Origin: Actinomadura sp. DC4
Lineage (GTDB): Bacteria > Actinomycetota > Actinomycetes > Streptosporangiales > Streptosporangiaceae
Direction of reading: 5' to 3'
DNA length: 64,000 nt
Assembly (NCBI RefSeq): GCF_030406325.1
Contig: NZ_JAUEQY010000004.1
Span: forward strand, 186,001-250,000
Both the position numbers and the translations under genes were made by a program. Below are positions 1-64,000 of this stretch, piece after piece. The notes beneath the pieces are model-generated. The model saw only the letters and a program-made list of their open reading frames with translations, did not search any database and was not told the DNA's origin. Every line of letters begins with the position of its first letter. Position 1 is the stretch's first letter.

Positions 1-528
1 CTGCCGCCGCTTGTCCCACAGGATCCACGCCACATCGACCAGCCCACCGACCCCACAGGTGGCGACGGTGACGAGGTACTCGAACAGGAGGCGCCAGGCG
101 GCCTGGCCGTAGCTGATCGCGTCGGCGTCGTCGGCGCGTACGACCCGCAGGCTCATCACCCGCTTGCCGAGCGTCCGGCCCCATCGCCCGTGCTGCAGGA
201 CGTAGTAGGCGAAGGCCACGACGCCCGCGATGAGGTTGGCCGCGGTCCGGCGGGCGAACCCGCCCTCGTACATCGTGCCGAGGCCGAGAACGGGCGCGGT
301 GAGCAGCCAGGTGACGAGGTAGACGATGAGACCGTCGACGAACGCGGCGATCAGGCGCCGCCAGCGCCCGCCGTACTCCAGGCCCGTCTCGTACCCCGCC
401 GGATCGAGGGAGCGGCCGTACACGGGCCAGGGCCCTGGGCCGTACGGCGTGCCGTCGGCCGGCGCGACCGGGGGCGGCGCCGGCTCGGGACGGAGGCGGC
501 CCGGATCAGGATCGGGAGGTTCGCTCAT
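1..528 (-). CDS. RDD family membrane protein (3' end outside window)
   Basis: The reverse strand reads open from an ATG at 528 to the window edge (176 codons, no stop yet). The first ~50 residues are Pro/Gly-rich and cytoplasmic. Then comes YGGRWRRLIAAFVDGLIVYL, the RDD signature with its conserved Arg and Asp, followed by further hydrophobic segments and a WGRTLGKRVMSLRVVR stretch typical of RDD proteins. RDD proteins are small integral membrane proteins of mostly unknown role, possibly transport. The family is clear from motif and topology; no substrate can be inferred. It lies downstream of hpd on the same strand but is separated from it by a strong terminator. Confidence 0.8.
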   Translation of the reverse strand, partial: MSEPPDPDPGRLRPEPAPPPVAPADGTPYGPGPWPVYGRSLDPAGYETGLEYGGRWRRLIAAFVDGLIVYLVTWLLTAPVLGLGTMYEGGFARRTAANLIAGVVAFAYYVLQHGRWGRTLGKRVMSLRVVRADDADAISYGQAAWRLLFEYLVTVATCGVGGLVDVAWILWDKRRQ

Positions 529-586
529 GCCGCAACGGTGCGCCCGGCGCGACCGGGAGGAGACGCGGCACGCGGCCGGGAGGGGC

Positions 587-624
587 GTCCTTGGCAACCC
601 GTTGGGACCCGGGTTGCCAAGGAC
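587..624 (-). terminator. Rho-independent-type hairpin after hpd
   Basis: Perfect 15-bp stem (587-601 pairs with 610-624) with an 8-base loop, six bases beyond the hpd stop codon. There is no long T tract, as is usual in high-GC actinobacteria. It separates hpd from the RDD gene. Confidence 0.8.
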
Positions 625-630
625 CACGCG

Positions 631-1874
<1,244 letters not shown>

Positions 1875-1932
1875 AGCGGTGGGGTCGTACCTGAAATCTG
1901 TACACCCTGCCTACGCCGATCGAGGGGGTCCG

Positions 1933-2400
1933 GTGATCGACGACATCGACGCTCGGCTGATCGAACTGCTCACCGCCGAGCCGCGGATCGGCGTGCTCGA
2001 GTGCTCACGCCGGCTCGGCGTCGCGCGCGGCACGGTGCAGGCACGGCTCGACCGGCTCCAGGAGCGCGGCGTGATCCGGGGGTTCGGCCCCGAGGTCGAC
2101 CCGGCCGCCCTGGGATACCAGGTCACCGCGTTCGTGACACTGGAGATCCGGCAGGCGGGCGGGCACGACTCGGTGGCGGCACTCCTGGCCGCCGTCCCCG
2201 AGGTGATCGAAGTGCATACGATCACCGGCGGGGGCGACATGCTGTGCCGCATCGTCGGACGCGGCAACCAGGACCTGCAACGGGTCATCGACCTGATCGT
2301 CGATGTGGAAGGCGTGCGGCGGGCGTCCACCGTGATCGCGCTCGCGACCCCGGTGCACCAGCGGACCCTGCCGTTGGTGCGTGCCGCCGTACGGCAATGA
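1933..2400 (+). CDS. Lrp/AsnC family transcriptional regulator
   Basis: 155 residues with an N-terminal winged helix-turn-helix (DDIDARLIELLTAEPRIGVL, then CSRRLGVARGTVQARLDRLQ) and a C-terminal RAM ligand-binding domain (VIEVHTITGGGDMLCRIVG). GTG at 1933 is used because GAGGGGG precedes it and because an upstream in-frame ATG at 1852 overlaps the operator palindrome. Such regulators respond to amino acids or aromatic acids. Divergence from hpd suggests control of tyrosine degradation and probably autoregulation. Confidence 0.88.
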   Translation: MIDDIDARLIELLTAEPRIGVLECSRRLGVARGTVQARLDRLQERGVIRGFGPEVDPAALGYQVTAFVTLEIRQAGGHDSVAALLAAVPEVIEVHTITGGGDMLCRIVGRGNQDLQRVIDLIVDVEGVRRASTVIALATPVHQRTLPLVRAAVRQ

Positions 2401-2406
2401 GCGAGG

Positions 2407-2907
2407 TCAGGTGCCCGCGTAGGGCGTGGCGTCGATGATCTCCACGGCCATGCTCCGGCCGTTGGGCATCGTGTACTTGGCCTTCTCGCCGACCTTCTTG
2501 CCGTTGATCGCCGCACCCAGCGGCGACTTGGGGGAGTAGACGTCGATCGGGGCACCGCTCTCTTCGCGCGAGGCCAGGAGGAACGTGACCTCCTCGTCGT
2601 CACCGGCGAACTGGACGGTGACGGTCATTCCGGGACCGACCACTCCCTCGGTGCGCGGCGCCTCGCCGACGCGCGCGTTGAGCAGGATCTGCTGAAGTTG
2701 GAGGACTCTGCCCTCCTGCTTGCCCTGCTCTTCTTTCGCGGCGTGGTATCCGCCGTTCTCTTTCAGGTCACCTTCGTCGCGGGCGGCCTCGATCTTGGCG
2801 GCGATCTCGATCCGGCCATCGCCCGTGAGGTAATCCAGCTCCTGCTTGAGCCGGTCGTACGCCTCCTGCGTAAGCCAGGTGACGTTGGCGTCGCGGGTCT
2901 CGGTCAC
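2407..2907 (-). CDS. greA: Transcription elongation factor GreA
   Basis: 166 residues. It stimulates cleavage of the nascent RNA 3' end in backtracked RNA polymerase. The N-terminal coiled coil carries the acidic tip (RDEGDLKENGGYHAAKEEQG, residues ~44-63) and the C-terminal FKBP-like domain ends with SPLGAAINGKKVGEKAKY. GTG start at 2907 with AGGAG 5 bases upstream. It converges with the Lrp gene at a 6-base gap. The greA / DUF4307 / mca order is conserved across actinobacteria. Confidence 0.95.
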   Translation of the reverse strand: MTETRDANVTWLTQEAYDRLKQELDYLTGDGRIEIAAKIEAARDEGDLKENGGYHAAKEEQGKQEGRVLQLQQILLNARVGEAPRTEGVVGPGMTVTVQFAGDDEEVTFLLASREESGAPIDVYSPKSPLGAAINGKKVGEKAKYTMPNGRSMAVEIIDATPYAGT

Positions 2908-3040
2908 GGGTACTCCTCATCCACGTGAAGTGCGGCCGTAGAACTCTCAAGGCTACCGGCATTCAAACGTGAAGTAGCCAGTGCAAGAGAGCTTTGTGTC
3001 GTTATGACGCTCTTGTTTGTTCCCCATAGGAGAGCCGGTA

Positions 3041-3406
3041 TTAACCTGCTCGACACTCCTGGACGTCGACGGCGGTGGGCCGCGCCGACGTCGGCACCTC
3101 CTGATGCCGGTCCACGTTCCCCGTTCCGGGCGGAACGACCACCTCGACACGTCCGACTTCCGCGTGAGCGGTGTCGTACGCGATGAGCGCGCAGCGTACG
3201 TCGTCGCCCTTGGACTTGGCGATCTCGTAGTGCACGCGCACCGACCGGTCGGCGGCCTGCCACGAGATGATCTGCGGGCTGATGGAGGGGTTGCCGTCCG
3301 TGTGCGCCATGATGATCGCCCAGCCGATGGCGCAGATGCCGACGAACACCCCGATGACCGTGTAGGCGAGCCAGTTCCGCCGGTTGCCGGTGGTCATCGT
3401 GGTCAT
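3041..3406 (-). CDS. DUF4307 family membrane protein
   Basis: 121 residues with one N-terminal membrane helix (WLAYTVIGVFVGICAIGWAI, residues ~12-31) and an extracytoplasmic beta-rich tail (residues ~45-115). In actinobacteria DUF4307 proteins are encoded between greA and mca, as here, divergently from mca. Function unknown. A second ATG seven bases downstream is out of frame; the ATG at 3406 gives MTTMTTGNRRNWL. The 134 bp before greA contain two copies of ACGTGAAGT but no recognised operator. Confidence 0.8.
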   Translation of the reverse strand: MTTMTTGNRRNWLAYTVIGVFVGICAIGWAIIMAHTDGNPSISPQIISWQAADRSVRVHYEIAKSKGDDVRCALIAYDTAHAEVGRVEVVVPPGTGNVDRHQEVPTSARPTAVDVQECRAG

Positions 3407-3526
3407 GGGAATCTCCGTGCGGGGCGCGGTTGTTCTCAGGGAGAATCAAGTCATGCGGGCGCGGCCGCCGATTCTCTGGAGGCCCGTGCCGGACGAATAC
3501 GACCTTACGCTCACGGGGAGCCAGAG

Positions 3527-4432
3527 TTGTCCGAGACCTCGACGTGTCGCGAACCACTGCGCCTGATGGCCGTGCACGCCCACCCGGACGACGAGTCCAG
3601 CAAGGGTGCGGCGACCATGGCGCGCTACGCCGCCGAGGGCGTCCAGGTCCTCGTCGTGACCTGCACCGGCGGTGAGCGCGGCGACATCCTCAACCCGGCG
3701 ATGGACCGGCCGGAGATCAAGGCCGACCTGCCCGCGGTGCGCATGCAGGAGATGGCCGAGGCGCGGCGCATCCTCGGCGTCGACCAGCAGTGGCTCGGCT
3801 TCGTCGACTCGGGGCTGCCCGAGGGCGACCCGCTGCCGCCGCTGCCCGAGGGCTGCTTCGGCCTGCAGCCGCTCGAGGTCGCCAGCGAGCCGCTCGTCCG
3901 CGCCGTACGGGAGTTCCGCCCGCACGTCGTGCTGACCTACGACGAGAACGGCGGCTATCCGCACCCGGACCACATCATGACCCACAAGGTCTCGGTGGAG
4001 GCGTTCGAGGCGGCCGGCGACCCGGACCGCTACCCCGGCACGGGTGCGCCCTGGCAGCCGCTGAAGCTCTACTACCACATGACCTTCCACCACGACCGGT
4101 TCATCGCCGAGCACCAGGCCATGCTCGAGGCGGGCCTCGAGTCGCCGTACGTGGAGATGCTCAAGCGCTGGGACGAGCGCCCGGTCAAGTGGGAGATCAC
4201 CACCAAGGTGCCGTGCGGTGACTACTTCGAGGTACGGGACCAGGCGCTGATCGCGCACGCCACGCAGATCGACCCGAACGGCCCCTTCTTCTCCTGCCCG
4301 ACCGACCTCAAGCGCAAGGCATGGCCGACCGAGGACTACCATTTGGCTCGTTCGCTGGTCGACACCGAACTCCCGGAGGACGACCTGTTCGCCGGCGTCC
4401 ACGAGGTCGAGGAGAAGGTGTGTCTGCCATAA
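3527..4432 (+). CDS. mca: Mycothiol S-conjugate amidase
   Basis: 301 residues, LmbE/GlcNAc-deacetylase fold. Mca cleaves mycothiol S-conjugates of electrophiles and drugs, releasing mercapturates for export. Zinc-site motifs are AHPDDESSKGAATMARY near the N-terminus and YPHPDHIMTH in the middle; GGERGDILNP and FVDSGLPEGDPLPPLPEGCF are Mca signatures. I select the TTG at 3527 because GGGGAG lies six bases upstream and it yields the usual short lead-in before LRLMAVHAHPDD. No suitable ATG/GTG with a ribosome site lies nearby. Overlaps the next gene by 13 bases. Confidence 0.93.
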   Translation: MSETSTCREPLRLMAVHAHPDDESSKGAATMARYAAEGVQVLVVTCTGGERGDILNPAMDRPEIKADLPAVRMQEMAEARRILGVDQQWLGFVDSGLPEGDPLPPLPEGCFGLQPLEVASEPLVRAVREFRPHVVLTYDENGGYPHPDHIMTHKVSVEAFEAAGDPDRYPGTGAPWQPLKLYYHMTFHHDRFIAEHQAMLEAGLESPYVEMLKRWDERPVKWEITTKVPCGDYFEVRDQALIAHATQIDPNGPFFSCPTDLKRKAWPTEDYHLARSLVDTELPEDDLFAGVHEVEEKVCLP

Positions 4433-4665
4433 CGTTTCTCGCGGTCACCGAAGACGAGGTCACCCCTGGCGTCACCGCGTTCCTCGTCGTCGCCGCGCTC
4501 GGCGTCACGCTGTTCTTCCTCATCCGCTCGATGAACAAGCGGATCAGCCGCATCCAGGCGCCGCACGAGGAGGACCTGCGCCAGGCCGACTGGGAACGCC
4601 GTCAGGCCGAGGCCGTCAAGACCCCGGAGAAGCAGGGGCCCGACGCCGATCAGCGCGAGGGGTAG
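4420..4665 (+). CDS. Small single-pass membrane protein co-transcribed with mca
   Basis: 81 residues. GTG at 4420 lies inside the end of mca with AGGAG just upstream, so translation is coupled. One membrane helix (TPGVTAFLVVAALGVTLFFL, residues ~14-33) is followed by a charged cytoplasmic tail rich in Glu/Arg/Gln. A protein of this size and topology follows mca in many actinobacteria (Rv1083 in M. tuberculosis, from memory). Function unknown; partnership with Mca or an exporter is only positional. Its end overlaps the convergent PAP2 gene by 16 bases. Confidence 0.8.
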   Translation: MSAITFLAVTEDEVTPGVTAFLVVAALGVTLFFLIRSMNKRISRIQAPHEEDLRQADWERRQAEAVKTPEKQGPDADQREG

Positions 4666-5411
4666 GCCCAGCGTCTCTCCCGTAGCCGGGCGATCGCCGC
4701 TCCGACGAGGATGACGGCGAGGCCCGCGACGGCGTCCGCGATGTAGTGGTTCGCGGTGCCGACCACGACGGTGACCATGAAGACCGGATAGAGGGCGCCG
4801 ACCACCTGCAGCCAGCGCCAGCGGGCGTTGCGCGCGATCTGCCAGCCGCACCAGGCCGCCCAGCCGACGTGCAGCGACGGCATCGCGGCGAACTCGTTCG
4901 TCAGGCCGGCCAGGCCCTTGGGCGCGCTGGCCGCGGCGCCCCACCAACCCCACTCGTGATACTTCGCCAGCGTGTCCACGAAGCCGGGCATCATGCGCGG
5001 CGGGGCGGTCGGGAAGAGAGAGAAGCCGATCAGGCCGAGCAGCGTGGCGACCACCAGCGCCGTACGGGCACCGCGGTAGCGCCACGGCCGGGTCCGCCAC
5101 AGCCAGACCAGCACCACCGGCGTGACGAGGTAGTGCAGCGCGGCGTACGCGTAGGACATGGGCACGCCGAGCGCCGGGCTGGCGGACACGGCGTGGTTGA
5201 TCGGCACCTCTTCCGAGACGCCTAGAAAACGCTCCAGGCTGAGTACGCGGTGGGCGTTCGTGAACGCCTCGCCGTGCCCCGCCGAGACCAGCAGGCGCAC
5301 GCCGTCGTACATGAGATACATCACCCCGAGCAGGATCACCTCGCGCCACCAGCGTGGCCGGATCCTGGCATCGGGGACAGGGATAGTCGGAGCTGGTGCG
5401 AGCCGGCTCAT
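4650..5411 (-). CDS. PAP2 superfamily membrane phosphatase / phosphotransferase
   Basis: 253 residues with about six membrane helices. PAP2 motifs are present: LFPTAPPRMMP, then MPSLHVGWAAWCGWQIA (SxxH-type motif) and VVGTANHYIADAVAGLAV (Hx5D motif). The arrangement matches the Aur1/inositolphosphotransferase-like branch acting on lipid phosphates at the membrane. ATG at 5411 is preferred over an ATG at 5501, because a perfect TATAAT overlaps the latter and would place it at or upstream of the transcription start. Substrate unknown. Confidence 0.8.
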   Translation of the reverse strand: MSRLAPAPTIPVPDARIRPRWWREVILLGVMYLMYDGVRLLVSAGHGEAFTNAHRVLSLERFLGVSEEVPINHAVSASPALGVPMSYAYAALHYLVTPVVLVWLWRTRPWRYRGARTALVVATLLGLIGFSLFPTAPPRMMPGFVDTLAKYHEWGWWGAAASAPKGLAGLTNEFAAMPSLHVGWAAWCGWQIARNARWRWLQVVGALYPVFMVTVVVGTANHYIADAVAGLAVILVGAAIARLRERRWAYPSR

Positions 5412-5452
5412 GCCGGATATGCCCTGGTCACCAATGCGGCCCTCCGCCGGGA

Positions 5453-5472
5453 GCCCCCCAAGGCCGGGGGGC
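5453..5472 (-). promoter_or_regulatory. Hairpin in the 5' leader of the PAP2 gene
   Basis: Seven-bp G/C stem (GCCCCCC pairs with GGGGGGC) with a six-base loop, between the putative -10 and the ATG. Could attenuate expression; no function is shown. Confidence 0.4.
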
Positions 5473-5486
5473 CGTACCCCACTCGC

Positions 5487-5492
5487 ATTATA
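5487..5492 (-). promoter_or_regulatory. Perfect -10 element (TATAAT) of the PAP2 gene
   Basis: On the reverse strand a consensus TATAAT lies in an AT-rich patch that stands out from the GC-rich surroundings. No good -35 is seen 16-18 bases upstream. Transcription would start near 5480, giving a leader of about 70 nt to the ATG at 5411. Confidence 0.55.
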
Positions 5493-5626
5493 TATGTGCA
5501 ATCTACATCTATCCCGACCGCAACAGGTCGGTGTAACCCCGTGGAGCGCGGCGTGTCGCCTTGGCCGAGGCCAGCTCCGATGGCTATGAACGCCCAGGTC
5601 TCGAAGTGTGTTCCTCCAGACCTTCG

Positions 5627-5642
5627 TCAGGGCACTTTCAGA
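5627..5642 (+). promoter_or_regulatory. Direct repeat TCAGG-N6-TCAGA upstream of the response regulator
   Basis: Two half-sites with an 11-bp period, 32 bases before the GTG start. Twenty bases downstream lies CAGGAT (5663-5668), 6 bases before the GTG, a possible -10 of a leaderless transcript. The same repeat precedes four other promoters in the block and fits binding of an OmpR/PhoB-family dimer. Autoregulation is inferred. Confidence 0.65.
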
Positions 5643-5674
5643 TAATCCTCAACTCCGCAGGCCAGGATGGGACC

Positions 5675-6370
5675 GTGACCGAAGCGCGACTACTCGTGGT
5701 CGAGGACGAACCCAACATCCTGGAGCTCCTGTCGGGCAGTCTCCGATACGCCGGATTCGAGGTCGTCACCGCGACCGGCGGCGGCGACGCCGTACAGGTG
5801 GCCCTGCAGCGCCGCCCGGACCTCATCGTGCTCGACGTGATGCTGCCCGACATGGACGGCTTCGACGTCATCCGCAGGCTGCGCGGGGGCGGGGCGCACA
5901 TCCCGGTGCTGTTCCTGACCGCGCGCGACGCCACCCAGGACAAGATCCGCGGACTGACGCTCGGCGGCGACGACTACGTGACCAAGCCGTTCAGCCTGGA
6001 GGAGGTCATCGCCCGCATCCGCGCCGTGCTCCGCCGCGCGCAGGGCGGGCCGGCCGAGCCGCCGCCGCGGCTCAGCTTCGCCGACCTCGAGCTGGACGAG
6101 GAGAGCCACGAGGTCTGGAGGTCCGGCAAGCCGATCCAGCTCTCGCCCACCGAGTTCAAGCTGTTGCGCTACTTCATGACCAACGCCAACCGCGTGCTGT
6201 CCAAGGCGCAGATCCTCGACCACGTCTGGGACTACGACTTCCGCGGAGACACCGGGATCGTGGAGTCCTACGTCTCGGTGCTGCGCCGCAAGCTCGACAA
6301 GCTCGGCCCCCGCCTCATCCACACCCTGCGCGGGGTCGGCTACGTACTGCGCCTGCCGCCGGAGCAGTAA
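5675..6370 (+). CDS. OmpR-family response regulator (MprA-like)
   Basis: 231 residues. Receiver domain ~1-120 with phospho-acceptor Asp54 (LIVLDVMLPDMDGFDVIRRL), acidic pocket VVEDE, and KPF near residue 105. The C-terminal winged helix (residues ~135-228) has the OmpR signature SPTEFKLLRYFMTNANRVLS and ends HTLRGVGYVLRLP. GTG at 5675 follows a weak AGGATGG. It abuts the kinase gene with no gap (TAA then ATG). Length and the kinase/HtrA context match MprA of mycobacteria; orthology is not proven. It likely controls the TCAGG-repeat promoters. Confidence 0.9.
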   Translation: MTEARLLVVEDEPNILELLSGSLRYAGFEVVTATGGGDAVQVALQRRPDLIVLDVMLPDMDGFDVIRRLRGGGAHIPVLFLTARDATQDKIRGLTLGGDDYVTKPFSLEEVIARIRAVLRRAQGGPAEPPPRLSFADLELDEESHEVWRSGKPIQLSPTEFKLLRYFMTNANRVLSKAQILDHVWDYDFRGDTGIVESYVSVLRRKLDKLGPRLIHTLRGVGYVLRLPPEQ

Positions 6371-7852
6371 ATGCCGACCTGGGTGACCCGCCTGTCCGCA
6401 CGGACCCCGCTGCGGATCAAGCTCATCGCCGCCGTGCTGACGATGGTCGCCCTGGCACTCGTCGCGGTCAGCGTCGCGAGCGTCTCGGCGATGCGCGGCT
6501 ACCTGCTGGACAAGACGGACCGGCAGCTCACCGGCGCGGCGCGCGTGACGGCCCGGGTGATCAACCAGCCCGGGCCGTTCCAGGCCAAGGTGCCGGTGGC
6601 CGGGCAGTACATCTTCCAGGTACGCGACTCGACCGGAAAGCTCGTGACCGGCACGCCGCCGTCGATCTGGCGTGACCCCGTACCCGAGCCCGCCATCCCG
6701 CAGGACCCGTCCTGGCTGGCCTCCCACACCGCCGAGGCGGTCACGGTCGACGCGGTGTCCGGCGACGTACGCTGGCGCGTCCACGTCGAGCCGATCGACG
6801 GCGGATACGTGATCGTGGGCACGGATCTGCGCGACGTCGCCCGTACGGCCGGCCGTCTCGTCGGCGTCGAGATCGTCGTCGGCAGCATCGTGCTGGTCCT
6901 CGTCGCCGGGCTGGGCGTGGCGATCGTCCGCGCCAGCCTGCGGCCCCTGGTCAACATCGAGCACACCGCCGAGGCCATCGCCGCCGGCGACCTGTCCCGC
7001 CGGGTGCCGGACGCCGGCGCGGGTACCGAGGTCGGCCGCCTGGGCAACGCGCTGAACGGAATGCTGTCCCAGATCGAGACGGCGTTCCGCGCCCAGTCGG
7101 CCTCGGAGGCGACCGCGCGGGAGTCGGAGGGGCGGATGCGGCGCTTCGTCGCCGACGCCAGCCACGAGCTGCGTACGCCGCTGGCGGTGATCCGCGGCTT
7201 CGCGGAGTACTACCGGCAGCGTTCGGACGTCCCGCCGGACGAGCTGGACCGGCTGATCGGCCGGGTCGAGGACGAGGCCGCCCGCATGGGGATCCTCGTC
7301 GATGACCTGCTGCTGCTGGCCCGGCTCGACCAGCAGCGCCCGCTCGCGCGGCGGCCGGTCGACCTGCTCGCGCTGGCCGCCGACGCCGTACAGGACGCGC
7401 GGGTCATGGACGGCGACCGGGACATCGCGCTGTCGGTGCGGAGCGGCTCGGCCTTCATCGTGACCGGCGACGAGGTGCGCCTCCGGCAGGTGATCGGCAA
7501 CCTCGTGAACAACGCGCTCCGGCACACCCCGGCCGGCACCTCGATCGAGGTGATCGTACGGTCCGGGCTGCTCGGCGAGGCCCCGGCGGCCGTACTGGAG
7601 GTCGCGGACAGCGGTCCGGGCATGCCGGCCGAGCAGGCGGAGCGGGTGTTCGAGCGGTTCTACCGCGCGGACCCGGCACGCAGCCGCGGGGGTACGGGAC
7701 TGGGGCTGGCGATCGTCGCCGGCCTGGTGGAGGCGCACGGCGGCTCGGTGGAGGTGGACACCGCGCCCGGCGAGGGCGCGACCTTCCGCGTCGTCCTGCC
7801 GCTGGACCCGGACGCCGTCGAGGCCGACGCCGTCGAGTCCACGCAGTCGTAG
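6371..7852 (+). CDS. Sensor histidine kinase (MprB-like)
   Basis: 493 residues. Membrane helices at ~15-40 and ~161-186 enclose a ~120-residue extracytoplasmic sensor without cysteines; HAMP ~187-240. The HisKA motif SHELRTPLAVIRGF has phospho-His265, and the HATPase shows N box NLVNNALRHTP, G1 VADSGPGMP and G2 GTGLGLAIV. It autophosphorylates and controls the adjacent regulator. The PepD/HtrA-like gene next door recalls mprAB-pepD, where the kinase senses envelope stress; the signal here is unknown. Ends in Ala/Asp/Glu-rich residues. Confidence 0.92.
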   Translation: MPTWVTRLSARTPLRIKLIAAVLTMVALALVAVSVASVSAMRGYLLDKTDRQLTGAARVTARVINQPGPFQAKVPVAGQYIFQVRDSTGKLVTGTPPSIWRDPVPEPAIPQDPSWLASHTAEAVTVDAVSGDVRWRVHVEPIDGGYVIVGTDLRDVARTAGRLVGVEIVVGSIVLVLVAGLGVAIVRASLRPLVNIEHTAEAIAAGDLSRRVPDAGAGTEVGRLGNALNGMLSQIETAFRAQSASEATARESEGRMRRFVADASHELRTPLAVIRGFAEYYRQRSDVPPDELDRLIGRVEDEAARMGILVDDLLLLARLDQQRPLARRPVDLLALAADAVQDARVMDGDRDIALSVRSGSAFIVTGDEVRLRQVIGNLVNNALRHTPAGTSIEVIVRSGLLGEAPAAVLEVADSGPGMPAEQAERVFERFYRADPARSRGGTGLGLAIVAGLVEAHGGSVEVDTAPGEGATFRVVLPLDPDAVEADAVESTQS

Positions 7853-7856
7853 TGCC

Positions 7857-7869
7857 TGTCTGTCAGACA
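7857..7869. promoter_or_regulatory. 13-bp perfect palindrome after the kinase gene
   Basis: TGTCTG-T-CAGACA immediately after the kinase stop. The one-base centre suits a protein-binding site more than a terminator. It lies about 50 bp upstream of the TCAGG repeat of the htrA promoter. Confidence 0.35.
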
Positions 7870-7917
7870 CGTTCTAGGACTTGATCGCCTTTAACACAGG
7901 CCTTATTGCGGCAACCT

Positions 7918-7933
7918 TCAGGCGGGTCTCAGG
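7918..7933 (+). promoter_or_regulatory. Direct repeat TCAGG-N6-TCAGG upstream of the HtrA-like protease
   Basis: Perfect pair of TCAGG half-sites with an 11-bp period. A -10-like TATCAC (7965-7970) lies 31 bases downstream, one helical turn further than the 19-20 base spacing at three sister promoters. The transcript would carry a short leader with GGGGAG before the ATG. Confidence 0.65.
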
Positions 7934-7997
7934 GTGGATCCAGTCCCGCCCGCGATCCTCTGAGTATCACCAAATGAGGGATCTTGGGGAGTGAGCG

Positions 7998-9428
<1,431 letters not shown>

Positions 9429-9480
9429 CCGCCGAGCGAAGAGACGTGCGGCGCCCATGCCGCCCGCGGGGCACCGCCCA

Positions 9481-9515
9481 GACGGCCCGACCGGCACCCA
9501 TCCGGCCGGGCCGTC
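9481..9515 (+). terminator. Hairpin terminator of the HtrA-like gene
   Basis: 14-bp stem with one A/C mismatch (9481-9494 with 9502-9515) and a 7-base loop, 52 bp after the stop codon. No T tract. Confidence 0.65.
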
Positions 9516-9839
9516 CGCATTCCCGTACCGAACCGGGCCCCCGGCCATCCGTGAGATGCCCGCCCGAACGCCCCGCGGTGGTCACCGGCCCGGCCGCCGG
9601 GAGACGTCGAGTGACGTCATGGCCGTAGGCGTCGTGTTAGGCGCGCCGGGTGGCGTCGTAGACGAGTGAGGGCGCCTTCCCGACCCGGCAGCGAGCCGGT
9701 CCGGCCGGGCCACGCCGATCACCCCCGGCATGGTCCGACCCTGACCGCGGCCGCCATCCTCACTCCGGCGCGCACCCGGGTATGACAGATCTTCCAAGGC
9801 CCGTCCGGCGCGGCCGTCGGCTTCCGGGCGGGGTGTGTC

Positions 9840-9898
9840 GTCCTGTGGGGGATGCCCTCACCGTGCCCGGGCCAGGGTGAGGGCATCCCCCACAGGAC
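9840..9898 (-). terminator. Very long perfect hairpin after the efflux adaptor gene
   Basis: A 23-bp perfect stem (9840-9862 with 9876-9898) and 13-base loop, 54 bp beyond the stop of the reverse-strand adaptor gene. Likely terminator; unusually long and mismatch-free. Confidence 0.65.
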
Positions 9899-9952
9899 CG
9901 AGGGAGTCCGGCGGCGGCACCTCCGCCGGCGCCGGACTCTCCGGATCGGCCC

Positions 9953-11416
9953 TCAGGTGCCTGGGAACGTGCTGCTCGGGAAGCCGTCCGGGCCGGTGCC
10001 CGTCGGCAGGACCACGTGGTCGCCGGCGGTCAGGCCCGAGGTGACGGCGACGTACCGGTCACCGCGTACGCCTATGTGCACCGTCCGGGCGGTCGTTCGG
10101 CTTCCGCTGCGGACCAGGACCGTCGCCAGGTCGCCGGAGGGTTTCGGGTGGACGGCGGCGGCCGGGACGTACAGCGTGTCCTCGGCCTGGGCGGTCGCCA
10201 CCTCTACGGTCGCGCTCATGCCCGTGCGCAGGCCCGGCGGTGGTACGTCGTCCAGGGCGACCATCACGCCGAACAGGGCGCGGCTGCCGCTGGTCGTCGC
10301 GGCCGGGTCGACGCGGGCGACCGTGCCACGGTAGGTGTGGCCCGGCAGCATGCCCAGGCCGATCGTGGCGGCCTGGCCGAGTTTGAGCCGGTTCACCTCG
10401 CCGAGCGGGAACATCGCCTGGACCTGCAGGTCGTTCAGGTCGCCGAGGGTGACGAACGGGGTACGGCTCTGGCCCGCGACCTGGCCGCCGACCGTACCGT
10501 CCACGGCCAGGATCGTGCCGTCGATCGGCGCGGTCAGCTTCGTCGCGGCCAGGGTGCGCACGGCCTCGCGCTCCTTGACCTCGGCCGCGGTGACGCTCGC
10601 GGCGGCCAGTTCCACCGAGTTGGCCTTGCAGGCGTTGCCGCCGCCACCCCGGGAACCGCCGCCACCCCGGGAACCGTTACCACCGCCGAGGGCACCACCG
10701 CCACCGCCGCCCTGGCCGGGACGTCCCGAGGGACGGCCGGTCGGGGATCGCGTCGGCCGCGGGCTCGTACGCGTCGGCGTCGGGGTGGGCTTCGGCGTCG
10801 TCCGGGTGGGCGTCGGGGTGGGCCTCTTGGTCGGCCGCGACGTCGGCTTTGACGTCGGCCGCGACGTCGTGGGGGGCTTCCGCGTGGGGGACGGCGTCGT
10901 CCGCGTGGGCCTCGGCGTCGGAGTCCGGCTCGGCGTCGGCCGGGCGGTCGGCGTCCGGCCGTGCACCGCGTTCTCGCTGTATCCGGCCGCCTCGGCGCCG
11001 GCACCCCCCGAACCGCCAGAGCCCCCGCCACCGCCGCCCGTGCAGATCCCCTGCTCCGCCTTGTCGTAGGTGTCGTCGGCCGCGGCGACGCCCGCCTTGG
11101 CGACCTCGACCTGCGCCTTGGCGTCCGAGTCGTCGATGCGCGCGAGGACCGCGCCGGCGCTCACTTTGTCGCCCGGCGCCACCTCGATCTTCGTCACCGT
11201 GCCGGACGTGCCGAAGACCAGGTCGCGTGTGTCGGCGCTCTGTACGTTCCCGGCCGCGCCGGCGGTGGCGGTGACGTCTCCGCGCAGTACGGTCGCCTGC
11301 GACACTCCGCGCGCGGGCGAGTCGCCCACGGCGACCAGCCCGCTGGCGAGCACGACGACCGCGCCCGCGGCGAGCCAGGGGGGTTTGCGAACATCGCGCA
11401 GAGTCGGCCACTTCAC
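9953..11416 (-). CDS. Efflux periplasmic-adaptor-like (HlyD/MacA) protein with Pro/Thr/Arg insert
   Basis: 487 residues. N-terminal membrane anchor (~14-32), then split lipoyl and beta-barrel domains of the MacA/HlyD type (VTKIEVAPGDKVSAGAVLAR; LTAPIDGTILAVDGTVGG; C-terminal LYVPAAAV). At the tip of the helical hairpin the chain breaks into a ~135-residue low-complexity insert: Gly-rich, then a Pro/Thr/Arg/Ser tract (~154-230), then Gly-rich. The insert is bounded by the only two cysteines (Cys125, Cys262), possibly a disulfide closing the loop. GTG at 11416 has only AGGAT some 8 bases upstream, so the message may be leaderless. Divergent from a second adaptor; substrate unknown. Confidence 0.88.
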   Translation of the reverse strand: MKWPTLRDVRKPPWLAAGAVVVLASGLVAVGDSPARGVSQATVLRGDVTATAGAAGNVQSADTRDLVFGTSGTVTKIEVAPGDKVSAGAVLARIDDSDAKAQVEVAKAGVAAADDTYDKAEQGICTGGGGGGSGGSGGAGAEAAGYSENAVHGRTPTARPTPSRTPTPRPTRTTPSPTRKPPTTSRPTSKPTSRPTKRPTPTPTRTTPKPTPTPTRTSPRPTRSPTGRPSGRPGQGGGGGGALGGGNGSRGGGGSRGGGGNACKANSVELAAASVTAAEVKEREAVRTLAATKLTAPIDGTILAVDGTVGGQVAGQSRTPFVTLGDLNDLQVQAMFPLGEVNRLKLGQAATIGLGMLPGHTYRGTVARVDPAATTSGSRALFGVMVALDDVPPPGLRTGMSATVEVATAQAEDTLYVPAAAVHPKPSGDLATVLVRSGSRTTARTVHIGVRGDRYVAVTSGLTAGDHVVLPTGTGPDGFPSSTFPGT

Positions 11417-11461
11417 GGGCAAGGATCCTGGTGTGCGAAAGTGACGGCGACCCGAGTCCAG

Positions 11462-11477
11462 CCTGAGAGTTTCCTGA
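11462..11477 (-). promoter_or_regulatory. Direct repeat TCAGG-N6-TCAGG (reverse strand) upstream of first adaptor
   Basis: Perfect pair with 11-bp period read on the reverse strand, 45 bases before the GTG at 11416. CAGGAT, 31 bases downstream and 8 bases before the start, is a possible -10. It lies back to back with the forward-strand repeat at 11535. Confidence 0.65.
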
Positions 11478-11534
11478 AGGACGGCTGCCCGGCCGGCCGG
11501 GGGGCGTACGGCGGCCAAAGCACGCAGGAACCTT

Positions 11535-11550
11535 TCAGGGTTGCATCAGG
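11535..11550 (+). promoter_or_regulatory. Direct repeat TCAGG-N6-TCAGG upstream of second adaptor
   Basis: Perfect pair with 11-bp period, 33 bases before the GTG at 11584, preceded by AACCTT as at the htrA promoter. No Shine-Dalgarno lies between repeat and start, so a leaderless transcript is plausible. Confidence 0.65.
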
Positions 11551-11583
11551 TTCACCCCAGCCGCGTCCACAACGCTGTAGCGG

Positions 11584-12786
11584 GTGAAAGCCCTACTCCG
11601 TCGCCGGCGGCTGTTGATCAACGGCGGCCTGGCCCTCCTTCTCATCGTCGGTGTCGGCGTCGCGTACCTGTCATTGCACGACGACGCCGGTGCGTCCTCT
11701 CCCGGTCGCATCGGACGAGTGACCCGCGGCACCGTCGTGTCGTCGGTATCGGCGTCCGGTTCGGTCGCCAGCGCGAACTCCCGTGACCTCGCCTTCGGCA
11801 CCAGCGGCACCGTGGACTCGATCAAGGTCCATGTCGGCGACAAGGTGAAGAAGGGCAAGGTCCTCGCCACGCTCGACGACGCGAGCGCGCAGGACGGCCT
11901 GAAGTCCGCCGAGGCCTCCCTCGCCGCGGCCGAGGCGGGTGACACCTCGACCCCCTCCGGCTACTCCAGCTACATCCAGGCCAAGACCTCCTACGACAGC
12001 GCGAAACGCTCGCTCGACGGCACCGTGCTCAAGGCGCCCTTCAGCGGCACGATCGTCGCGGTCAACGGCACGGTCGGCGGCTCCTCCGGCGGATCGAGCA
12101 GCAGCTCCGGCTCGTCCGGCAGCAGCGGCTCCAGCGGGGGTACGGGTGCGAGCGGAGGCTCGTCCTCCTCGTCTTCCTCCAGCAGCAGCAGCTCCTCGTC
12201 CAGCAGCTCCGGCAGCGGGTTCATCACGATGGCCGACACCGGGAAGCTCCAGATCGAGGGAGAGTTCACCGAGACCGACGTCGCGAAGGTCAAGAAGGGC
12301 CAGGCGGCCTCGGTCACCTTCGACGCGATGCAGGGCACCCGGGCGACGGGCAAGGTCACCGCGATCGACCAGACCTCGACGACCACCAACAACGTCGTGC
12401 AGTACGGCGTGACGGTGACGCTGACCGACCCGCCCGCGGGCCTGCGCATCGGCGCCACCGCCACCGTCCAGGTGACCACGGCGAGCGCGCAGAACGTCCT
12501 GTACGTGCCGACCGCCGCCGTACGCACGGCCGGCGGGCAGAGCACGGTGACCGTCCTGTCGAACGGCAAGCAGACCCCCAAGCAGGTGCAGATCGGCGTC
12601 CAGGGCGACCAGGGCACCGAGATCAAGTCCGGACTCAACGAGGGTGACCAGGTCGTGGTCGCCAGCACCGGGACCACGGGCGGCACCGGATTCCCCACCG
12701 GCCGGTTCCCCGGCGGCGGCATCGGCGGCGGGGGAATCGGCGGAGGCGGCGGCGGAGCCCGCGGCGGCGCGGGAGGCCGTGGATGA
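11584..12786 (+). CDS. Efflux adaptor (MacA-like) with poly-Ser/Gly insert
   Basis: 400 residues. Membrane anchor ~11-30; lipoyl halves GTVDSIKVHVGDKVKKGKVL and LKAPFSGTIVAVNGTVGG; a very short helical hairpin (~103-145); barrel and membrane-proximal domain to ~355; Gly-rich C-terminus. Residues ~165-212 are a Ser/Gly spacer with 17 consecutive serines, where Gram-negative MacA continues straight into the barrel. It would couple the MacB-like pump to substrate capture outside the membrane, without any TolC. GTG at 11584. Its stop overlaps the ATPase start (ATGA), so these genes form an operon. Confidence 0.9.
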   Translation: MKALLRRRRLLINGGLALLLIVGVGVAYLSLHDDAGASSPGRIGRVTRGTVVSSVSASGSVASANSRDLAFGTSGTVDSIKVHVGDKVKKGKVLATLDDASAQDGLKSAEASLAAAEAGDTSTPSGYSSYIQAKTSYDSAKRSLDGTVLKAPFSGTIVAVNGTVGGSSGGSSSSSGSSGSSGSSGGTGASGGSSSSSSSSSSSSSSSSSGSGFITMADTGKLQIEGEFTETDVAKVKKGQAASVTFDAMQGTRATGKVTAIDQTSTTTNNVVQYGVTVTLTDPPAGLRIGATATVQVTTASAQNVLYVPTAAVRTAGGQSTVTVLSNGKQTPKQVQIGVQGDQGTEIKSGLNEGDQVVVASTGTTGGTGFPTGRFPGGGIGGGGIGGGGGGARGGAGGRG

Positions 12787-13505
12787 CGGTCCTCGACGTT
12801 CGTGACGTGACCAAGGTGTACGGCGAGGGCGGTACCGCGGTGCAGGCGCTGCGCGGCGTGTCCATGGCCGTCGAACAGGGCGACTACGTCGCGATCATGG
12901 GGGCGTCCGGCTCCGGCAAGTCCACGCTGATGAACATCCTCGGCTGCCTCGACGTGCCCACCTCCGGCCGCTACCTGCTCGACGGCACCGACGTGGGCAC
13001 GCTGGACGACCGCCGGCTGGCGATCGTGCGCAACCGGAAGATCGGTTTCGTGTTCCAGTCGTTCAACCTGATCCCGCGGATGACCGCGCTGGCCAACGTC
13101 GAGCTGCCGCTCGCGTACGGCGGCGTGAAGACCGCCGAACGGCGACGGCGCGCGCTCGCCGCCCTCGACCGGGTCGGGCTCAGCGACCGCGTGGAGCACG
13201 AGCCGAACGAGCTGTCCGGCGGTCAGCAGCAGCGCGTCGCCGTCGCACGCGCTCTCGTCACCGCGCCCGCGCTGCTCCTCGCCGACGAACCCACCGGCAA
13301 CCTGGACACCCGGTCGACCGCCGACGTGCTGGACGTCCTCGACGGGCTCAGCGCGGCCGGCCGGACGATCGTGCTCATCACTCACGAGGACGACGTGGCA
13401 CGGCACGCCAAACGCGTGGTCCGCCTGGTCGACGGCGACATCGTCGAGGACCGGCGTACGGCACACGTGAACGAGCCGCCGCCTGGGCTGGTGGGGCTGC
13501 GATGA
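12783..13505 (+). CDS. ABC transporter ATP-binding protein (MacB/LolD type)
   Basis: 240 residues with all ABC motifs: Walker A GASGSGKST, Q-loop FVFQSFNLIPRMTALANVEL, signature LSGGQQQRVAVARAL, Walker B LLLADEPTGNLD and switch His in ITHEDD. The Q-loop and signature are those of the MacB/LolD/FtsE family of mechanotransmission exporters. Start overlaps the adaptor stop by 4 bases; its own stop overlaps the first ATG of the 88-bp repeat. It powers the permease encoded 173 bp downstream. Confidence 0.95.
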   Translation: MTVLDVRDVTKVYGEGGTAVQALRGVSMAVEQGDYVAIMGASGSGKSTLMNILGCLDVPTSGRYLLDGTDVGTLDDRRLAIVRNRKIGFVFQSFNLIPRMTALANVELPLAYGGVKTAERRRRALAALDRVGLSDRVEHEPNELSGGQQQRVAVARALVTAPALLLADEPTGNLDTRSTADVLDVLDGLSAAGRTIVLITHEDDVARHAKRVVRLVDGDIVEDRRTAHVNEPPPGLVGLR

Positions 13506-13677
13506 CCGGGAACGAATCCGACGTAGCGAGCGGAGTGGCGGGTGAGGTACGAGCCCTCCGCGCAGCGAGTGAGGAGCGGTGAGCGACCGATGACCGGGAA
13601 CGAATCCGACGTAGCGAGCGGAGTGGCGGGTGAGGTACGAGCCCTCCGCGCAGCGAGTGAGGAGCGGTGAGCGACCG
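13502..13677 (+). repeat. Exact 88-bp tandem duplication carrying two minigenes
   Basis: Two identical 88-bp units, 13502-13589 and 13590-13677, fill the gap between ATPase and permease genes. Each begins with ATGACCGGG and encodes the same 26-residue peptide (MTGNESDVASGVAGEVRALR, then AASEER) ending in TGA, followed by GCGACCG and the next ATG. The first ATG overlaps the ATPase stop (ATGA); the third ATG is the permease start. GAGGAG in each unit lies 13 bases before the following ATG. This looks like a chain of coupled reinitiation sites or a recent slip duplication. Confidence 0.9.
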
Positions 13678-14949
13678 ATGACACGCGAAGTGCTCAGGTT
13701 CGCGCTGCGTGGCCTTGCGGCGAACAAGCTGCGCAGCGGGCTCACGACGCTCGGCATCCTGATCGGCGTCGGCGCGGTGATCCTGCTGGTGGCGGTCGGC
13801 AACGGCTCGTCCAAGCAGGTGCAGAAGAACATCGAGCGGCTCGGCACCAACACGCTGACCGTGTCGCCGTCCACGTCGGGCGGCGGCGGGCGCGGCGGCG
13901 GTGGTTTCGCGCGGTTGTTGGGTGGCGGAGGCGGTGCGGCCCAGCAGAGCGGGCCGCGTACGCAGGCGCGCGACCTCACCGTCGACGACGCGCGCGCGAT
14001 GTCCGACGCCTCGGCGGCGCCCTCGGTCAAGAGCGTCTCCCCGGTGGTGAACGCCTCGTCCGCGAACGCGACGTACGCCGGGACCAGCCACGCGATCCAG
14101 CAGTTCGTCGGCACGTACCCGGCCTACTTCGAGGCCTCCAACGATCCGGTCGAGCGCGGCACCTACTTCACCGCCGACGACGTGCTGAACGACCGGAAGG
14201 TCGTCGTGATCGGCCAGACCGTCGACCAGGACCTGTTCGGCACGGTGGACGCGATCGGCAAGCAGATCGCCGTCAGCGGCGTGAACTTCACCGTCGTCGG
14301 CGTGCTCAAGACGAAGGGGTCCTCGGGATTCCAGGACGCCGACGACGTCGCGATCGCGCCGCTGCCGGCCGTACAGGAGAGCCTGACCGGGTACGGGGCG
14401 CTCAACCAGATCGTGGTCCAGGCCAAGACGCCCAAGACCGTCGACGCCGCGCAGTCGGAGATCACCGACATTCTCGACCAGCGGCACGGCATCACCGGTA
14501 CGAACACCGCGGACTTCCAGATCCTCAACCAGGCGACGCTGCAGTCGGCGATCAGCAGTAGCAGCAAGACGTTCACCGTCCTGCTCGGCGCGGTCGCCGC
14601 GATCAGCCTGCTGGTCGGTGGAATCGGGATCACCAACATCATGCTGGTGACCGTCACCGAGCGGACCCGCGAGATCGGCATCCGCAAGGCCATCGGCGCG
14701 CCGCGAGGCGCCATCCTCGGCCAGTTCCTGGTCGAGGCCACCGTGCTGAGCCTTCTGGGCGGGCTGCTCGGGGTGGCCGCGGGCGTCATCGGCAGTGAGT
14801 TCAAGGTCGTGGGCGTCCAGCCGGTCATCGTCCCCAGCTCGATCGCGCTGGCCCTCGGGGTCTCCGTCGCGATCGGCCTTTTCTTCGGCAGCTATCCGGC
14901 CAACCGCGCGGCCAAGCTCCGGCCCATCGAAGCCCTCCGCCACGAATAG
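13678..14949 (+). CDS. MacB-like ABC transporter permease
   Basis: 423 residues. N-terminal membrane helix (~27-47), a large extracytoplasmic MacB_PCD domain with a Gly/Arg-rich loop (GGGGRGGGGFARLLGGGGGA, ~64-83), then three C-terminal helices of an FtsX-like domain (LLGAVAAISLLVGGIGITNI; RTREIGIRKAIGAPRGAIL). Works with the ATPase and adaptor as a mechanotransmission pump, probably exporting an antibiotic, peptide or lipid. The ATG at 13678 is used as it follows the second repeat unit and is reached by GAGGAG; an upstream in-frame ATG at 13630 would translate repeat sequence. Confidence 0.93.
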   Translation: MTREVLRFALRGLAANKLRSGLTTLGILIGVGAVILLVAVGNGSSKQVQKNIERLGTNTLTVSPSTSGGGGRGGGGFARLLGGGGGAAQQSGPRTQARDLTVDDARAMSDASAAPSVKSVSPVVNASSANATYAGTSHAIQQFVGTYPAYFEASNDPVERGTYFTADDVLNDRKVVVIGQTVDQDLFGTVDAIGKQIAVSGVNFTVVGVLKTKGSSGFQDADDVAIAPLPAVQESLTGYGALNQIVVQAKTPKTVDAAQSEITDILDQRHGITGTNTADFQILNQATLQSAISSSSKTFTVLLGAVAAISLLVGGIGITNIMLVTVTERTREIGIRKAIGAPRGAILGQFLVEATVLSLLGGLLGVAAGVIGSEFKVVGVQPVIVPSSIALALGVSVAIGLFFGSYPANRAAKLRPIEALRHE

Positions 14950-14957
14950 GAGCAACC

Positions 14958-15572
14958 GTGACTGGAACCCGGCGCAAGACCACTGATGCGCCACGGGAGG
15001 ATCTCAACACCTCCGACGTGCCAGAGGAGGACCTGCTGAACACCTCCCCGTTCGCGGGCGACCTGTCCGAGGAGCTCGCGGCCGAACCCCGGCCACGCCG
15101 CCGGCCGCCGTCCATCACCGTCATCCTCGGCACCGCGGTACTCCTCATCGCCGGTTTCGTCGGCGGTGTGCAGGCGGACAAGCACTGGGGTGCGAAGAAG
15201 TCGTCCGACCCCGCCGCCCTGCTCGGCCAGCTCGCCGCACGGCGAGGCGGCACGGGCGGGGCCGGCGGCCAGGGCGGAGGTTTCGGCGGCGGCCAGGCAG
15301 GACGGTTCCCGGGCGGCGCGGGTACGGGCTCGACCGGCCAGGGAGGCGCCGCCGGCGGCGGCACCACGGGCACCGTCAAGCTCGTCGACGGCGACACGAT
15401 CTACGTGCAGACCCCGAACGGGATCGTCCGGGTGAAGACCGGCAAGTCCACCAAGGTGACGGTCTCGAAGAAGTCGACCGTCAAGTCCCTCAAGGCCGGT
15501 GCGCCGGTGGTCGTCCAGGGCACGCCAGGACAGGACGGGACCGTGACGGCCACGAGCGTCCAGGGCGGCTGA
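14958..15572 (+). CDS. Membrane-anchored Gly-rich protein with DUF5666-like domain
   Basis: 204 residues. Acidic cytoplasmic N-terminus (~1-50), one membrane helix (PSITVILGTAVLLIAGFVGG, ~52-71), a Gly/Gln-rich linker (~90-135) and a C-terminal ~65-residue beta domain (TGTVKLVDGDTIYVQTPNGI... TSVQGG) resembling DUF5666/OB-type domains. GTG at 14958 with AGGAG; eight bases after the permease, so last gene of the efflux operon. Function unknown; position suggests an accessory of the pump. Confidence 0.8.
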   Translation: MTGTRRKTTDAPREDLNTSDVPEEDLLNTSPFAGDLSEELAAEPRPRRRPPSITVILGTAVLLIAGFVGGVQADKHWGAKKSSDPAALLGQLAARRGGTGGAGGQGGGFGGGQAGRFPGGAGTGSTGQGGAAGGGTTGTVKLVDGDTIYVQTPNGIVRVKTGKSTKVTVSKKSTVKSLKAGAPVVVQGTPGQDGTVTATSVQGG

Positions 15573-15580
15573 GCGCACGT

Positions 15581-15615
15581 ACGGCCGAGCCGGGTGTGGG
15601 CACCGGCCCGGCCGT
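15581..15615 (+). terminator. Hairpin terminator of the efflux operon
   Basis: 13-bp stem with one mismatch (15581-15593 with 15603-15615) and 9-base loop, starting 9 bases after the stop codon. A second GC hairpin (CGCGCGG/CCCGCGCG) follows near 15646-15668. Confidence 0.7.
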
Positions 15616-15758
15616 GAGCGGGGGCCGCGCGGGGGAGGGAGAGTCCCGCGCGGCCCCGGGGCCCGCGCGAGGAGAGGACCCGCGTGGGCACGCCGGCCAC
15701 CGCTACCGTTCGCCGGCCTCCACGCGGGAGGTCAGGACGGCCGCGGCGGCCGAGGGGG

Positions 15759-16310
15759 TCAGCTCGGGGACGGGCGCGGCGTCATCGAGGGCAGGAGCGG
15801 CTTGCAGGTCTTGAGCGCCGCGGCCACCTTCGGGTCCGAGGTGTCGAAGCGGCCGAAGAGCCCGTTGCCCGGACTGCGGCGGGCGCCCGGAGAGCGCTGC
15901 GCGCCGGGGGTGCGCCGCGCGCCGGGAGTGGGCGTCGGGAGCTTCACGCCGTGGTCGGACAGGCAGCTGCGGTACGCCTGCAGCTCCTGCATCCCGCGGC
16001 CGCCGCCGAAGCCGCCGCTGGGCGCCAGCGACTGGCACGCCTGACGCGCCGCCTGGTTCGCGCCGCCGGCACCACCGCCGCCGAAGAAGCCTCCGCCTCC
16101 GGCACCGCCGGACGGGCGCCCGCTGGGCCGCGCGGTCGGGATGTTCACACCGTGCTGCCGCAGACAGTCGGCGTACGCGGCGAAGCCACCCGACGCGCCC
16201 GCCGAAGCGGACGGCGAGGCCGAGGCCTTACCGCCGGAGGACCCGCATGCCGCGGAGAAGAGCAGGGCACCGGCCGACGCCAGCAGCACTCCGCCTTGGA
16301 TGAGTCGCAT
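15759..16310 (-). CDS. Putative lipoprotein with two short Cys-containing repeats
   Basis: 183 residues. Lipoprotein signal MRLIQGGVLLASAGALLFSA followed by lipobox Cys21. The mature part has two related blocks, FAAYADCLRQHGVNIPTARP and LQAYRSCLSDHGVKLPTPTP, separated by a Gly-rich stretch, each followed at a distance by another Cys (ACQSL, TCKPL). So two Cys pairs with an HGV(N/K)(I/L)P motif are present; this duplicated motif is found in small actinobacterial secreted proteins of unknown role. The ATG at 16310 fits the signal peptide. A degenerate TCAGG repeat just upstream ties it to the efflux regulon. Confidence 0.78.
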   Translation of the reverse strand: MRLIQGGVLLASAGALLFSAACGSSGGKASASPSASAGASGGFAAYADCLRQHGVNIPTARPSGRPSGGAGGGGFFGGGGAGGANQAARQACQSLAPSGGFGGGRGMQELQAYRSCLSDHGVKLPTPTPGARRTPGAQRSPGARRSPGNGLFGRFDTSDPKVAAALKTCKPLLPSMTPRPSPS

Positions 16311-16344
16311 GCAGCCGGATCGTGCCGGACCATCCTGGAACACG

Positions 16345-16360
16345 CCTGCGGTGAAGCTGA
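16345..16360 (-). promoter_or_regulatory. Degenerate direct repeat TCAGC-N6-GCAGG upstream of the lipoprotein
   Basis: Reverse strand, 11-bp period, preceded by AACCTT as at two sister sites. Ends 34 bases before the ATG; CACGAT lies 19 bases downstream as possible -10. Weaker match than the other four sites. Confidence 0.45.
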
Positions 16361-16386
16361 AAGGTTCCGCAATGCCGGGCGGCGTC

Positions 16387-16764
16387 CTAGAAGGTGATGT
16401 TGCCGTGGATGTCGCGGGCCTGCAGGACGTTGCCGCGTACGTTGCCGGTGACGGTGTTGGTGACGTGCTCGTCCGCGGAGATGGTCTCCTCCGCGGAGGC
16501 GATCCAGTGGCGGAGCTGGGCGGCGGCCTGCGGGTCGCGGCCGGAGTCGTCCACCAGCGCCTGGGCCAGGGCTCTGATCGAGTCGGCGTCGCCGGGACGC
16601 TCGCCCAGACGCTTCGCGGCCTCGACGGAGGTGCTGCGCCGGCCGAACAGGCGCCGGACCACCGAGGTCAACGACTCCCACAGCTGTTCGCCGGCCTTCT
16701 CGCTGGAGCTGTTGAAGATTTTCGTCAGGAGCGAGACCAACGCTGAGACCGAAATCAGATCCAC
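16387..16764 (-). CDS. Small Bell-like protein with C-terminal RHIM/BASS-type amyloid motif
   Basis: 125 residues from the GTG at 16764 (GGAG eight bases upstream). Residues 1-20 form an amphipathic hydrophobic helix (DLISVSALVSLLTKIF), followed by a helical region to ~95. The last 25 residues hold the motif GNVRGNVLQARDIHGN, matching bacterial amyloid signalling sequences (BASS, RHIM-like group) that sit at the C-terminus of Bell-domain effectors and at the N-terminus of NLR-type receptors. By family analogy it would be a membrane-acting cell-death effector triggered by amyloid templating. No matching receptor is in the window; assignment is from motif recognition only. Confidence 0.6.
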   Translation of the reverse strand: MDLISVSALVSLLTKIFNSSSEKAGEQLWESLTSVVRRLFGRRSTSVEAAKRLGERPGDADSIRALAQALVDDSGRDPQAAAQLRHWIASAEETISADEHVTNTVTGNVRGNVLQARDIHGNITF

Positions 16765-16937
16765 TATCCACACTCCGACCGTGATGAGCCTTCTGCATAG
16801 GTTAGTTCGCCCGCCCGGCCGTCGTGAGTGGAATCGCTCCGCGCAATTGCAGAGCGGCCGGGAACAGATCATGTCCCCCCGTCCGACTACGGTGGAAACC
16901 GCAAGGTCGCCGAACGGCCGATGACCCCGGAGAGCCG

Positions 16938-18908
<1,971 letters not shown>

Positions 18909-18974
18909 CCCGCACTTCGGACAGCCGAACTCGCCATGGCGGTCCCCCCGAAAATGCGGCTCATTGGAATTTCT

Positions 18975-18986
18975 GTCAACATTGAC
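18975..18986. promoter_or_regulatory. Short palindrome upstream of the NlpC/P60 gene
   Basis: GTCAA-CA-TTGAC, perfect 5-bp arms, in an AT-richer patch of the 245-bp gap after the DUF255 gene. Possible operator; short enough to be chance. I found no c-di-AMP riboswitch signature in the gap. Confidence 0.25.
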
Positions 18987-19153
18987 GACGACCGGTCTTG
19001 ATCTTTGAGTTACCGCAGTGTTACCTCAAGAGCGGGTGCCTGTACGCGAGACGCGGCCGGGCGGACACGAATGGCTTCTAGGGTGCACGGGTATCTGGAC
19101 GACCACTGCCCCGTGGGTCATAGTCGTACGCAGCGGGATCGAGGAGGGGTGCT

Positions 19154-20329
19154 GTGCGCTGGCCGAGCCGCCGCCGCATGTTGCCGACGCTCATCGGCAT
19201 ATCACTGGTCACCACGATCGTCGCCGACGTCGCCGTCGTCGTCGCTCGTGACCAGGGCGGGCATACCGCCGGACCGAGCGCCGACAGCCTCGTCGCCGCC
19301 GCGGACACGACCGGCTACACGCCCGGTGCCGTCTCGCCGCTGCAAAAAGCGGTCGTCCCGCACGTCCTCGCGGCGTCCGGGCAGACCATCCCGGCGGCCG
19401 ACGTCGAGGCCGTCCGCCATCTGAAGGGCGTCAAGTCGGCCGAGGTCGTCGACGCGGCACGCGCGCTCGTCGCCGGCAAGCGCGTCGGCGTGATGGGCGT
19501 CGAGCCCTCCACGTTCCGCGCGTACACCCCCGAGGCCAGCGCCAAGTCCGACGCGCTGTGGCGCAACATCTCCGGCGGCGACGTCGCCATCTCCTTCACG
19601 ATGGGCAAGGACGGCGGCATCCCGCTCGCCTCCTGGACCCAGATCGGCGGCTCGGACCACAAGACGTCCGTACGCGTCGGCGCGTACGCCACGATGGGCA
19701 TCGGCCAGGTCGACGCGGTCGTCTCGCACGCCACCGCGCAGACCATCGGCATGCCGTCGGGCAACGCACTGCTGGTCAGCGCACCGCACACCGACGTCAC
19801 CAAGCTGCGCAAGTCGCTCGCCAAGGTGCTGCCGCGAGACGCCAAGACCGCGGCCCTCGAATCGCGCTACGACGGCACGTCCACCCCGGGCGGCACGCCC
19901 GCGGGCAACGGCAGGGTGATGACCGCGCCCGAGGTCAACACGGCCATCCGCGCCGCCGAGTCCAAGATCGGCATGCCGTACGTCTGGGGCGGCGAGTCCG
20001 ACGCCGAGGGCGGCTACGACTGCTCCGGTCTCGTCCAGTGGGCCTTCGCCAAGGCCGGCATCCGCATGCCGCGCACCGCCGACATCCAGGCGTTCACCGG
20101 CTGGCGGCTGCCGTACAGCCAGGCCCAGCCGGGCGACCTGCTGACCTGGAAGAACGACCCGACCTTCAACGGCGTCTCGCACATCGCGATCTATCTGGGC
20201 AACAACAAGATGGTGGTCGCGCCGCACACCGGCACCGACGTGCAGATCCAGACGGTCTACATGCGCAACTTCTGGGGCGCGATCCGGGTCAACCCGCAGC
20301 TCGCCGCCCGCAAGGCCGGCGGCGCCTGA
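19154..20329 (+). CDS. Secreted NlpC/P60 peptidoglycan hydrolase
   Basis: 391 residues. Signal/anchor region 1-32 (RRRMLPTLIGISLVTTIVAD), a ~220-residue N-terminal region without recognised domain, and a C-terminal NlpC/P60 domain: catalytic Cys in GGYDCSGLVQWAF, His in GVSHIAIYLG and a third polar residue His in VVAPHTG. Cleaves stem-peptide bonds in the cell wall. GTG at 19154 with GAGGAGG upstream. Converges with the TetR gene, six bases apart. Confidence 0.9.
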   Translation: MRWPSRRRMLPTLIGISLVTTIVADVAVVVARDQGGHTAGPSADSLVAAADTTGYTPGAVSPLQKAVVPHVLAASGQTIPAADVEAVRHLKGVKSAEVVDAARALVAGKRVGVMGVEPSTFRAYTPEASAKSDALWRNISGGDVAISFTMGKDGGIPLASWTQIGGSDHKTSVRVGAYATMGIGQVDAVVSHATAQTIGMPSGNALLVSAPHTDVTKLRKSLAKVLPRDAKTAALESRYDGTSTPGGTPAGNGRVMTAPEVNTAIRAAESKIGMPYVWGGESDAEGGYDCSGLVQWAFAKAGIRMPRTADIQAFTGWRLPYSQAQPGDLLTWKNDPTFNGVSHIAIYLGNNKMVVAPHTGTDVQIQTVYMRNFWGAIRVNPQLAARKAGGA

Positions 20330-20335
20330 GCCGGC

Positions 20336-20953
20336 TCACAGCGGGCAGCCGGCGACCAGGAAGTCGATGCCCTCGTCGAGCAGCTCCAGCAGGTCGCCCT
20401 GCCCGCCGTCCTCCACCCACCGGGTGAGGGTCGTCTGCCAGACGCTCAGCACGGCGGCGGCGAACCACCGGGTCCGCAGGTCCTCGGGCGGGCGGCCCAG
20501 CCGTTCGGCGAAGACCTCGACGACGAGGTCCTGCGTCTCCCGCATGTGGTCGAACTGACGGGCCCGCAGCGCGCTCACCGACAGCATGAGCCGGCTGCGT
20601 TCGAGCATCCGCTGCCGCTCATTGGTGAGCATGCCGCCGATGATCTCGTGCAGCATGTTGTGCGCGGCGGCCGCCGGAGACAGCTCCGGCGGCTGCGCGC
20701 GCAGCGACGCCACGATGAACGGGTCGTACTCATCGGCGAGGACCGTGTCCTCTTTGGTGGGGTAGTAGCGGAAGAACGTGCTGGGGGAGACCTCCGCGGC
20801 CTCGGCGATCTGCTCGACCGTCGTGGCCTCGTACCCCTGCTCGCGGAAGAGCCGGAGCGCGTGCTCCTGGATGGACCGGCGCGTCTTCAGCTTCTTGCGT
20901 TCGCGAAGGCCCAGTTTCTCTTCCAGCGGGTGTTCAAGCGGAGGCGTACTCAT
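20336..20953 (-). CDS. TetR family transcriptional regulator
   Basis: 205 residues. N-terminal helix-turn-helix (RRSIQEHALRLFREQGYEAT then VEQIAEAAEVSPSTFFRYYP) and a TetR_C helical ligand domain (MftR-like, with RWFAAAVLSVWQTTLTRWVE). ATG at 20953 overlaps the end of the MFS gene by 20 bases, so the two are co-transcribed and coupled. It most likely represses the MFS pump gene; operator candidates are the repeats at 22464-22527. Confidence 0.88.
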   Translation of the reverse strand: MSTPPLEHPLEEKLGLRERKKLKTRRSIQEHALRLFREQGYEATTVEQIAEAAEVSPSTFFRYYPTKEDTVLADEYDPFIVASLRAQPPELSPAAAAHNMLHEIIGGMLTNERQRMLERSRLMLSVSALRARQFDHMRETQDLVVEVFAERLGRPPEDLRTRWFAAAVLSVWQTTLTRWVEDGGQGDLLELLDEGIDFLVAGCPL

Positions 20954-22463
20954 GCTCTGATTGTCCGTCAGCCACGCCCTGCGCCGCACCCGGGCGCGGA
21001 AGCAGGAGCACCGCGATGACTGCGGCGAGCAGCATGATGCCCGCTCCCACGGCGAGCGTGAGGTCCATGCCGTGGACGAACGCCGAGCGCACCGACCGGA
21101 GCAGGCCGCCGTCGTGCAGCCGTCCCGCCACCGCGAGGCCGCCGCCGACCTTTTCGCGCGCCGCGCCGGCGGCGGCCGGCGGCAGGCCCGTGACGTCCAC
21201 CCGGCCGCGGTAGCCCGAGGACAGCAGGCTGCCGAGGACGGCCGCGCCGAACGCCCCGCCGACGAGACGGATCGTCATGAGCACGGCGGAGCCCACGCCG
21301 GCGCGTTCGGCGGACAGCGCGCTCATCGCCGCGGTCATCGACGCGGGCAGCACGAACCCCATGCCGAGGCCGGTCACGGTCAGCCAGGCCGCGGCCGTGC
21401 CGTATCCGGTGCCGGCGTCGCTGAACGCGCCCCAGACCATGCCGGCGGCCATGACCGCGCTCCCGCCCGCGATGACGGCGGCGCCGCCGTACCTGGCGAC
21501 GAGGCGCGGGCTCAGCCGCGAGGCGGCCATCAGCCCGCCGATGAGCGGGAGCAGCCGCAGGCCCGAACCGAGCGCGTCGGCACCGAGGACGCCCTGGAAG
21601 TACTGCGGGGTGACGAACAGGACGCCGAACAGGGCGAAGGTCAGCAGGGTCGCGGGCAGCGCCCCGCCGGTGAAGTTCCGGTCGCGGAAGAGGCCGAGGT
21701 CGATCAGCGGCCGCGCGGCCCGCCGGGTCCAGGCCACGAACGCGGCCAGGAGCACCGCGCCGGCCGCCAGGACGCCCCAGACGCGCGCGTCGCCCCATCC
21801 GTACTTGTCCTGCTGGATGGCGCCGTACACGAGCGCGACGAGCCCGGCGGTCGAGAGGAGCAGACCGGCGTAGTCCGGCCGCGGCGCGGTCGCCGAGCGG
21901 GACTCGGGGATCAGGACCATGCCGAGCACGAGCGCGAACGCCGAGACCGGGATGTTGATGAAGAAGATCGAGCCCCACCAGAAGTGGTCGAGCAGGTAGC
22001 CGCCGATGATGGGGCCGAGCGGCAGGCCGAGGAAGGACGCGGCGGCCCACGCGGCGAGCGCCTTGGCCTGCTCTTCCTTGGGGAAGACCACGAGCATCAC
22101 CGACATCGCGAGCGGCGTGATGACCGCGGAGCCGATGCCCATGAGCGTGCGGGCCGCGATCAGCGCGCCGGGGCTCGACGCGTACGTGGCCAGTACCGAG
22201 GCCAGCAGGAAGACCGCGATGCCGCCGAGCAGCACCTTCTTGCGGCCGTAGCGGTCGCCGAGCAGCCCGCCGGGGATCAGCAGGGTGGCCGAGACGAGCG
22301 TGTACGAGGCGACGATCCACTGCAGGGCGCCGGTGCTCGCGTGCAGCTCGGAGGACAGGGTCGGCAGGGCCACGTTGAGCGCGGTCAGGTCGAGGCTGAC
22401 CGCGAGCAGGATGACGACGAGGGCGCCCAGCACCCACCACCGCCGGGTCCCGAGGGATTCCAT
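20934..22463 (-). CDS. MFS drug-efflux transporter, DHA2 (EmrB/QacA) family, 14 TM
   Basis: 509 residues with 14 predicted membrane helices. Family motifs: LTALNVALPTLSSELHASTG in helix 1, GDRYGRKKVLLGG after helix 2 (motif A), and an Arg/Gly motif in helix 5 (LGLPLGPIIGGYLLDHFWWG). Proton-coupled export of hydrophobic or cationic drugs. ATG at 22463 with AAAAGGAG eight bases upstream. Operon with tetR downstream. A reverse-strand TTGACA (22529-22524) may be its -35. Confidence 0.92.
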   Translation of the reverse strand: MESLGTRRWWVLGALVVILLAVSLDLTALNVALPTLSSELHASTGALQWIVASYTLVSATLLIPGGLLGDRYGRKKVLLGGIAVFLLASVLATYASSPGALIAARTLMGIGSAVITPLAMSVMLVVFPKEEQAKALAAWAAASFLGLPLGPIIGGYLLDHFWWGSIFFINIPVSAFALVLGMVLIPESRSATAPRPDYAGLLLSTAGLVALVYGAIQQDKYGWGDARVWGVLAAGAVLLAAFVAWTRRAARPLIDLGLFRDRNFTGGALPATLLTFALFGVLFVTPQYFQGVLGADALGSGLRLLPLIGGLMAASRLSPRLVARYGGAAVIAGGSAVMAAGMVWGAFSDAGTGYGTAAAWLTVTGLGMGFVLPASMTAAMSALSAERAGVGSAVLMTIRLVGGAFGAAVLGSLLSSGYRGRVDVTGLPPAAAGAAREKVGGGLAVAGRLHDGGLLRSVRSAFVHGMDLTLAVGAGIMLLAAVIAVLLLPRPGAAQGVADGQSEHEYASA

Positions 22464-22527
22464 GACACTTTCTCCTTTTCGATGGTGGATGTCTTATGAC
22501 AGTAACTACCAAAAAGGAGAGAGTGTC
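22464..22527. promoter_or_regulatory. 16-bp inverted repeat spanning the MFS ribosome site and promoter
   Basis: GACACTTTCTCCTTTT (22464-22479) is inverted as AAAAGGAGAGAGTGTC (22512-22527) with one mismatch; 32 bases lie between, with a TGTC-N4-GACA centre (22490-22501). The proximal arm includes the MFS Shine-Dalgarno; the distal arm looks like a mirrored copy of it facing the other way, and overlaps the TTGACA. A transcript crossing both arms could fold and hide the ribosome site, or the arms may bind TetR. Confidence 0.5.
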
Positions 22528-22563
22528 AACATAGGAGAGTGCTTGGTCCATACGTCGATAGTG

Positions 22564-22579
22564 TGTAATTATGATTACA
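22564..22579 (+). promoter_or_regulatory. Palindrome/-10 overlapping the start codon of the next gene
   Basis: TGTAAT-N4-ATTACA; the final A is the A of the ATG at 22579. TGTAAT is also a good -10, with TTGGTC 15 bases upstream as a weak -35. That arrangement predicts a leaderless message with an operator on the promoter. Confidence 0.5.
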
Positions 22580-23100
22580 TGACTACGGATGAAGGACTGG
22601 ACAAGCTGCGAGGCTGGTTCTCCGGCCGCCTGCCCGAGGACTGGTTCGAGGGAGCGCCCGAGGTCGTGCTCGACCGCGAGGAGATCAGCGTGGTCGGCCG
22701 GCTGGCCGAGCCCGAGGTGGCCGAGGGCGCCTCGCCGGCGGAGCGCTCCGGCGCGATCGCCGGGCATGTGCAGCGTTTCCGCGAGGAGACGCGCGAGCGG
22801 CGCATCGACATCGCCCGTGAGGCCGAGCACCGGTTCGGCCGCAAGGTCTCCTGGGGTGTCGAGTGCGGCGATGAGACGGCGATGTTCACTCAGCTCTCGG
22901 TGCCGGTGATGACACGGTTGCGGCAGTCGGAGCGCAGGGTGCTCGACACGCTGGTGGAGGCGGGTGTGGCGCGCAGCCGCAGCGACGCCCTGGCCTGGTG
23001 TGTACGGCTGGTCGGCAAGAACGCCGACGACTGGCTGGGCGAGCTGCGCGACGCGCTCCAGCACGTCGAGCGCGCGCGGGCCGCGGGGCCTCAGGTGTGA
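22579..23100 (+). CDS. Conserved actinobacterial protein, possible ribbon-helix-helix C-terminus
   Basis: 173 residues, cytoplasmic, acidic. N-terminal region GWFSGRLPEDWFEGAPEVVL and DREEISVVGRLAEPEV is recognisable from hypothetical proteins across actinobacteria. The C-terminal part (~110-160: VPVMTRLRQSERRVLDTLVE, then SRSDALAWCVRLV) resembles a ribbon-helix-helix DNA-binding fold. No ribosome site precedes the ATG, in line with leaderless translation. Function unknown; DNA binding and autoregulation through the start-site palindrome is a guess. Confidence 0.75.
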   Translation: MTTDEGLDKLRGWFSGRLPEDWFEGAPEVVLDREEISVVGRLAEPEVAEGASPAERSGAIAGHVQRFREETRERRIDIAREAEHRFGRKVSWGVECGDETAMFTQLSVPVMTRLRQSERRVLDTLVEAGVARSRSDALAWCVRLVGKNADDWLGELRDALQHVERARAAGPQV

Positions 23101-23169
23101 CGGGGTACGGCCCGTGATCGCTAAAACCTGCCGGTAACGTACGCGAAACAACGCCGAATAATCGCAAGA

Positions 23170-23206
23170 GGTCTAAACAAAAGGTCTAATCCAAAGGTCT
23201 ATACCA
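23170..23206 (+). promoter_or_regulatory. Three tandem GGTCTA repeats upstream of pckA
   Basis: GGTCTA starts at 23170, 23183 and 23196 (13-bp period, each followed by A/T and Cs). The third forms GGTCTATACCA, close to the GntR-family (DasR-type, TGGTCTAGACCA) operator. A -10-like TATAAA is at 23247-23252, so the array sits about 40-77 bp upstream of it. Suggests control of gluconeogenesis by a GntR-type regulator not encoded here. Confidence 0.55.
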
Positions 23207-23326
23207 ATGGTGGGAATGGACGTTCGCTAACGCGCCCCGGCCATGTTATAAATCGTTCCTCCGGGTACACTCGGAAAAACCCCTGGTTAATCCGCCGAGG
23301 GGGTGTCCCTGCTTGAAGGAGCGATC

Positions 23327-24862
23327 GTGGCGTACGAAGTGAAGGCCGGTTCCATCGAGTGGAACCCCGGCCCAGCGCGACTGCGTGAACTCACCGAGAA
23401 GATGCCGAACTCGTCGGTGACGGAGTTCGGCAACGTCGTCGTGAAGGCACGCGTCGACAGCCGGAGCGCCAAGTCGACCTACATCGTCGAGGACTCGACC
23501 AACACCACCAAGCAGACGATCACGCGAACCGAGTACGACCGGGTGGCCGCCGTCCAGGAGGATTACCTCGCCCACGAGGACGTGGTCGTGGTCGACGGCT
23601 ACATCGGCAGCGACCCGGAGTTCCGCACCCGGGCGCGGCTCGTCATCGAGGCGTCCAACGCCAACGTGGCCGGGATGCAGCGGCAGCTCTACTACCCCGT
23701 CGGCGAGGACTACGACCCCGCCACGTGGGACCCGCACACCACGGTCATCTACACGCCGAACCTTCCGATGGAGGGTTACCCGAACGACCGCCTCATCGCC
23801 GTCGATCTCAATTCCAACATCACGCGCGTCTTCAATTCGGACTACTTCGGTGAGTCCAAAAAAGGCGGCCTGCGAATGTGGAACAACATCGTCTATGGCC
23901 GCGGCGGCCTTTCTTTGCACGCCGGATGCAAGGTGATTCCGACAGGCGGCGAGAACAAGACCGTCCTGATCGTCGGGCTGTCCGGCACGGGGAAGACCAC
24001 CACCACGTTCACCACTCAGCTCGGCAGCAAACCCGTCCAGGACGACTTCATCGCGCTGATGCCGGAGGGCCGGGTCTACACGACCGAGAACGGCTGCTTC
24101 GCCAAGACCTTCGGGCTCGACCCGGAGTTCGAGCCGACGATCTACCGGGCCACGGTCAAGCCGGACGCCTACCTGGAGAACGTCTCCGTCGACGAGGACG
24201 GGAAGGTCGACTTCTTCGACACCTCCTACACCAAGAACGGCCGTACGACCTGGCCGTTCAAGTACGTCGACCCGTGGCCGGCCGACCAGGTCGACCCGGC
24301 GGAGTTCCTGCTCATCCTCAACCGCAACGAGAACATCGTTCCCGGTGTGGCACGGCTGGACCGCGAGCAGGCGGCGGCGTACTTCATGCTCGGTGAGACC
24401 ACGGGCACCAGCGCCGGCGGCAAGGACGAGGAGGGCAAGTTCCTCCGCGTCCCCGGCACCAACCCCTTCTTCCCGCGCGACATGGCCGACATGGGCAACC
24501 GCATGCTCGAGCTGCTCGACGGCCACGAGATGAAGGTCTTCGTCCTCAACACCGGCCGCGTCGGCGGCGGGGACGGCGACGAGCGCAGCAAGAAGGTCAA
24601 GATCCCGCACTCCTCCGCGATCGTGCAGGCCATCGTCGAGGACACCATCGAGTGGGAGCAGGACCCCGACTTCGGTTACGACGTCGCCGCCTCCCTGCCC
24701 GGCATCGACGACCCGGAGATCCTGCAGCCCAAGCGCCTCTACGAGCGCCAGGGCCGGCTCTCCGAGTACAACGCGATGGTGGAGCGCATGAAGTCCGAGC
24801 GGCGTGAGTACCTCATGTCGTTCCGCGGGCTCGACGAGGCCATCGTCAAGTCCATCCGCTGA
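23327..24862 (+). CDS. pckA: Phosphoenolpyruvate carboxykinase, ATP type
   Basis: 511 residues. Converts oxaloacetate plus nucleotide to PEP, the entry step of gluconeogenesis. Phosphate-binding loop GLSGTGKTTTTF, followed by QDDFIALMPEGRVYTTENGC (kinase-2 metal site), Arg in RNENIVPGVARLDREQAAAY and the LGETTGTSAGG adenine loop. These are ATP-type features; the GTP type has a Cys-containing loop. Somewhat shorter than the E. coli enzyme (540). GTG at 23327 with AAGGAG 5 bases upstream. Monocistronic, closed by the hairpin at 24870. Confidence 0.9.
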   Translation: MAYEVKAGSIEWNPGPARLRELTEKMPNSSVTEFGNVVVKARVDSRSAKSTYIVEDSTNTTKQTITRTEYDRVAAVQEDYLAHEDVVVVDGYIGSDPEFRTRARLVIEASNANVAGMQRQLYYPVGEDYDPATWDPHTTVIYTPNLPMEGYPNDRLIAVDLNSNITRVFNSDYFGESKKGGLRMWNNIVYGRGGLSLHAGCKVIPTGGENKTVLIVGLSGTGKTTTTFTTQLGSKPVQDDFIALMPEGRVYTTENGCFAKTFGLDPEFEPTIYRATVKPDAYLENVSVDEDGKVDFFDTSYTKNGRTTWPFKYVDPWPADQVDPAEFLLILNRNENIVPGVARLDREQAAAYFMLGETTGTSAGGKDEEGKFLRVPGTNPFFPRDMADMGNRMLELLDGHEMKVFVLNTGRVGGGDGDERSKKVKIPHSSAIVQAIVEDTIEWEQDPDFGYDVAASLPGIDDPEILQPKRLYERQGRLSEYNAMVERMKSERREYLMSFRGLDEAIVKSIR

Positions 24863-24869
24863 TCGTCGG

Positions 24870-24895
24870 GCCTCCCGGCAGTGTCGCCGGGAGGC
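24870..24895 (+). terminator. Terminator of pckA
   Basis: 10-bp perfect stem GCCTCCCGGC/GCCGGGAGGC with a six-base loop, 7 bases after the stop. Confidence 0.8.
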
Positions 24896-25077
24896 CGCGT
24901 CTGACGTCCGCTCCTCGGGCCCGTCCCCGACCCAGGCTGGTCGGCGCGGGCGCACCGGTCCGAGTCGGCAGCCCGGCGTCGACGCGAGTTCATCCGTAAG
25001 GACCCCGCATCGCCCGCCGAGCGCGATAATCGATTGCTGACATAGCGAAAGCGCCGAAATGGGAGAGGGTGCGGCAC

Positions 25078-25839
25078 ATGAGCTTGCGGGACCTGGTCTA
25101 CAAGCTGTACGCACGACGGCTTGAGGCGAGGCTGAGTCCCGACGCGAACCCGCGCCACATCGGCGTCATCCTCGACGGCAACCGCCGGTGGGCGCGCTCG
25201 ATGGGGATCGCCGACATCAACAAGGGCCACCAGCGCGGTGCCGACAAGATCTCCGAGCTGCTCCAGTGGTCGCAGGACGCGGGCGTCGAGGTCGTCACCC
25301 TGTGGCTGCTGTCCACCGACAACCTCACCCGGCCCGCCGCCGAGCTCGAGCCGCTCCTCACGATCATCGAGAACACCGTGGAGGACCTCGCCGAGCAGGG
25401 CTGGCAGGTCAAGCCCGTCGGAGCGCTCGACCTCCTGCCCGACAAGACCGCCCGCGTGCTGAAGCACGCCGGAGAAATCACATCTGACGCTCCTGGGCTG
25501 ATTGTGAACGTCGCGGTTGGGTATGGAGGTAGGCGTGAGATCGCTGATGCGGTGCGCTCACTCCTGCACGAACAAGCGAGCAGGGGCACCAGCATCGAGG
25601 AACTCGCCGAGGTCCTCGACGTTGAGCACATTGCCGAGCATCTCTACACTCGCGGCCAGCCCGACCCGGATCTCGTCATCCGCACGTCGGGAGAGCAACG
25701 CCTCTCCGGCTTCATGCTCTGGCAGAGCGCCCACTCGGAGTACTACTTCTGCGAGGCCTTCTGGCCTGATTTCCGCAAGGTGGACTTCCTGCGGGCGATT
25801 CGCGCCTACGCCGCGAGAAATCGCCGCTACGGCTCCTGA
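25078..25839 (+). CDS. uppS: Isoprenyl transferase (cis-prenyltransferase, UppS family)
   Basis: 253 residues. Condenses isopentenyl diphosphate onto an allylic diphosphate to make a Z-polyprenyl diphosphate for cell-wall lipid carriers. Signatures HIGVILDGNRRWAR (Mg-binding Asp), TLWLLSTDNLTRP, and the C-terminal DPDLVIRTSGEQRLSGFMLW. The ATG at 25078 gives MSLRDLVYKLYARR as in related short actinobacterial enzymes; a GTG at 25069 is possible but too close to the GGGAGAGG. In mycobacteria the homologue here (Rv1086) makes a short Z,E-farnesyl product, so chain length is uncertain. Confidence 0.92.
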   Translation: MSLRDLVYKLYARRLEARLSPDANPRHIGVILDGNRRWARSMGIADINKGHQRGADKISELLQWSQDAGVEVVTLWLLSTDNLTRPAAELEPLLTIIENTVEDLAEQGWQVKPVGALDLLPDKTARVLKHAGEITSDAPGLIVNVAVGYGGRREIADAVRSLLHEQASRGTSIEELAEVLDVEHIAEHLYTRGQPDPDLVIRTSGEQRLSGFMLWQSAHSEYYFCEAFWPDFRKVDFLRAIRAYAARNRRYGS

Positions 25840-25963
25840 ACCCCCTGAGAGGCTTTGCCGAACGACCCGTTACGTCCGGGTTACTTATCGGCGTGCCTCT
25901 GTTCCCGGGTGGGTGGACGGCCGTAGCGTCGTACCAGGTCCCCCCGAGGAAAGGACGCCTTCT

Positions 25964-25978
25964 CAGGCGGTCCGCCTG
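25964..25978. promoter_or_regulatory. 15-bp perfect palindrome before phoH2
   Basis: CAGGCGG-T-CCGCCTG, 23 bp upstream of the phoH2 GTG and just before its AAGGAG. Operator or small hairpin near the ribosome site. Confidence 0.35.
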
Positions 25979-26001
25979 GGCAGGCGCCCGAAGGAGAACG
26001 A

Positions 26002-27309
26002 GTGGCCAGATCAGCCGCCACCCGGCGCACGTACGTCCTCGACACAAGTGTCCTGCTGGCCGACCCGGGTGCGCTGACCCGGTTCGCCGAGCACGAGGTC
26101 GTACTCCCGATCGTCGTGATCACCGAGCTCGAGGCCAAGAGGCACCACCCCGAGCTGGGCTACTTCGCTCGCAACGCCTTGCGGACGCTCGATGACCTTC
26201 GGGTCACGCACGGTCGTCTCGACGAGCCACTGCCCATAGGCGAAGAGGGTGGAACGGTCCGGGTCGAGCTCAACCACAGTGACCCGTCGGTGTTGCCGGC
26301 CGGGTTCCGGCTCGGTGACAACGACACGCGGATCCTGTCCGTGGCGCTGTCGCTGTCCCAGGAGGGTCATGATGTCGTTCTCGTGTCCAAGGACCTGCCC
26401 CTACGGGTGAAGGCCGCCTCGGTCGGGCTGACCGCCGAGGAGTACCGCGCCGAGTCCGTCGTCGAGACCGGGCACACCGGAATGGCCGAGCTGGAGGTCT
26501 CGGCCGACCAGCTCGAACTCCTCTACGACGCGGGCCGCCTCGAACTCGAGGAGGCGCGCGACCTGCTGTGCCACACCGGGCTGCGGCTGCTCTCGTCCGG
26601 CGGATCGGCCCTGGGCAGGGTCATGCCCGACAAGTCCGTACGCCTCGTACGCGGCGACCGGGAGGTGTTCGGCCTCCACGGACGGTCGGCCGAGCAGCGC
26701 ATCGCCCTGGACCTGCTCACGGACGAGGACGTCGGCATCATCTCCCTCGGCGGGCGCGCCGGCACCGGAAAGTCCGCGCTGGCCCTGTGCGCCGGTCTGG
26801 AGGCCGTGCTCGAACGCCGTCAGCACCGCAAGGTCGTCGTCTTCCGCCCGCTGTACGCCGTCGGCGGCCAGGAGCTGGGATACCTGCCCGGCACCGAGAA
26901 CGAGAAGATGTCGCCGTGGGGCCAGGCCGTCTACGACACGCTGTCGGCACTCACGACCCCGGAGGTCATCGAGGAGGTCCTCGACCGCGGCATGCTCGAG
27001 GTGCTGCCGCTGACCCACATCCGCGGCCGTTCGCTGCACGACTCGTTCGTCATCGTCGACGAGGCCCAGTCCCTCGAACGCGGTGTGCTCCTCACCGTGC
27101 TGTCCCGCATCGGCGCGGGTTCACGGGTGGTGCTCACCCACGACATCGCGCAGCGCGACAACCTGCGGGTCGGACGGCACGACGGCGTGGTGGCGGTGGT
27201 CGAGAAGCTCAAGGGTCACCCGCTGTTCGCGCACGTGACGCTGACGAGGTCCGAACGCTCGCAGATCGCCGCCCTGGTGACGGACATGCTCGGCGACGTC
27301 GGCGCCTGA
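26002..27309 (+). CDS. phoH2: PhoH2: PIN ribonuclease fused to PhoH ATPase/helicase
   Basis: 435 residues. PIN domain ~8-140 with acidic catalytic residues ([46 protein letters not shown]), then a PhoH ATPase (~235-430): Walker [17 protein letters not shown], Walker [17 protein letters not shown] and the arginine-finger region [15 protein letters not shown]. Family members unwind and cleave RNA. GTG at 26002 with AAGGAG. In mycobacteria a small antitoxin gene precedes phoH2; I found no convincing equivalent in the 162-bp gap. Confidence 0.93.
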
Positions 27310-27325
27310 CCCCGATCTCTCTTCG

Positions 27326-27354
27326 GCCCCCCGGTGCGTGACGCGCCGGGGGGC
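27326..27354 (+). terminator. Terminator of phoH2
   Basis: Nine-bp G/C stem (GCCCCCCGG/CCGGGGGGC), continuing inward through GCG-TGA-CGC after one mismatch; 16 bases after the stop. Confidence 0.8.
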
Positions 27355-27397
27355 TCTCGTCACGCACCGGAGCGGCAGGCGATCTTCGTGAGGTCAG

Positions 27398-27413
27398 TGT
27401 GACGAAGCTCACA
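27398..27413. promoter_or_regulatory. Perfect CRP/FNR-family palindrome
   Basis: TGTGA-N6-TCACA, the exact consensus for cAMP receptor protein in E. coli and mycobacteria. It lies 315 bp upstream of the cell-wall protein gene and 44 bp beyond the phoH2 terminator, so only the downstream gene is a plausible target. Confidence 0.65.
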
Positions 27414-27728
27414 GTGTAGGCGCTCAACCTTAGAAATGCCTGTTAGCGGGGTGAATTCAACCCTCTGTTCCTAGTGTGGCGTGATTCGACGTGAGATCAG
27501 TCACGTCATTCCGGTTGCGGGGTACCCCCTGTCGTCGTGCAGTGTGGGGCGCCGTAAGCACTCCTGTGGGACAGCCCCCAGTCCCGGCGTTCGCCCCCTC
27601 GTACGCCGCATCCGGAGGGCCTTCCCACCCAGGGATTCGACCGGCCGCGTCATGCGGGGCTGTGTCGGCTCCGGGGTGAAGACATTCGTGCGTGTGCCCA
27701 TGTGCGTACGACCTTCGGAAGGACCGCC
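27414..27728 (+). other. Long leader/promoter region of the transglycosylase gene
   Basis: 315 bp without a credible gene. Short open frames here have no ribosome site. One GGGGTGAATTC recalls part of a c-di-AMP riboswitch, but the other conserved blocks are not found. No clear -35/-10 pair identified. Confidence 0.4.
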
Positions 27729-28784
27729 TTGTACGGAGACCAATTCAGGTCACCCGGACGAGACGATCGACAGGACGGCCCGGACCCCCAGCGGGCACCG
27801 TGGGAGACCGGCCCCGCCGCGTCCGCAGGAGACGACGTCAAGGTCGCCGGCGCGCCGAACCCGGTGCCGCCCGGCTTCTACGACGCCGGTGTGTACGAGA
27901 CCACGGCCTACGACCAGCCGGACCCGTACGAGACCACGGCCTACGACCAGCCCGGCGCGCCCGAGGGCGGCGCTGCGGCCGGCCACGGCATGGGCGGAGC
28001 CCCGTACGACACGGCGGCCCCGTACGAGGCCGGCGACCCCTATGAGGCCGGCGCGACGTCGGCCATGCCGCCCTACGGCGGCGGGGACCTGCCTCCGATG
28101 GACGCCGACTTCGAGGGCATGCGCCGCAAGCCGAACACCACGAACAAGCGGCTGATCCGGTTCGCCGCGGTCGCCGCGGCGGTCGCGGTCGTCGGTGGCG
28201 GAGGCGTCGCCTGGGCGGTCACCGGCGGCAGCTCCGACAGCAAGGCCGCGGCCGGTGCCGACGCCGGCGTGCAGGCCCAGGCCAAGATCCCGGCGCCCGC
28301 ACCGCTCACCGACGCGCAGCGCAAGGACGCCGCCGACAAGCGGCGCAAGGAGCTCACGAAGCGGGCCTCGCGCGCCGCCCGCAACCAGGACTTGCGAGTG
28401 CGGCTCGTCGCCAAGGGCACGCCGCCCCCGACGAAGAAGCCCTCGACGGCCCCCGCCGGCGGTGCGGGCGACCCCGTTCCCTCGGGGACGGCACAGCAGA
28501 TCGCGCGGTCGCTGCTGCCCAGCTACGGCTGGAGCCCCAGCTCGCAGTTCGGCTGCCTGGTCAACCTGTGGAACAGAGAGAGCGGCTGGAACACCCACGC
28601 GGCCAACCCCTCGGGCGCGTACGGGATCCCGCAGGCGAAGCCGGGCTCGAAGATGGCCAGCGCCGGCCCGGACTGGCAGAACAACGCCACCACGCAGATC
28701 AAGTGGGGTCTGGGCTACATCAAGGACCGCTACAGCACCCCCTGCGGAGCTTGGGCGCACTCCCAGTCCACGGGCTGGTACTAA
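27729..28784 (+). CDS. Membrane-anchored transglycosylase-like cell-wall protein
   Basis: 351 residues from a TTG at 27729 with GGAAGGA five bases upstream; an in-frame GTG at 27702 has no ribosome site. Cytoplasmic N-terminus with repeats of YETTAYDQP and Pro/Gly/Tyr-rich sequence, a membrane helix (~140-162), a Lys/Arg/Ala helical stretch, then a C-terminal lysozyme/SLT-like domain (~265-351): CLVNLWNRESGWNTHAANPS with the catalytic-type Glu, GAYGIPQAKPGSKMASAG, and end WAHSQSTGWY. Likely cuts or binds peptidoglycan during growth or resuscitation. Paralogue of the gene at 29045. Confidence 0.85.
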   Translation: MYGDQFRSPGRDDRQDGPDPQRAPWETGPAASAGDDVKVAGAPNPVPPGFYDAGVYETTAYDQPDPYETTAYDQPGAPEGGAAAGHGMGGAPYDTAAPYEAGDPYEAGATSAMPPYGGGDLPPMDADFEGMRRKPNTTNKRLIRFAAVAAAVAVVGGGGVAWAVTGGSSDSKAAAGADAGVQAQAKIPAPAPLTDAQRKDAADKRRKELTKRASRAARNQDLRVRLVAKGTPPPTKKPSTAPAGGAGDPVPSGTAQQIARSLLPSYGWSPSSQFGCLVNLWNRESGWNTHAANPSGAYGIPQAKPGSKMASAGPDWQNNATTQIKWGLGYIKDRYSTPCGAWAHSQSTGWY

Positions 28785-28801
28785 GACTTCCCCGATCGAT
28801 C

Positions 28802-28827
28802 GCCGCACGCCCTCCTGGGCGTGCGGC
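28802..28827 (+). terminator. Terminator after the transglycosylase gene
   Basis: 11-bp perfect stem (GCCGCACGCCC/GGGCGTGCGGC) with a TCCT loop, 17 bases after the stop. Confidence 0.8.
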
Positions 28828-28844
28828 CGACGAGAAAGTTGACC

Positions 28845-29039
28845 GTGGGCGACCCCACCACTCGTAGTCTCTCCTGGCCCAAGGCGGCCGCCATCGTCGC
28901 CGGCGTCGGCGTCGCGGCCGGGCTCGCACTGGCCGCACCGGTCCGCGCGGCGTCACCGAGCACCGCCGCCTCGCGGATCGTCCACCACCAGAAGCCGGAC
29001 GGCACACCGAAGAAGCACGAGCCCGTCAGGCGCCGCTGA
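28845..29039 (+). CDS. Small putative secreted protein
   Basis: 64 residues from GTG at 28845 (GAGAAAG upstream). A signal-peptide-like core (WPKAAAIVAGVGVAAGLALA) ends at PVRAA, leaving a basic ~30-residue mature peptide rich in His, Lys and Pro. It starts 17 bases beyond a terminator and converges with the next gene at a 5-base gap. Not recognised; could be spurious, although the hydrophobic profile is convincing. Confidence 0.45.
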   Translation: MGDPTTRSLSWPKAAAIVAGVGVAAGLALAAPVRAASPSTAASRIVHHQKPDGTPKKHEPVRRR

Positions 29040-29044
29040 ACCAC

Positions 29045-29479
29045 TCAGTACCAGCCGGACGTCGAGGCGTGGCCCAGGGCCGCGCACGCGCTGCCGTAGC
29101 GCCGTTCGATGTAACCCATGCCCCACCGGATCTGGGTGGCCGGGCTCGTACGCCAGTCCGCCCCCGCGCTGGACATCTTCGAGCCCGGCAGAGCCTGCGG
29201 GATGCCGTACGCGCCCGACCCGCGGTTGCGGGCGAGGTGGTGCCAGTTGCTCTCGTGCGTCCACAACCGGTCCAGGCAGTGCCACTGCCGCTCGGACCAG
29301 CCGCGCTCCATGAGCAGGGGTACGGCGAGGATCCGGTTCCGTTCGGTGAGCGAGGGCGCGCGTAAGTCGAGCAGCCCGGGATCGCGGTCGGCGTAGGCCC
29401 GCCCGGGCGACCACATGCTCAGCGCGACGGCGCAGCCGATGACTCCGCGGACGGCGATCCGGATCAGTTGTCGACGCAC
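29045..29479 (-). CDS. Secreted transglycosylase-like protein (paralogue)
   Basis: 144 residues from GTG at 29479 (GGGAAGAG upstream). Signal peptide VRRQLIRIAVRGVIGCAVAL...AYA. The mature part is almost entirely an SLT/lysozyme-like domain: CLDRLWTHESNWHHLARNRG (catalytic-type Glu), GAYGIPQALPGSKMSSAGAD, ending LGHASTSGWY. It matches the C-terminal domain of the gene at 27729 motif for motif, but lacks the cytoplasmic and linker parts. Probably a soluble wall-acting version. Confidence 0.82.
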   Translation of the reverse strand: MRRQLIRIAVRGVIGCAVALSMWSPGRAYADRDPGLLDLRAPSLTERNRILAVPLLMERGWSERQWHCLDRLWTHESNWHHLARNRGSGAYGIPQALPGSKMSSAGADWRTSPATQIRWGMGYIERRYGSACAALGHASTSGWY

Positions 29480-29663
29480 AACCGCTCTTCCCTCGGACGG
29501 CCGCCGGGCACCCGTGCGTACTCGCGGCTGCGGCGGGCCGCGCCCACCGGCACGACCCGCCGCCACGCCCTGACACGTTCCGTGCCGTACGCGGGCTGAC
29601 ACCGCTCCGGCGCGCTTCCGTACCCGGGCGTTAACGCCTCTTTGCCGCCTCAGAGGCGGGAGA

Positions 29664-31061
29664 TCAGGAACCGGAGCGCGTCATGGCCAGAGTGTTCAGC
29701 GCCGCGTCGAGCTGCTCGACCGTCAGCTCGCCGCGTTCGACGAGGCCGCGCTCCAGCACGACCTGGCGGATGGTCTTGCGCTCGGCGAGCGCGTGTTTGG
29801 CCACGGCCGCCGCCTCCTCGTAGCCGATGTAGCGCGTGAGCGGCGTGACGATGGACGGGGAGGACTCGGCGTACTCCTCGCAGCGCCGTACGTCGGCCTC
29901 GATGCCGTCGACGCACCGGTCGGCGAAGACCCGCGAGACGCCTGCAAGCAGGCGCAGCGACTCCAGGAGGTTGCGCGCCATCATCGGCATCATCACGTTG
30001 AGCTCGAAGGTGCCGGCGGCGCCACCGAAGCCGATCGCGGCGTCGTTGCCGATGACCTGCGCGGCGACCTGGCACACCGCCTCGGGGATGACCGGGTTGA
30101 CCTTGCCGGGCATGATCGAGGAGCCGGGCTGAAGCTCGGGCAGGCGGATCTCGCCGAGGCCGGCGCGCGGGCCGGAGTTCATCAGCCGGAAGTCGTTCGC
30201 GATCTTGACGAGGCTCGCCGCGATGGTCCGCAGCACACCGCTGGTCTCCACGAGGGCGTCGCGCGCGCCCTGGGCCTCGAAGTGGTTGCGCGCCTCCCTG
30301 AGCGGCAGGCCGGTCTCGCGCGCCAGCTCGGCGATGACACGCCCGGCGAAACCGGGAGGGGTGTTCAGGCCGGTCCCGACGGCGGTGCCGCCGAGCGGCA
30401 GCTCGGCCAGCCGGGGCACGGCCGCGTTGAGGCGCTCCACCGCGTACTTGACCTGCGTTGCGTACCCGCCGAACTCCTGGCCGAGCGTGACCGGGGTGGC
30501 GTCCATCAAGTGCGTACGGCCGGCCTTGACGACCGGGGCGAACTCGACCGCCTTGCGGTTCAGCGCGCCTTCGAGGTGGCGGAGCGCCGGGACCAGCTCA
30601 TCGATCACCAGGCCCATGGCGGCGATGTGGATCGAGGTGGGGAACACGTCGTTGGACGACTGCGAGGCGTTGACGTGGTCGTTCGGGTGGACGGGCCGGC
30701 CGAGACGCTCCTCGGCCAGTGTCGAGATGACCTCGTTGGCGTTCATGTTGGAGGAGGTGCCGGAGCCGGTCTGGAAGACGTCGACCGGGAAGTGCTCGTC
30801 GTACTCTCCGTTCACGACGTCCAGCGCGGCCTTCTCGATCGCGTCCGCCACCGTCTTGTCGAGCACGCCGAGCTCGGCGTTGACGCGGGCGGCGATGGCC
30901 TTGACGCGGGCGAGGGCCGCGATCTGCGTGCGCTCCAGGCGCTGCCCGGAGATGGGGAAGTTCTCCACCGCGCGTTGTGTCTGCGCCTGCCACTTGGCCC
31001 AGGCGGGGAGGCGTACCTCTCCCATGGAGTCGTGCTCGACCCGGTGGCTCTGTTCGGACAT
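29664..31061 (-). CDS. fumC: Fumarate hydratase, class II
   Basis: 465 residues. Reversible hydration of fumarate to malate (TCA cycle), metal-independent homotetramer. Superfamily signatures: [13 protein letters not shown], the TH pair in [18 protein letters not shown], and the mobile loop [16 protein letters not shown] with the catalytic Ser. ATG at 31061 with GGGAGG nine bases upstream; a much longer frame upstream is spurious. A class I fumarase is also encoded at 37697. Confidence 0.96.
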
Positions 31062-31150
31062 CGGCGTGCCTCCCAGAAATAGCTGTGCGCGGTCATCTTC
31101 GACTGTAGGCGTCTGAAAGATCGTCGCCCTGCCGGGGTGTACCCGCGGAC

Positions 31151-32572
31151 TCAGCCGTAGACGCCCGCGAACCAGGCGACCGGACCGCCGCCGGCCGTCG
31201 GGCCGGGGTGGACGCGGACGCGGACCCGCGCGGGGGAGGCGCTCGCCGGCAGCCGGAGCGGATGGGGCGTCGCGGCGTTCGCGACACACGTGCCGCGGAT
31301 GAGCGAGGCCGGGTCGCCCAGCGCGTAGGCGGTGAAGGTCAGGCGGTGCGGCCCGGCCGGGCAGGTCACGACGACCGAGACCCGCGCGGAGCGGCCGTCG
31401 CCGCCGGTGAGACGGAGGGTCAGCGCCGAGGTGGCGGGCCAGGTGCCGCCGCCGCGTGCCAGCCGGCTGGCCGGCCGGGCCCCGGGCGTGCCGCCGATCG
31501 TCGCGGGCAGCGGGCCCGCCTGCGGCGGCGTGGTCCGCGGCGCGGCGCTGGCCGTGGGCGACGGCGTGTGCGGCGCCTGGTCGCCGGAGTAGCGCGCCGG
31601 CGCGCCCTTGACGCCCGTCAGCACGCCGAGGCCGATGGCCAGGGCCAGCACGCCGACCGTGACGACGGGCACCACCACGGCCCGCTCGGCGAGGCGGTCG
31701 GCGAGCGTACGGCGTGAACGCTGCCGCGCTTCGGGAGGCGCGGGCGGCCGGGCGAGGAGGGCGAGCAGCCCGGCGGCGCGCTCCGCGTCGAACCGGCGTG
31801 CCGGGTCCTTGGTCAGCAGGCCGCCGAGGACCGGGCGCAGCGGGCCGGCGCGTGACGGCTCGGCGGGCTCGCTGGTGACCAGCGCGCTCAGCGTGGCCAT
31901 CGCGGTCTCGTAGTCGTACGGCGGGCGGCCCTCGACGGCGGCGTAGAGCGTCGCGCCGAGCGACCACAGGTCGGAGGAGGGGGAGGCGGGCTCGCCGCGC
32001 GCCACCTCGGGCGCGACGTACGCGGGGGAGCCCATGAACGTGCCCGTCTGGGTCAGCGTCGTGGCGCCCTCGTACGTCGCGATGCCGAAGTCGGTGAGGA
32101 CCACACGGCCGGAGTCCTCCAGCAGCACGTTGCTCGGTTTCACGTCACGGTGGACGATGCCGGCATCGTGCGCGGCGCGGAGCGCGTCCAGCAACTGCAC
32201 GCCGATCTCCGCGACGCGCCGCGGGGAGATCGGGCCGTCGTTGACGAAGACGTCCTCCAGCGACCGCGCCGCGACGTACTCCATGATCAGCCAGGGCCGG
32301 GAGTCCTCGACGACGACGTCGAAGATGGAGATCAGCCCGGGATGCCGCAGCCTGCCGGCGGCGAGCGCCTCGCGGTCGGTGCGGCGGAGGAGGTTCATCC
32401 GCTCGCGGTGGCCGAGGCTCGGCGGAAGGTGCATCTCCTTGACCGCGACCTCGCGGTCCTCGTGCTCGTCGTAGGCCCACCAGACCACTCCCATGCCGCC
32501 CCGGCCGATCTGTCTGATGAGCCGGTAGCGGCCGGAGAGCAAGCGATCCCGCAACTCGGCCACGATGCGCAA
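31151..32572 (-). CDS. Membrane Ser/Thr protein kinase (Hanks type)
   Basis: 473 residues. Kinase domain ~14-270: glycine loop [13 protein letters not shown] Lys in EVAVKEMHL, catalytic [24 protein letters not shown], and the APE-like [10 protein letters not shown]. Membrane helix ~300-322 ([20 protein letters not shown]), then a ~150-residue extracytoplasmic part: Thr/Pro linker plus a beta-rich domain, no PASTA repeats. The start is either TTG at 32572 (AGG upstream) or GTG at 32563. Divergent from a second kinase. Confidence 0.88.
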
Positions 32573-32683
32573 GATACCTGGGAGATGTTAACTCCGGTAT
32601 CTCGATCTTTATCGTCCCTTGCATGGGGGATGACCTAATCGCAGGATCGGAGTTTGGGGACCAGAGTCGAAAGAGGTTTCCGG

Positions 32684-33892
32684 ATGGCGACATCTCCGGC
32701 GTCCGCGGATGGGGTCCTGCCCTCCGGCGTACGGCCGTTGCGCTCGGGCGACCCCGCCCGTATCGGCGGCCACCGGCTCCTGGGCAGGCTCGGATCCGGC
32801 GGGATGGGCGTCGTCTACCTGGGCGAGGACCCGCTCGGCGGGTTCGTGGCGGTCAAGGCCGCGCACGCCGGGGACGAGGAGTCGCGCCTGCGCCTGGCGG
32901 CCGAGGCCGCCTGTATCGGCCGGGTGCCCACCGCCTTTACGGCCCGCCTCCTCGCCGACGGCACGGCGCGCACACCGCCGTACATCGTGACGGAGTACGT
33001 CGAGGGCCGGTCGCTGGCCGACATCGTTCGTAAGGACGGCCCGCTCCCGCCGGAGCAGCTCCTCGCACTCGCGGCGGGCGTCGCGCGGGCGCTGGCCGCG
33101 ATCCACGAGGCCGGGGTCGTCCATCGCGACCTCAAGCCGCCGAACGTCCTGATGACCCCCACCGGCCCCCGCCTGATCGACTTCGGCATCGGGCAGGAGG
33201 TGGGCGCGGCGGGCGGCCCGACCGAGCCCGGCATGGTCGTCGGCAGCCCGGGATGGATCCCGCCGGAACGCCTCGGCCGGCGGCCCGCGACGCCCGCGTC
33301 CGACGTCTTCGGCTGGGGGTGCCTGGTCGCGTACGCCGCGACGGGCCGCAACGCGTTCGGCGAAGGGGACCCCGACGAACTCGCGCACCGGGTCATGCGA
33401 GAGCCGCCCGAGCTGGAGGGCGTCGGCGGTCCACTGCGCGACCTGATGGAGGAGTCGCTCGCCAAGGACCCGGCGGCCCGGCCGTCCGCCTCGGAGCTGC
33501 TCGGGCTGCTCGGCGTCGGCGGGCCCGCCGGTCCGCGCCGCTCGGGCACGCGGGAGATGCCGGCCGTACGCCGGCGGCGGTGGCCGCCGGCTCCGGCGGG
33601 CGCGCTGGCCGCCGCGGCGGTCGCGGTCGCCGCCGTGATCGTCGTCATCGTGGTCGTGGCGGCCGGGGGCCACCACGGCGCGCCCGCCGTCCCGCCTGCG
33701 GGCGTGACGCGAGCGACGCCGTCGGGCAATGAGGCCGCCACGCACCGCGCGCCCGTCGCCGCGCACCCGCGCACGGCGCGCTCGACCGTGACGCCGCGCC
33801 CGAGGACGGTCACGACGACCCCCGCGAACGGCAAGGGCAAGGGGAACGGCAAGGCCAAGGGGAAGGGAAAGAAGGGCAAGGGCCCCGGCTGA
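32684..33892 (+). CDS. Membrane Ser/Thr protein kinase with Lys/Gly tail
   Basis: 402 residues. Kinase domain ~26-280: LGSGGMGVVYLG, VAVKAAHAG, HRDLKPPNVLMTP, LIDFGIGQEVG, GSPGWIPPERLG. Membrane helix ~298-322 made almost wholly of Ala/Val/Ile. The short outside part is Thr/Pro/Arg-rich and ends in a Lys/Gly repeat tail (NGKGKGNGKAKGKGKKGKGP), perhaps binding anionic wall polymers. ATG at 32684 with AAAGAGG upstream. Shares a 111-bp promoter region with the divergent kinase. Confidence 0.87.
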   Translation: MATSPASADGVLPSGVRPLRSGDPARIGGHRLLGRLGSGGMGVVYLGEDPLGGFVAVKAAHAGDEESRLRLAAEAACIGRVPTAFTARLLADGTARTPPYIVTEYVEGRSLADIVRKDGPLPPEQLLALAAGVARALAAIHEAGVVHRDLKPPNVLMTPTGPRLIDFGIGQEVGAAGGPTEPGMVVGSPGWIPPERLGRRPATPASDVFGWGCLVAYAATGRNAFGEGDPDELAHRVMREPPELEGVGGPLRDLMEESLAKDPAARPSASELLGLLGVGGPAGPRRSGTREMPAVRRRRWPPAPAGALAAAAVAVAAVIVVIVVVAAGGHHGAPAVPPAGVTRATPSGNEAATHRAPVAAHPRTARSTVTPRPRTVTTTPANGKGKGNGKAKGKGKKGKGPG

Positions 33893-34305
33893 GCGGCCGG
33901 ATGCCGGCCGTTAGAGCCTGGCAGAAAAGGGAGGCTGCAAAGCCTCGCGTCGGGCGGCCCGGTCCGGGCGTGCGAAGGCGGACACGATGGCGTCGCTGAC
34001 GGCCTCCAGGTGGCGGGCGCCCCCGTGGCCGGGGATGAGACGGTCGGTCGGGTGAGTGACCACCCGGCCCTGTCTCGAATCCCCGTTCGCAGCGAGCGGC
34101 GTCTTGCAAGGCGGAGGAGGGAGTCGGTCTGGTTCGGCCGACGACAACGCGGCGAGGCGTCGTCGCGCAGCCGGATGGCCGGACTTCGAGACAGGCCCTG
34201 GCCGCCGGGCAGGGTCCATCCATCCATCCACCCAGACAGGCGTTGCCGCCGTTGTGACCGGACGTCTCCGGGGCACTGAGCCGGCCCATCGGGCGGCTCG
34301 CCGCG
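33893..34305. other. 413-bp non-coding region containing a MITE-like repeat
   Basis: No credible gene. It holds copy A of the dispersed repeat (34070-34194); the rest shows no recognised signal. Confidence 0.5.
34070..34194 (-). repeat. MITE-like dispersed repeat, copy A
   Basis: 125 bp bounded by CTGTCTCGAA (34070) and its inverse TTCGAGACAG (34185-34194). Internal blocks, read on the reverse strand (CTGCGCGACG, CGCCTCGCCGCGTTGTCGTC, TCCTCCGCCTTGC, GCCGCTCG, CGAACGG), occur in the same order in copy B at 57075. No open frame. Non-autonomous element or extragenic repeat family. Confidence 0.75.
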
Positions 34306-34998
34306 TCATCTCGGCCCGGGGCCGCCGAGCCGGAAGACCCGGGACCAGCGGATCGGCCGGCCGACGAGACGGTCGCGCTCGCCGTCGCCGGACGGCCGCG
34401 TGCTCCCGGTGACCGTGGCGGGCGCCAGGATCCGTACGCCGTCGAGTTCGCCGCCGCGCAGCGGCGTCAGGTAGAAGCGGGGGAGGTCGCGCGCCGTGGT
34501 CGAGGCCCCGGCGGCGGGGATGACGGCCGTGCCGGCCGACGGCCGGTCGAGGTACGCCTGGGAGAACCGCCCGGCCGGGCGGAGTCCGCGGATCGGGACG
34601 TGCCGGGGCCACCGGCCGCCCGGGAGGCTCAGGCCGAGCGGATCCAGGGACTCGGTGTGCGGCAGGTCGCGTACCCCCGGTGCCGGTGATCCTCCGCGTC
34701 GCGTGCCCAGGATGAACCGGTACGCGATCGGCCGGTACGCGGGAACCCGCCCAGGCGGCCGGCGGAGCAGGGTGCGGACCGAGCGGTCCCGGTCCGTCAT
34801 GGCGAGGGAGTCGCCGAGCAGACCACGCGCCGTCGCCGGGCCGGACCGGTGCCGGAGGACCTGCCGGACGGTGATCTCGTCCTGGCAGGCCTGCCCGAAC
34901 GCGGGCCAGTGCGCGGCGACGCGGTCGTCGAGGGCCGGCTCTCCCCGCTCGGCGAGCAGGTGCACCTCGTCCGCCATGACCTTCCCGTCCTGCGGCAC
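34306..34998 (-). pseudogene. Decayed beta-lactamase-family (EstB-like) serine hydrolase
   Basis: An open 230-codon stretch resembles the middle and end of class C beta-lactamase-like esterases: AHWPAFG...EITVRQVLRHRSG, a residual AYRPIAYRFILG (YxN-type region) and GTAVIPAAGASTTARDLPRF with LRGGELDGVRILAPATV. The N-terminal part with the SxxK nucleophile is missing or degenerate (only GKVMADEVHLLAERGE remains), no start with a ribosome site exists, and the middle is shortened. It follows the MocR gene on the same strand. Most likely a remnant; activity is improbable. Confidence 0.55.
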
Positions 34999-35049
34999 GC
35001 GGAGCCGGGCGGCGGCTCCCCGCGCGCGGACGAGCTCCAGCGCCGGCGG

Positions 35050-36468
35050 TCACGCGGTCTCGATGGCCGAGGCGAGGAGGCCGACGGCCTCGGTGAGGCG
35101 GTGCTCGGTGAGGCGCGCGTAGCCGACGACGATCGCGGGCGGGCCCGGGTGCCGTACGCGCATGGGGGTGACGCCCTCGATCGCGACGCCGAGCTCGGCG
35201 GCTCGCGTGACCACACGCGTCTCCTCGCAGGCCTCCGGCAGCTCGGCGTACGCGTGCAGGCCGGCCGACACGCCGTGTATACGTACGGCGGGCAGCCGGG
35301 CGCGGAGGGCCGCCACGAAGGCGTCGCGCCGGGCCCGGTACTTGCGTCGCATCAGGCGCAGGTGCCGCGCGTGGTCGCCGCCGGCGATCAGGTGGGCCAG
35401 GACGTGCTGGTCGAGCACTGACGAGCCGAGGTCGTGCAGGGCACGCGCCGCGCGCAGGCGTACGGCCAGCCACGGCGGCGCGACCGCCCAGCCAAGCCGC
35501 AGCGCGGGGGACAGCGCCTTGCTCACCGACCCGGCGAGCACCACCCGCTCGGGCGCGAGTCCCTGCAGGCAGCCGACCGGATCGCGGTCGTAGCGGAACT
35601 CCCCGTCGTAGTCGTCCTCAATGATCAGCGCGTCGACCGCGCGCGCCCATTCGACGAGGGCGGCGCGGCGGCGGGGCGACAGCACCACCCCGGTCGGGAA
35701 CTGGTGCGCCGGCGTGACCAGGACCGCCCGCGCCCCCGTACGGGCGAGCGCGCCGACGTCGATGCCCTCCTCGTCCACGGGCACGCCGGCCATCTCGACT
35801 CCGGTGGCCCGGATCATCGGGATCTGGTGATGGCCCAGCGGGTCCTCGACCGCGAGCACGCGGTGTCCCTCCTCGATGAGGATCCTGGGGACGACCGCGA
35901 GCATCTGGGCGACTCCCGCCGTGATCACGATCTCGTCCGGGTCGGTCACGGCGGCCCGTACGCGGGCCAGGTGGCCGGCCAGCGCGGTCCGCAGCGCCGG
36001 CACGCCGGCCGGGTCCGGGTAGTTCAGTGCGGAGTGGGGGAGTTCGCGCAGGACGTCGCGCACCGCAGCGGTCCAGCGTTCGCGGGGGAATGAGGCCAGG
36101 TCCGGCTTGCCGGGCCGCAGGTCGTAGACGATGCCGGGCGGGTCGGCCGGGCCCGCGTCCGTCCCCGCGGCGAACCGCAGCGCGCGCCGGTGGGCCTCGC
36201 TGGTCGGCTCCGGCGCCCGTACGGCGGGAAAGGGCGCGACGCGGGTGCCGTCGCCCTGCCGGGACAGGATGAACCCCTCGGCGACGAGCTGCTCGTACGC
36301 GGTGACGACCACGCCACGGGACACCTCGAGGTCACCGGCCAGGTCGCGGCTGGAGGGCAGCCGGTCGCCCGGTGAGAGGCGGCCGTCCCGTACGGCGGCG
36401 CGGAGCTCGTCGGCGAGCTGGCCGGCCAGCCGCCCGGCGGCGCGGTCCAGCGTCACGTGCAGATCCAT
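35050..36468 (-). CDS. MocR/PdxR-type regulator (GntR HTH plus aminotransferase fold)
   Basis: 472 residues. GntR winged helix 1-75 (SPGDRLPSSRDLAGDLEVSR) fused to a fold-type I aminotransferase domain with PLP Lys in SVSKALSPALRLGW and Asp in ALIIEDDYDGEFRYD. Such proteins use PLP or an adduct as ligand, and many control vitamin B6 or small-molecule transport. ATG at 36468 with GAGGA upstream. Divergent from an EamA transporter, its probable target, with three AATGGTC-type half-sites between them. Confidence 0.92.
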   Translation of the reverse strand: MDLHVTLDRAAGRLAGQLADELRAAVRDGRLSPGDRLPSSRDLAGDLEVSRGVVVTAYEQLVAEGFILSRQGDGTRVAPFPAVRAPEPTSEAHRRALRFAAGTDAGPADPPGIVYDLRPGKPDLASFPRERWTAAVRDVLRELPHSALNYPDPAGVPALRTALAGHLARVRAAVTDPDEIVITAGVAQMLAVVPRILIEEGHRVLAVEDPLGHHQIPMIRATGVEMAGVPVDEEGIDVGALARTGARAVLVTPAHQFPTGVVLSPRRRAALVEWARAVDALIIEDDYDGEFRYDRDPVGCLQGLAPERVVLAGSVSKALSPALRLGWAVAPPWLAVRLRAARALHDLGSSVLDQHVLAHLIAGGDHARHLRLMRRKYRARRDAFVAALRARLPAVRIHGVSAGLHAYAELPEACEETRVVTRAAELGVAIEGVTPMRVRHPGPPAIVVGYARLTEHRLTEAVGLLASAIETA

Positions 36469-36483
36469 GAGGAGTCCTCGGGT

Positions 36484-36531
36484 AATGGTCCTCTGTCTTC
36501 GGCCCGCAATGGTCTTCGTGCTAGGGCCATT
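36484..36531. promoter_or_regulatory. MocR-type operator: two direct AATGGTC and one inverted half-site
   Basis: AATGGTC at 36484-36490 and 36508-36514 (24-bp period), then GGCCATT (36525-36531), an inverted near-copy. MocR regulators commonly bind direct repeats plus an inverted one in the divergent promoter region. Confidence 0.5.
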
Positions 36532-36552
36532 GGCCTCATAGCGTCTCAGCCC

Positions 36553-37566
36553 ATGGGGCAGACCACCAGTATCCGGGGCATCGTTCAGGCCGCCGTGACC
36601 ATGACGATCGTCGGCACGCTCACCGCGGTGTCCGCCACGATCTCCGACTTCCCGGTGTACGGCGGGCAGGCCGTGCGGTACGCCGTGGCGGCGGTGATCC
36701 TGCTGACCGTGGTGCGCCTGCGGGCGAAGCCGCGGCGGGAGAAGACGGCGCGCTGGGAGTGGCCGCTCATCACGCTGCTCGCGGCGACGGGTCTCGCGGG
36801 GTTCAACGTCTGCATCGTCGAGGGCACCAGGTACACGAGCCCGGCCACGATCGGGACCGTCGTCGGCTCCGTGCCGATCGTGCTCGCGATCGCCGCGCCG
36901 CTGATGGCCGGCCGGCGGCCCGCGCCGCGCATCGTCGGGGCGGCGTTCGTCGTCACGGCCGGGGCGAGCGTGGCGAACGGCCTGGGCGGCGGGAGCCTGC
37001 CCGGGTTCCTGCTGGCGCTCGGCGCGCTGGCCGGCGAGGTGTGCTTCTCGCTGCTGGCCCTCCCGCTGCTGCCGCGGCTCGGCGCGATCCGGGTATCGGC
37101 CTACTCGGTCACGGCGTCGGTGCCGATGCTCCTCGTCACGGGCCTGTTCGTGGACGGCGGCGACGTGCTGCGCGTGCCCAGCCTCAGTGAGGCGGCCGGG
37201 CTCGCGTACCTCTCGCTCGTGGTCACGGCGGGTGCGTTCCTCTTCTGGTACGACGCGCTGGGCCGGATCGGCGCGGACCGTGCCGGGCTGTTCGCCGGGC
37301 TGATCCCGGTCAGCGCGGTGCTGACCACGATGGCGCTCGGCCTGCGTACGCCGGGCACGGCGGAACTCACCGGCGCCCTGCTGGTCGGGCTCGGTGTGGT
37401 CGTCGGGCTCACGCGGTCAGCGGATCGGCCACTCGCGGTTGCTGCCCCGGCGGACCATGACGATCCAGCCCACGACGAAGCCGGTGACGATCAGCACGCC
37501 GACCACGAGCATCACCACATAGATGGCCGCGGCGTTGCCAAAGACACCGCTGATCAGAACATTTGA
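36553..37566 (+). CDS. EamA/DMT family transporter
   Basis: 337 residues with ten membrane helices in two EamA halves (first ending with [20 protein letters not shown]; second with [20 protein letters not shown] and [14 protein letters not shown]). Probably a metabolite exporter or uptake carrier controlled by the divergent MocR protein. ATG at 36553. The domain ends near residue 300; the last ~38 residues are a His/Asp-rich tail produced by reading antisense through the small gene at 37417, so the natural stop may have been lost. Confidence 0.88.
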
Positions 37567-37578
37567 CGTAAACGGCAT
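37417..37578 (-). CDS. Small single-pass membrane protein overlapping the EamA gene antisense
   Basis: 53 residues from ATG at 37578 with GGGGGAA five bases upstream. One strong membrane helix ([20 protein letters not shown]) and a basic C-terminus ([12 protein letters not shown]), like the tiny DUF6479-type membrane proteins of actinomycetes. 150 of its 162 bases lie antisense to the 3' end of the EamA frame. I favour this as the true gene there. Function unknown. Confidence 0.6.
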
Positions 37579-37696
37579 AATTCCCCCCGTTTCCGTCATA
37601 CCCCTGCCATCTGTGCGGCAAGACCCCGGCCTGCGTGCGACCTGTCGCCGTTCTAGTCTGGTGATCGACCTGCACCGTGCCGCCAGCGAGGACCTC

Positions 37697-39337
<1,641 letters not shown>

Positions 39338-39347
39338 GGGTCCTCGC

Positions 39348-39779
39348 TCAGCCGGTGGCGGCGACGCAGAACTCGTTGCCCTCGGGGTCGGCCATCACGA
39401 TGTGGTGGCCGTCGTGCTCCGCCAGGACGCCGGCGCCCGCCTGCCGCAGGCGGTCGGACTCCGCTCTGATGCGGGCCCAGCGCTCCTCGGGACTGCCGTG
39501 GCCGGGTACGCGGATGTCGAGGTGCAGCCGGTTCTTCGCGGTCTTGGGCTCGGGGACCGTGAGGATCGAGAGCCGGGGACCGGCGCCGCCGGGGTCGCAG
39601 AGCCACGCGGCATCGTCCACGGAGTCGTCTTCTGGCAGGTCGAACTGGGCGAACCACTCCTCGCGGGTCGCGAACGGGGCGGGCGGGGGCTCGTCGACGT
39701 AGCCGAGCGCCGTTTTCCAGAACTCGGCGAGGAGACGCGGGTCCGCGCAGTCGAGGGTGAGATCGATGGTGGTTCGCAT
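39348..39779 (-). CDS. VOC (glyoxalase/bleomycin-resistance fold) family protein
   Basis: 143 residues in two beta-alpha-beta-beta-beta modules: TIDLTLDCADPRLLAEFWKT at the start, LHLDIRVPGHGSPEERWARI in the middle and HIVMADPEGNEFCVAATG at the end, the last carrying the usual metal-site Glu. Common actinobacterial glyoxalase-like subfamily with unknown substrate. ATG at 39779. Divergent from the DUF6194 gene. Confidence 0.82.
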   Translation of the reverse strand: MRTTIDLTLDCADPRLLAEFWKTALGYVDEPPPAPFATREEWFAQFDLPEDDSVDDAAWLCDPGGAGPRLSILTVPEPKTAKNRLHLDIRVPGHGSPEERWARIRAESDRLRQAGAGVLAEHDGHHIVMADPEGNEFCVAATG

Positions 39780-39858
39780 GCCCGGACCGTACACCGCGCC
39801 TCTGACATTCTCACGGGTTGAGGGTTCTGGCGTCTTTTCGCAGGTCTCGTCGATGAAA

Positions 39859-39883
39859 GTCTCACTGGGAGGTTCAATGAGAC
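39859..39883 (+). promoter_or_regulatory. Inverted repeat enclosing a ribosome site and a six-codon minigene start
   Basis: GTCTCA (39859-39864) and TGAGAC (39878-39883) flank GGGAGG. That ribosome site best serves ATG 39877, which opens a six-codon frame (MRRLNA, stop 39895-39897) whose TGA overlaps the ATG of the DUF6194 gene. Suggests translational coupling or an operator. Confidence 0.4.
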
Positions 39884-39893
39884 GCTTGAACGC

Positions 39894-40361
39894 ATGACAG
39901 AAGACGAGATCATCGCTTTCGTACGGACTCTGCCCGGGGCCGCCGTCATCACCGCGGACGCCGGGAGCGGCGCGCCGGAGGTCGCCTGGGGCGACTCGTT
40001 CTTCTACTACGACCCGGACGGCGACTCCCCGCGCCGGATGCCGTTCGCCACGCTCGTGACCAAGGACTACGACGGCTTCGACGAGGACTCTCGGCTCGGC
40101 CGGCCCGGGGTGTTCCGGCTGAACGTGGGCGTCGGCCGTAAGCGCTTCGAGGAACTGATCGGCCATCCGCCCGCCGTCCCCGCGGGAGACGTGGACCACA
40201 CCGCGCTCGACCGGCTGATCCCGCATCCGGCGTACGCGACGCAGGCCTGGGTCGCCATCCTCAACCCGGGAGAGCGGACCGCCGGGCTGGCCCGGTCACT
40301 GCTCGCGGAGGCAGGTACCCGAGCGGCCCGCACACGTCTCAGCGGAGAGGGTGGCGGCTGA
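39894..40361 (+). CDS. DUF6194 family protein
   Basis: 155 residues, cytoplasmic. Family-typical sequence: IIAFVRTLPGAAVITADAGS, PEVAWGDSFFYYDPDGD, PFATLVTKDYDGFDEDSRL, RPGVFRLNVGVGRKRFEELI and AYATQAWVAILNPGE, recalling the YjbR/MmcQ-like fold. Function unknown. ATG at 39894 overlaps the stop of a six-codon upstream frame. The 3' end overlaps the convergent acyl-CoA dehydrogenase gene by 23 bases. Confidence 0.8.
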   Translation: MTEDEIIAFVRTLPGAAVITADAGSGAPEVAWGDSFFYYDPDGDSPRRMPFATLVTKDYDGFDEDSRLGRPGVFRLNVGVGRKRFEELIGHPPAVPAGDVDHTALDRLIPHPAYATQAWVAILNPGERTAGLARSLLAEAGTRAARTRLSGEGGG

Positions 40362-41493
40362 TGAGCTGGCGGACGATGACGCCCCGCTGGATCTCGTTGG
40401 TGCCCTCGCCGACGATCATCAGCGGGGCGTCGCGGAAGTAGCGCTCGACGTCGAACTCCGTCGAATAACCCGAGGCGCCGTGGATGCGGACGGCGTTCAG
40501 GGCGATGTCCATGGCCGCCTCCGAGGCGTACAGCTTGGCCATGCCGGCCTCCATGTCGCAGCGTTCGCCCGCGTCGAGGAGGTCGGCGGCGTCCAGGGTC
40601 AGCAGGCGGGCGGCGCGGAGCTTGGTGGCCATGTCGGCCAGGTAGTTGCCGATCGACTGGTGGCGCCAGATCGGCTCGCCGAACGCCTCGCGTTCCTGGG
40701 CATAGCGCAGGGAGTCCTCCAGCGCGGCGCGGCCCACGCCTAGCGCCCTCGCGGCCACCTGGATGCGGCCGACCTCCAGGCCGCGCATCATCTGGGCGAA
40801 CCCGCGGCCCTCCTCCTCGCCCAGGGCCGAGCCCAGCGGCGTCTCATACCCGTCGAAGACGACCTCGCAGGTCTCGACGCCCTTGTAGCCGAGTTTGCCC
40901 AGGTCGCGCGAGACGGTCAGGCCGGGGCCGGGCTCGACGAGCAGGACGCTGATGCCCCGGTGCCGCGGGCTCGCCTGCGGATCGGTCTTGCACAGCAGGG
41001 CGATCAGACCGGCGCGACGCGCGTTGGTGATCCACATCTTGGCACCGGCGACGACGTAGCGGTCGCCGTCGCGGCGGGCCGTGGTGGTGATCGCCTGCAG
41101 GTCCGAGCCGCCGGCGGGTTCGGTGAGGGCCATCGCCGCGCGGAGTTCGCCGGTGGCCATGCGGGGGAGGTAGCGGTCCTTCTGCGCCTCGGTGCCGAAC
41201 GTCGCGATCAGGTACGCCACGACGGAGTGGCCGCCCATCGCGCCGGCCAGGCTCATCCAGCCGCGCGCCAGTTCCTCGGTGACGAGGGCGTAGCAGCGTT
41301 TGGAGACGCTCACCTCGCCGTACGGTTCCGGGACGGCCAGGCCGAAGACGCCGAGCTCCTTCATGCGGTCGATGAGCTCTTCGGGGTAGGTGTTCGCGTG
41401 CTCCAGATCGCGTGCGGCCGGGCGGACCTCCCGGTCGACGAACTCCGCGACGACCTCGACGATCGCCTTTTCCTCATCGCTCAGCACGGTCAT
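40339..41493 (-). CDS. Acyl-CoA dehydrogenase
   Basis: 384 residues, FAD flavoprotein of beta-oxidation or related acyl-CoA oxidation. Motifs: MALTEPAGGSDLQAITTTAR (FAD/substrate loop), WITNARRAGLIALL, AQEREAFGEPIWRHQSIGNY, and the catalytic-base region IVGEGTNEIQRGVIVRQL near the C-terminus. ATG at 41493 preceded by GGAGGTCACC. Substrate unknown; no enoyl-CoA hydratase or thiolase nearby. Confidence 0.93.
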   Translation of the reverse strand: MTVLSDEEKAIVEVVAEFVDREVRPAARDLEHANTYPEELIDRMKELGVFGLAVPEPYGEVSVSKRCYALVTEELARGWMSLAGAMGGHSVVAYLIATFGTEAQKDRYLPRMATGELRAAMALTEPAGGSDLQAITTTARRDGDRYVVAGAKMWITNARRAGLIALLCKTDPQASPRHRGISVLLVEPGPGLTVSRDLGKLGYKGVETCEVVFDGYETPLGSALGEEEGRGFAQMMRGLEVGRIQVAARALGVGRAALEDSLRYAQEREAFGEPIWRHQSIGNYLADMATKLRAARLLTLDAADLLDAGERCDMEAGMAKLYASEAAMDIALNAVRIHGASGYSTEFDVERYFRDAPLMIVGEGTNEIQRGVIVRQLISRHPLR

Positions 41494-41561
41494 GGTGACC
41501 TCCCAGACTCCCAGTATGTTCGCGATCGTGGGTGCGGTCGTCCCGCGTCCGGGTCATCCGC

Positions 41562-41581
41562 GCGTAGTGCGTCGACTACGC
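41562..41581. promoter_or_regulatory. Palindromic operator candidate upstream of the acyl-CoA dehydrogenase
   Basis: GCGTAGT-N6-ACTACGC, perfect 7-bp arms, between divergent genes and 69 bp from the dehydrogenase ATG. Size suits a TetR/FadR-type repressor; none is encoded next to it. Confidence 0.45.
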
Positions 41582-41674
41582 TCCCGGATACTCCGTGCGT
41601 GACCGGCGTGCTGTCGCTGGGGCGTGTGGGTCGGTTGATCCCGGGTAATACGGCCACGACGATGGAGGAATGTA

Positions 41675-41920
41675 ATGAGTCTGGATGAAGCAGCACGCCA
41701 GCTCGAGCTGGCCAAACACGATACTCAAGTCGCCTTCGACTGCATCGGTCTCGGTGAGATCGAGCGTGCTCATACCCACACGATCACGGCAAGGGCGGCG
41801 GCCGACGCGGCCGAGGTCGCCCTGCGAATCGCACTGAACGATCTTTCCCCCGAAGAGGCCGAAGTGGCGGGCGAGAAGGCCATGGCGCGTCTCGAGGAGG
41901 AAGAGGGCTCTCGCCACTGA
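41675..41920 (+). CDS. Small helical protein of unknown function
   Basis: 81 residues, all helix-forming, acidic (pattern EAARQLELAKHDTQVAFDCI, then AAADAAEVALRIALNDLSPE, ending in a Glu-rich tail). ATG at 41675 with GGAGGAA eight bases upstream, a strong site that supports it as real. Heptad-like spacing suggests a helical hairpin. Not recognised. Confidence 0.65.
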   Translation: MSLDEAARQLELAKHDTQVAFDCIGLGEIERAHTHTITARAAADAAEVALRIALNDLSPEEAEVAGEKAMARLEEEEGSRH

Positions 41921-41971
41921 GTGGCGAGGGGCCGCCCGCTCCCGGGCCCGGGTACCACCCGGACCGCGACC

Positions 41972-43183
41972 TCAGGCGACGGGCCGCTCGGCGACGGGCG
42001 TGTCCGGAGTCGCTCCGGCCACGGGGGCGGGCTCGAAGCCCTTGGCCGACCCGAGGATCACCAGTGTGAGCGCGGCGCCGGCCGCGTAGGCGATCCAGAG
42101 GTTCGAGGCGACGGCGCCGGCGATGACCGCGCCGAGCACGAAGCCGACATAGTTGAAGACGTTGACCCGGGCGACGGCGATCCCGAGCCCGGTCGGGTCG
42201 AGCTTCCCGGCCGCCGAGAACGACGTCGGCACCACGACGGCCAACCCCAGCCCCGCGACCGCGAACCCGGCGATCGCCACGGCCGGCCCGGGCGCGAACG
42301 CGGCGGCCAGCAGGCCGAGCCCGCCGATCACCGAGCCGACCGCGACGACCCGCGCCGCCCCGTACGCCCGTACGACCAAGTCGGCGCCGGTACGGCTGAG
42401 CATCATGCAGACCTGGTACGCGACGTAGGCCAGCGGCGCGATCGCCCCGGAGGCGTCCAAGTCGTCCTTCAGGTATTTGGCGCTGTAGCTCGACGTGGCC
42501 GAGTCCGCGATGTACATGCAGGTCACAGCCACACCGATGATGACGATCGGCCGCCAGGGCACCCGCTTGGCGGCCTCCTTGAGCTGCTCGCCGCTCGGCC
42601 CGGTGCTCTCCATCTCGCGGGGGTACAGCAGCCGCCCGGTCCACAGGGATACCGCGATGCCGAGCACGGCCGGGATCGCGAACCCGATGCCCAGGCCCAT
42701 GTCGATCCGATTGGCCAGGGCGATCCAGAGACCGGCGATGATGCCCGCGGCGCTCCAGACGGCGTGGAACCCGGTCAGCAGGCTCTTGGAGTAGAGCGTC
42801 TCGGCCGTGACCGCCTGGGCGTTCATCGAGGCGTCCACCGCGCCGACGAACAGCCCGAACAGCGCCGTCGACGCGTACAGCGCCACGTTGCCCGGTGCGA
42901 CGCCGATCGCGATGATCGACAACAGCACGAACGGCTGGGCGATCCGCAGCACGGGACCGCTCCCGTACCTCGGCATCAGCCCGCCGGAGAGCACACTGCC
43001 CACCCCGGCCACCACGGGCACGGCGAGCAGGACGAGGGCGAGCGTGCCGTCGGTGAGGTGGTGCGCCTTCTGGATCTCCGGAATCCGGGTCACCAGCGCG
43101 GCGAACGACAACCCCTGCACTCCGAACGCCGCATACGCCGACCGGCGCCCACGCCGCGTCCGTTCATCGATCCCTGCCGCCAC
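41972..43183 (-). CDS. MFS transporter
   Basis: 403 residues with 12 membrane helices and MFS loop features (RIPEIQKAHHLTDGTLALVL after helix 1; FGLFVGAVDASMNAQAVTAE in helix 4). Resembles the FucP/YbjJ-like group of actinobacterial MFS proteins with an N-terminal [23 protein letters not shown] at 43183 is chosen for GGAGG six bases upstream; an ATG at 43201 has no ribosome site. Substrate unknown. Confidence 0.85.
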   Translation of the reverse strand: MAAGIDERTRRGRRSAYAAFGVQGLSFAALVTRIPEIQKAHHLTDGTLALVLLAVPVVAGVGSVLSGGLMPRYGSGPVLRIAQPFVLLSIIAIGVAPGNVALYASTALFGLFVGAVDASMNAQAVTAETLYSKSLLTGFHAVWSAAGIIAGLWIALANRIDMGLGIGFAIPAVLGIAVSLWTGRLLYPREMESTGPSGEQLKEAAKRVPWRPIVIIGVAVTCMYIADSATSSYSAKYLKDDLDASGAIAPLAYVAYQVCMMLSRTGADLVVRAYGAARVVAVGSVIGGLGLLAAAFAPGPAVAIAGFAVAGLGLAVVVPTSFSAAGKLDPTGLGIAVARVNVFNYVGFVLGAVIAGAVASNLWIAYAAGAALTLVILGSAKGFEPAPVAGATPDTPVAERPVA

Positions 43184-43296
43184 GGCGTCCTCCGGAAACA
43201 TGAAAGAGGTTCGCGTCAGCGTAGAGATCAGGTTGGCGCAGGTCAATAGGCGCGCGGCCGCGCGTGGAAGTGTGCCGACGCAAGCCTGTGGATGCC

Positions 43297-44076
43297 TCAG
43301 TCGATCAGGCGGCGGCGCATTCCGCGGAGGGCGAGCCACCACGCAAGGGCGATGAACAGCAGAAGCGCCCCCACATGGCCCAGGTCGGCCAGCGGGTGGA
43401 AGCCGAACACCGCATGTCGTACCAGCTGGACACAGTGGTACAGCGGATTGAGGTGCGCGAGCGTCTGGGCCCACCGGGGCAGGCCGTCGAGCGGGAAGAA
43501 CGTGCCCGCGACCAGGAACAGCGGTGCCAGCACGCCGCTGATGATGTAGTCGAAGCTGTTGATCGAGGGCACCACCGTCGACGCCCACACCCCGAACAGC
43601 GCGAAGCCCGCGGCCGTGAGCACGGTGAACAGCGGCACGGCGAACACGCCCGGACCCGGCCGCAGGCCGAAGACCAGGGACACCAGGATCGGCGAGCAGG
43701 AGTAGGCGCCGCTCTTGACCGCGATCCAGGAGGTCTCGCCCGCCACCACCTCGTGCACGTCCACCGGCGCGGCCAGCACCGCGTCGTAGGAGTGCTGGTA
43801 GGTGCGCCGGATGAAGGTGTTGAACATCCCCGGGAAGATGGACGTGAACAGCGTCGCCGTGGCCACCACGCCCGTACCCACGAAGTCGACGTAGCGGTAG
43901 CCGGCGACGTGCCCGACCAGCGCGCCGAAGCCGAAGCCGAACGCCAGCAGGTAGATCGTCGGCTCGACCAGCGAGGCGAAGGACGACGACGCCCAGCAGC
44001 GGCGGAACAGTGCCAGCTCACGTCGCCACACCCCCCGTATGGGCGCCCACTCGAACGCGCGAAGACGGTCAGTCAA
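43297..44076 (-). CDS. ABC-2 type transporter permease (NodJ/DrrB family)
   Basis: 259 residues, six membrane helices, ABC2_membrane family; motifs GFGFGALVGHVAGYRYVDFV and SGVLAPLFLVAGTFFPLDGL are typical of NodJ/drug-export permeases. TTG at 44076 has GGAG six bases upstream and overlaps the ATPase stop by 8 bases; an in-frame ATG at 44106 would overlap by 38. Forms an export system with the ATPase; the substrate could be a drug, glycolipid or polysaccharide. Confidence 0.85.
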   Translation of the reverse strand: MTDRLRAFEWAPIRGVWRRELALFRRCWASSSFASLVEPTIYLLAFGFGFGALVGHVAGYRYVDFVGTGVVATATLFTSIFPGMFNTFIRRTYQHSYDAVLAAPVDVHEVVAGETSWIAVKSGAYSCSPILVSLVFGLRPGPGVFAVPLFTVLTAAGFALFGVWASTVVPSINSFDYIISGVLAPLFLVAGTFFPLDGLPRWAQTLAHLNPLYHCVQLVRHAVFGFHPLADLGHVGALLLFIALAWWLALRGMRRRLID

Positions 44077-44992
44077 CGGTCTCTCCGGTGAGGACGACGA
44101 AGACATCTTCGAGGTTGGCGGCCCGGCGCAGGACCCGGTCGCCGTCGGCGAGGTGGTCCGCGAGCGAGGGCGGGATGTGCTCGGCGCGCAGCACGGACAC
44201 GGTCGGACCGGTGCGCCGCGTCGGCAGGCCCGCGCGGCGGGCCAGGTCCTCGACCTCGGCCAGGCGTTCGGGCGAGCCCTCGTGCTCCTCGACGCGGTCG
44301 CCCGCGTGGGAGGCGATCAGCTCGGTGGGACTGCCGTTCGCGATCACGCGGCCGCGCGACATCAGGGCGCACGTGTCGGCGAGCCGCTCGGCCTCCTCGA
44401 TGTAGTGCGTGGACATCAGCACCGTCACCCCGGCCGTGCGCAGCCCGGCGATCAGTCCCCACAGGTCCGCGCGCACCTGCGGGTCCAGGCCGACCGTCGG
44501 CTCGTCCAGCAGCACGAGACGCGGGGAGTGCACGAGCCCCCGCGCGACCAGCAGCCGGCGCCGCATGCCGCCGGACAGGCCGTCGGTACGGGCGTTCGCC
44601 CGCCCGGTGAGGTGGGCGATCTCCAGGGCGCGGTCGACGGCGGCGCGCAGGCCGGCGCGCGGCACGCGGTAGAGGTGGGCGAAGACCTCGAGATTCTGCC
44701 GTACGGTCAGCTCCTCGTCGAGGTTGTCGGTCTGCGGGACGACGCCCATCAGTGCGCGTGCCTGCTTGGCCTCGCGGGGGATCTCGTGGCCGAGCACCGA
44801 GATCGTCCCCGAGTCGGCGCGGGACTGGGCGGTGAGCAGGCGCATCGTGGTGGACTTGCCCGCCCCGTTGGGGCCGAGCAGGCCGAGGCAGACGCCGTCG
44901 GGCACCTCCAGGTTCAGCCCGTCGACCGCCGCGATCGCCGTGCCGTCGCGGTCGGTGTACCGCTTGACGACGTCGCGCAACAGGATGGCCAT
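44069..44992 (-). CDS. ABC exporter ATP-binding protein (NodI/DrrA family)
   Basis: 307 residues: Walker A GPNGAGKST, Q-loop MGVVPQTDNLDEELTVRQNL, signature LSGGMRRRLLVARGL, Walker B LVLLDEPTVGLDPQ, switch STHYIEEAE. The ~80-residue C-terminal extension is typical for DrrA/NodI. ATG at 44992; no clear ribosome site, so possibly leaderless. First gene of the two-gene export operon; divergent from the DUF1707 gene at 55 bp. Confidence 0.92.
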   Translation of the reverse strand: MAILLRDVVKRYTDRDGTAIAAVDGLNLEVPDGVCLGLLGPNGAGKSTTMRLLTAQSRADSGTISVLGHEIPREAKQARALMGVVPQTDNLDEELTVRQNLEVFAHLYRVPRAGLRAAVDRALEIAHLTGRANARTDGLSGGMRRRLLVARGLVHSPRLVLLDEPTVGLDPQVRADLWGLIAGLRTAGVTVLMSTHYIEEAERLADTCALMSRGRVIANGSPTELIASHAGDRVEEHEGSPERLAEVEDLARRAGLPTRRTGPTVSVLRAEHIPPSLADHLADGDRVLRRAANLEDVFVVLTGETVD

Positions 44993-45046
44993 GAGGTTCA
45001 CGTTAGGGATGGACCACGACAGTCCGCCAACGAATATCGTCGTGGC

Positions 45047-45655
45047 GTGGACCTTCCGTGGAAAGCCGGCCGGGATCATCCGTCGCCGCATGAGCTGCGT
45101 GCCTCCGACGCCGACCGGGAGAACGTCGTCCGGCTGCTGCGCGACGCGCACGGCGACGGCCGGATCACCCTTGTGGAGCACGGGGAGCGGGTCGAGCAGG
45201 CGTACGCAGCCCGTACGCTGGGCGAGCTCGCCGGGCTGACCGGCGACCTGCTGCCGGCCGACGAGCAGCCGATCCGGCTCGATCCGGGGCCGTTGCACGC
45301 GCTGTTCGGGACCGTACGCCGCGACGGGCGGTGGGTGGTTCCCGCCCGGTTCCCGGTGGCGGCGGTGTTCGGCACGCTGGAGATCGACCTGCGCGAGGCG
45401 CTGCTCCAGCGGCGGCACGTGGTCGTCAACGCCAGCGTCCTCGGCGGCCGGCTCCGGCTTGTCGTCCCCGAGGGCGTACGGGTGGAGTTCACCGGGCGCT
45501 CGATGGCGGGCGCGCAGGCGCTGCGGCTGCGACAGGCGGCGGGCGCCGACGGACCGCTCATCGAGGTGCGCGGGACGGTCGTCCTGGGTTCGGTGAGCGC
45601 GCGCTCTCCGAAGCGCCCGCGCCGCCCACGGCTGCGCCGAGGCCGGGCCGGCTGA
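45047..45655 (+). CDS. DUF1707 domain protein with LiaF-like C-terminal domain
   Basis: 202 residues. DUF1707 domain ~15-67 (LRASDADRENVVRLLRDAHG, DGRITLVEHGERVEQAYAAR TLGEL), then a beta-helical cell-wall-active-antibiotic-response-like domain (VFGTLEIDLREALLQRRHVV). GTG at 45047, with GAATAT (45032-45037) nine bases upstream as a possible -10 and no ribosome site, hence perhaps leaderless. In Streptomyces such proteins often accompany sensor or sporulation systems; role here unknown. Confidence 0.82.
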   Translation: MDLPWKAGRDHPSPHELRASDADRENVVRLLRDAHGDGRITLVEHGERVEQAYAARTLGELAGLTGDLLPADEQPIRLDPGPLHALFGTVRRDGRWVVPARFPVAAVFGTLEIDLREALLQRRHVVVNASVLGGRLRLVVPEGVRVEFTGRSMAGAQALRLRQAAGADGPLIEVRGTVVLGSVSARSPKRPRRPRLRRGRAG

Positions 45656-46003
45656 GCCCTCCCGATGACGGCCGTGTAAACGGAGCAGCAGGTCACGCGG
45701 CCGATTCAATAACGGTTGAGACTCCTCGTCGCGCATCCCCTTGAACTGGTACGGACCAGCTCCTATCGTTCAGTGCCATGCGCGAATCTGCTCGGTGAGC
45801 AGTCGAATCGTGCATAACCTTTCATGCCTTGAAAGGAGGCGACGGCGCGAGCCGCGCTACAGCTGTGCCTCGCCAAGCGGTCGCTCGGAGGTGTTGAGCC
45901 GAGGGTCGGGTCGGGGGGTTTGGCGAACCCTAATCAGACAAATGACCGGGGACGTCGCGCGCACCCGCGCGCCCCGAAGCCTCAGCAAAGAAGGCGGGGA
46001 CAG
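45656..46003. other. 348-bp intergenic region with the promoter of the sugar ABC operon
   Basis: Non-coding. Contains the promoter/operator at 45741-45769 and a 7-bp hairpin CCTTTCA/TGAAAGG (45818-45836) that precedes an AAAGGAGG with no start codon in reach. The remaining leader (to 46003) shows no riboswitch I recognise. Confidence 0.5.
45741..45769 (+). promoter_or_regulatory. Promoter with palindromic operator in the spacer
   Basis: TTGAAC (45741) and TATCGT (45764) are 17 bases apart. The spacer carries CTGGT-ACGG-ACCAG (45746-45759), a perfect 5-bp-arm palindrome resembling GntR/DasR sites (ACTGGTCTAGACCA). A repressor there would block polymerase directly. Confidence 0.5.
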
Positions 46004-47248
46004 GTGAAACGGCATCTCACCGGCGTCATCGCCGCGGGTCTCACGGTGACCCTCGGCATGACCGGATGCAGCAAGGGCAGTTCGTCCAGCGGTGGCGGCG
46101 ACAACAAGACGATCAAGTTCGTCGCCGCGATCTACGACGACAACACCAAGGGTTACTGGGACGACCTGATCAAGAGCTTTGAAGCCGCGAACAAGGGCTA
46201 CAAGGTCAACCTTGAGATGGTCGACTGGACCCAGATGGACGCCAAGGTCAAGACCTACGTCCAGACCAAGCAGACCCCGGACATCCTCAACTACAACGCC
46301 TTCTCCGACTTCGCTCGCGACGGCCTGACCTACCCGGCCTCCGAGGTCGTGTCGCCGCAGGTCCTCAGTGACTTCACGCCGACGTTCACGGAGCAGACGA
46401 AGTACAACGGCACGCAGTACGCCCTGCCGTTCATCGCCAGCGCCCGGCTCCTCTTCTTCAACAAGGACCTGTTCAAGAAGGCCGGCATCACCGACCCGCC
46501 CAGCACCTGGGCCGAGGTGAAGACCGACGCGCAGAAGATCAAGGCCAAGGGCGCCGTCGGGTACGGCCTGCCGCTGGGCCCGGAGGAATCGCAGGCGGAG
46601 TTCTACTCCTGGGCGATGAACGACGGCGGTGGCTGGGTCGACGCGTCCGGCAAGTGGGCGATCAACCAGCCGGCCAACATCGACACGCTCAACTTCCTGC
46701 GTGACCTGACCAAGTCGGGCCTGACCCAGCCGAACCCGGAGACCACCGACCGTAAGACGGTGTTCAACCAGTTCGCCCAGGGCAAGGTCGGCATGGGCAT
46801 CAACGGCCCGTTCACCCGCGCCGGCTTCATCGACCCGGTGAACAAGAACCTGAACTACGGCATCGCGCCGCTGCCCAGCAAGGACGGCTCGGTCCACAAC
46901 ACGCTCGGCGTGGTCGACGTCCTCAACGCGTTCAAGAACGGCGGCAAGAACAAGGACGCCGTCACCAAGTTCATGAACTACTTCTACCAGCAGCAGAACT
47001 ACGCCAAGTTCCTCAAGCTGGAGAACTTCCTGCCGACCACGAAGTCGGCCGGGAACGCGCTCAGCAGCGACCCGTACTACAAGCAGTTCGTGGACGCCCT
47101 GCCGCAGGCCAAGTTCGCGCCGACGAGCAACCCGGCGTGGTCGGCCGTGGCCGGCGCGGTGAAGCAGAGCATGGGCACCGCGGTCGCCGGATCGACCCCG
47201 AAGAAGGTCCTCGACGACATCCAGAAGACGGCCGAGAAGAACGGCTGA
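46004..47248 (+). CDS. Sugar ABC transporter substrate-binding lipoprotein
   Basis: 414 residues. Lipoprotein signal (VKRHLTGVIAAGLTVTLGMT) with lipobox Cys near 22, a Ser/Gly linker, then an SBP_bac_1 (cluster B) fold: NYNAFSDFARDG, RLLFFNKDLFKKAGITDPPS, GVVDVLNAFKNGGKN. Captures an oligosaccharide or amino sugar outside the membrane. GTG at 46004 with GGGGA upstream; an upstream extension to 45920 would spoil the signal peptide. Followed by two permease genes; no ATPase gene, so a shared MsiK-like ATPase is likely. Confidence 0.92.
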   Translation: MKRHLTGVIAAGLTVTLGMTGCSKGSSSSGGGDNKTIKFVAAIYDDNTKGYWDDLIKSFEAANKGYKVNLEMVDWTQMDAKVKTYVQTKQTPDILNYNAFSDFARDGLTYPASEVVSPQVLSDFTPTFTEQTKYNGTQYALPFIASARLLFFNKDLFKKAGITDPPSTWAEVKTDAQKIKAKGAVGYGLPLGPEESQAEFYSWAMNDGGGWVDASGKWAINQPANIDTLNFLRDLTKSGLTQPNPETTDRKTVFNQFAQGKVGMGINGPFTRAGFIDPVNKNLNYGIAPLPSKDGSVHNTLGVVDVLNAFKNGGKNKDAVTKFMNYFYQQQNYAKFLKLENFLPTTKSAGNALSSDPYYKQFVDALPQAKFAPTSNPAWSAVAGAVKQSMGTAVAGSTPKKVLDDIQKTAEKNG

Positions 47249-47249
47249 C

Positions 47250-48200
47250 GTGCACGACGCCAAGATCAGGGAACGCGGTGCCGGGGCGGTCGCCCCGGCA
47301 CCGCGGGCTCGCGGGCGCCGCCGCCGCGGCCGCGAACTCCTCCATGCCCTGCCCTGGATCGGCCCCGCGGTGGTACTCATCTCGGTCGTCGTGCTGTGGC
47401 CGGTCGTCGAGATGGTCCGGACGTCGTTCCTCAAGATCAGCTCGTCGGGGCTGACCCTCGGCAGCCAGGGCGGCAAGAACTACTCCGACCTGTTCGCCGA
47501 GGACGACCTCGTCGGCATCCTGATCCGTACGGTGCTCTGGGTGGCCGCGGTCGTCATCGTCACGATGGTGGTCTCGCTGGCGCTCGCCCAGCTCCTCAAC
47601 GCCCGGTTCCCCGGGCGGCGCGTGGTGCGCTGGGCCGTGATCGTGCCGTGGGCCGCCTCGGTGCTGATGACCGCGCTGGTCTGGAAGTGGATGCTCGACA
47701 ACTACTTCGGCGTGGTCAACCGGGTGCTCCTGGACCTGCACGTCCTGCACGAACCGGTGAACTGGCTCTCCCATCCGGACCAGGCGATGATGTGGATGAT
47801 GTGGGTGGCGGTGTTCGTCTCGCTGCCGTTCGCCTCGTTCGTCATCCTGGCCGGGCTGCAGACGATCCCGGGCGAGGTGTACGAGGCGGCGCGCGTCGAC
47901 GGCGCCGGCACCTTCCGCACCTACTTCCGGATCACGCTGCCGATGCTGCGGCCGGCCCTGCTGATCGCGTCGATCATCAACGTGATCAACGTCTTCAACT
48001 CCTTCCCGATCATCTGGGCGATGACCCAGGGCGGCCCGGGGCACGCGACCGACACGACCACGACCTTCATGTACAAGATCGCGTTCTTCGACCAGGACGT
48101 CGGTGAGTCGGCCGCCATGGCGGTGGTCAACTTCGTGCTGATCCTGGTCATGGTGCTGTTCTACCTGCGCGCCTCGCGCTGGCGGGAGGAAGTCCGATGA
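47250..48200 (+). CDS. Sugar ABC transporter permease (MalF/DasB type)
   Basis: 316 residues, six membrane helices, with an N-terminal Arg/Ala-rich cytoplasmic stretch. The EAA loop EVYEAARVDGAGTFRTYFRI followed by TLPMLRPA contacts the ATPase. GTG at 47250, one base after the binding-protein stop; the next gene overlaps by 4 bases (ATGA). Forms the channel with the second permease. Confidence 0.93.
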   Translation: MHDAKIRERGAGAVAPAPRARGRRRRGRELLHALPWIGPAVVLISVVVLWPVVEMVRTSFLKISSSGLTLGSQGGKNYSDLFAEDDLVGILIRTVLWVAAVVIVTMVVSLALAQLLNARFPGRRVVRWAVIVPWAASVLMTALVWKWMLDNYFGVVNRVLLDLHVLHEPVNWLSHPDQAMMWMMWVAVFVSLPFASFVILAGLQTIPGEVYEAARVDGAGTFRTYFRITLPMLRPALLIASIINVINVFNSFPIIWAMTQGGPGHATDTTTTFMYKIAFFDQDVGESAAMAVVNFVLILVMVLFYLRASRWREEVR

Positions 48201-49057
48201 CGGCGACCACGGTCCGGGCCAAGCCCGGAGCCCGGTCCAGGTCCGTGTCCTTCCGCAAGGTGATCCTGACCGGCGTGGGCTGGCTGGTCGGGCTGGCGTT
48301 CGTCGCGCCGTACCTCGAGATGCTCGTGACGGCGCTGAAGCCCGAGAACGAGCTGATGCGGTCCTCCTACCTGCCGACGAAGTGGGAGTGGTCCAACTTC
48401 GTCAACGTGTGGAAGGCCGCGCCGATCTGGCAGAACATGAAGGTGTCGCTGATCGTGGCCGGCGCGGCCACGCTGGTGACCCTCCTGTGCGCGCTGCCCG
48501 CGGCGTACTACAGCGCCCGCAACCGGTTCTGGGGCCGCAACGGGTTCCTGCTGCTCATCCTCGTCACGCAGATGTTCGCCCCGACCGCGCTGGTCATCGG
48601 CATCTACCGCGAGATGGTGGCGCTCAACCTGACCGACACGCTGCTGGCGCTGATCCTGGTCAACGCGGCGTTCAACCTGCCGTTCTGCGTCTGGATCCTG
48701 CACGGCTACTTCGCGAGCATCCCGAAGGAGCTGGAGGAGGCGGCGTTCCTCGACGGTGCGGGCAAGATCAAGGCGCTCACCCGGGTGACGCTGCCGATCT
48801 CGCTGCCCGGCCTGGTGACGGCGGTCGTCTACACGTTCATCGGCGCGTGGAACGAGTACATCGTGGCGCTCACCGTCACGTCCTCGCCGAACCGCCAGCC
48901 GCTGACCGTGGCGATCCCGTCGTTCGTCACGCAGTACCAGGAGCACTGGCAGTACCTCTTCGCGACGTCGCTGATCGCGATCGTGCCGGTCGTCATCCTG
49001 TTCGTCTTCATCGAGCGCTACCTCATCGGCGGCCTCACCGCCGGAGGCGTGAAGTAG
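48197..49057 (+). CDS. Sugar ABC transporter permease (MalG/DasC type)
   Basis: 286 residues, six membrane helices. EAA loop ELEEAAFLDGAGKIKALTRV followed by TLPISLPG; C-terminus ERYLIGGLTAGGVK is the usual end of MalG-type permeases. ATG at 48197 overlaps the preceding stop. Last gene of the operon, followed by a terminator. Confidence 0.93.
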   Translation: MTATTVRAKPGARSRSVSFRKVILTGVGWLVGLAFVAPYLEMLVTALKPENELMRSSYLPTKWEWSNFVNVWKAAPIWQNMKVSLIVAGAATLVTLLCALPAAYYSARNRFWGRNGFLLLILVTQMFAPTALVIGIYREMVALNLTDTLLALILVNAAFNLPFCVWILHGYFASIPKELEEAAFLDGAGKIKALTRVTLPISLPGLVTAVVYTFIGAWNEYIVALTVTSSPNRQPLTVAIPSFVTQYQEHWQYLFATSLIAIVPVVILFVFIERYLIGGLTAGGVK

Positions 49058-49119
49058 CCGCCGGACAAGAGGCGCGCAAGCCCATGATTCGGTAGGTTTC
49101 CCGCCAGACGAGACGTGAT

Positions 49120-49145
49120 CCTTCCGGCCGTTCAAGGCCGGAAGG
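49120..49145 (+). terminator. Terminator of the sugar ABC operon
   Basis: 10-bp perfect stem CCTTCCGGCC/GGCCGGAAGG with loop GTTCAA, 62 bases after the last stop. Confidence 0.75.
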
Positions 49146-49171
49146 GACGCGGGGAGCGACGGGGAGAGCGC

Positions 49172-49549
49172 GTGAACGCTCAGCCGGACAGACCGGACGG
49201 ACCAGACGAGGGGCCGCACGACGACGTGCCGCCGGCGACGGAGACGTGGGTGCCGCCGGAGCCGCCGGCCGCCGGAGCGCACGCCGCCTGGCTGCCGCCG
49301 GGAGCGCGGCCCGGTGAGCCGTACGACCAGGCCCAGGGCTCCTACGGCCCGCCCCCGTACGGTCAGCCGTACGGGGCGCCGCCCGGTTGGCAGCAGCAGC
49401 CGCCGCCCGGATGGCAGCAGCCGTACGGGCCGCCGCCCCGCAGGCCGGGGATCTCGCGGCGGGCGAAGATCATCGTGGCCGGCGCCGTCGTCCTGTACAT
49501 CCTGATCTTCATCGGCCAGATGGTGGTCGCGTACCTGCGCGTCCGTTAG
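49172..49549 (+). CDS. Pro/Gln/Gly-rich tail-anchored membrane protein
   Basis: 125 residues. Acidic N-terminus, then Pro/Gly/Tyr/Gln-rich sequence ([16 protein letters not shown] repeats), and a C-terminal membrane helix ([20 protein letters not shown]) with a short tail. Tail-anchored, mostly cytoplasmic and probably disordered; common in actinomycetes with unknown function. GTG at 49172 with GGGGAG. Its TAG overlaps the stop of the convergent glpX gene. Confidence 0.7.
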
Positions 49550-50580
49550 CCGGCGGAGTCGAAGTTGATGGCGGAGTAGGCGCGCAGCTTCGAGAGCCGG
49601 TGCTCGCTGTCGATCTGCCGGATCGTGCCGCTGCGGGACCGCATGACGAGGGAGTTCGTGAACGCGATGCCCCGGTGGTAGCGCACGCCGCCGGTGAGCT
49701 CGCCGTCGGTGATGCCGGTCGCCGCGAAGAACACGTCGTCGGAGGTGACCAGGTCATCGGTGGTGAGAACGCGGGACAGGTCGTGGCCCGCGTCGATCGC
49801 CTTCTGCCGCTCCGCGTCGTCCTTCGGCCAGAGCCGTCCCTGCAGCATGCCGCCGAGCGACTTGATCGCGCACGCCGCGATGATGCCCTCGGGGGTGCCG
49901 CCGATGCCGAGCATCAGGTCGATGCCGGTGTTCTCCCGCGCGGCCATGATCGCGCCCGCCACGTCGCCGTCGGTGATGAACTTGATCCGCGCGCCCGCCT
50001 CGCGGACCTCTTTCACGATCTGCTCGTGCCGCGGCCGGTCGAGGATGACCACCGTGACGTCCTCGGCCGAGGAGCCCTTCGCCCGCGCCACGGCGCGGAT
50101 GTTGTCGCCGACGGGCGCGTCGATGTTCACCACGCCGGCGGCCTCCGGCCCGGTGGCCAGCTTCTCCATGTAGAAGACGGCCGACGGGTCGTACATCGTG
50201 CCGCGCGGGCTCACCGCGATCACCGCGATCGCGTTGCTCATGCCCAGCGCGGCCAGCCGCGTGCCGTCGATGGGGTCGACCGCGACGTCGCAGTCGGCGC
50301 CCTGGCCATCGCCCACCTGCTCGCCGTTGAAGAGCATCGGGGCCTTGTCCTTCTCGCCCTCGCCGATCACGACGACGCCGTTCATCGACACCGTGTTGAT
50401 GAGCTGGCGCATGGCGTTCACCGCCGCGCCGTCGGCGCCGTTCTTGTCCCCGCGCCCCACCCAGCGGGCCGCGGCCATCGCCGCCGCCTCGGTCACGCGT
50501 ACGAGTTCGAGGGCGAGGTTGCGGTCCGGCGCGTCCGACTCGGTGGCCAGCGGGGTCGCTGCGGGGTTCTGTTCGGTCAT
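49546..50580 (-). CDS. glpX: Fructose-1,6-bisphosphatase, class II (GlpX)
   Basis: 344 residues. Hydrolyses fructose-1,6-bisphosphate in gluconeogenesis; GlpX is the main such enzyme in actinobacteria. Signatures: [35 protein letters not shown] (metal site), [20 protein letters not shown], and [23 protein letters not shown] at 50580; no strong ribosome site. A conserved partner of DUF4245, which is encoded divergently here beyond a tetR gene. Confidence 0.95.
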
Positions 50581-50968
50581 CGGATGCGCGGCGGGCCGCC
50601 GGCCGGCGGGCCGGACACCACGCCGCTCCCTCCTCGTCGTGTCATCGTCAGGTCGATGGTGGTCGATGGCGCGCCCGCGGTCATAACCGCGGGCACTGCA
50701 GACATGCCCGTTTTGTAGGGAACCTTGCCTGCGAGAAACCCCACTTCGCCTGATCGGGGGGTCGGATCGTAGCGCAGCCGGGAAACGCCGATTCCCCGGT
50801 CCCAGGCGCGGTAGATGCGCACACTCGTAAATTCACAGCAGACAAGGCGTAATCTAGGGCCGTAATGAGCAGCGAAATCAAGCGGCGAGCGGAGTGCCCG
50901 GCGCCGCGCGACCGGCGGCCCGCGCGGCGAGTGCCGTGCGCGTCTCCGGCACGGCGAGGAGCCCGCAG
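50581..50968. other. Divergent regulatory region between glpX and tetR
   Basis: 388 bp without a gene. It includes a hairpin (50673-50694) that would lie in the glpX leader and a TACAAA (reverse strand, ~50715-50720) that could be a glpX -10. A start for the TetR gene further upstream (GTG 50894) is possible but lacks a ribosome site. Confidence 0.4.
50673..50694 (-). promoter_or_regulatory. Hairpin in the probable glpX leader
   Basis: Nine-bp perfect stem GCCCGCGGT/ACCGCGGGC with loop CATA, 93 bases upstream of the glpX ATG. Equally a candidate operator. Confidence 0.4.
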
Positions 50969-51583
50969 TTGAGCATCGAACACCTCCAGCGCACCTCTGA
51001 CCGGGGCGCCGCCACCCGCAGTGCGCTGCTGGCCGCGGCGCGCGAAGTCTTCTCGGTGTCCGGGTTCGCGCAGGCCGCGGTGACCGACATCGTGGCCAAG
51101 GCGGGTGCCAGCGTCGGCAGCCTCTACCACCACTTCAGCGGCAAGGCCGACCTCTACCTCACGCTCTTCGAGGAGTTCCAGACCCGCCAGCAGGAGCGCA
51201 CCCGAGAGGCCGTCCACCTGGCCCGCGACCAGGGCGAGGCCGACCCGATGCGCCTGTTCATCGCGGGCGCCCGTGCCTACCTCGACGGATGCCTCGCCGA
51301 GCCCGACCTGGCCCGGCTGTTCCTGTCCGGCGACGGCCCGCCCGGGTTCGACCGAGCACTGCGCGACCGCCTCCGTACGTGGGCGCGGCGCAACGCCGCG
51401 CTCTTCCACACCGGCGAGGGCGGCGAGGTCGACGAGGCGCTCGTCGTCGTGCTGACCGGCGCGATGTCCGGCGCGGTCTCGGAGGTGTCGCTGTCCGAGG
51501 ACGAGTCGGCCTCGCGACGGCTCGCCGACGACGTCCTGAGCATCATCTCCCGCATGGAGAGCGCACGTGAGCGACGCCCCTGA
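50969..51583 (+). CDS. TetR family transcriptional regulator
   Basis: 204 residues from TTG at 50969 (GAGGAG eight bases upstream). Helix-turn-helix TRSALLAAAREVFSVSGFAQ with VTDIVAKAGASVGSLYHHFS, then a helical ligand domain. The stop overlaps the DUF4245 gene by 17 bases, so they are co-transcribed. Target unknown; glpX or the DUF4245 operon are positional candidates. An alternative GTG at 50894 would add 25 Ala/Arg-rich residues. Confidence 0.85.
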   Translation: MSIEHLQRTSDRGAATRSALLAAAREVFSVSGFAQAAVTDIVAKAGASVGSLYHHFSGKADLYLTLFEEFQTRQQERTREAVHLARDQGEADPMRLFIAGARAYLDGCLAEPDLARLFLSGDGPPGFDRALRDRLRTWARRNAALFHTGEGGEVDEALVVVLTGAMSGAVSEVSLSEDESASRRLADDVLSIISRMESARERRP

Positions 51584-52190
51584 CACGGCGACCGCCACCC
51601 GGGAGAAGGAAGGACCGTACGTCGTCTCGCCGTCGGTCTACAAGCGCCTCATGTCGGGCCTGCCCGGCTTCAGCATGGCCCTCCTGTCCTGCCTGGTGGT
51701 GGTCGGCCTGGTGATCCTGATCACCCCTCGCCGCAACGACAACGCCATGCCGCGCGTCGACTACCAGAGCGACCTCGCGGGCCTGCGCGCCGTCGCGCCG
51801 TACACCGCGCTGGCGCCCGAGGGCCTGTCCCCGCAGTGGTACCCCACGAGCACCCGGCTCGACGGCCACGCGGGCGGGCCGGTCTCCTGGCACCTCGGCT
51901 TCAACACGCCGCAGAAGGAGTACGCCGCGCTCGAGGAGAGCAACGAGACCCCCGAGGGCCCCGGCAACTTCGTCGACCGGATGACGAGCCAGGGCCACGC
52001 CGACGGCACCGCACAGATCGCCGGCGCCACCTGGGACCGGACGTTCCGCCCGGACAAGAAGCAGCGGTCGCTCGTCCGCCGGCTGCCCGGCCTGACCCTC
52101 GTGATCACCGGCACCGCCTCGTACGAGGAGCTCGCGGTCCTCGCGGGCGCCCTCAAGGCACAACCCAAGCCGGCGGCCACCCCCACCTAG
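51567..52190 (+). CDS. DUF4245 family membrane protein
   Basis: 207 residues. One membrane helix (FSMALLSCLVVVGLVILITP, ~35-54) and an extracytoplasmic domain (~65-195) with PQWYPTSTRLDG, VSWHLGFNTPQKEYAALEES and a C-terminal TGTASYEELAVLAGAL. The family is actinobacteria-specific and usually sits beside glpX and xseA/B, as here. Function unknown. GTG at 51567 inside the TetR gene end. Confidence 0.85.
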   Translation: MSDAPDTATATREKEGPYVVSPSVYKRLMSGLPGFSMALLSCLVVVGLVILITPRRNDNAMPRVDYQSDLAGLRAVAPYTALAPEGLSPQWYPTSTRLDGHAGGPVSWHLGFNTPQKEYAALEESNETPEGPGNFVDRMTSQGHADGTAQIAGATWDRTFRPDKKQRSLVRRLPGLTLVITGTASYEELAVLAGALKAQPKPAATPT

Positions 52191-52192
52191 AT

Positions 52193-52212
52193 CGTTGATT
52201 GGTTCTTCAACG
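52193..52212 (+). terminator. Weak hairpin after DUF4245 gene
   Basis: CGTTGA/TCAACG six-bp stem with 8-base loop, two bases after the stop; AT-rich for this genome. Confidence 0.4.
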
Positions 52213-52320
52213 TTCAGATGATCGCTTCGATGCGCCGGCGTAGCCCGGGTTCGGCAGCCGTTCATGCCAGGTCGGGACCGCACGCGCCAGACCCCGCGCG
52301 ACCTGGGACATGAGCTGTCC

Positions 52321-52563
52321 CTAGAAAGGCGCGCTTTCCGTGGTCTCGGCGGCGCCGGGCTCCGTGCGCTCGGCCATGGCCGCGGCGAGCTTGGCGCGGG
52401 CGCCTTCGAGCCATTCCTCGCAGATGCCGGCGAGCCGCTCGCCGCGCTGCCAGAGCGTGAGCGACTCCTCGAGCGTCAGACCGCCGCTCTCCAGCCGCCG
52501 TACGACGTCGGTCAGCTCGTCACGCGCCTGCTCGTAGGAAAGCTCAGGTTTCTCCTCCGTCAC
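52321..52563 (-). CDS. xseB: Exodeoxyribonuclease VII small subunit
   Basis: 80 residues, normal length. XseB motif YEQARDELTDVVRRLESGGL followed by TLEESLTLWQRGERLAGICE, forming a helical hairpin that binds XseA. GTG at 52563. Same strand as xseA but separated from it by a 204-residue membrane protein gene, whereas the two are usually adjacent. Confidence 0.93.
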   Translation of the reverse strand: MTEEKPELSYEQARDELTDVVRRLESGGLTLEESLTLWQRGERLAGICEEWLEGARAKLAAAMAERTEPGAAETTESAPF

Positions 52564-52701
52564 GCCCCCAACCCTACGGGCAGGCGGACGCCCACGCGCT
52601 CATCTGGACCGCCCTCAAGCCTTTCACGCGCCCTGCGGTCTCCCGGGCTCCTACGAGGGCGCGCGTTGCTCTTCGGCGATCTCAGCGCCGCGTGGGCGAC
52701 C

Positions 52702-53316
52702 TCAGGAGCTGAGGTTGCCGATGATGATGAGGAACAACAGGAAAGTGACCAGGGCCGGGTAGACGTACGCGCCGGGGCGGTGGAACACCGGCGCTCCCGG
52801 GTCGAGCGGACGCTGCCCCCGGCCGTCCATGCGCGGCTGCGGGGCGGGCAGGTTCGCGACCTTGCCGCGGGCGGAGACGTTCATGAGGATGAAGAACGGG
52901 GTCAAGATGATCGCCCCGACGCTGCACCAGCCGCCGGTCAGGGTCTTGGTCGTCTGCCGGCGGAAGGTGTGCATGCCGCAGTCGCGGCAGTACGGGCCGG
53001 GCGCGGTCCAGATCGTGTGCATGATGACGGCGCCCACGACCGCGCGGAAGGTCGCCGGGGCGGCCGGGCCGTTCCCGCAGATGCGGCAGCTGACCTGGCC
53101 CTGCTGCGGCTGGTGGCCGGCCTGCTGCTGCGGAGCGTGGTACTGCTGCTGGTAGCCCTGCTGCGGCGCGCCCTGATACGGCTGCTGCTGATAGGGCTGT
53201 TGCTGGTAGGGCTGCTGGTACTGCTGCTGCGGGTACGGCTGCTGGTTCTGGTACGGCGGGTACGGCTGTTGCTGGTGGGGGCCGGGGTAGGGCTGCTGGT
53301 ACTGCGGCTGAGTCAC
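52702..53316 (-). CDS. Gln/Pro/Tyr-rich membrane protein with zinc ribbon
   Basis: 204 residues. First ~75 residues are QQPYPQ-type repeats (disordered, cytoplasmic). Then a four-cysteine ribbon (CRICGNGPA ... YCRDCGMHTFRR) interrupted by a short hydrophobic stretch, a helix GWCSVGAIILTPFFILMNVS, and a C-terminal helix YPALVTFLLFLIIIGNL. GTG at 53316 with AAGGA upstream. Lies between xseB and xseA. Such proteins are frequent in actinomycetes; function unknown. Confidence 0.75.
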   Translation of the reverse strand: MTQPQYQQPYPGPHQQQPYPPYQNQQPYPQQQYQQPYQQQPYQQQPYQGAPQQGYQQQYHAPQQQAGHQPQQGQVSCRICGNGPAAPATFRAVVGAVIMHTIWTAPGPYCRDCGMHTFRRQTTKTLTGGWCSVGAIILTPFFILMNVSARGKVANLPAPQPRMDGRGQRPLDPGAPVFHRPGAYVYPALVTFLLFLIIIGNLSS

Positions 53317-53454
53317 GGGGGAGTCCTTCGGCGGCCGGGGCGTCCGGCGGCTGCGGGCCGGCGGAGCAGGGTGCCGGAAAACCCTATCCATATCGACCGA
53401 AAAGCGATCGGCGTATCAAATTTTTGTGAAGTGAGGCGGCGCTCACACCGACGG

Positions 53455-54660
53455 TCAGACGGTGTCCACCCGCACCGTGATCCGGCCGTCCGGGAACCGG
53501 ACCAGCAGCTCGTCGTCCTTCTTCACGTCGGCGGCGGCCCGTACGACGGACTCGTCGGGGCGCTGGATCACCGCGTAGCCGCGCTCCAGGGTCGCGGCGG
53601 GGGAGAGCGCCACGAGCCGCCCGCGGGTGTGCGCGAGGTTGTCGCCGGCCCGGTCGAGAGCCGAGGCCAGACACCGCCGGGCGCGGTCGCGCAGCGTGCC
53701 GACCGCCTCGGCCTGCCGCTCGATCTCGCGGACCGGATCGGCCAGCGCGGGCCGCGAGCGTGCCCCCGCCAGCCACTGCACCTCGCGCTCGACGCGGCCG
53801 GACAGGCAGCGCCGCCCCCGGTCGCGGAGCTGCCGGACGAGGGTGAGCTGCTCCCGTACGTCGGGCACGGTCTTCTTGGCGGCGTCGGTCGGCGTCGAGG
53901 CGCGTACGTCGGCGACGTAGTCGAGCAGAGGCGTGTCCTGCTCGTGGCCGATCGCGGAGACGACCGGCGTGCGCGCGGCGGCCACGGCGCGTACGAGGGC
54001 CTCGTCGGAGAAGGCCAGCAGGTCCTCCAGCGACCCACCGCCGCGGGCGATGATGATCACATCGACGTCGCGGTCGGCGTCGAGCCGGGAGAGCGCGTCG
54101 ATGACCTCGCCCGCCGCGTAGGTGCCCTGTACGGCGGTGTTCTCGACCTTGAAGCGGACGGCGGGCCAGCGGCGGCGGGCGTTGTCCAGCACGTCGCGCT
54201 CGGCGGCGGAGTCGCGGCCGCAGATCAGCCCGATGGTGCCGGGCAGGAACGGCAGCGGCCGCTTGCGCTCGGCGTTGAACACCCCTTCGGAGGCGAGCAG
54301 CTGCTTGAGCCGCTCCAGCCGCGCCAGCAGCTCACCGACGCCGACCGGCCTGATCTCCAGCGCCGAGAGCGCGAACGAGCCCCGGTTGATGTAGAAGTCC
54401 GGCTTGGCGTGCACGACCACGCGCGCCCCGTCGATCACGGCGGGACCGCCGGCGTCGCACACCGCGCGCGGGCACACGACGCGTACGGAGACGTTGGCGA
54501 CCGGGTCGCGCAGGGTGAAGTAGACCGTGCCCGCGCGGCGGTTCAGCTCGGTGATCTGCCCCTCGACCCAGATCCGGCCGAGCTTGGAGATCCAGCCGCC
54601 GATGAGCTGTAGAACCGTACGGACCGGAGTCGGCGACTCCGGCGAGGTCTCCAGGGCCAT
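53455..54660 (-). CDS. xseA: Exodeoxyribonuclease VII large subunit
   Basis: 401 residues. N-terminal OB fold ([20 protein letters not shown]), catalytic domain with [40 protein letters not shown] and [20 protein letters not shown], then coiled coil and C-terminal barrel. Degrades single-stranded DNA with XseB. ATG at 54660 (no strong ribosome site). Divergent from a MarR gene at 146 bp. Confidence 0.95.
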
Positions 54661-54733
54661 CCCCGCAGCCTAGGGGATGGGGCCACTGGGAAAACCCGGA
54701 CGGCCTGTTCTGGCGAGCCGGACTGGACCGAGC

Positions 54734-54751
54734 GTGTGGTACACCCCACAC
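54734..54751. promoter_or_regulatory. Palindrome 1 in the xseA-marR intergenic region
   Basis: GTGTGG-N6-CCACAC, perfect six-bp arms, about 55 bp before the MarR gene. Possible operator. Confidence 0.4.
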
Positions 54752-54758
54752 TCCGTAG

Positions 54759-54771
54759 TTAGCCCAGCTAA
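54759..54771. promoter_or_regulatory. Palindrome 2, MarR-type operator candidate
   Basis: TTAGC-CCA-GCTAA within AGTTAGC...GCTAAAA, an AT-richer patch 35 bp before the MarR ATG. Compatible with MarR autoregulation. Confidence 0.5.
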
Positions 54772-54806
54772 AAGGGGGCTCTGTTAACGTGGAATGAGGA
54801 AAGGTC

Positions 54807-55229
54807 ATGTCCGATCCCCGCGTGCTCGCCGAGCGTTTCAACCGGCAGATCCGCGACATCGTGCTCATGCTTCGTCGCGCGAGTGCCGCGCAGTCCATCA
54901 CGACACAGCAGATGTTCGTGATGGGCTCACTTGAGGGCGGCTCGCGTCGGATGTCCGACCTGGCGGCCGAACACGGGGTCCGGCTGCCGACGATGACACG
55001 TCAGATCGGGCGCCTCGCGCGCGACGGTCTCGTCAAACGCGGACGCGACAGTGAAGACGCGCGAGTGGTCACCGCCGAGCTCACGGACGTAGGGCGCATA
55101 CGCCTCCTCCGTGGCCGCGAACAGCGGATCACCTTCCTCGCGGGACGCATGGCGCTGCTGAACGACGCCGAGCGCGCCTCGATCGAGGCCGCGCTGCCCG
55201 CGCTGGAGAAGCTCTTCGCCGATTCGTGA
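54807..55229 (+). CDS. MarR family transcriptional regulator
   Basis: 140 residues. Winged helix ~30-105: SITTQQMFVMGSLEGGSRRM, SDLAAEHGVRLPTMTRQIGR with wing DGLVKRGRDSEDARVVTAEL; dimerisation helices at both ends. ATG at 54807 with GAGGAAAGG upstream. It precedes asnB by 35 bp on the same strand, so both may share a promoter carrying palindromes 1 and 2. Confidence 0.9.
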   Translation: MSDPRVLAERFNRQIRDIVLMLRRASAAQSITTQQMFVMGSLEGGSRRMSDLAAEHGVRLPTMTRQIGRLARDGLVKRGRDSEDARVVTAELTDVGRIRLLRGREQRITFLAGRMALLNDAERASIEAALPALEKLFADS

Positions 55230-55264
55230 CCTTCCCAGGGCGATCTAACGAGGGGGACGGATTC

Positions 55265-57067
55265 GTGTGCGGAATTACGGGATGGGTGGACTACGAGCGT
55301 GACCTGACCGGCGAACGCCGTACGGCGCTGGACATGACGCGGACGATGCGGCTGCGCGGCCCGGACGACGAGGGCCTCTGGATCGACCCGCACGTCGCGC
55401 TGGGCCACCGGCGGCTGGCCGTCATCGATGTCGAGGGCGGCGTCCAGCCGATGAGCGAGGGCCCGGCGACCATCGTCTACAGCGGCGAGGTCTACAACTT
55501 CCGCGAGCTGCGTGAGGAACTGGTGTCCCACGGGCACCGGTTCCGTACGCGCAGCGACACCGAGGTGGTCCTGCAGGCCTACCTCCGCTGGGGCGCCGGC
55601 CTGGTGGACCGGCTCAACGGGATGTTCGCCTTCGCCGTCTGGGACCGGCGAACCGAGGAGCTCCTCCTGGCCCGCGACCGCATGGGCATCAAGCCCCTCT
55701 ACTACGCGCCCATGCCACACGGCGTGCTGTTCGGCTCCGAGCCCAAGGCGATCCTCGCCAACCCCGGCTTCACCGCCCGCGTGGACGAGGACGGCCTGTG
55801 CGAGGTGCTGACCATGTCCAAGACGCCCGGCCACGCGATCTTCCTCGGCATGCGCGAGGTCGTGCCCGGTCACACCGTGCGCGTCTCCCGCGAGGGCATC
55901 ACCGACCGGGAGTACTGGGCGCTGACCGCCCAGGAGCACACCGACGACGTCCAGACCACCGTCCGGCACGTACGCGAGCTGCTCGACGACATCGTGGAGC
56001 GCCAGCTGATCTCCGACGTGCCGCTGTGCACCCTGCTGTCCGGCGGGCTGGACTCCAGCGCGCTGACCGCCCTCGCCGACCTCGCCCTCGGGCCCGAGAG
56101 CGTACGGTCCTTCGCGGTCGACTTCGTGGACGAGACCGGCGGGTTCATCCCGGACGAGCTGCGGTCCACCTCGGACACCCCGTACGTCCACGACGTGGCC
56201 AAGCACGTCGGCTCGCTGCACACCGACGTCGTGCTGCGCACCGACCAGCTCGCCTCGCCGCGGATCATGGACAGCGTGCTGCGGGCCCGCGACCTGCCGG
56301 GGATGGGCGACATGGACGCCTCGCTGTACCTGTTGTTCGAGGAGATCAGAAGGCACTCCACCGTCGCGCTGTCGGGAGAGTCGGCCGACGAGGTCTTCGG
56401 CGGCTACCCGTGGTTCCATGACCCGGACATCGTGAACACCCCCACCTTCCCGTGGGCCATGACCTCGTTCGCCAACGGCCGCGACCTGCTCGACCCGGAC
56501 CTGAACGCGCGGGTGGAGGCCTACCAGGACCGCCGGTACCACGAGGCCCTGGAGGAGGTGCCGTATCTGCCCGGCGTGAGCGCGCTGGAGCGGCGGATGC
56601 GGGAGATCTGTTACCTCCACCTCACCCGCATGGTCCGCGTCCTGCTGGACCGCAAGGACCGGCTGAGCATGGCCGTCGGCCTCGAGGTACGCGTGCCGTA
56701 CTGCGACCACCGCCTCGTGGAGTACGTCTTCAACACGCCCTGGGCGTACAAGACCTACGACGGGCGGGAGAAGAGCCTCCTGCGCGGGGCCGTCGCCGAC
56801 GCGCTACCGGGGTCGGTCGTCCAGCGCGTCAAGAGCCCGTACCCGGCGACGCAGAACGCCAGCTACGAGAAGGCGATCAGAGAGCGGCTCGGCGAGATCG
56901 TCGCCGACCCGGCAGCGCCGATCCGGCCCTACCTCGACCCGGCCGCGGTCGAGGTCGCGCTGCGGCGGCCGATCGGGCACGCCAGCCTCCAGCGCGACCG
57001 CATCGGGCTTGAACGCGCGGTGTCCCTCAACGACTGGCTGACGGCCTATCGACCGGCCTCTGTCTAG
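55265..57067 (+). CDS. asnB: Asparagine synthase (glutamine-hydrolysing)
   Basis: 600 residues. Class II glutamine amidotransferase domain with catalytic Cys right after the start codon (VCGITGWVDYE), which fixes the GTG at 55265 (GAGGGGGA upstream). LRGPDDEGLW, YSGEVYNFRELREEL and RSDTEVVLQAY follow. The synthetase domain (~235-600) has the PP-loop LLSGGLDSSALTAL and GESADEVFGGYPWF. Makes asparagine from aspartate, ATP and glutamine; close relatives amidate peptides or natural products, but no biosynthetic genes are nearby. Confidence 0.93.
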   Translation: MCGITGWVDYERDLTGERRTALDMTRTMRLRGPDDEGLWIDPHVALGHRRLAVIDVEGGVQPMSEGPATIVYSGEVYNFRELREELVSHGHRFRTRSDTEVVLQAYLRWGAGLVDRLNGMFAFAVWDRRTEELLLARDRMGIKPLYYAPMPHGVLFGSEPKAILANPGFTARVDEDGLCEVLTMSKTPGHAIFLGMREVVPGHTVRVSREGITDREYWALTAQEHTDDVQTTVRHVRELLDDIVERQLISDVPLCTLLSGGLDSSALTALADLALGPESVRSFAVDFVDETGGFIPDELRSTSDTPYVHDVAKHVGSLHTDVVLRTDQLASPRIMDSVLRARDLPGMGDMDASLYLLFEEIRRHSTVALSGESADEVFGGYPWFHDPDIVNTPTFPWAMTSFANGRDLLDPDLNARVEAYQDRRYHEALEEVPYLPGVSALERRMREICYLHLTRMVRVLLDRKDRLSMAVGLEVRVPYCDHRLVEYVFNTPWAYKTYDGREKSLLRGAVADALPGSVVQRVKSPYPATQNASYEKAIRERLGEIVADPAAPIRPYLDPAAVEVALRRPIGHASLQRDRIGLERAVSLNDWLTAYRPASV

Positions 57068-57074
57068 CCAGGGC

Positions 57075-57226
57075 CTGTCTCGAAGTCCCGCTGTCCTACT
57101 GCGCGACGCCCAGGCGGCGCCTCGCCGCGTTGTCGTCGGTCGCCGGCCAGCACCAGGCCGACTCCTCCTCCGCCTTGCGACGCGCCGCCTGGACACCGCT
57201 CGCCACGAACGGAGACCTCGAGACAG
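57075..57226 (+). repeat. MITE-like dispersed repeat, copy B
   Basis: 152 bp between CTGTCTCGAA (57075-57084) and CTCGAGACAG (57217-57226). Shares its internal blocks with copy A in reverse orientation, with two short extra segments. It begins 7 bases after the asnB stop and ends 3 bases before the next gene's stop, filling the gap. No open frame. Confidence 0.75.
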
Positions 57227-57229
57227 GCT

Positions 57230-57997
57230 TTAGCGCTCACTCCTCAGCTTGGCGATGCGGTTCTCGTACATGCGCAGGAAGTCGGCGCGTGCGGCGTGCG
57301 CGCGTTCGTAGTCGCGCAGCTCGCCGACCTGCCGGGCGTCGAGGCCGCGCAGCCGGGCGCGTACGGAGGCCAGGGTCGCCTCGTCGTATCCCGACACGGG
57401 CAGGTCCTTGGCGGACGGTGCCGCCGGGGCCTTCGCCGCGGCCGCCGGCTTGGGCTTGGCGGCGGGCTTCGGCTTGGCCGGCGCGGCCTCCTTGGCGGCG
57501 GGCTTCGGCTTCGGTTTCGGGGCCGGTTTCGGCTTCGGCGCCTTCGTGGTCGTCGTCGCGGTCGCGGCGGGCTTCGGCCGGGTCTCGGCGGAGGGCCGTG
57601 ACGGCGGCGCGGTGGCCGGCTTGGGCGGCGAGGCGGGACGTGTCGTCGCGGCGGGCCTGGGCGCGGGCCTGCTCGCGGGCTTCGCCGCCGCGGGCTTGGG
57701 CTTGCCGACGGAGATCTCCGAGTCGGTGGTGGCGCGGCTCGCCGGGGGCTCCTCGGCCTTGCCGTTGCCCGCGACCTTTCCGACGACCATGCCGGTGAGG
57801 TTCTCGGCGTCGTCTTTCAGGCGGCCTAGGACGGGCCCCAGCCCGGACTCGCGCGCCTCGCGGTAGTCCTTGCGGACACGGTCGGTCAGCAGGAGAGCCC
57901 GCCCGACACCCATGACCGCCAGCCGGGCAGCATGGATGGGGAGCTCGCTGACGGTGTCCCTGACATGTTCTTTCAGGCGGCGTGGCGTTCGTGTCAT
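57230..57997 (-). CDS. Lys/Ala/Pro-rich protein next to ispH (lipid-droplet-associated type)
   Basis: 255 residues. N-terminal amphipathic helices ([40 protein letters not shown]), a ~110-residue low-complexity middle rich in Ala, Lys, Pro and Thr ([14 protein letters not shown] type), and a C-terminal helical domain ([40 protein letters not shown]). A protein of this layout lies beside ispH in mycobacteria and rhodococci, where relatives are reported on lipid droplets. ATG at 57997. Function here inferred from position and layout. Confidence 0.75.
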
Positions 57998-58159
57998 CGT
58001 TTGTTTCTGCTCCCTCCAGCCCTTTACAAACGGACTGGTCGGTACCCTACGGTCCTGTCCACGAACACTCTGCCCTACCGTGGCGCGGCGTTCACGCCCC
58101 GTGGCCGGGTTTCACGCACGCGAATCGGCGGTGTCGTGAGCGCGCCTACGATGGGACCC

Positions 58160-59107
58160 ATGACTCGTCGCGTTCTCCTGGCCAAGCCGCGTGGGTACTG
58201 CGCGGGTGTCGATCGAGCCGTACAGACGGTGGAGCTGGCGCTGGAACGCTATGGCGCCCCCATCTACGTGCGCAAACAGATCGTCCACAACGTCCATGTG
58301 GTCAAGACCCTCGAGGAGCGGGGCGCCGTCTTCGTCGACGAGACCGAAGAGGTGCCCGAGGGCGCCATCGTCGTCTTCTCCGCCCACGGTGTGGCCCCGG
58401 TCGTGCACGACGAGGCAAAGAGCCTCAGCCTGCGTACGATCGACGCCACCTGCCCGCTGGTCACCAAAGTGCACAAGGAGGCCAAGCGCTTCGCCTCCTC
58501 CGACTACGACATCCTCCTCATCGGCCACGAGGGCCACGAAGAGGTCGTCGGCACCAGCGGTGAGGCCCCCGAGCACGTCCAGCTCGTCGACGGGCCGGGC
58601 GACGTGGCGAACATCACGGTCCGCGACCCGGAGAAGGTCGTGTGGCTGTCCCAGACCACGCTGTCGGTGGACGAGACCACTGCCACGGTCGACGCGCTGC
58701 GCGCCCGCTTCCCCAAGCTGCTCGACCCGCCCTCGGACGACATCTGCTACGCCACCCAGAACCGCCAGGTCGCGGTGAAGGAGATCGCCGCGGAGTCGCA
58801 GCTCGTGATCGTGGTCGGCTCGCGCAACTCCTCCAACTCCGTACGCCTCGTCGAGGTCGCCAAGGACCACGGCGCCGACGCGTCGTACCTCATCGACTAC
58901 GCCGAGCAGATCGAGCCGTCCTGGCTCGACGGCGTGACGACGGTCGGTGTGACGAGCGGTGCCTCGGTGCCGGAGGAGCTCGTCGCGGGCGTTCTGGCGC
59001 GCCTCGCCGAGCACGGGTTCGACGAGGTCGAGGAGGTCGAGTCGGTGCGCGAGCGCATGGTCTTCGCCCTGCCGCACGAGCTCCGCCGCGACCTGCGCGC
59101 CGTCTGA
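58160..59107 (+). CDS. ispH: 4-hydroxy-3-methylbut-2-enyl diphosphate reductase
   Basis: 315 residues. Last step of the MEP pathway, giving IPP and DMAPP. The three 4Fe-4S cysteines are visible: [28 protein letters not shown] and [14 protein letters not shown]; also [14 protein letters not shown] and [19 protein letters not shown] at 58160 gives [20 protein letters not shown] 8 bases upstream may be the -10 of a leaderless transcript. An ATG at 58151 is an alternative. Supplies precursors for uppS at 25078. Confidence 0.95.
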
Positions 59108-59111
59108 CCTC

Positions 59112-59687
59112 TCAGTCGGCGGCGTGCCGGCCGGGTGTCTCGTCCCAGCGGACCGGGTCGTCGTCCTCGTCCTTGCGGCCGAGCAGGGACGTGCGGCCGC
59201 GGAACGGATGGTCGGCGGCGATCCCGGCGCTCAGCTCCCGGAGGTTGGCGGGCAGGCCGCGCGGCACCGCGATCACCACCACGAGCACCGCGCCGGCGAA
59301 CAGCCACGGCATGCCGGAGGTCAGCGTCGTGACCAGGGTGAGCAGCACGCTCACCAGGAACGACCGCTCTCCGAACGAGCCCACGACCGCCGACAGCAGC
59401 GACACCCCGAAGAAGATCAGCGGCGGGCTGACCACGAGCGTCAGCAGGTCCGTACGGCGGGTCGCCAGCACCGCGAGCAGGCAGCCGAGGACGAACAGGA
59501 AGCCCTGGGCGGAGTGCAGGCCGAACAGGCCGCCGCCGATCGCGCCCACCAGCGTCGCGCTGAGCACGACGACAACGCCGCCCCGGCCGGTCAGAGTGAC
59601 CGCCGGGCCGGCGGCGCGTGGGCGCCGTGACGCCCCCGTCGTGGAAGTGGACGCCGTCTTGGGGCCTCCACGCGTGTCCGTTGCCAC
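59112..59687 (-). CDS. DUF6542 family membrane protein
   Basis: 191 residues. Four hydrophobic segments (~32-150: GVVVVLSATLVGAIGGGLFG, FLFVLGCLLAVLATRRTDLL, VVSPPLIFFGVSLLSAVVGS, MPWLFAGAVLVVVIAVPRGL) with charged ends. Found between ispH and ychF in actinobacteria (Rv1111c position, from memory). GTG at 59687 is a reasonable start, but a longer form to 59756 cannot be excluded. Function unknown. Confidence 0.78.
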   Translation of the reverse strand: MATDTRGGPKTASTSTTGASRRPRAAGPAVTLTGRGGVVVVLSATLVGAIGGGLFGLHSAQGFLFVLGCLLAVLATRRTDLLTLVVSPPLIFFGVSLLSAVVGSFGERSFLVSVLLTLVTTLTSGMPWLFAGAVLVVVIAVPRGLPANLRELSAGIAADHPFRGRTSLLGRKDEDDDPVRWDETPGRHAAD

Positions 59688-59769
59688 CAGCCGTCCCAGA
59701 GTCGAGCGTGCCTGACCGTACGGTAACCCGCTCCAGGGGGTCACGTCCCGCGACACGACGTTACCGTCG

Positions 59770-60984
59770 TCAAGGAAGCAGGCGGATCTGGCGGTTCTCG
59801 TCGGCGTCGTCGGCGAGTTCGGCCGCCGAGAGCGAGCGGGCCGGCTCTCCCACCTGCTGCGGCGGGTCCAGCTCCGCGTCGGTGACCCCGAGCTCGTTCA
59901 GCCGCCGCGCGGTGACGAGGACGCGGCTCTCCAGAGAGCCGACCGTACGGTTGTAGGACACGACGGCGTTCGTGAGCGACTTGCCGAGCTGGTCGACGTG
60001 ACGGCCCAGCGTGCCGAGGCGCTCGTACAGCTCGCGGCCGAGCTCGAACACCGCGCGGGCGTTCTCCGACAGCGCCTCCTGCTGCCAGGCGTAGTGCGCG
60101 GTGCGCAGCATCGTGATGAGCGTCGTGGGCGTGGCGATGTGCACGCGGCGGCGCATCGCGTACTCCAGGAGCTCCGGGTCGCGGTCGAGGGCGGGCGCCA
60201 GGAACGCCTCTCCCGGAACGAACAGCACCACGAACTCCGGGGTGGGGCTGAAGGAGCGCCAGTACGCCTTGGCGGCGAGCCGGTCGACGTGCTCGCGCAG
60301 GTGCCGGGCGTGCGCGTCGAGCCGTCCCTTCCACACGGCGGCCTCGTCGGTGCCGGCCGCCTCCAGGTACGCGGCGAGCGACACCTTGGAGTCCACGACG
60401 ATGTTCTTGCCGCCCGCGAGGCGTACGACGAGGTCGGGGCGCTGGCCGCCCGGTGCCGTCGCCTGCTCGTCGAAGTCGCAGTGGCGGGTCATCCCGGAGA
60501 TCTCCACCACGCGCCGGAGCTGCAGTTCGCCCCACCGGCCGCGCGCCTCGGGCCGCTGCAGGGCGCGTACGAGGGTGTGGGTCTCGTGGCGGAGCTGGTC
60601 GGAGCTCTGGCGGACGAACTCGACCTGCTTGGCGAGCATCGCGTGCGACTCGCGCCGGCCCGTCTCGACCTCGCGCAGCTGCTCCTCGACGCGCCCGAGA
60701 GTGTCCTTGAGCGGCGCGATGCGCTTGTCGAGCTCTCCGGCGGCCTCGGCGTTCGCGGTGGCCAGGCGGGTGCCGGCCAGCTCCAGGAAACGCTGGTTGC
60801 TGGCGTCGAGGGCCTGGGCGGACAGCGACTGGAAGCGCTCGGTGAGGCGTTCCTCGACGTAGGCGACCTTCTCCTCGGCCGCCTTCGCGCGCGCCGTGAT
60901 CATCGCCGTACGGCTCCGCGCCCATGCCACCCCCGCGACGGCACCGACGACGAGACCGACGACCAAGCCGAGAAGAACGTCCAT
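59770..60984 (-). CDS. rmuC: DNA recombination protein RmuC
   Basis: 404 residues. N-terminal membrane anchor (VLLGLVVGLVVGAVAGVAWA), long coiled coil (~28-130), then the RmuC nuclease-like domain: RPEARGRWGELQLRRVVEIS, GGQRPDLVVRLAGGKNIVVD (PD-(D/E)xK-type VDSKV) and PEFVVLFVPGEAFLAPAL. Limits DNA inversions and recombination in E. coli. ATG at 60984; no clear ribosome site. Divergent from the next gene. Confidence 0.9.
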   Translation of the reverse strand: MDVLLGLVVGLVVGAVAGVAWARSRTAMITARAKAAEEKVAYVEERLTERFQSLSAQALDASNQRFLELAGTRLATANAEAAGELDKRIAPLKDTLGRVEEQLREVETGRRESHAMLAKQVEFVRQSSDQLRHETHTLVRALQRPEARGRWGELQLRRVVEISGMTRHCDFDEQATAPGGQRPDLVVRLAGGKNIVVDSKVSLAAYLEAAGTDEAAVWKGRLDAHARHLREHVDRLAAKAYWRSFSPTPEFVVLFVPGEAFLAPALDRDPELLEYAMRRRVHIATPTTLITMLRTAHYAWQQEALSENARAVFELGRELYERLGTLGRHVDQLGKSLTNAVVSYNRTVGSLESRVLVTARRLNELGVTDAELDPPQQVGEPARSLSAAELADDADENRQIRLLP

Positions 60985-61091
60985 TACCGCATCGTGACAA
61001 AGCGAACGCGCCGATGCCGGGACGACGCGCGGGCCATGCCCGACGCGAATCGTTGGGGGACTCCTGCACACCCGAGAATTAGGGTGTCCCC

Positions 61092-61613
61092 ATGCAGCGG
61101 CCGCGGCGTCCCGGGAAGCTCACCGCAGTGGCGCTCGTCGCGCTCGTGATCGTCGTCGCGGGCACCGGCGTGCTGGCGTACATCTCACGGACCGGCCCGG
61201 CGTACCGGACGCCGGTGGCGTGCTCGCTGCTCACTCAGGCGCAGGTCGACGCGTACGTGCCCGGTGCGGTGCCGGGCGACGACGGTGACGGGTACTACTG
61301 CCCGTGGGCCGCGACGGGCGGTACGGGCCGGCTGACGGTGGCGGTGGAGGTCCTCCCCGGCGAGCGGCCGCGCGTCGGGGCGGCGGAGAGCCGGTACGGC
61401 GTCCGGCGGCGGCAGGCCGGCACGACGGTCAGAAAACTGTCGCTCGGCGACGAGTCGTTCATGGCGTGCGTCTCGCAGGGCTGCCGGTCCTGCACGCGGG
61501 TGAGCAATGTCGTGTTCACCCTGGAGCTGCGGGGCGGCGCGCGTGACCCCGCCTCCTCGGTGCGGGCGCTCACGGCGCAGGCGGTCCGGCACATGCGCGG
61601 GCTCCGCGGATGA
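61092..61613 (+). CDS. Putative secreted/anchored DUF3558-like protein
   Basis: 173 residues. Membrane anchor or signal (~9-30, LTAVALVALVIVVAGTGVLA), then ACSLLTQAQVDAYVPGAVPG, resembling the start of DUF3558 domains, followed by YYCPWAATGGTGRLTVAVEV and a three-Cys patch CVSQGCRSC. Five cysteines in the outer domain suggest disulfides. Function unknown. Ends 36 bases before ychF. Confidence 0.7.
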   Translation: MQRPRRPGKLTAVALVALVIVVAGTGVLAYISRTGPAYRTPVACSLLTQAQVDAYVPGAVPGDDGDGYYCPWAATGGTGRLTVAVEVLPGERPRVGAAESRYGVRRRQAGTTVRKLSLGDESFMACVSQGCRSCTRVSNVVFTLELRGGARDPASSVRALTAQAVRHMRGLRG

Positions 61614-61649
61614 CGGCCCGGGTGCTCCGGGGCCGTAGACTCGCCGTCC

Positions 61650-62729
<1,080 letters not shown>

Positions 62730-62778
62730 CGCGGAGAGATGAACCTCGCCTTCCGGTAATACCGCTCGTCACTCGGAG

Positions 62779-62809
62779 TTATCCACAGCCGCGTGCCGGG
62801 GCTGTGCAT
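62779..62809. terminator. Hairpin after ychF containing a DnaA-box sequence
   Basis: ATCCACAGCC (62781-62790) pairs with GGCTGTGCAT (62800-62809), one mismatch, 9-base loop, 50 bp after the ychF stop. The left arm includes a perfect TTATCCACA (62779-62787). Terminator most likely; a single DnaA box is not evidence for an origin. Confidence 0.5.
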
Positions 62810-62921
62810 CCCCGTTGAACCCTGGAACAATTGACCGCCGTGGTTAGGGTGGTAAATCAAACACCAGTAGATGGATAACACGGCGCGCCGATCCGGCTGG
62901 GCAGGCGCGAGCGGAGGGACG

Positions 62922-63932
62922 ATGGCTCGCAGGTCGTCCGGCGTCGTAGACGCCGGTACCCCCGGTTACCCGCCGGGCGGTTTCGGGCCCGCCGACCCCT
63001 GGGACGCACCAGAGGAGAAGGGGCGGCGCGGCAAGGGCCGCCGTGGGTCCGGCGGCGGTGGTCGTGGCGACCGCGGCGGCTGGGGAGGTTCCGGCGGACG
63101 GTGGTGGATCTACGTCGGCCGCGTCATCCTCTGGGCTTTCCTCATCGTCGTGCTGGTCAACGGCGTGCGGGCGCCGTTCGAGCGGTTCACCGAGAAGTCG
63201 GCGACGCCGACGACGCCGACCTCGGGAAAGCCGGCCTTTCCCGCGGAGCAGGCGTCCTCATATGCGCTTTCGTTCGCCGACGTCTACCTCAACTACGATC
63301 CGGCTGTGGCGGCGGACCGGGAGAAACAGCTCGCGCAATTCATCGCGCCCGGAGTCGACCCGCAGCTGGGCTGGGGCAACGCCGGAAAGTCGGTGCTGCG
63401 ATCGGCCCAGGTCTTCTCGGTCGACGCGCAGGATGTCAACCGGGCCGTCGTGACGCTTCTGGTCCAGGCGAACGACCGGCTGTTCCAGTTGGCCGTGCCG
63501 GTCTACGCCAAGGACGGCGCGCTGGCGATATCGGGCCGGCCCGCGGCGCTCCCGGCGCCGCCGAGGGCGGCGCTGCCGTCCGCCAACCAGGACCGTGACT
63601 CGGCGCTCGAAACCGAGTTGCAGGAGCCCCTCACGGGCTTCTTCAAGGCCTACGGGAGCGGCGACACGTCCTCGCTCCAGCGCTACTCCGACCCGCCCGT
63701 GACGGGCCTCGGCAACGCCTACGCCCTGAGCGCGCTGAAGGAGATCAACGCGCCGCAGGGCAACGCGAACTCGCGGACGGTCAATGCGACCGTGGTCTGG
63801 CAGGTCTCGCCTGTTCAGAACAAAGCCTCGGGCGGCACGCTCGAGCAGACCTACCAGCTCACCATGGTCAAGAAAGATGGCAATTGGTACGTAACGGACA
63901 TTCGAGGTTCAACGCTTCCGGCCGCGTCATGA
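62922..63932 (+). CDS. TcpC-like conjugal transfer protein
   Basis: 336 residues. Gly/Arg-rich cytoplasmic N-terminus (~1-55), one membrane helix (~63-80, GRVILWAFLIVVLVNGV), and two extracytoplasmic NTF2-like domains of the TcpC/VirB8 kind (~100-205 and ~225-336; LQEPLTGFFKAYGSGDTSSL; TVVWQVSPVQNKASGG; end KKDGNWYVTDIRGSTLP). In actinobacteria such proteins begin gene sets encoding a type IV secretion-like apparatus. ATG at 62922 has GGAGGGA upstream; ATG 62871 is possible. Downstream partners lie beyond the window. Confidence 0.82.
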   Translation: MARRSSGVVDAGTPGYPPGGFGPADPWDAPEEKGRRGKGRRGSGGGGRGDRGGWGGSGGRWWIYVGRVILWAFLIVVLVNGVRAPFERFTEKSATPTTPTSGKPAFPAEQASSYALSFADVYLNYDPAVAADREKQLAQFIAPGVDPQLGWGNAGKSVLRSAQVFSVDAQDVNRAVVTLLVQANDRLFQLAVPVYAKDGALAISGRPAALPAPPRAALPSANQDRDSALETELQEPLTGFFKAYGSGDTSSLQRYSDPPVTGLGNAYALSALKEINAPQGNANSRTVNATVVWQVSPVQNKASGGTLEQTYQLTMVKKDGNWYVTDIRGSTLPAAS

Positions 63933-63992
63933 CGTGGCGCCGGCCTCATTCGAGCACTGAGATCCACTCCCTGACCGAGGAAGGCTAGGTCG

Positions 63993-64000
63993 ATGATTCA
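63993..64000 (+). CDS. Probable start of next gene (cut by window edge)
   Basis: ATG at 63993 with GAGGAAGG about eight bases upstream and only two further codons visible. Position predicts the next gene of the TcpC/type IV secretion-like operon. Confidence 0.4.

What the first reader, a model, noticed from the sequence alone, without database searches (positions are those of the whole stretch)
5627..16360. Five promoters share a TCAGG-N6-TCAGG direct repeat: a two-component envelope/efflux regulon
The repeat, with an exact 11-bp period, occurs before the response regulator (5627), the HtrA protease (7918), both divergent MacA-like adaptors (11477-11462 reverse, 11535 forward) and, degenerate, the lipoprotein (16360-16345 reverse). 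The distance from repeat end to a -10-like hexamer is 20, 31, 31, ~20 and 19 bases: one face of the helix, shifted by one turn in two cases. Repeat end to start codon is 32, 33 and 34 bases at three promoters, suggesting leaderless messages. MprA of M. tuberculosis (from memory) binds paired 8-bp direct repeats and controls the neighbouring pepD, so site architecture and gene set agree. The regulon links proteolysis to a MacAB-like pump.
Basis: partly seen in the sequence, partly recalled or inferred. Interest (0 to 1): 0.78.

Follow-up and report, generated by a model that had tools for sequence, protein, structure and literature searches.

The report
Envelope-stress regulon with tandem PhoP-type operators
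In a soil actinobacterium a two-component system related to PhoPR of mycobacteria appears to control itself, a protease, an ABC export pump and a lipoprotein, all in one locus, through conserved tandem DNA repeats whose sequence has shifted from the classical PhoP site.

Summary
The repeat is real and more than chance. Three exact TCAGG-N6-TCAGG copies lie in the window (0.15 expected; 0 of 100 shuffles reach 3). The five promoters carry arrays of about four 11-bp units. Most of these arrays, with their distance to the start codon, are kept in the seven genus relatives held. A profile of 20 sites run over the 10.7-Mb genome (150 of 2552 candidates scored) finds the five promoters and one other site below E 1, which lies between converging genes: the regulon looks local.

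The regulator is not MprA. Regulator and kinase are PhoP/PhoR-type: 66% and 48% identical to the PhoPR-type pair of one Mycobacterium, against 46% and 28% for its MprAB-type pair.

Most likely phosphorylated dimers bind in tandem and activate; three messages may be leaderless. Of 203 related regulator promoters, 112 carry such an array (1.9% of shuffles). The base before CAG follows recognition-helix residue 212 (N with A), suggestively, not significantly once kinship counts. No binding was tested.

The parts
5616..5653 (+). operator array before the response regulator: CCAGA-TCAGG-TCAGA-TCAAC, 11-bp period
   Evidence: central pair exact in 5 of 5 syntenic relatives with the RR start in hand and in L074 and L103
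5663..5668 (+). putative -10 hexamer CAGGAT, 6 bases before the GTG start (leaderless candidate)
   Evidence: CAnnAT at the same place in 7 of 7 sequences examined
5675..6370 (+). PhoP-type OmpR/PhoB-family response regulator (Response_reg + Trans_reg_C)
6371..7852 (+). PhoR-type sensor histidine kinase (HAMP, HisKA, HATPase_c)
7907..7944 (+). operator array before htrA: TGCGG-TCAGG-TCAGG-CCAGT
7998..9428 (+). HtrA/Do-type trypsin-like protease with PDZ domain
9953..11416 (-). MacA/HlyD-type adaptor, reverse (GTG start placed 45 bases after the repeat)
   Evidence: family scan was of the longer frame 9953-11518
11440..11488 (-). operator array before reverse MacA: GCAGC-TCAGG-TCAGG-TCGGG-TCACT
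11425..11430 (-). putative -10 hexamer CAGGAT of reverse MacA, 8 bases before the GTG
   Evidence: same place in 4 of 5 sequences examined; a second candidate lies at 18
11524..11561 (+). operator array before forward MacA: GCAGG-TCAGG-TCAGG-CCAGC
11584..12786 (+). MacA/HlyD-type adaptor, forward
12783..13505 (+). MacB-type ABC ATPase
13678..14949 (+). MacB-type permease (MacB_PCD + FtsX)
14958..15572 (+). protein with a weak DUF5666 match (below the curated cut-off)
15759..16310 (-). predicted lipoprotein (by reading), no Pfam or NCBIfam match at E 0.001
   Evidence: scanned from 16313, one codon too long
16334..16371 (-). degenerate operator array before the lipoprotein: TGCGG-TCAGC-GCAGG-CCAGG
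   Evidence: TCAG and a CAGG-type fourth box kept in 7 of 7 relatives
16319..16324 (-). putative -10 hexamer CACGAT of the lipoprotein gene, 8 bases before the ATG
   Evidence: window only

Best explanation
The locus is a self-contained regulon of a PhoPR-type two-component system in Actinoallomurus. The kinase senses an envelope signal (unknown; low pH or salt is a lead because M. tuberculosis PhoR responds to these) and phosphorylates the regulator. Regulator dimers bind tandemly to 11-bp direct repeats of consensus (C/T)(T/C)TCAGG, several per promoter, on one face of the helix, with the last boxes at about -35 of the promoter. They recruit RNA polymerase and switch on the regulator-kinase operon itself, htrA, both divergent MacA-type adaptors with the MacB-type ATPase, permease and DUF5666-like protein, and the lipoprotein. 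Several messages would begin at or next to the start codon. Shown by sequence: genes, arrays, conservation, spacing, kinship. Inferred: binding by this regulator, activation rather than repression, operon extent, leaderless starts, the signal.
For: Regulator: PDB best match is PhoP of M. tuberculosis (E 5e-98; next protein, PrrA, E 6e-55). PhoP binds 7-bp direct repeats with a 4-bp spacer as a tandem dimer, extending to trimers and tetramers given proper repeats (PMC4832192, passages), which fits 11-bp periods and 4-unit arrays. Autoregulatory array: 112 of 203 PhoP-like regulator upstream regions score at least 15 of 16, against 1.9% of shuffles. Same-locus arrays across the genus. Own-genome profile: the five promoters at E 7.5e-6 to 0.05, one other below E 1. 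Leave-one-promoter-out: the HtrA and both MacA sites are each beaten by 1 non-training window of 336,286, from the same outside site (C98) each time. Between species the first box and the part downstream are more alike than the DNA upstream.
Against: No binding, expression or 5'-end data. The window's own regulator site is weak: left out of the profile it scores -6.3 bits and 57 non-training windows beat it; it stands on its orthologues. No [TC]ANNNT hexamer was found in range at forward MacA (0 of 7), nor at HtrA in 3 of 4 sequences. The HtrA array is poorly kept in three of the seven relatives: E 1.1 in G002, E 0.5 in G004, no match up to E 5 in G007. A three-box site at C98 lies at no evident promoter. 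Two PhoP-like paralogues in the genome (64% and 60%) might bind instead. The genome profile scored only 150 of 2552 first-look candidates, and the five window sites were among its 20 training rows. The array template was chosen after seeing arrays.
Confidence: 0.8

Rival explanations
1. The system is the local MprAB-PepD, an MprA orthologue controlling its neighbouring HtrA.
For: RR-HK-HtrA gene order; MprA-type box TCTCAG with 11-bp period in Mycobacterium sp. AZCC_0083; binding of the htrA promoter by C. glutamicum MprA, motif there TTTTCAGCAA (PMC12113857, passages).
Against: RR 46% and HK 28% to the MprAB-type pair, against 66% and 48% to the PhoPR-type pair; the MprA type lies outside the group of support 99.
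Confidence: 0.04
2. The arrays are operators, but of another response regulator (one of the PhoP-like paralogues at C53 or C24), or are shared by several.
For: Paralogues of 64% and 60% identity exist in the genome, and OmpR-family boxes overlap in sequence.
Against: Apart from one site at C98, the profile finds the arrays only in the locus of this regulator, its own promoter included, in the own genome; the regulator's promoter has one in the relatives seen. The paralogues have S or P, not G, at helix position 212, and no array scoring 15 or more before their own genes.
Confidence: 0.1
3. The regulator binds there but represses, the kinase signal relieving repression.
For: The arrays lie close to the -10 region; CutR acts both ways at htrA3 and htrB according to site position (PMC12802291, passages).
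Against: The box pairs end 20 or 31 bases before the hexamer, an activator position as at the PhoB pho box (recalled).
Confidence: 0.15
4. The GGAACCTT in some arrays is the -35 of an ECF sigma factor, and the repeats are incidental.
For: GGAACC in the forward MacA and lipoprotein arrays; ECF -35 elements are GGAAC-like (recalled).
Against: Absent from the window's regulator, HtrA and reverse MacA arrays; it does not explain the 11-bp period; CAGG followed by an A-rich spacer recurs in arrays of other PhoP-like regulators (by eye).
Confidence: 0.03
5. Chance repeats.
For: The two-box pattern with mismatches is not enriched in the window and occurs exactly 33 times in the genome.
Against: Exact copies 3 against 0.15 expected; conservation in position, phase and distance over the genus.
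Confidence: 0.02

Closest known systems
PhoPR of Mycobacterium (PhoP box TCACAGC-N4-TCACAGC)
   Same: regulator 66% and kinase 48% identical to the pair of Mycobacterium sp. AZCC_0083; 11-bp repeat of a CAG-core box; autoregulatory array
   Different: aligned on CAG, the box reads CTC-T-CAGG instead of CTC-A-CAGG; helix residues equivalent to N212 and Y220 are G and V; targets are HtrA, a MacAB-like pump and a lipoprotein in one locus
MprAB-pepD of mycobacteria and corynebacteria
   Same: HtrA gene next to a two-component pair; TCTCAG-like 11-bp box
   Different: regulator and kinase belong to another branch; no MacAB genes known to me in that unit (recalled)
CutRS of Streptomyces
   Same: two-component control of HtrA-type proteases
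   Different: CutR site is TAWATAAA (PMC12802291, passages)
MacAB pump
   Same: MacA/HlyD adaptors, MacB_PCD + FtsX permease
   Different: ATPase and permease are separate genes, two divergent adaptors, an actinobacterial host

Membership tests
OmpR/PhoB response regulators | receiver domain plus winged-helix Trans_reg_C domain | tested here: met
   both above the Pfam cut-offs
OmpR/PhoB response regulators | tandem direct-repeat operators with about 10-11 bp period | tested here: met
   (sequence only, no binding)
mycobacterial-type PhoPR | closest kinship of regulator and kinase | tested here: met
mycobacterial-type PhoPR | TCACAGC box | tested here: not met
   the base before CAG is mostly T, not A, in the arrays; a changed variant of the box
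mycobacterial-type PhoPR | helix contact residues N212, V213, E215, S216, Y217, Y220 | tested here: not met
   E, S, Y kept; N212 is G, V213 is I, Y220 is V (alignment; contacts from PMC4832192, passages)
mycobacterial-type PhoPR | response to acidic pH or salt | not testable with these tools
   reported for PhoR in PMC10723718 (abstract and passages)
MprAB-PepD | MprA/MprB orthology | tested here: not met
MprAB-PepD | HtrA gene directly downstream | tested here: met
CutRS | TAWATAAA operator | tested here: not met
   no such box in the arrays by reading; consensus; orthology to CutRS itself not tested
MacAB | HlyD-type adaptor plus MacB permease with FtsX domain | tested here: met
MacAB | fused MacB ATPase-permease meeting the MacB equivalog cut-off | tested here: not met
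   split genes, 260 and 208 bits against 966

The most novel reading that the evidence does not exclude
PhoP-family regulators across Actinobacteria mostly autoregulate through 11-bp CAG-core arrays, and the residue at the start of the recognition helix (212 in M. tuberculosis PhoP) tunes the base before CAG: N with A, G plus V220 with T, G plus Y220 more often C. The window would be one natural step in a stepwise specificity drift that rewired PhoP from a global regulator to a local envelope regulon, and base and residue could be read together from genomes.
Probability: 0.35. Interest if true: 0.62.

Novelty: new variant of a known kind. Interest (0 to 1): 0.48.

Why it matters
It gives a testable, apparently complete regulon (five promoters, one operator type) for a PhoPR-type system outside mycobacteria and links a surface protease with a MacAB-like pump. 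It also offers a natural series of regulator/operator pairs in which one helix position and one base vary, useful for learning how OmpR-family specificity drifts.

Tried and rejected
MprA orthology: rejected. CutR: its motif does not fit. ECF sigma -35: rejected as the main explanation. Wider regulon: the exact two-box search gave 33 genome sites. Gene context was examined for 30 of the 33 (the three window sites among them) with a crude gene caller of my own. Sites before a rhomboid-like gene (L008) and a PspC-like gene (L027) looked attractive, but their spacing differs (17 and 46 bases by reading) and neither was listed by the profile up to E 10 (150 of 2552 candidates scored); their conservation in relatives was not tested. 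The only other profile match below E 1 (C98:51034) lies between two converging genes.

Arrays at more distant HtrA, MacA and lipoprotein genes: 13 genes tried, one of them without enough upstream sequence. Five reach the top score of 16, but the true start codon was known for few, so I draw nothing from it beyond L103, an Actinoallomurus MAG.

Specificity code. One search took 205 loci (203 had enough upstream sequence). I left out 18 of the 19 regulators from the Mycobacterium genome, keeping the MprA type; in the earlier count all 19 were in (133 regions, 69 with an array). Across boxes N212 has A in 56 of 94 and other residues in 12 of 130; G212 with V220 has T in 34 of 38; G212 with Y220 has C 24, T 14, A 7, G 5 of 50. 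By regulator, A in at least one of two boxes: 37 of 47 with N against 12 of 65 without (Fisher 1.7e-10); G212 against T, Fisher 0.007; both ignore kinship. With kinship: 4 pairs on supported branches, too few to test. On all branches of the best tree N212 and A agree in 6.9 pairs and disagree in 1.7 on average, median p 0.125. N212 and C go opposite ways (1.8 to 7.7, p 0.109). G212 against T gives no signal (3.4 to 3.3). Controls: I213 against A 1.9 to 2.2; N212 against G at the seventh base 4.6 to 7.1; N212 against T at the first 4.0 to 1.8, none significant. V220 changes only once on the tree. Counter-example: the MprA-type regulator has N and T. So it is a lead, not a result. The 91 of 203 regions without an array scoring at least 15 were dropped from these counts, and some rows are close kin or paralogues. 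The shuffles were of single letters.

Literature for novelty: searches (listings only) showed no paper on this system or on a residue-212 code. Passages were seen of PMC6629963 (a Streptomyces two-component system, no PhoP or direct repeat found), PMC3413638 and PMC10433416. The library holds open-licence papers only, so this does not show absence from print.
Full report
What is there. The window lies in a 10.67-Mb genome in 101 contigs. The nearest named record is an Actinoallomurus MAG (L103, regulator 98% identical), so I call the genus Actinoallomurus by inference. From 5675 to 16310 the genes are a response regulator, a sensor kinase, an HtrA-type protease, two divergent HlyD/MacA-type adaptors, a MacB-type ATPase, a MacB/FtsX permease, a protein with a sub-threshold DUF5666 match and, on the other strand, a lipoprotein with no family match.

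The observation. Three exact TCAGG-N6-TCAGG repeats occur in the window against 0.15 expected, and 0 of 100 shuffles reach three. With one mismatch there are six matches against 3.96 expected, so the loosened pattern alone is not significant, but all six fall in four of these promoters. With two mismatches there are 49 against 56.6. Written in 11-base lines, every promoter shows about four units, and period 11 stands out among periods 7-16. In the genome the exact two-box pattern occurs 33 times, so it is not specific in itself.

Conservation. In the syntenic loci of seven genus relatives (L061-L067; L065 lacks the regulator and HtrA, L066 the regulator start) the exact pair stands before the regulator in 5 of 5, HtrA in 3 of 6, forward MacA in 6 of 7 and reverse MacA in 4 of 7. 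Of the HtrA misses, L062 has one mismatch, and in L064 and L067 my search did not place the HtrA start. By the profile, HtrA sites are weak in G002 (E 1.1) and G004 (0.5) and absent up to E 5 in G007 (assignment by coordinates). The forward MacA miss (L065) has one mismatch. The three reverse MacA misses (G003, G004, G007) are recovered by the profile at E 0.011, 2.4e-4 and 0.009, and regulator and lipoprotein sites are found in all seven relatives at E 0.13 or better. The lipoprotein promoter has the exact pair in none of the eight but keeps TCAG and a later CAGG in 7 of 7 relatives. Distances to the start codon are constant: 32 for the regulator (6 of 6), 33 for forward MacA (8 of 8), and the same value for the lipoprotein in 8 of 8 (one search prints 31 because my query began one codon early; one search gives 34). 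HtrA has 64, or 66 in L063 (5 sequences). Upstream DNA is 30-56% alike between species, the first box 70-83%, the central boxes 94-100%, the part downstream 73-82%. The central boxes were the anchor for choosing those rows, and the downstream part reaches into or near the start codon, so box 1, box 4 and the spacers are the fairest evidence.

Extent of the regulon. A sequence-only profile of 20 sites from five promoters run on the own genome gives the five window promoters (E 7.5e-6 to 0.05), one site at C98:51034 (E 0.0045) and one at E 2.6. The C98 site has three perfect boxes but lies between the ends of an ABC transporter gene and a LacI-type gene. Only 150 of 2552 candidates were fully scored, and the window's five sites are in the training set. 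Leave-one-promoter-out scoring was run over 336,286 positions of own-genome DNA, including loci fetched because they hold the pair. It ranks the HtrA and both MacA sites behind one non-training window each, always the C98 site. The lipoprotein site is behind four (two registers of C98, a one-unit shift of the reverse MacA array, and L004). The regulator site is behind 57. The window's regulator site is therefore the weakest member by profile and rests on its orthologues.

Which regulator. The PDB search gives M. tuberculosis PhoP at E 5e-98, far ahead of PrrA at 6e-55. In Mycobacterium sp. AZCC_0083 the best of 19 regulators is 66% identical (E 1.6e-95); the regulator 1.6 kb before an HtrA gene, the MprA-PepD arrangement, is fourth with 46%. 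The kinase is 48% identical to the kinase next to the first over residues 13-477 of 493, and 28% to that next to the second. In the tree of 131 regulators the window falls with the PhoP types, and the MprA type (one row) lies outside a 117-row group of support 99 (the program warned of several long branches, that row's neighbours among them). That PhoP and MprA are the right names for these two rests on PDB kinship for the first and on the neighbouring HtrA gene for the second.

The box. The PhoP box in M. tuberculosis reads TCACAGC with a 4-base spacer, bound by a tandem dimer that can extend to trimers and tetramers, with N212, V213, E215, S216, Y217 and Y220 of the recognition helix facing the bases (PMC4832192, passages). 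In the window the helix is G-I-V-E-S-Y-V-S-V-L-R-R where PhoP has N-V-V-E-S-Y-V-S-Y-L-R-R. Aligned on CAG, CTCTCAGG differs from CTCACAGG by one base, the A6 pair, which N212 (through water) and Y220 (through water to T22', by the paper's numbering the partner of A6, my reading) contact in the structure. That register is my choice; aligning the first TCA instead would put the change elsewhere. Over 203 PhoP-like upstream regions, 112 have a strong 11-bp CAG array against 1.9% of single-letter shuffles; the set holds close kin, and the template was fixed. The base at position 6, not used in the scoring, is A in 56 of 94 boxes with N212 and in 12 of 130 with other residues; with G212 and V220 it is T in 34 of 38. 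When kinship is allowed for, the direction holds (6.9 pairs against 1.7) but the median p is 0.125, and too few well supported pairs exist to test. The MprA-type regulator, with N and T, is an exception, and a related subgroup with almost the same helix seems to have TAAGG-type boxes (by eye).

Promoter geometry and mechanism. The central pair ends 20 bases (regulator, lipoprotein) or 31 bases (reverse MacA) before a CANNAT-type hexamer: one 11-bp unit apart, the same face of the helix. The hexamer ends 6 or 8 bases before the start codon in these three, which suggests leaderless messages. At forward MacA and HtrA no such hexamer was found at that place in the window. The last boxes lie where a -35 would be, the position of an activator such as PhoB (recalled). 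I infer phosphorylation-dependent activation of all five promoters, autoregulation included. The signal is unknown. PhoR of M. tuberculosis responds to acid and salt (PMC10723718, abstract and passages), and Actinoallomurus strains were grown at pH 5.6 in one study (PMC6023020, passage), so acid is a lead only.

Novelty. An 11-bp direct-repeat operator of an OmpR-family regulator is a known kind, and so is two-component control of HtrA. What seems new is the combination: PhoPR-type proteins, a shifted box, a local HtrA-MacAB-lipoprotein regulon, and the phylum-wide set of autoregulatory arrays. Paper searches (listings) found no description, within an open-licence library only.

Noticed in passing
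G000:C10:48819-51373 (L068) and L069-L072: A second divergent MacA pair with ATPase and permease has, by eye, 11-bp repeats of TCATC/TCATG type instead of TCAGG between the adaptors; the window regulator has no tblastn match (E 1e-6) in the fetched 10.8-15.5 kb of any of the five loci.
   Followed up: partly
G000:C98:51034-51072 (L215): Three perfect TCAGG boxes with 11-bp period between two converging genes (ABC ATPase, LacI-type), the best site outside the window. In the genus search no relative had a site outside the main-locus contigs below E 0.03; the orthologous place was not looked at.
   Followed up: partly
window 13502-13677: An 88-base stretch is tandemly duplicated between the ATPase and permease genes (by reading); L066 shows one copy (printout).
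   Followed up: no
window 15759-16310: The lipoprotein holds two similar segments (YADCLRQHGVNIPT, YRSCLSDHGVKLPT) and has no Pfam or NCBIfam match.
   Followed up: no
L186, L203 (Mycobacterium sp. AZCC_0083): The MprA-type gene has TCTCAG-N5-TCTCAG before its start, and TCTAAG-N5-TCTCAG lies before the PepD-type gene (by reading), close to the window's box although the proteins belong to another branch.
   Followed up: partly
L083, L089, L090, L097 upstream of the regulator: A related subgroup with nearly the same recognition helix seems to have TTAAC/TAAGG-type instead of TCAGG-type boxes, so residues 212 and 220 alone would not set the box (by eye).
   Followed up: no
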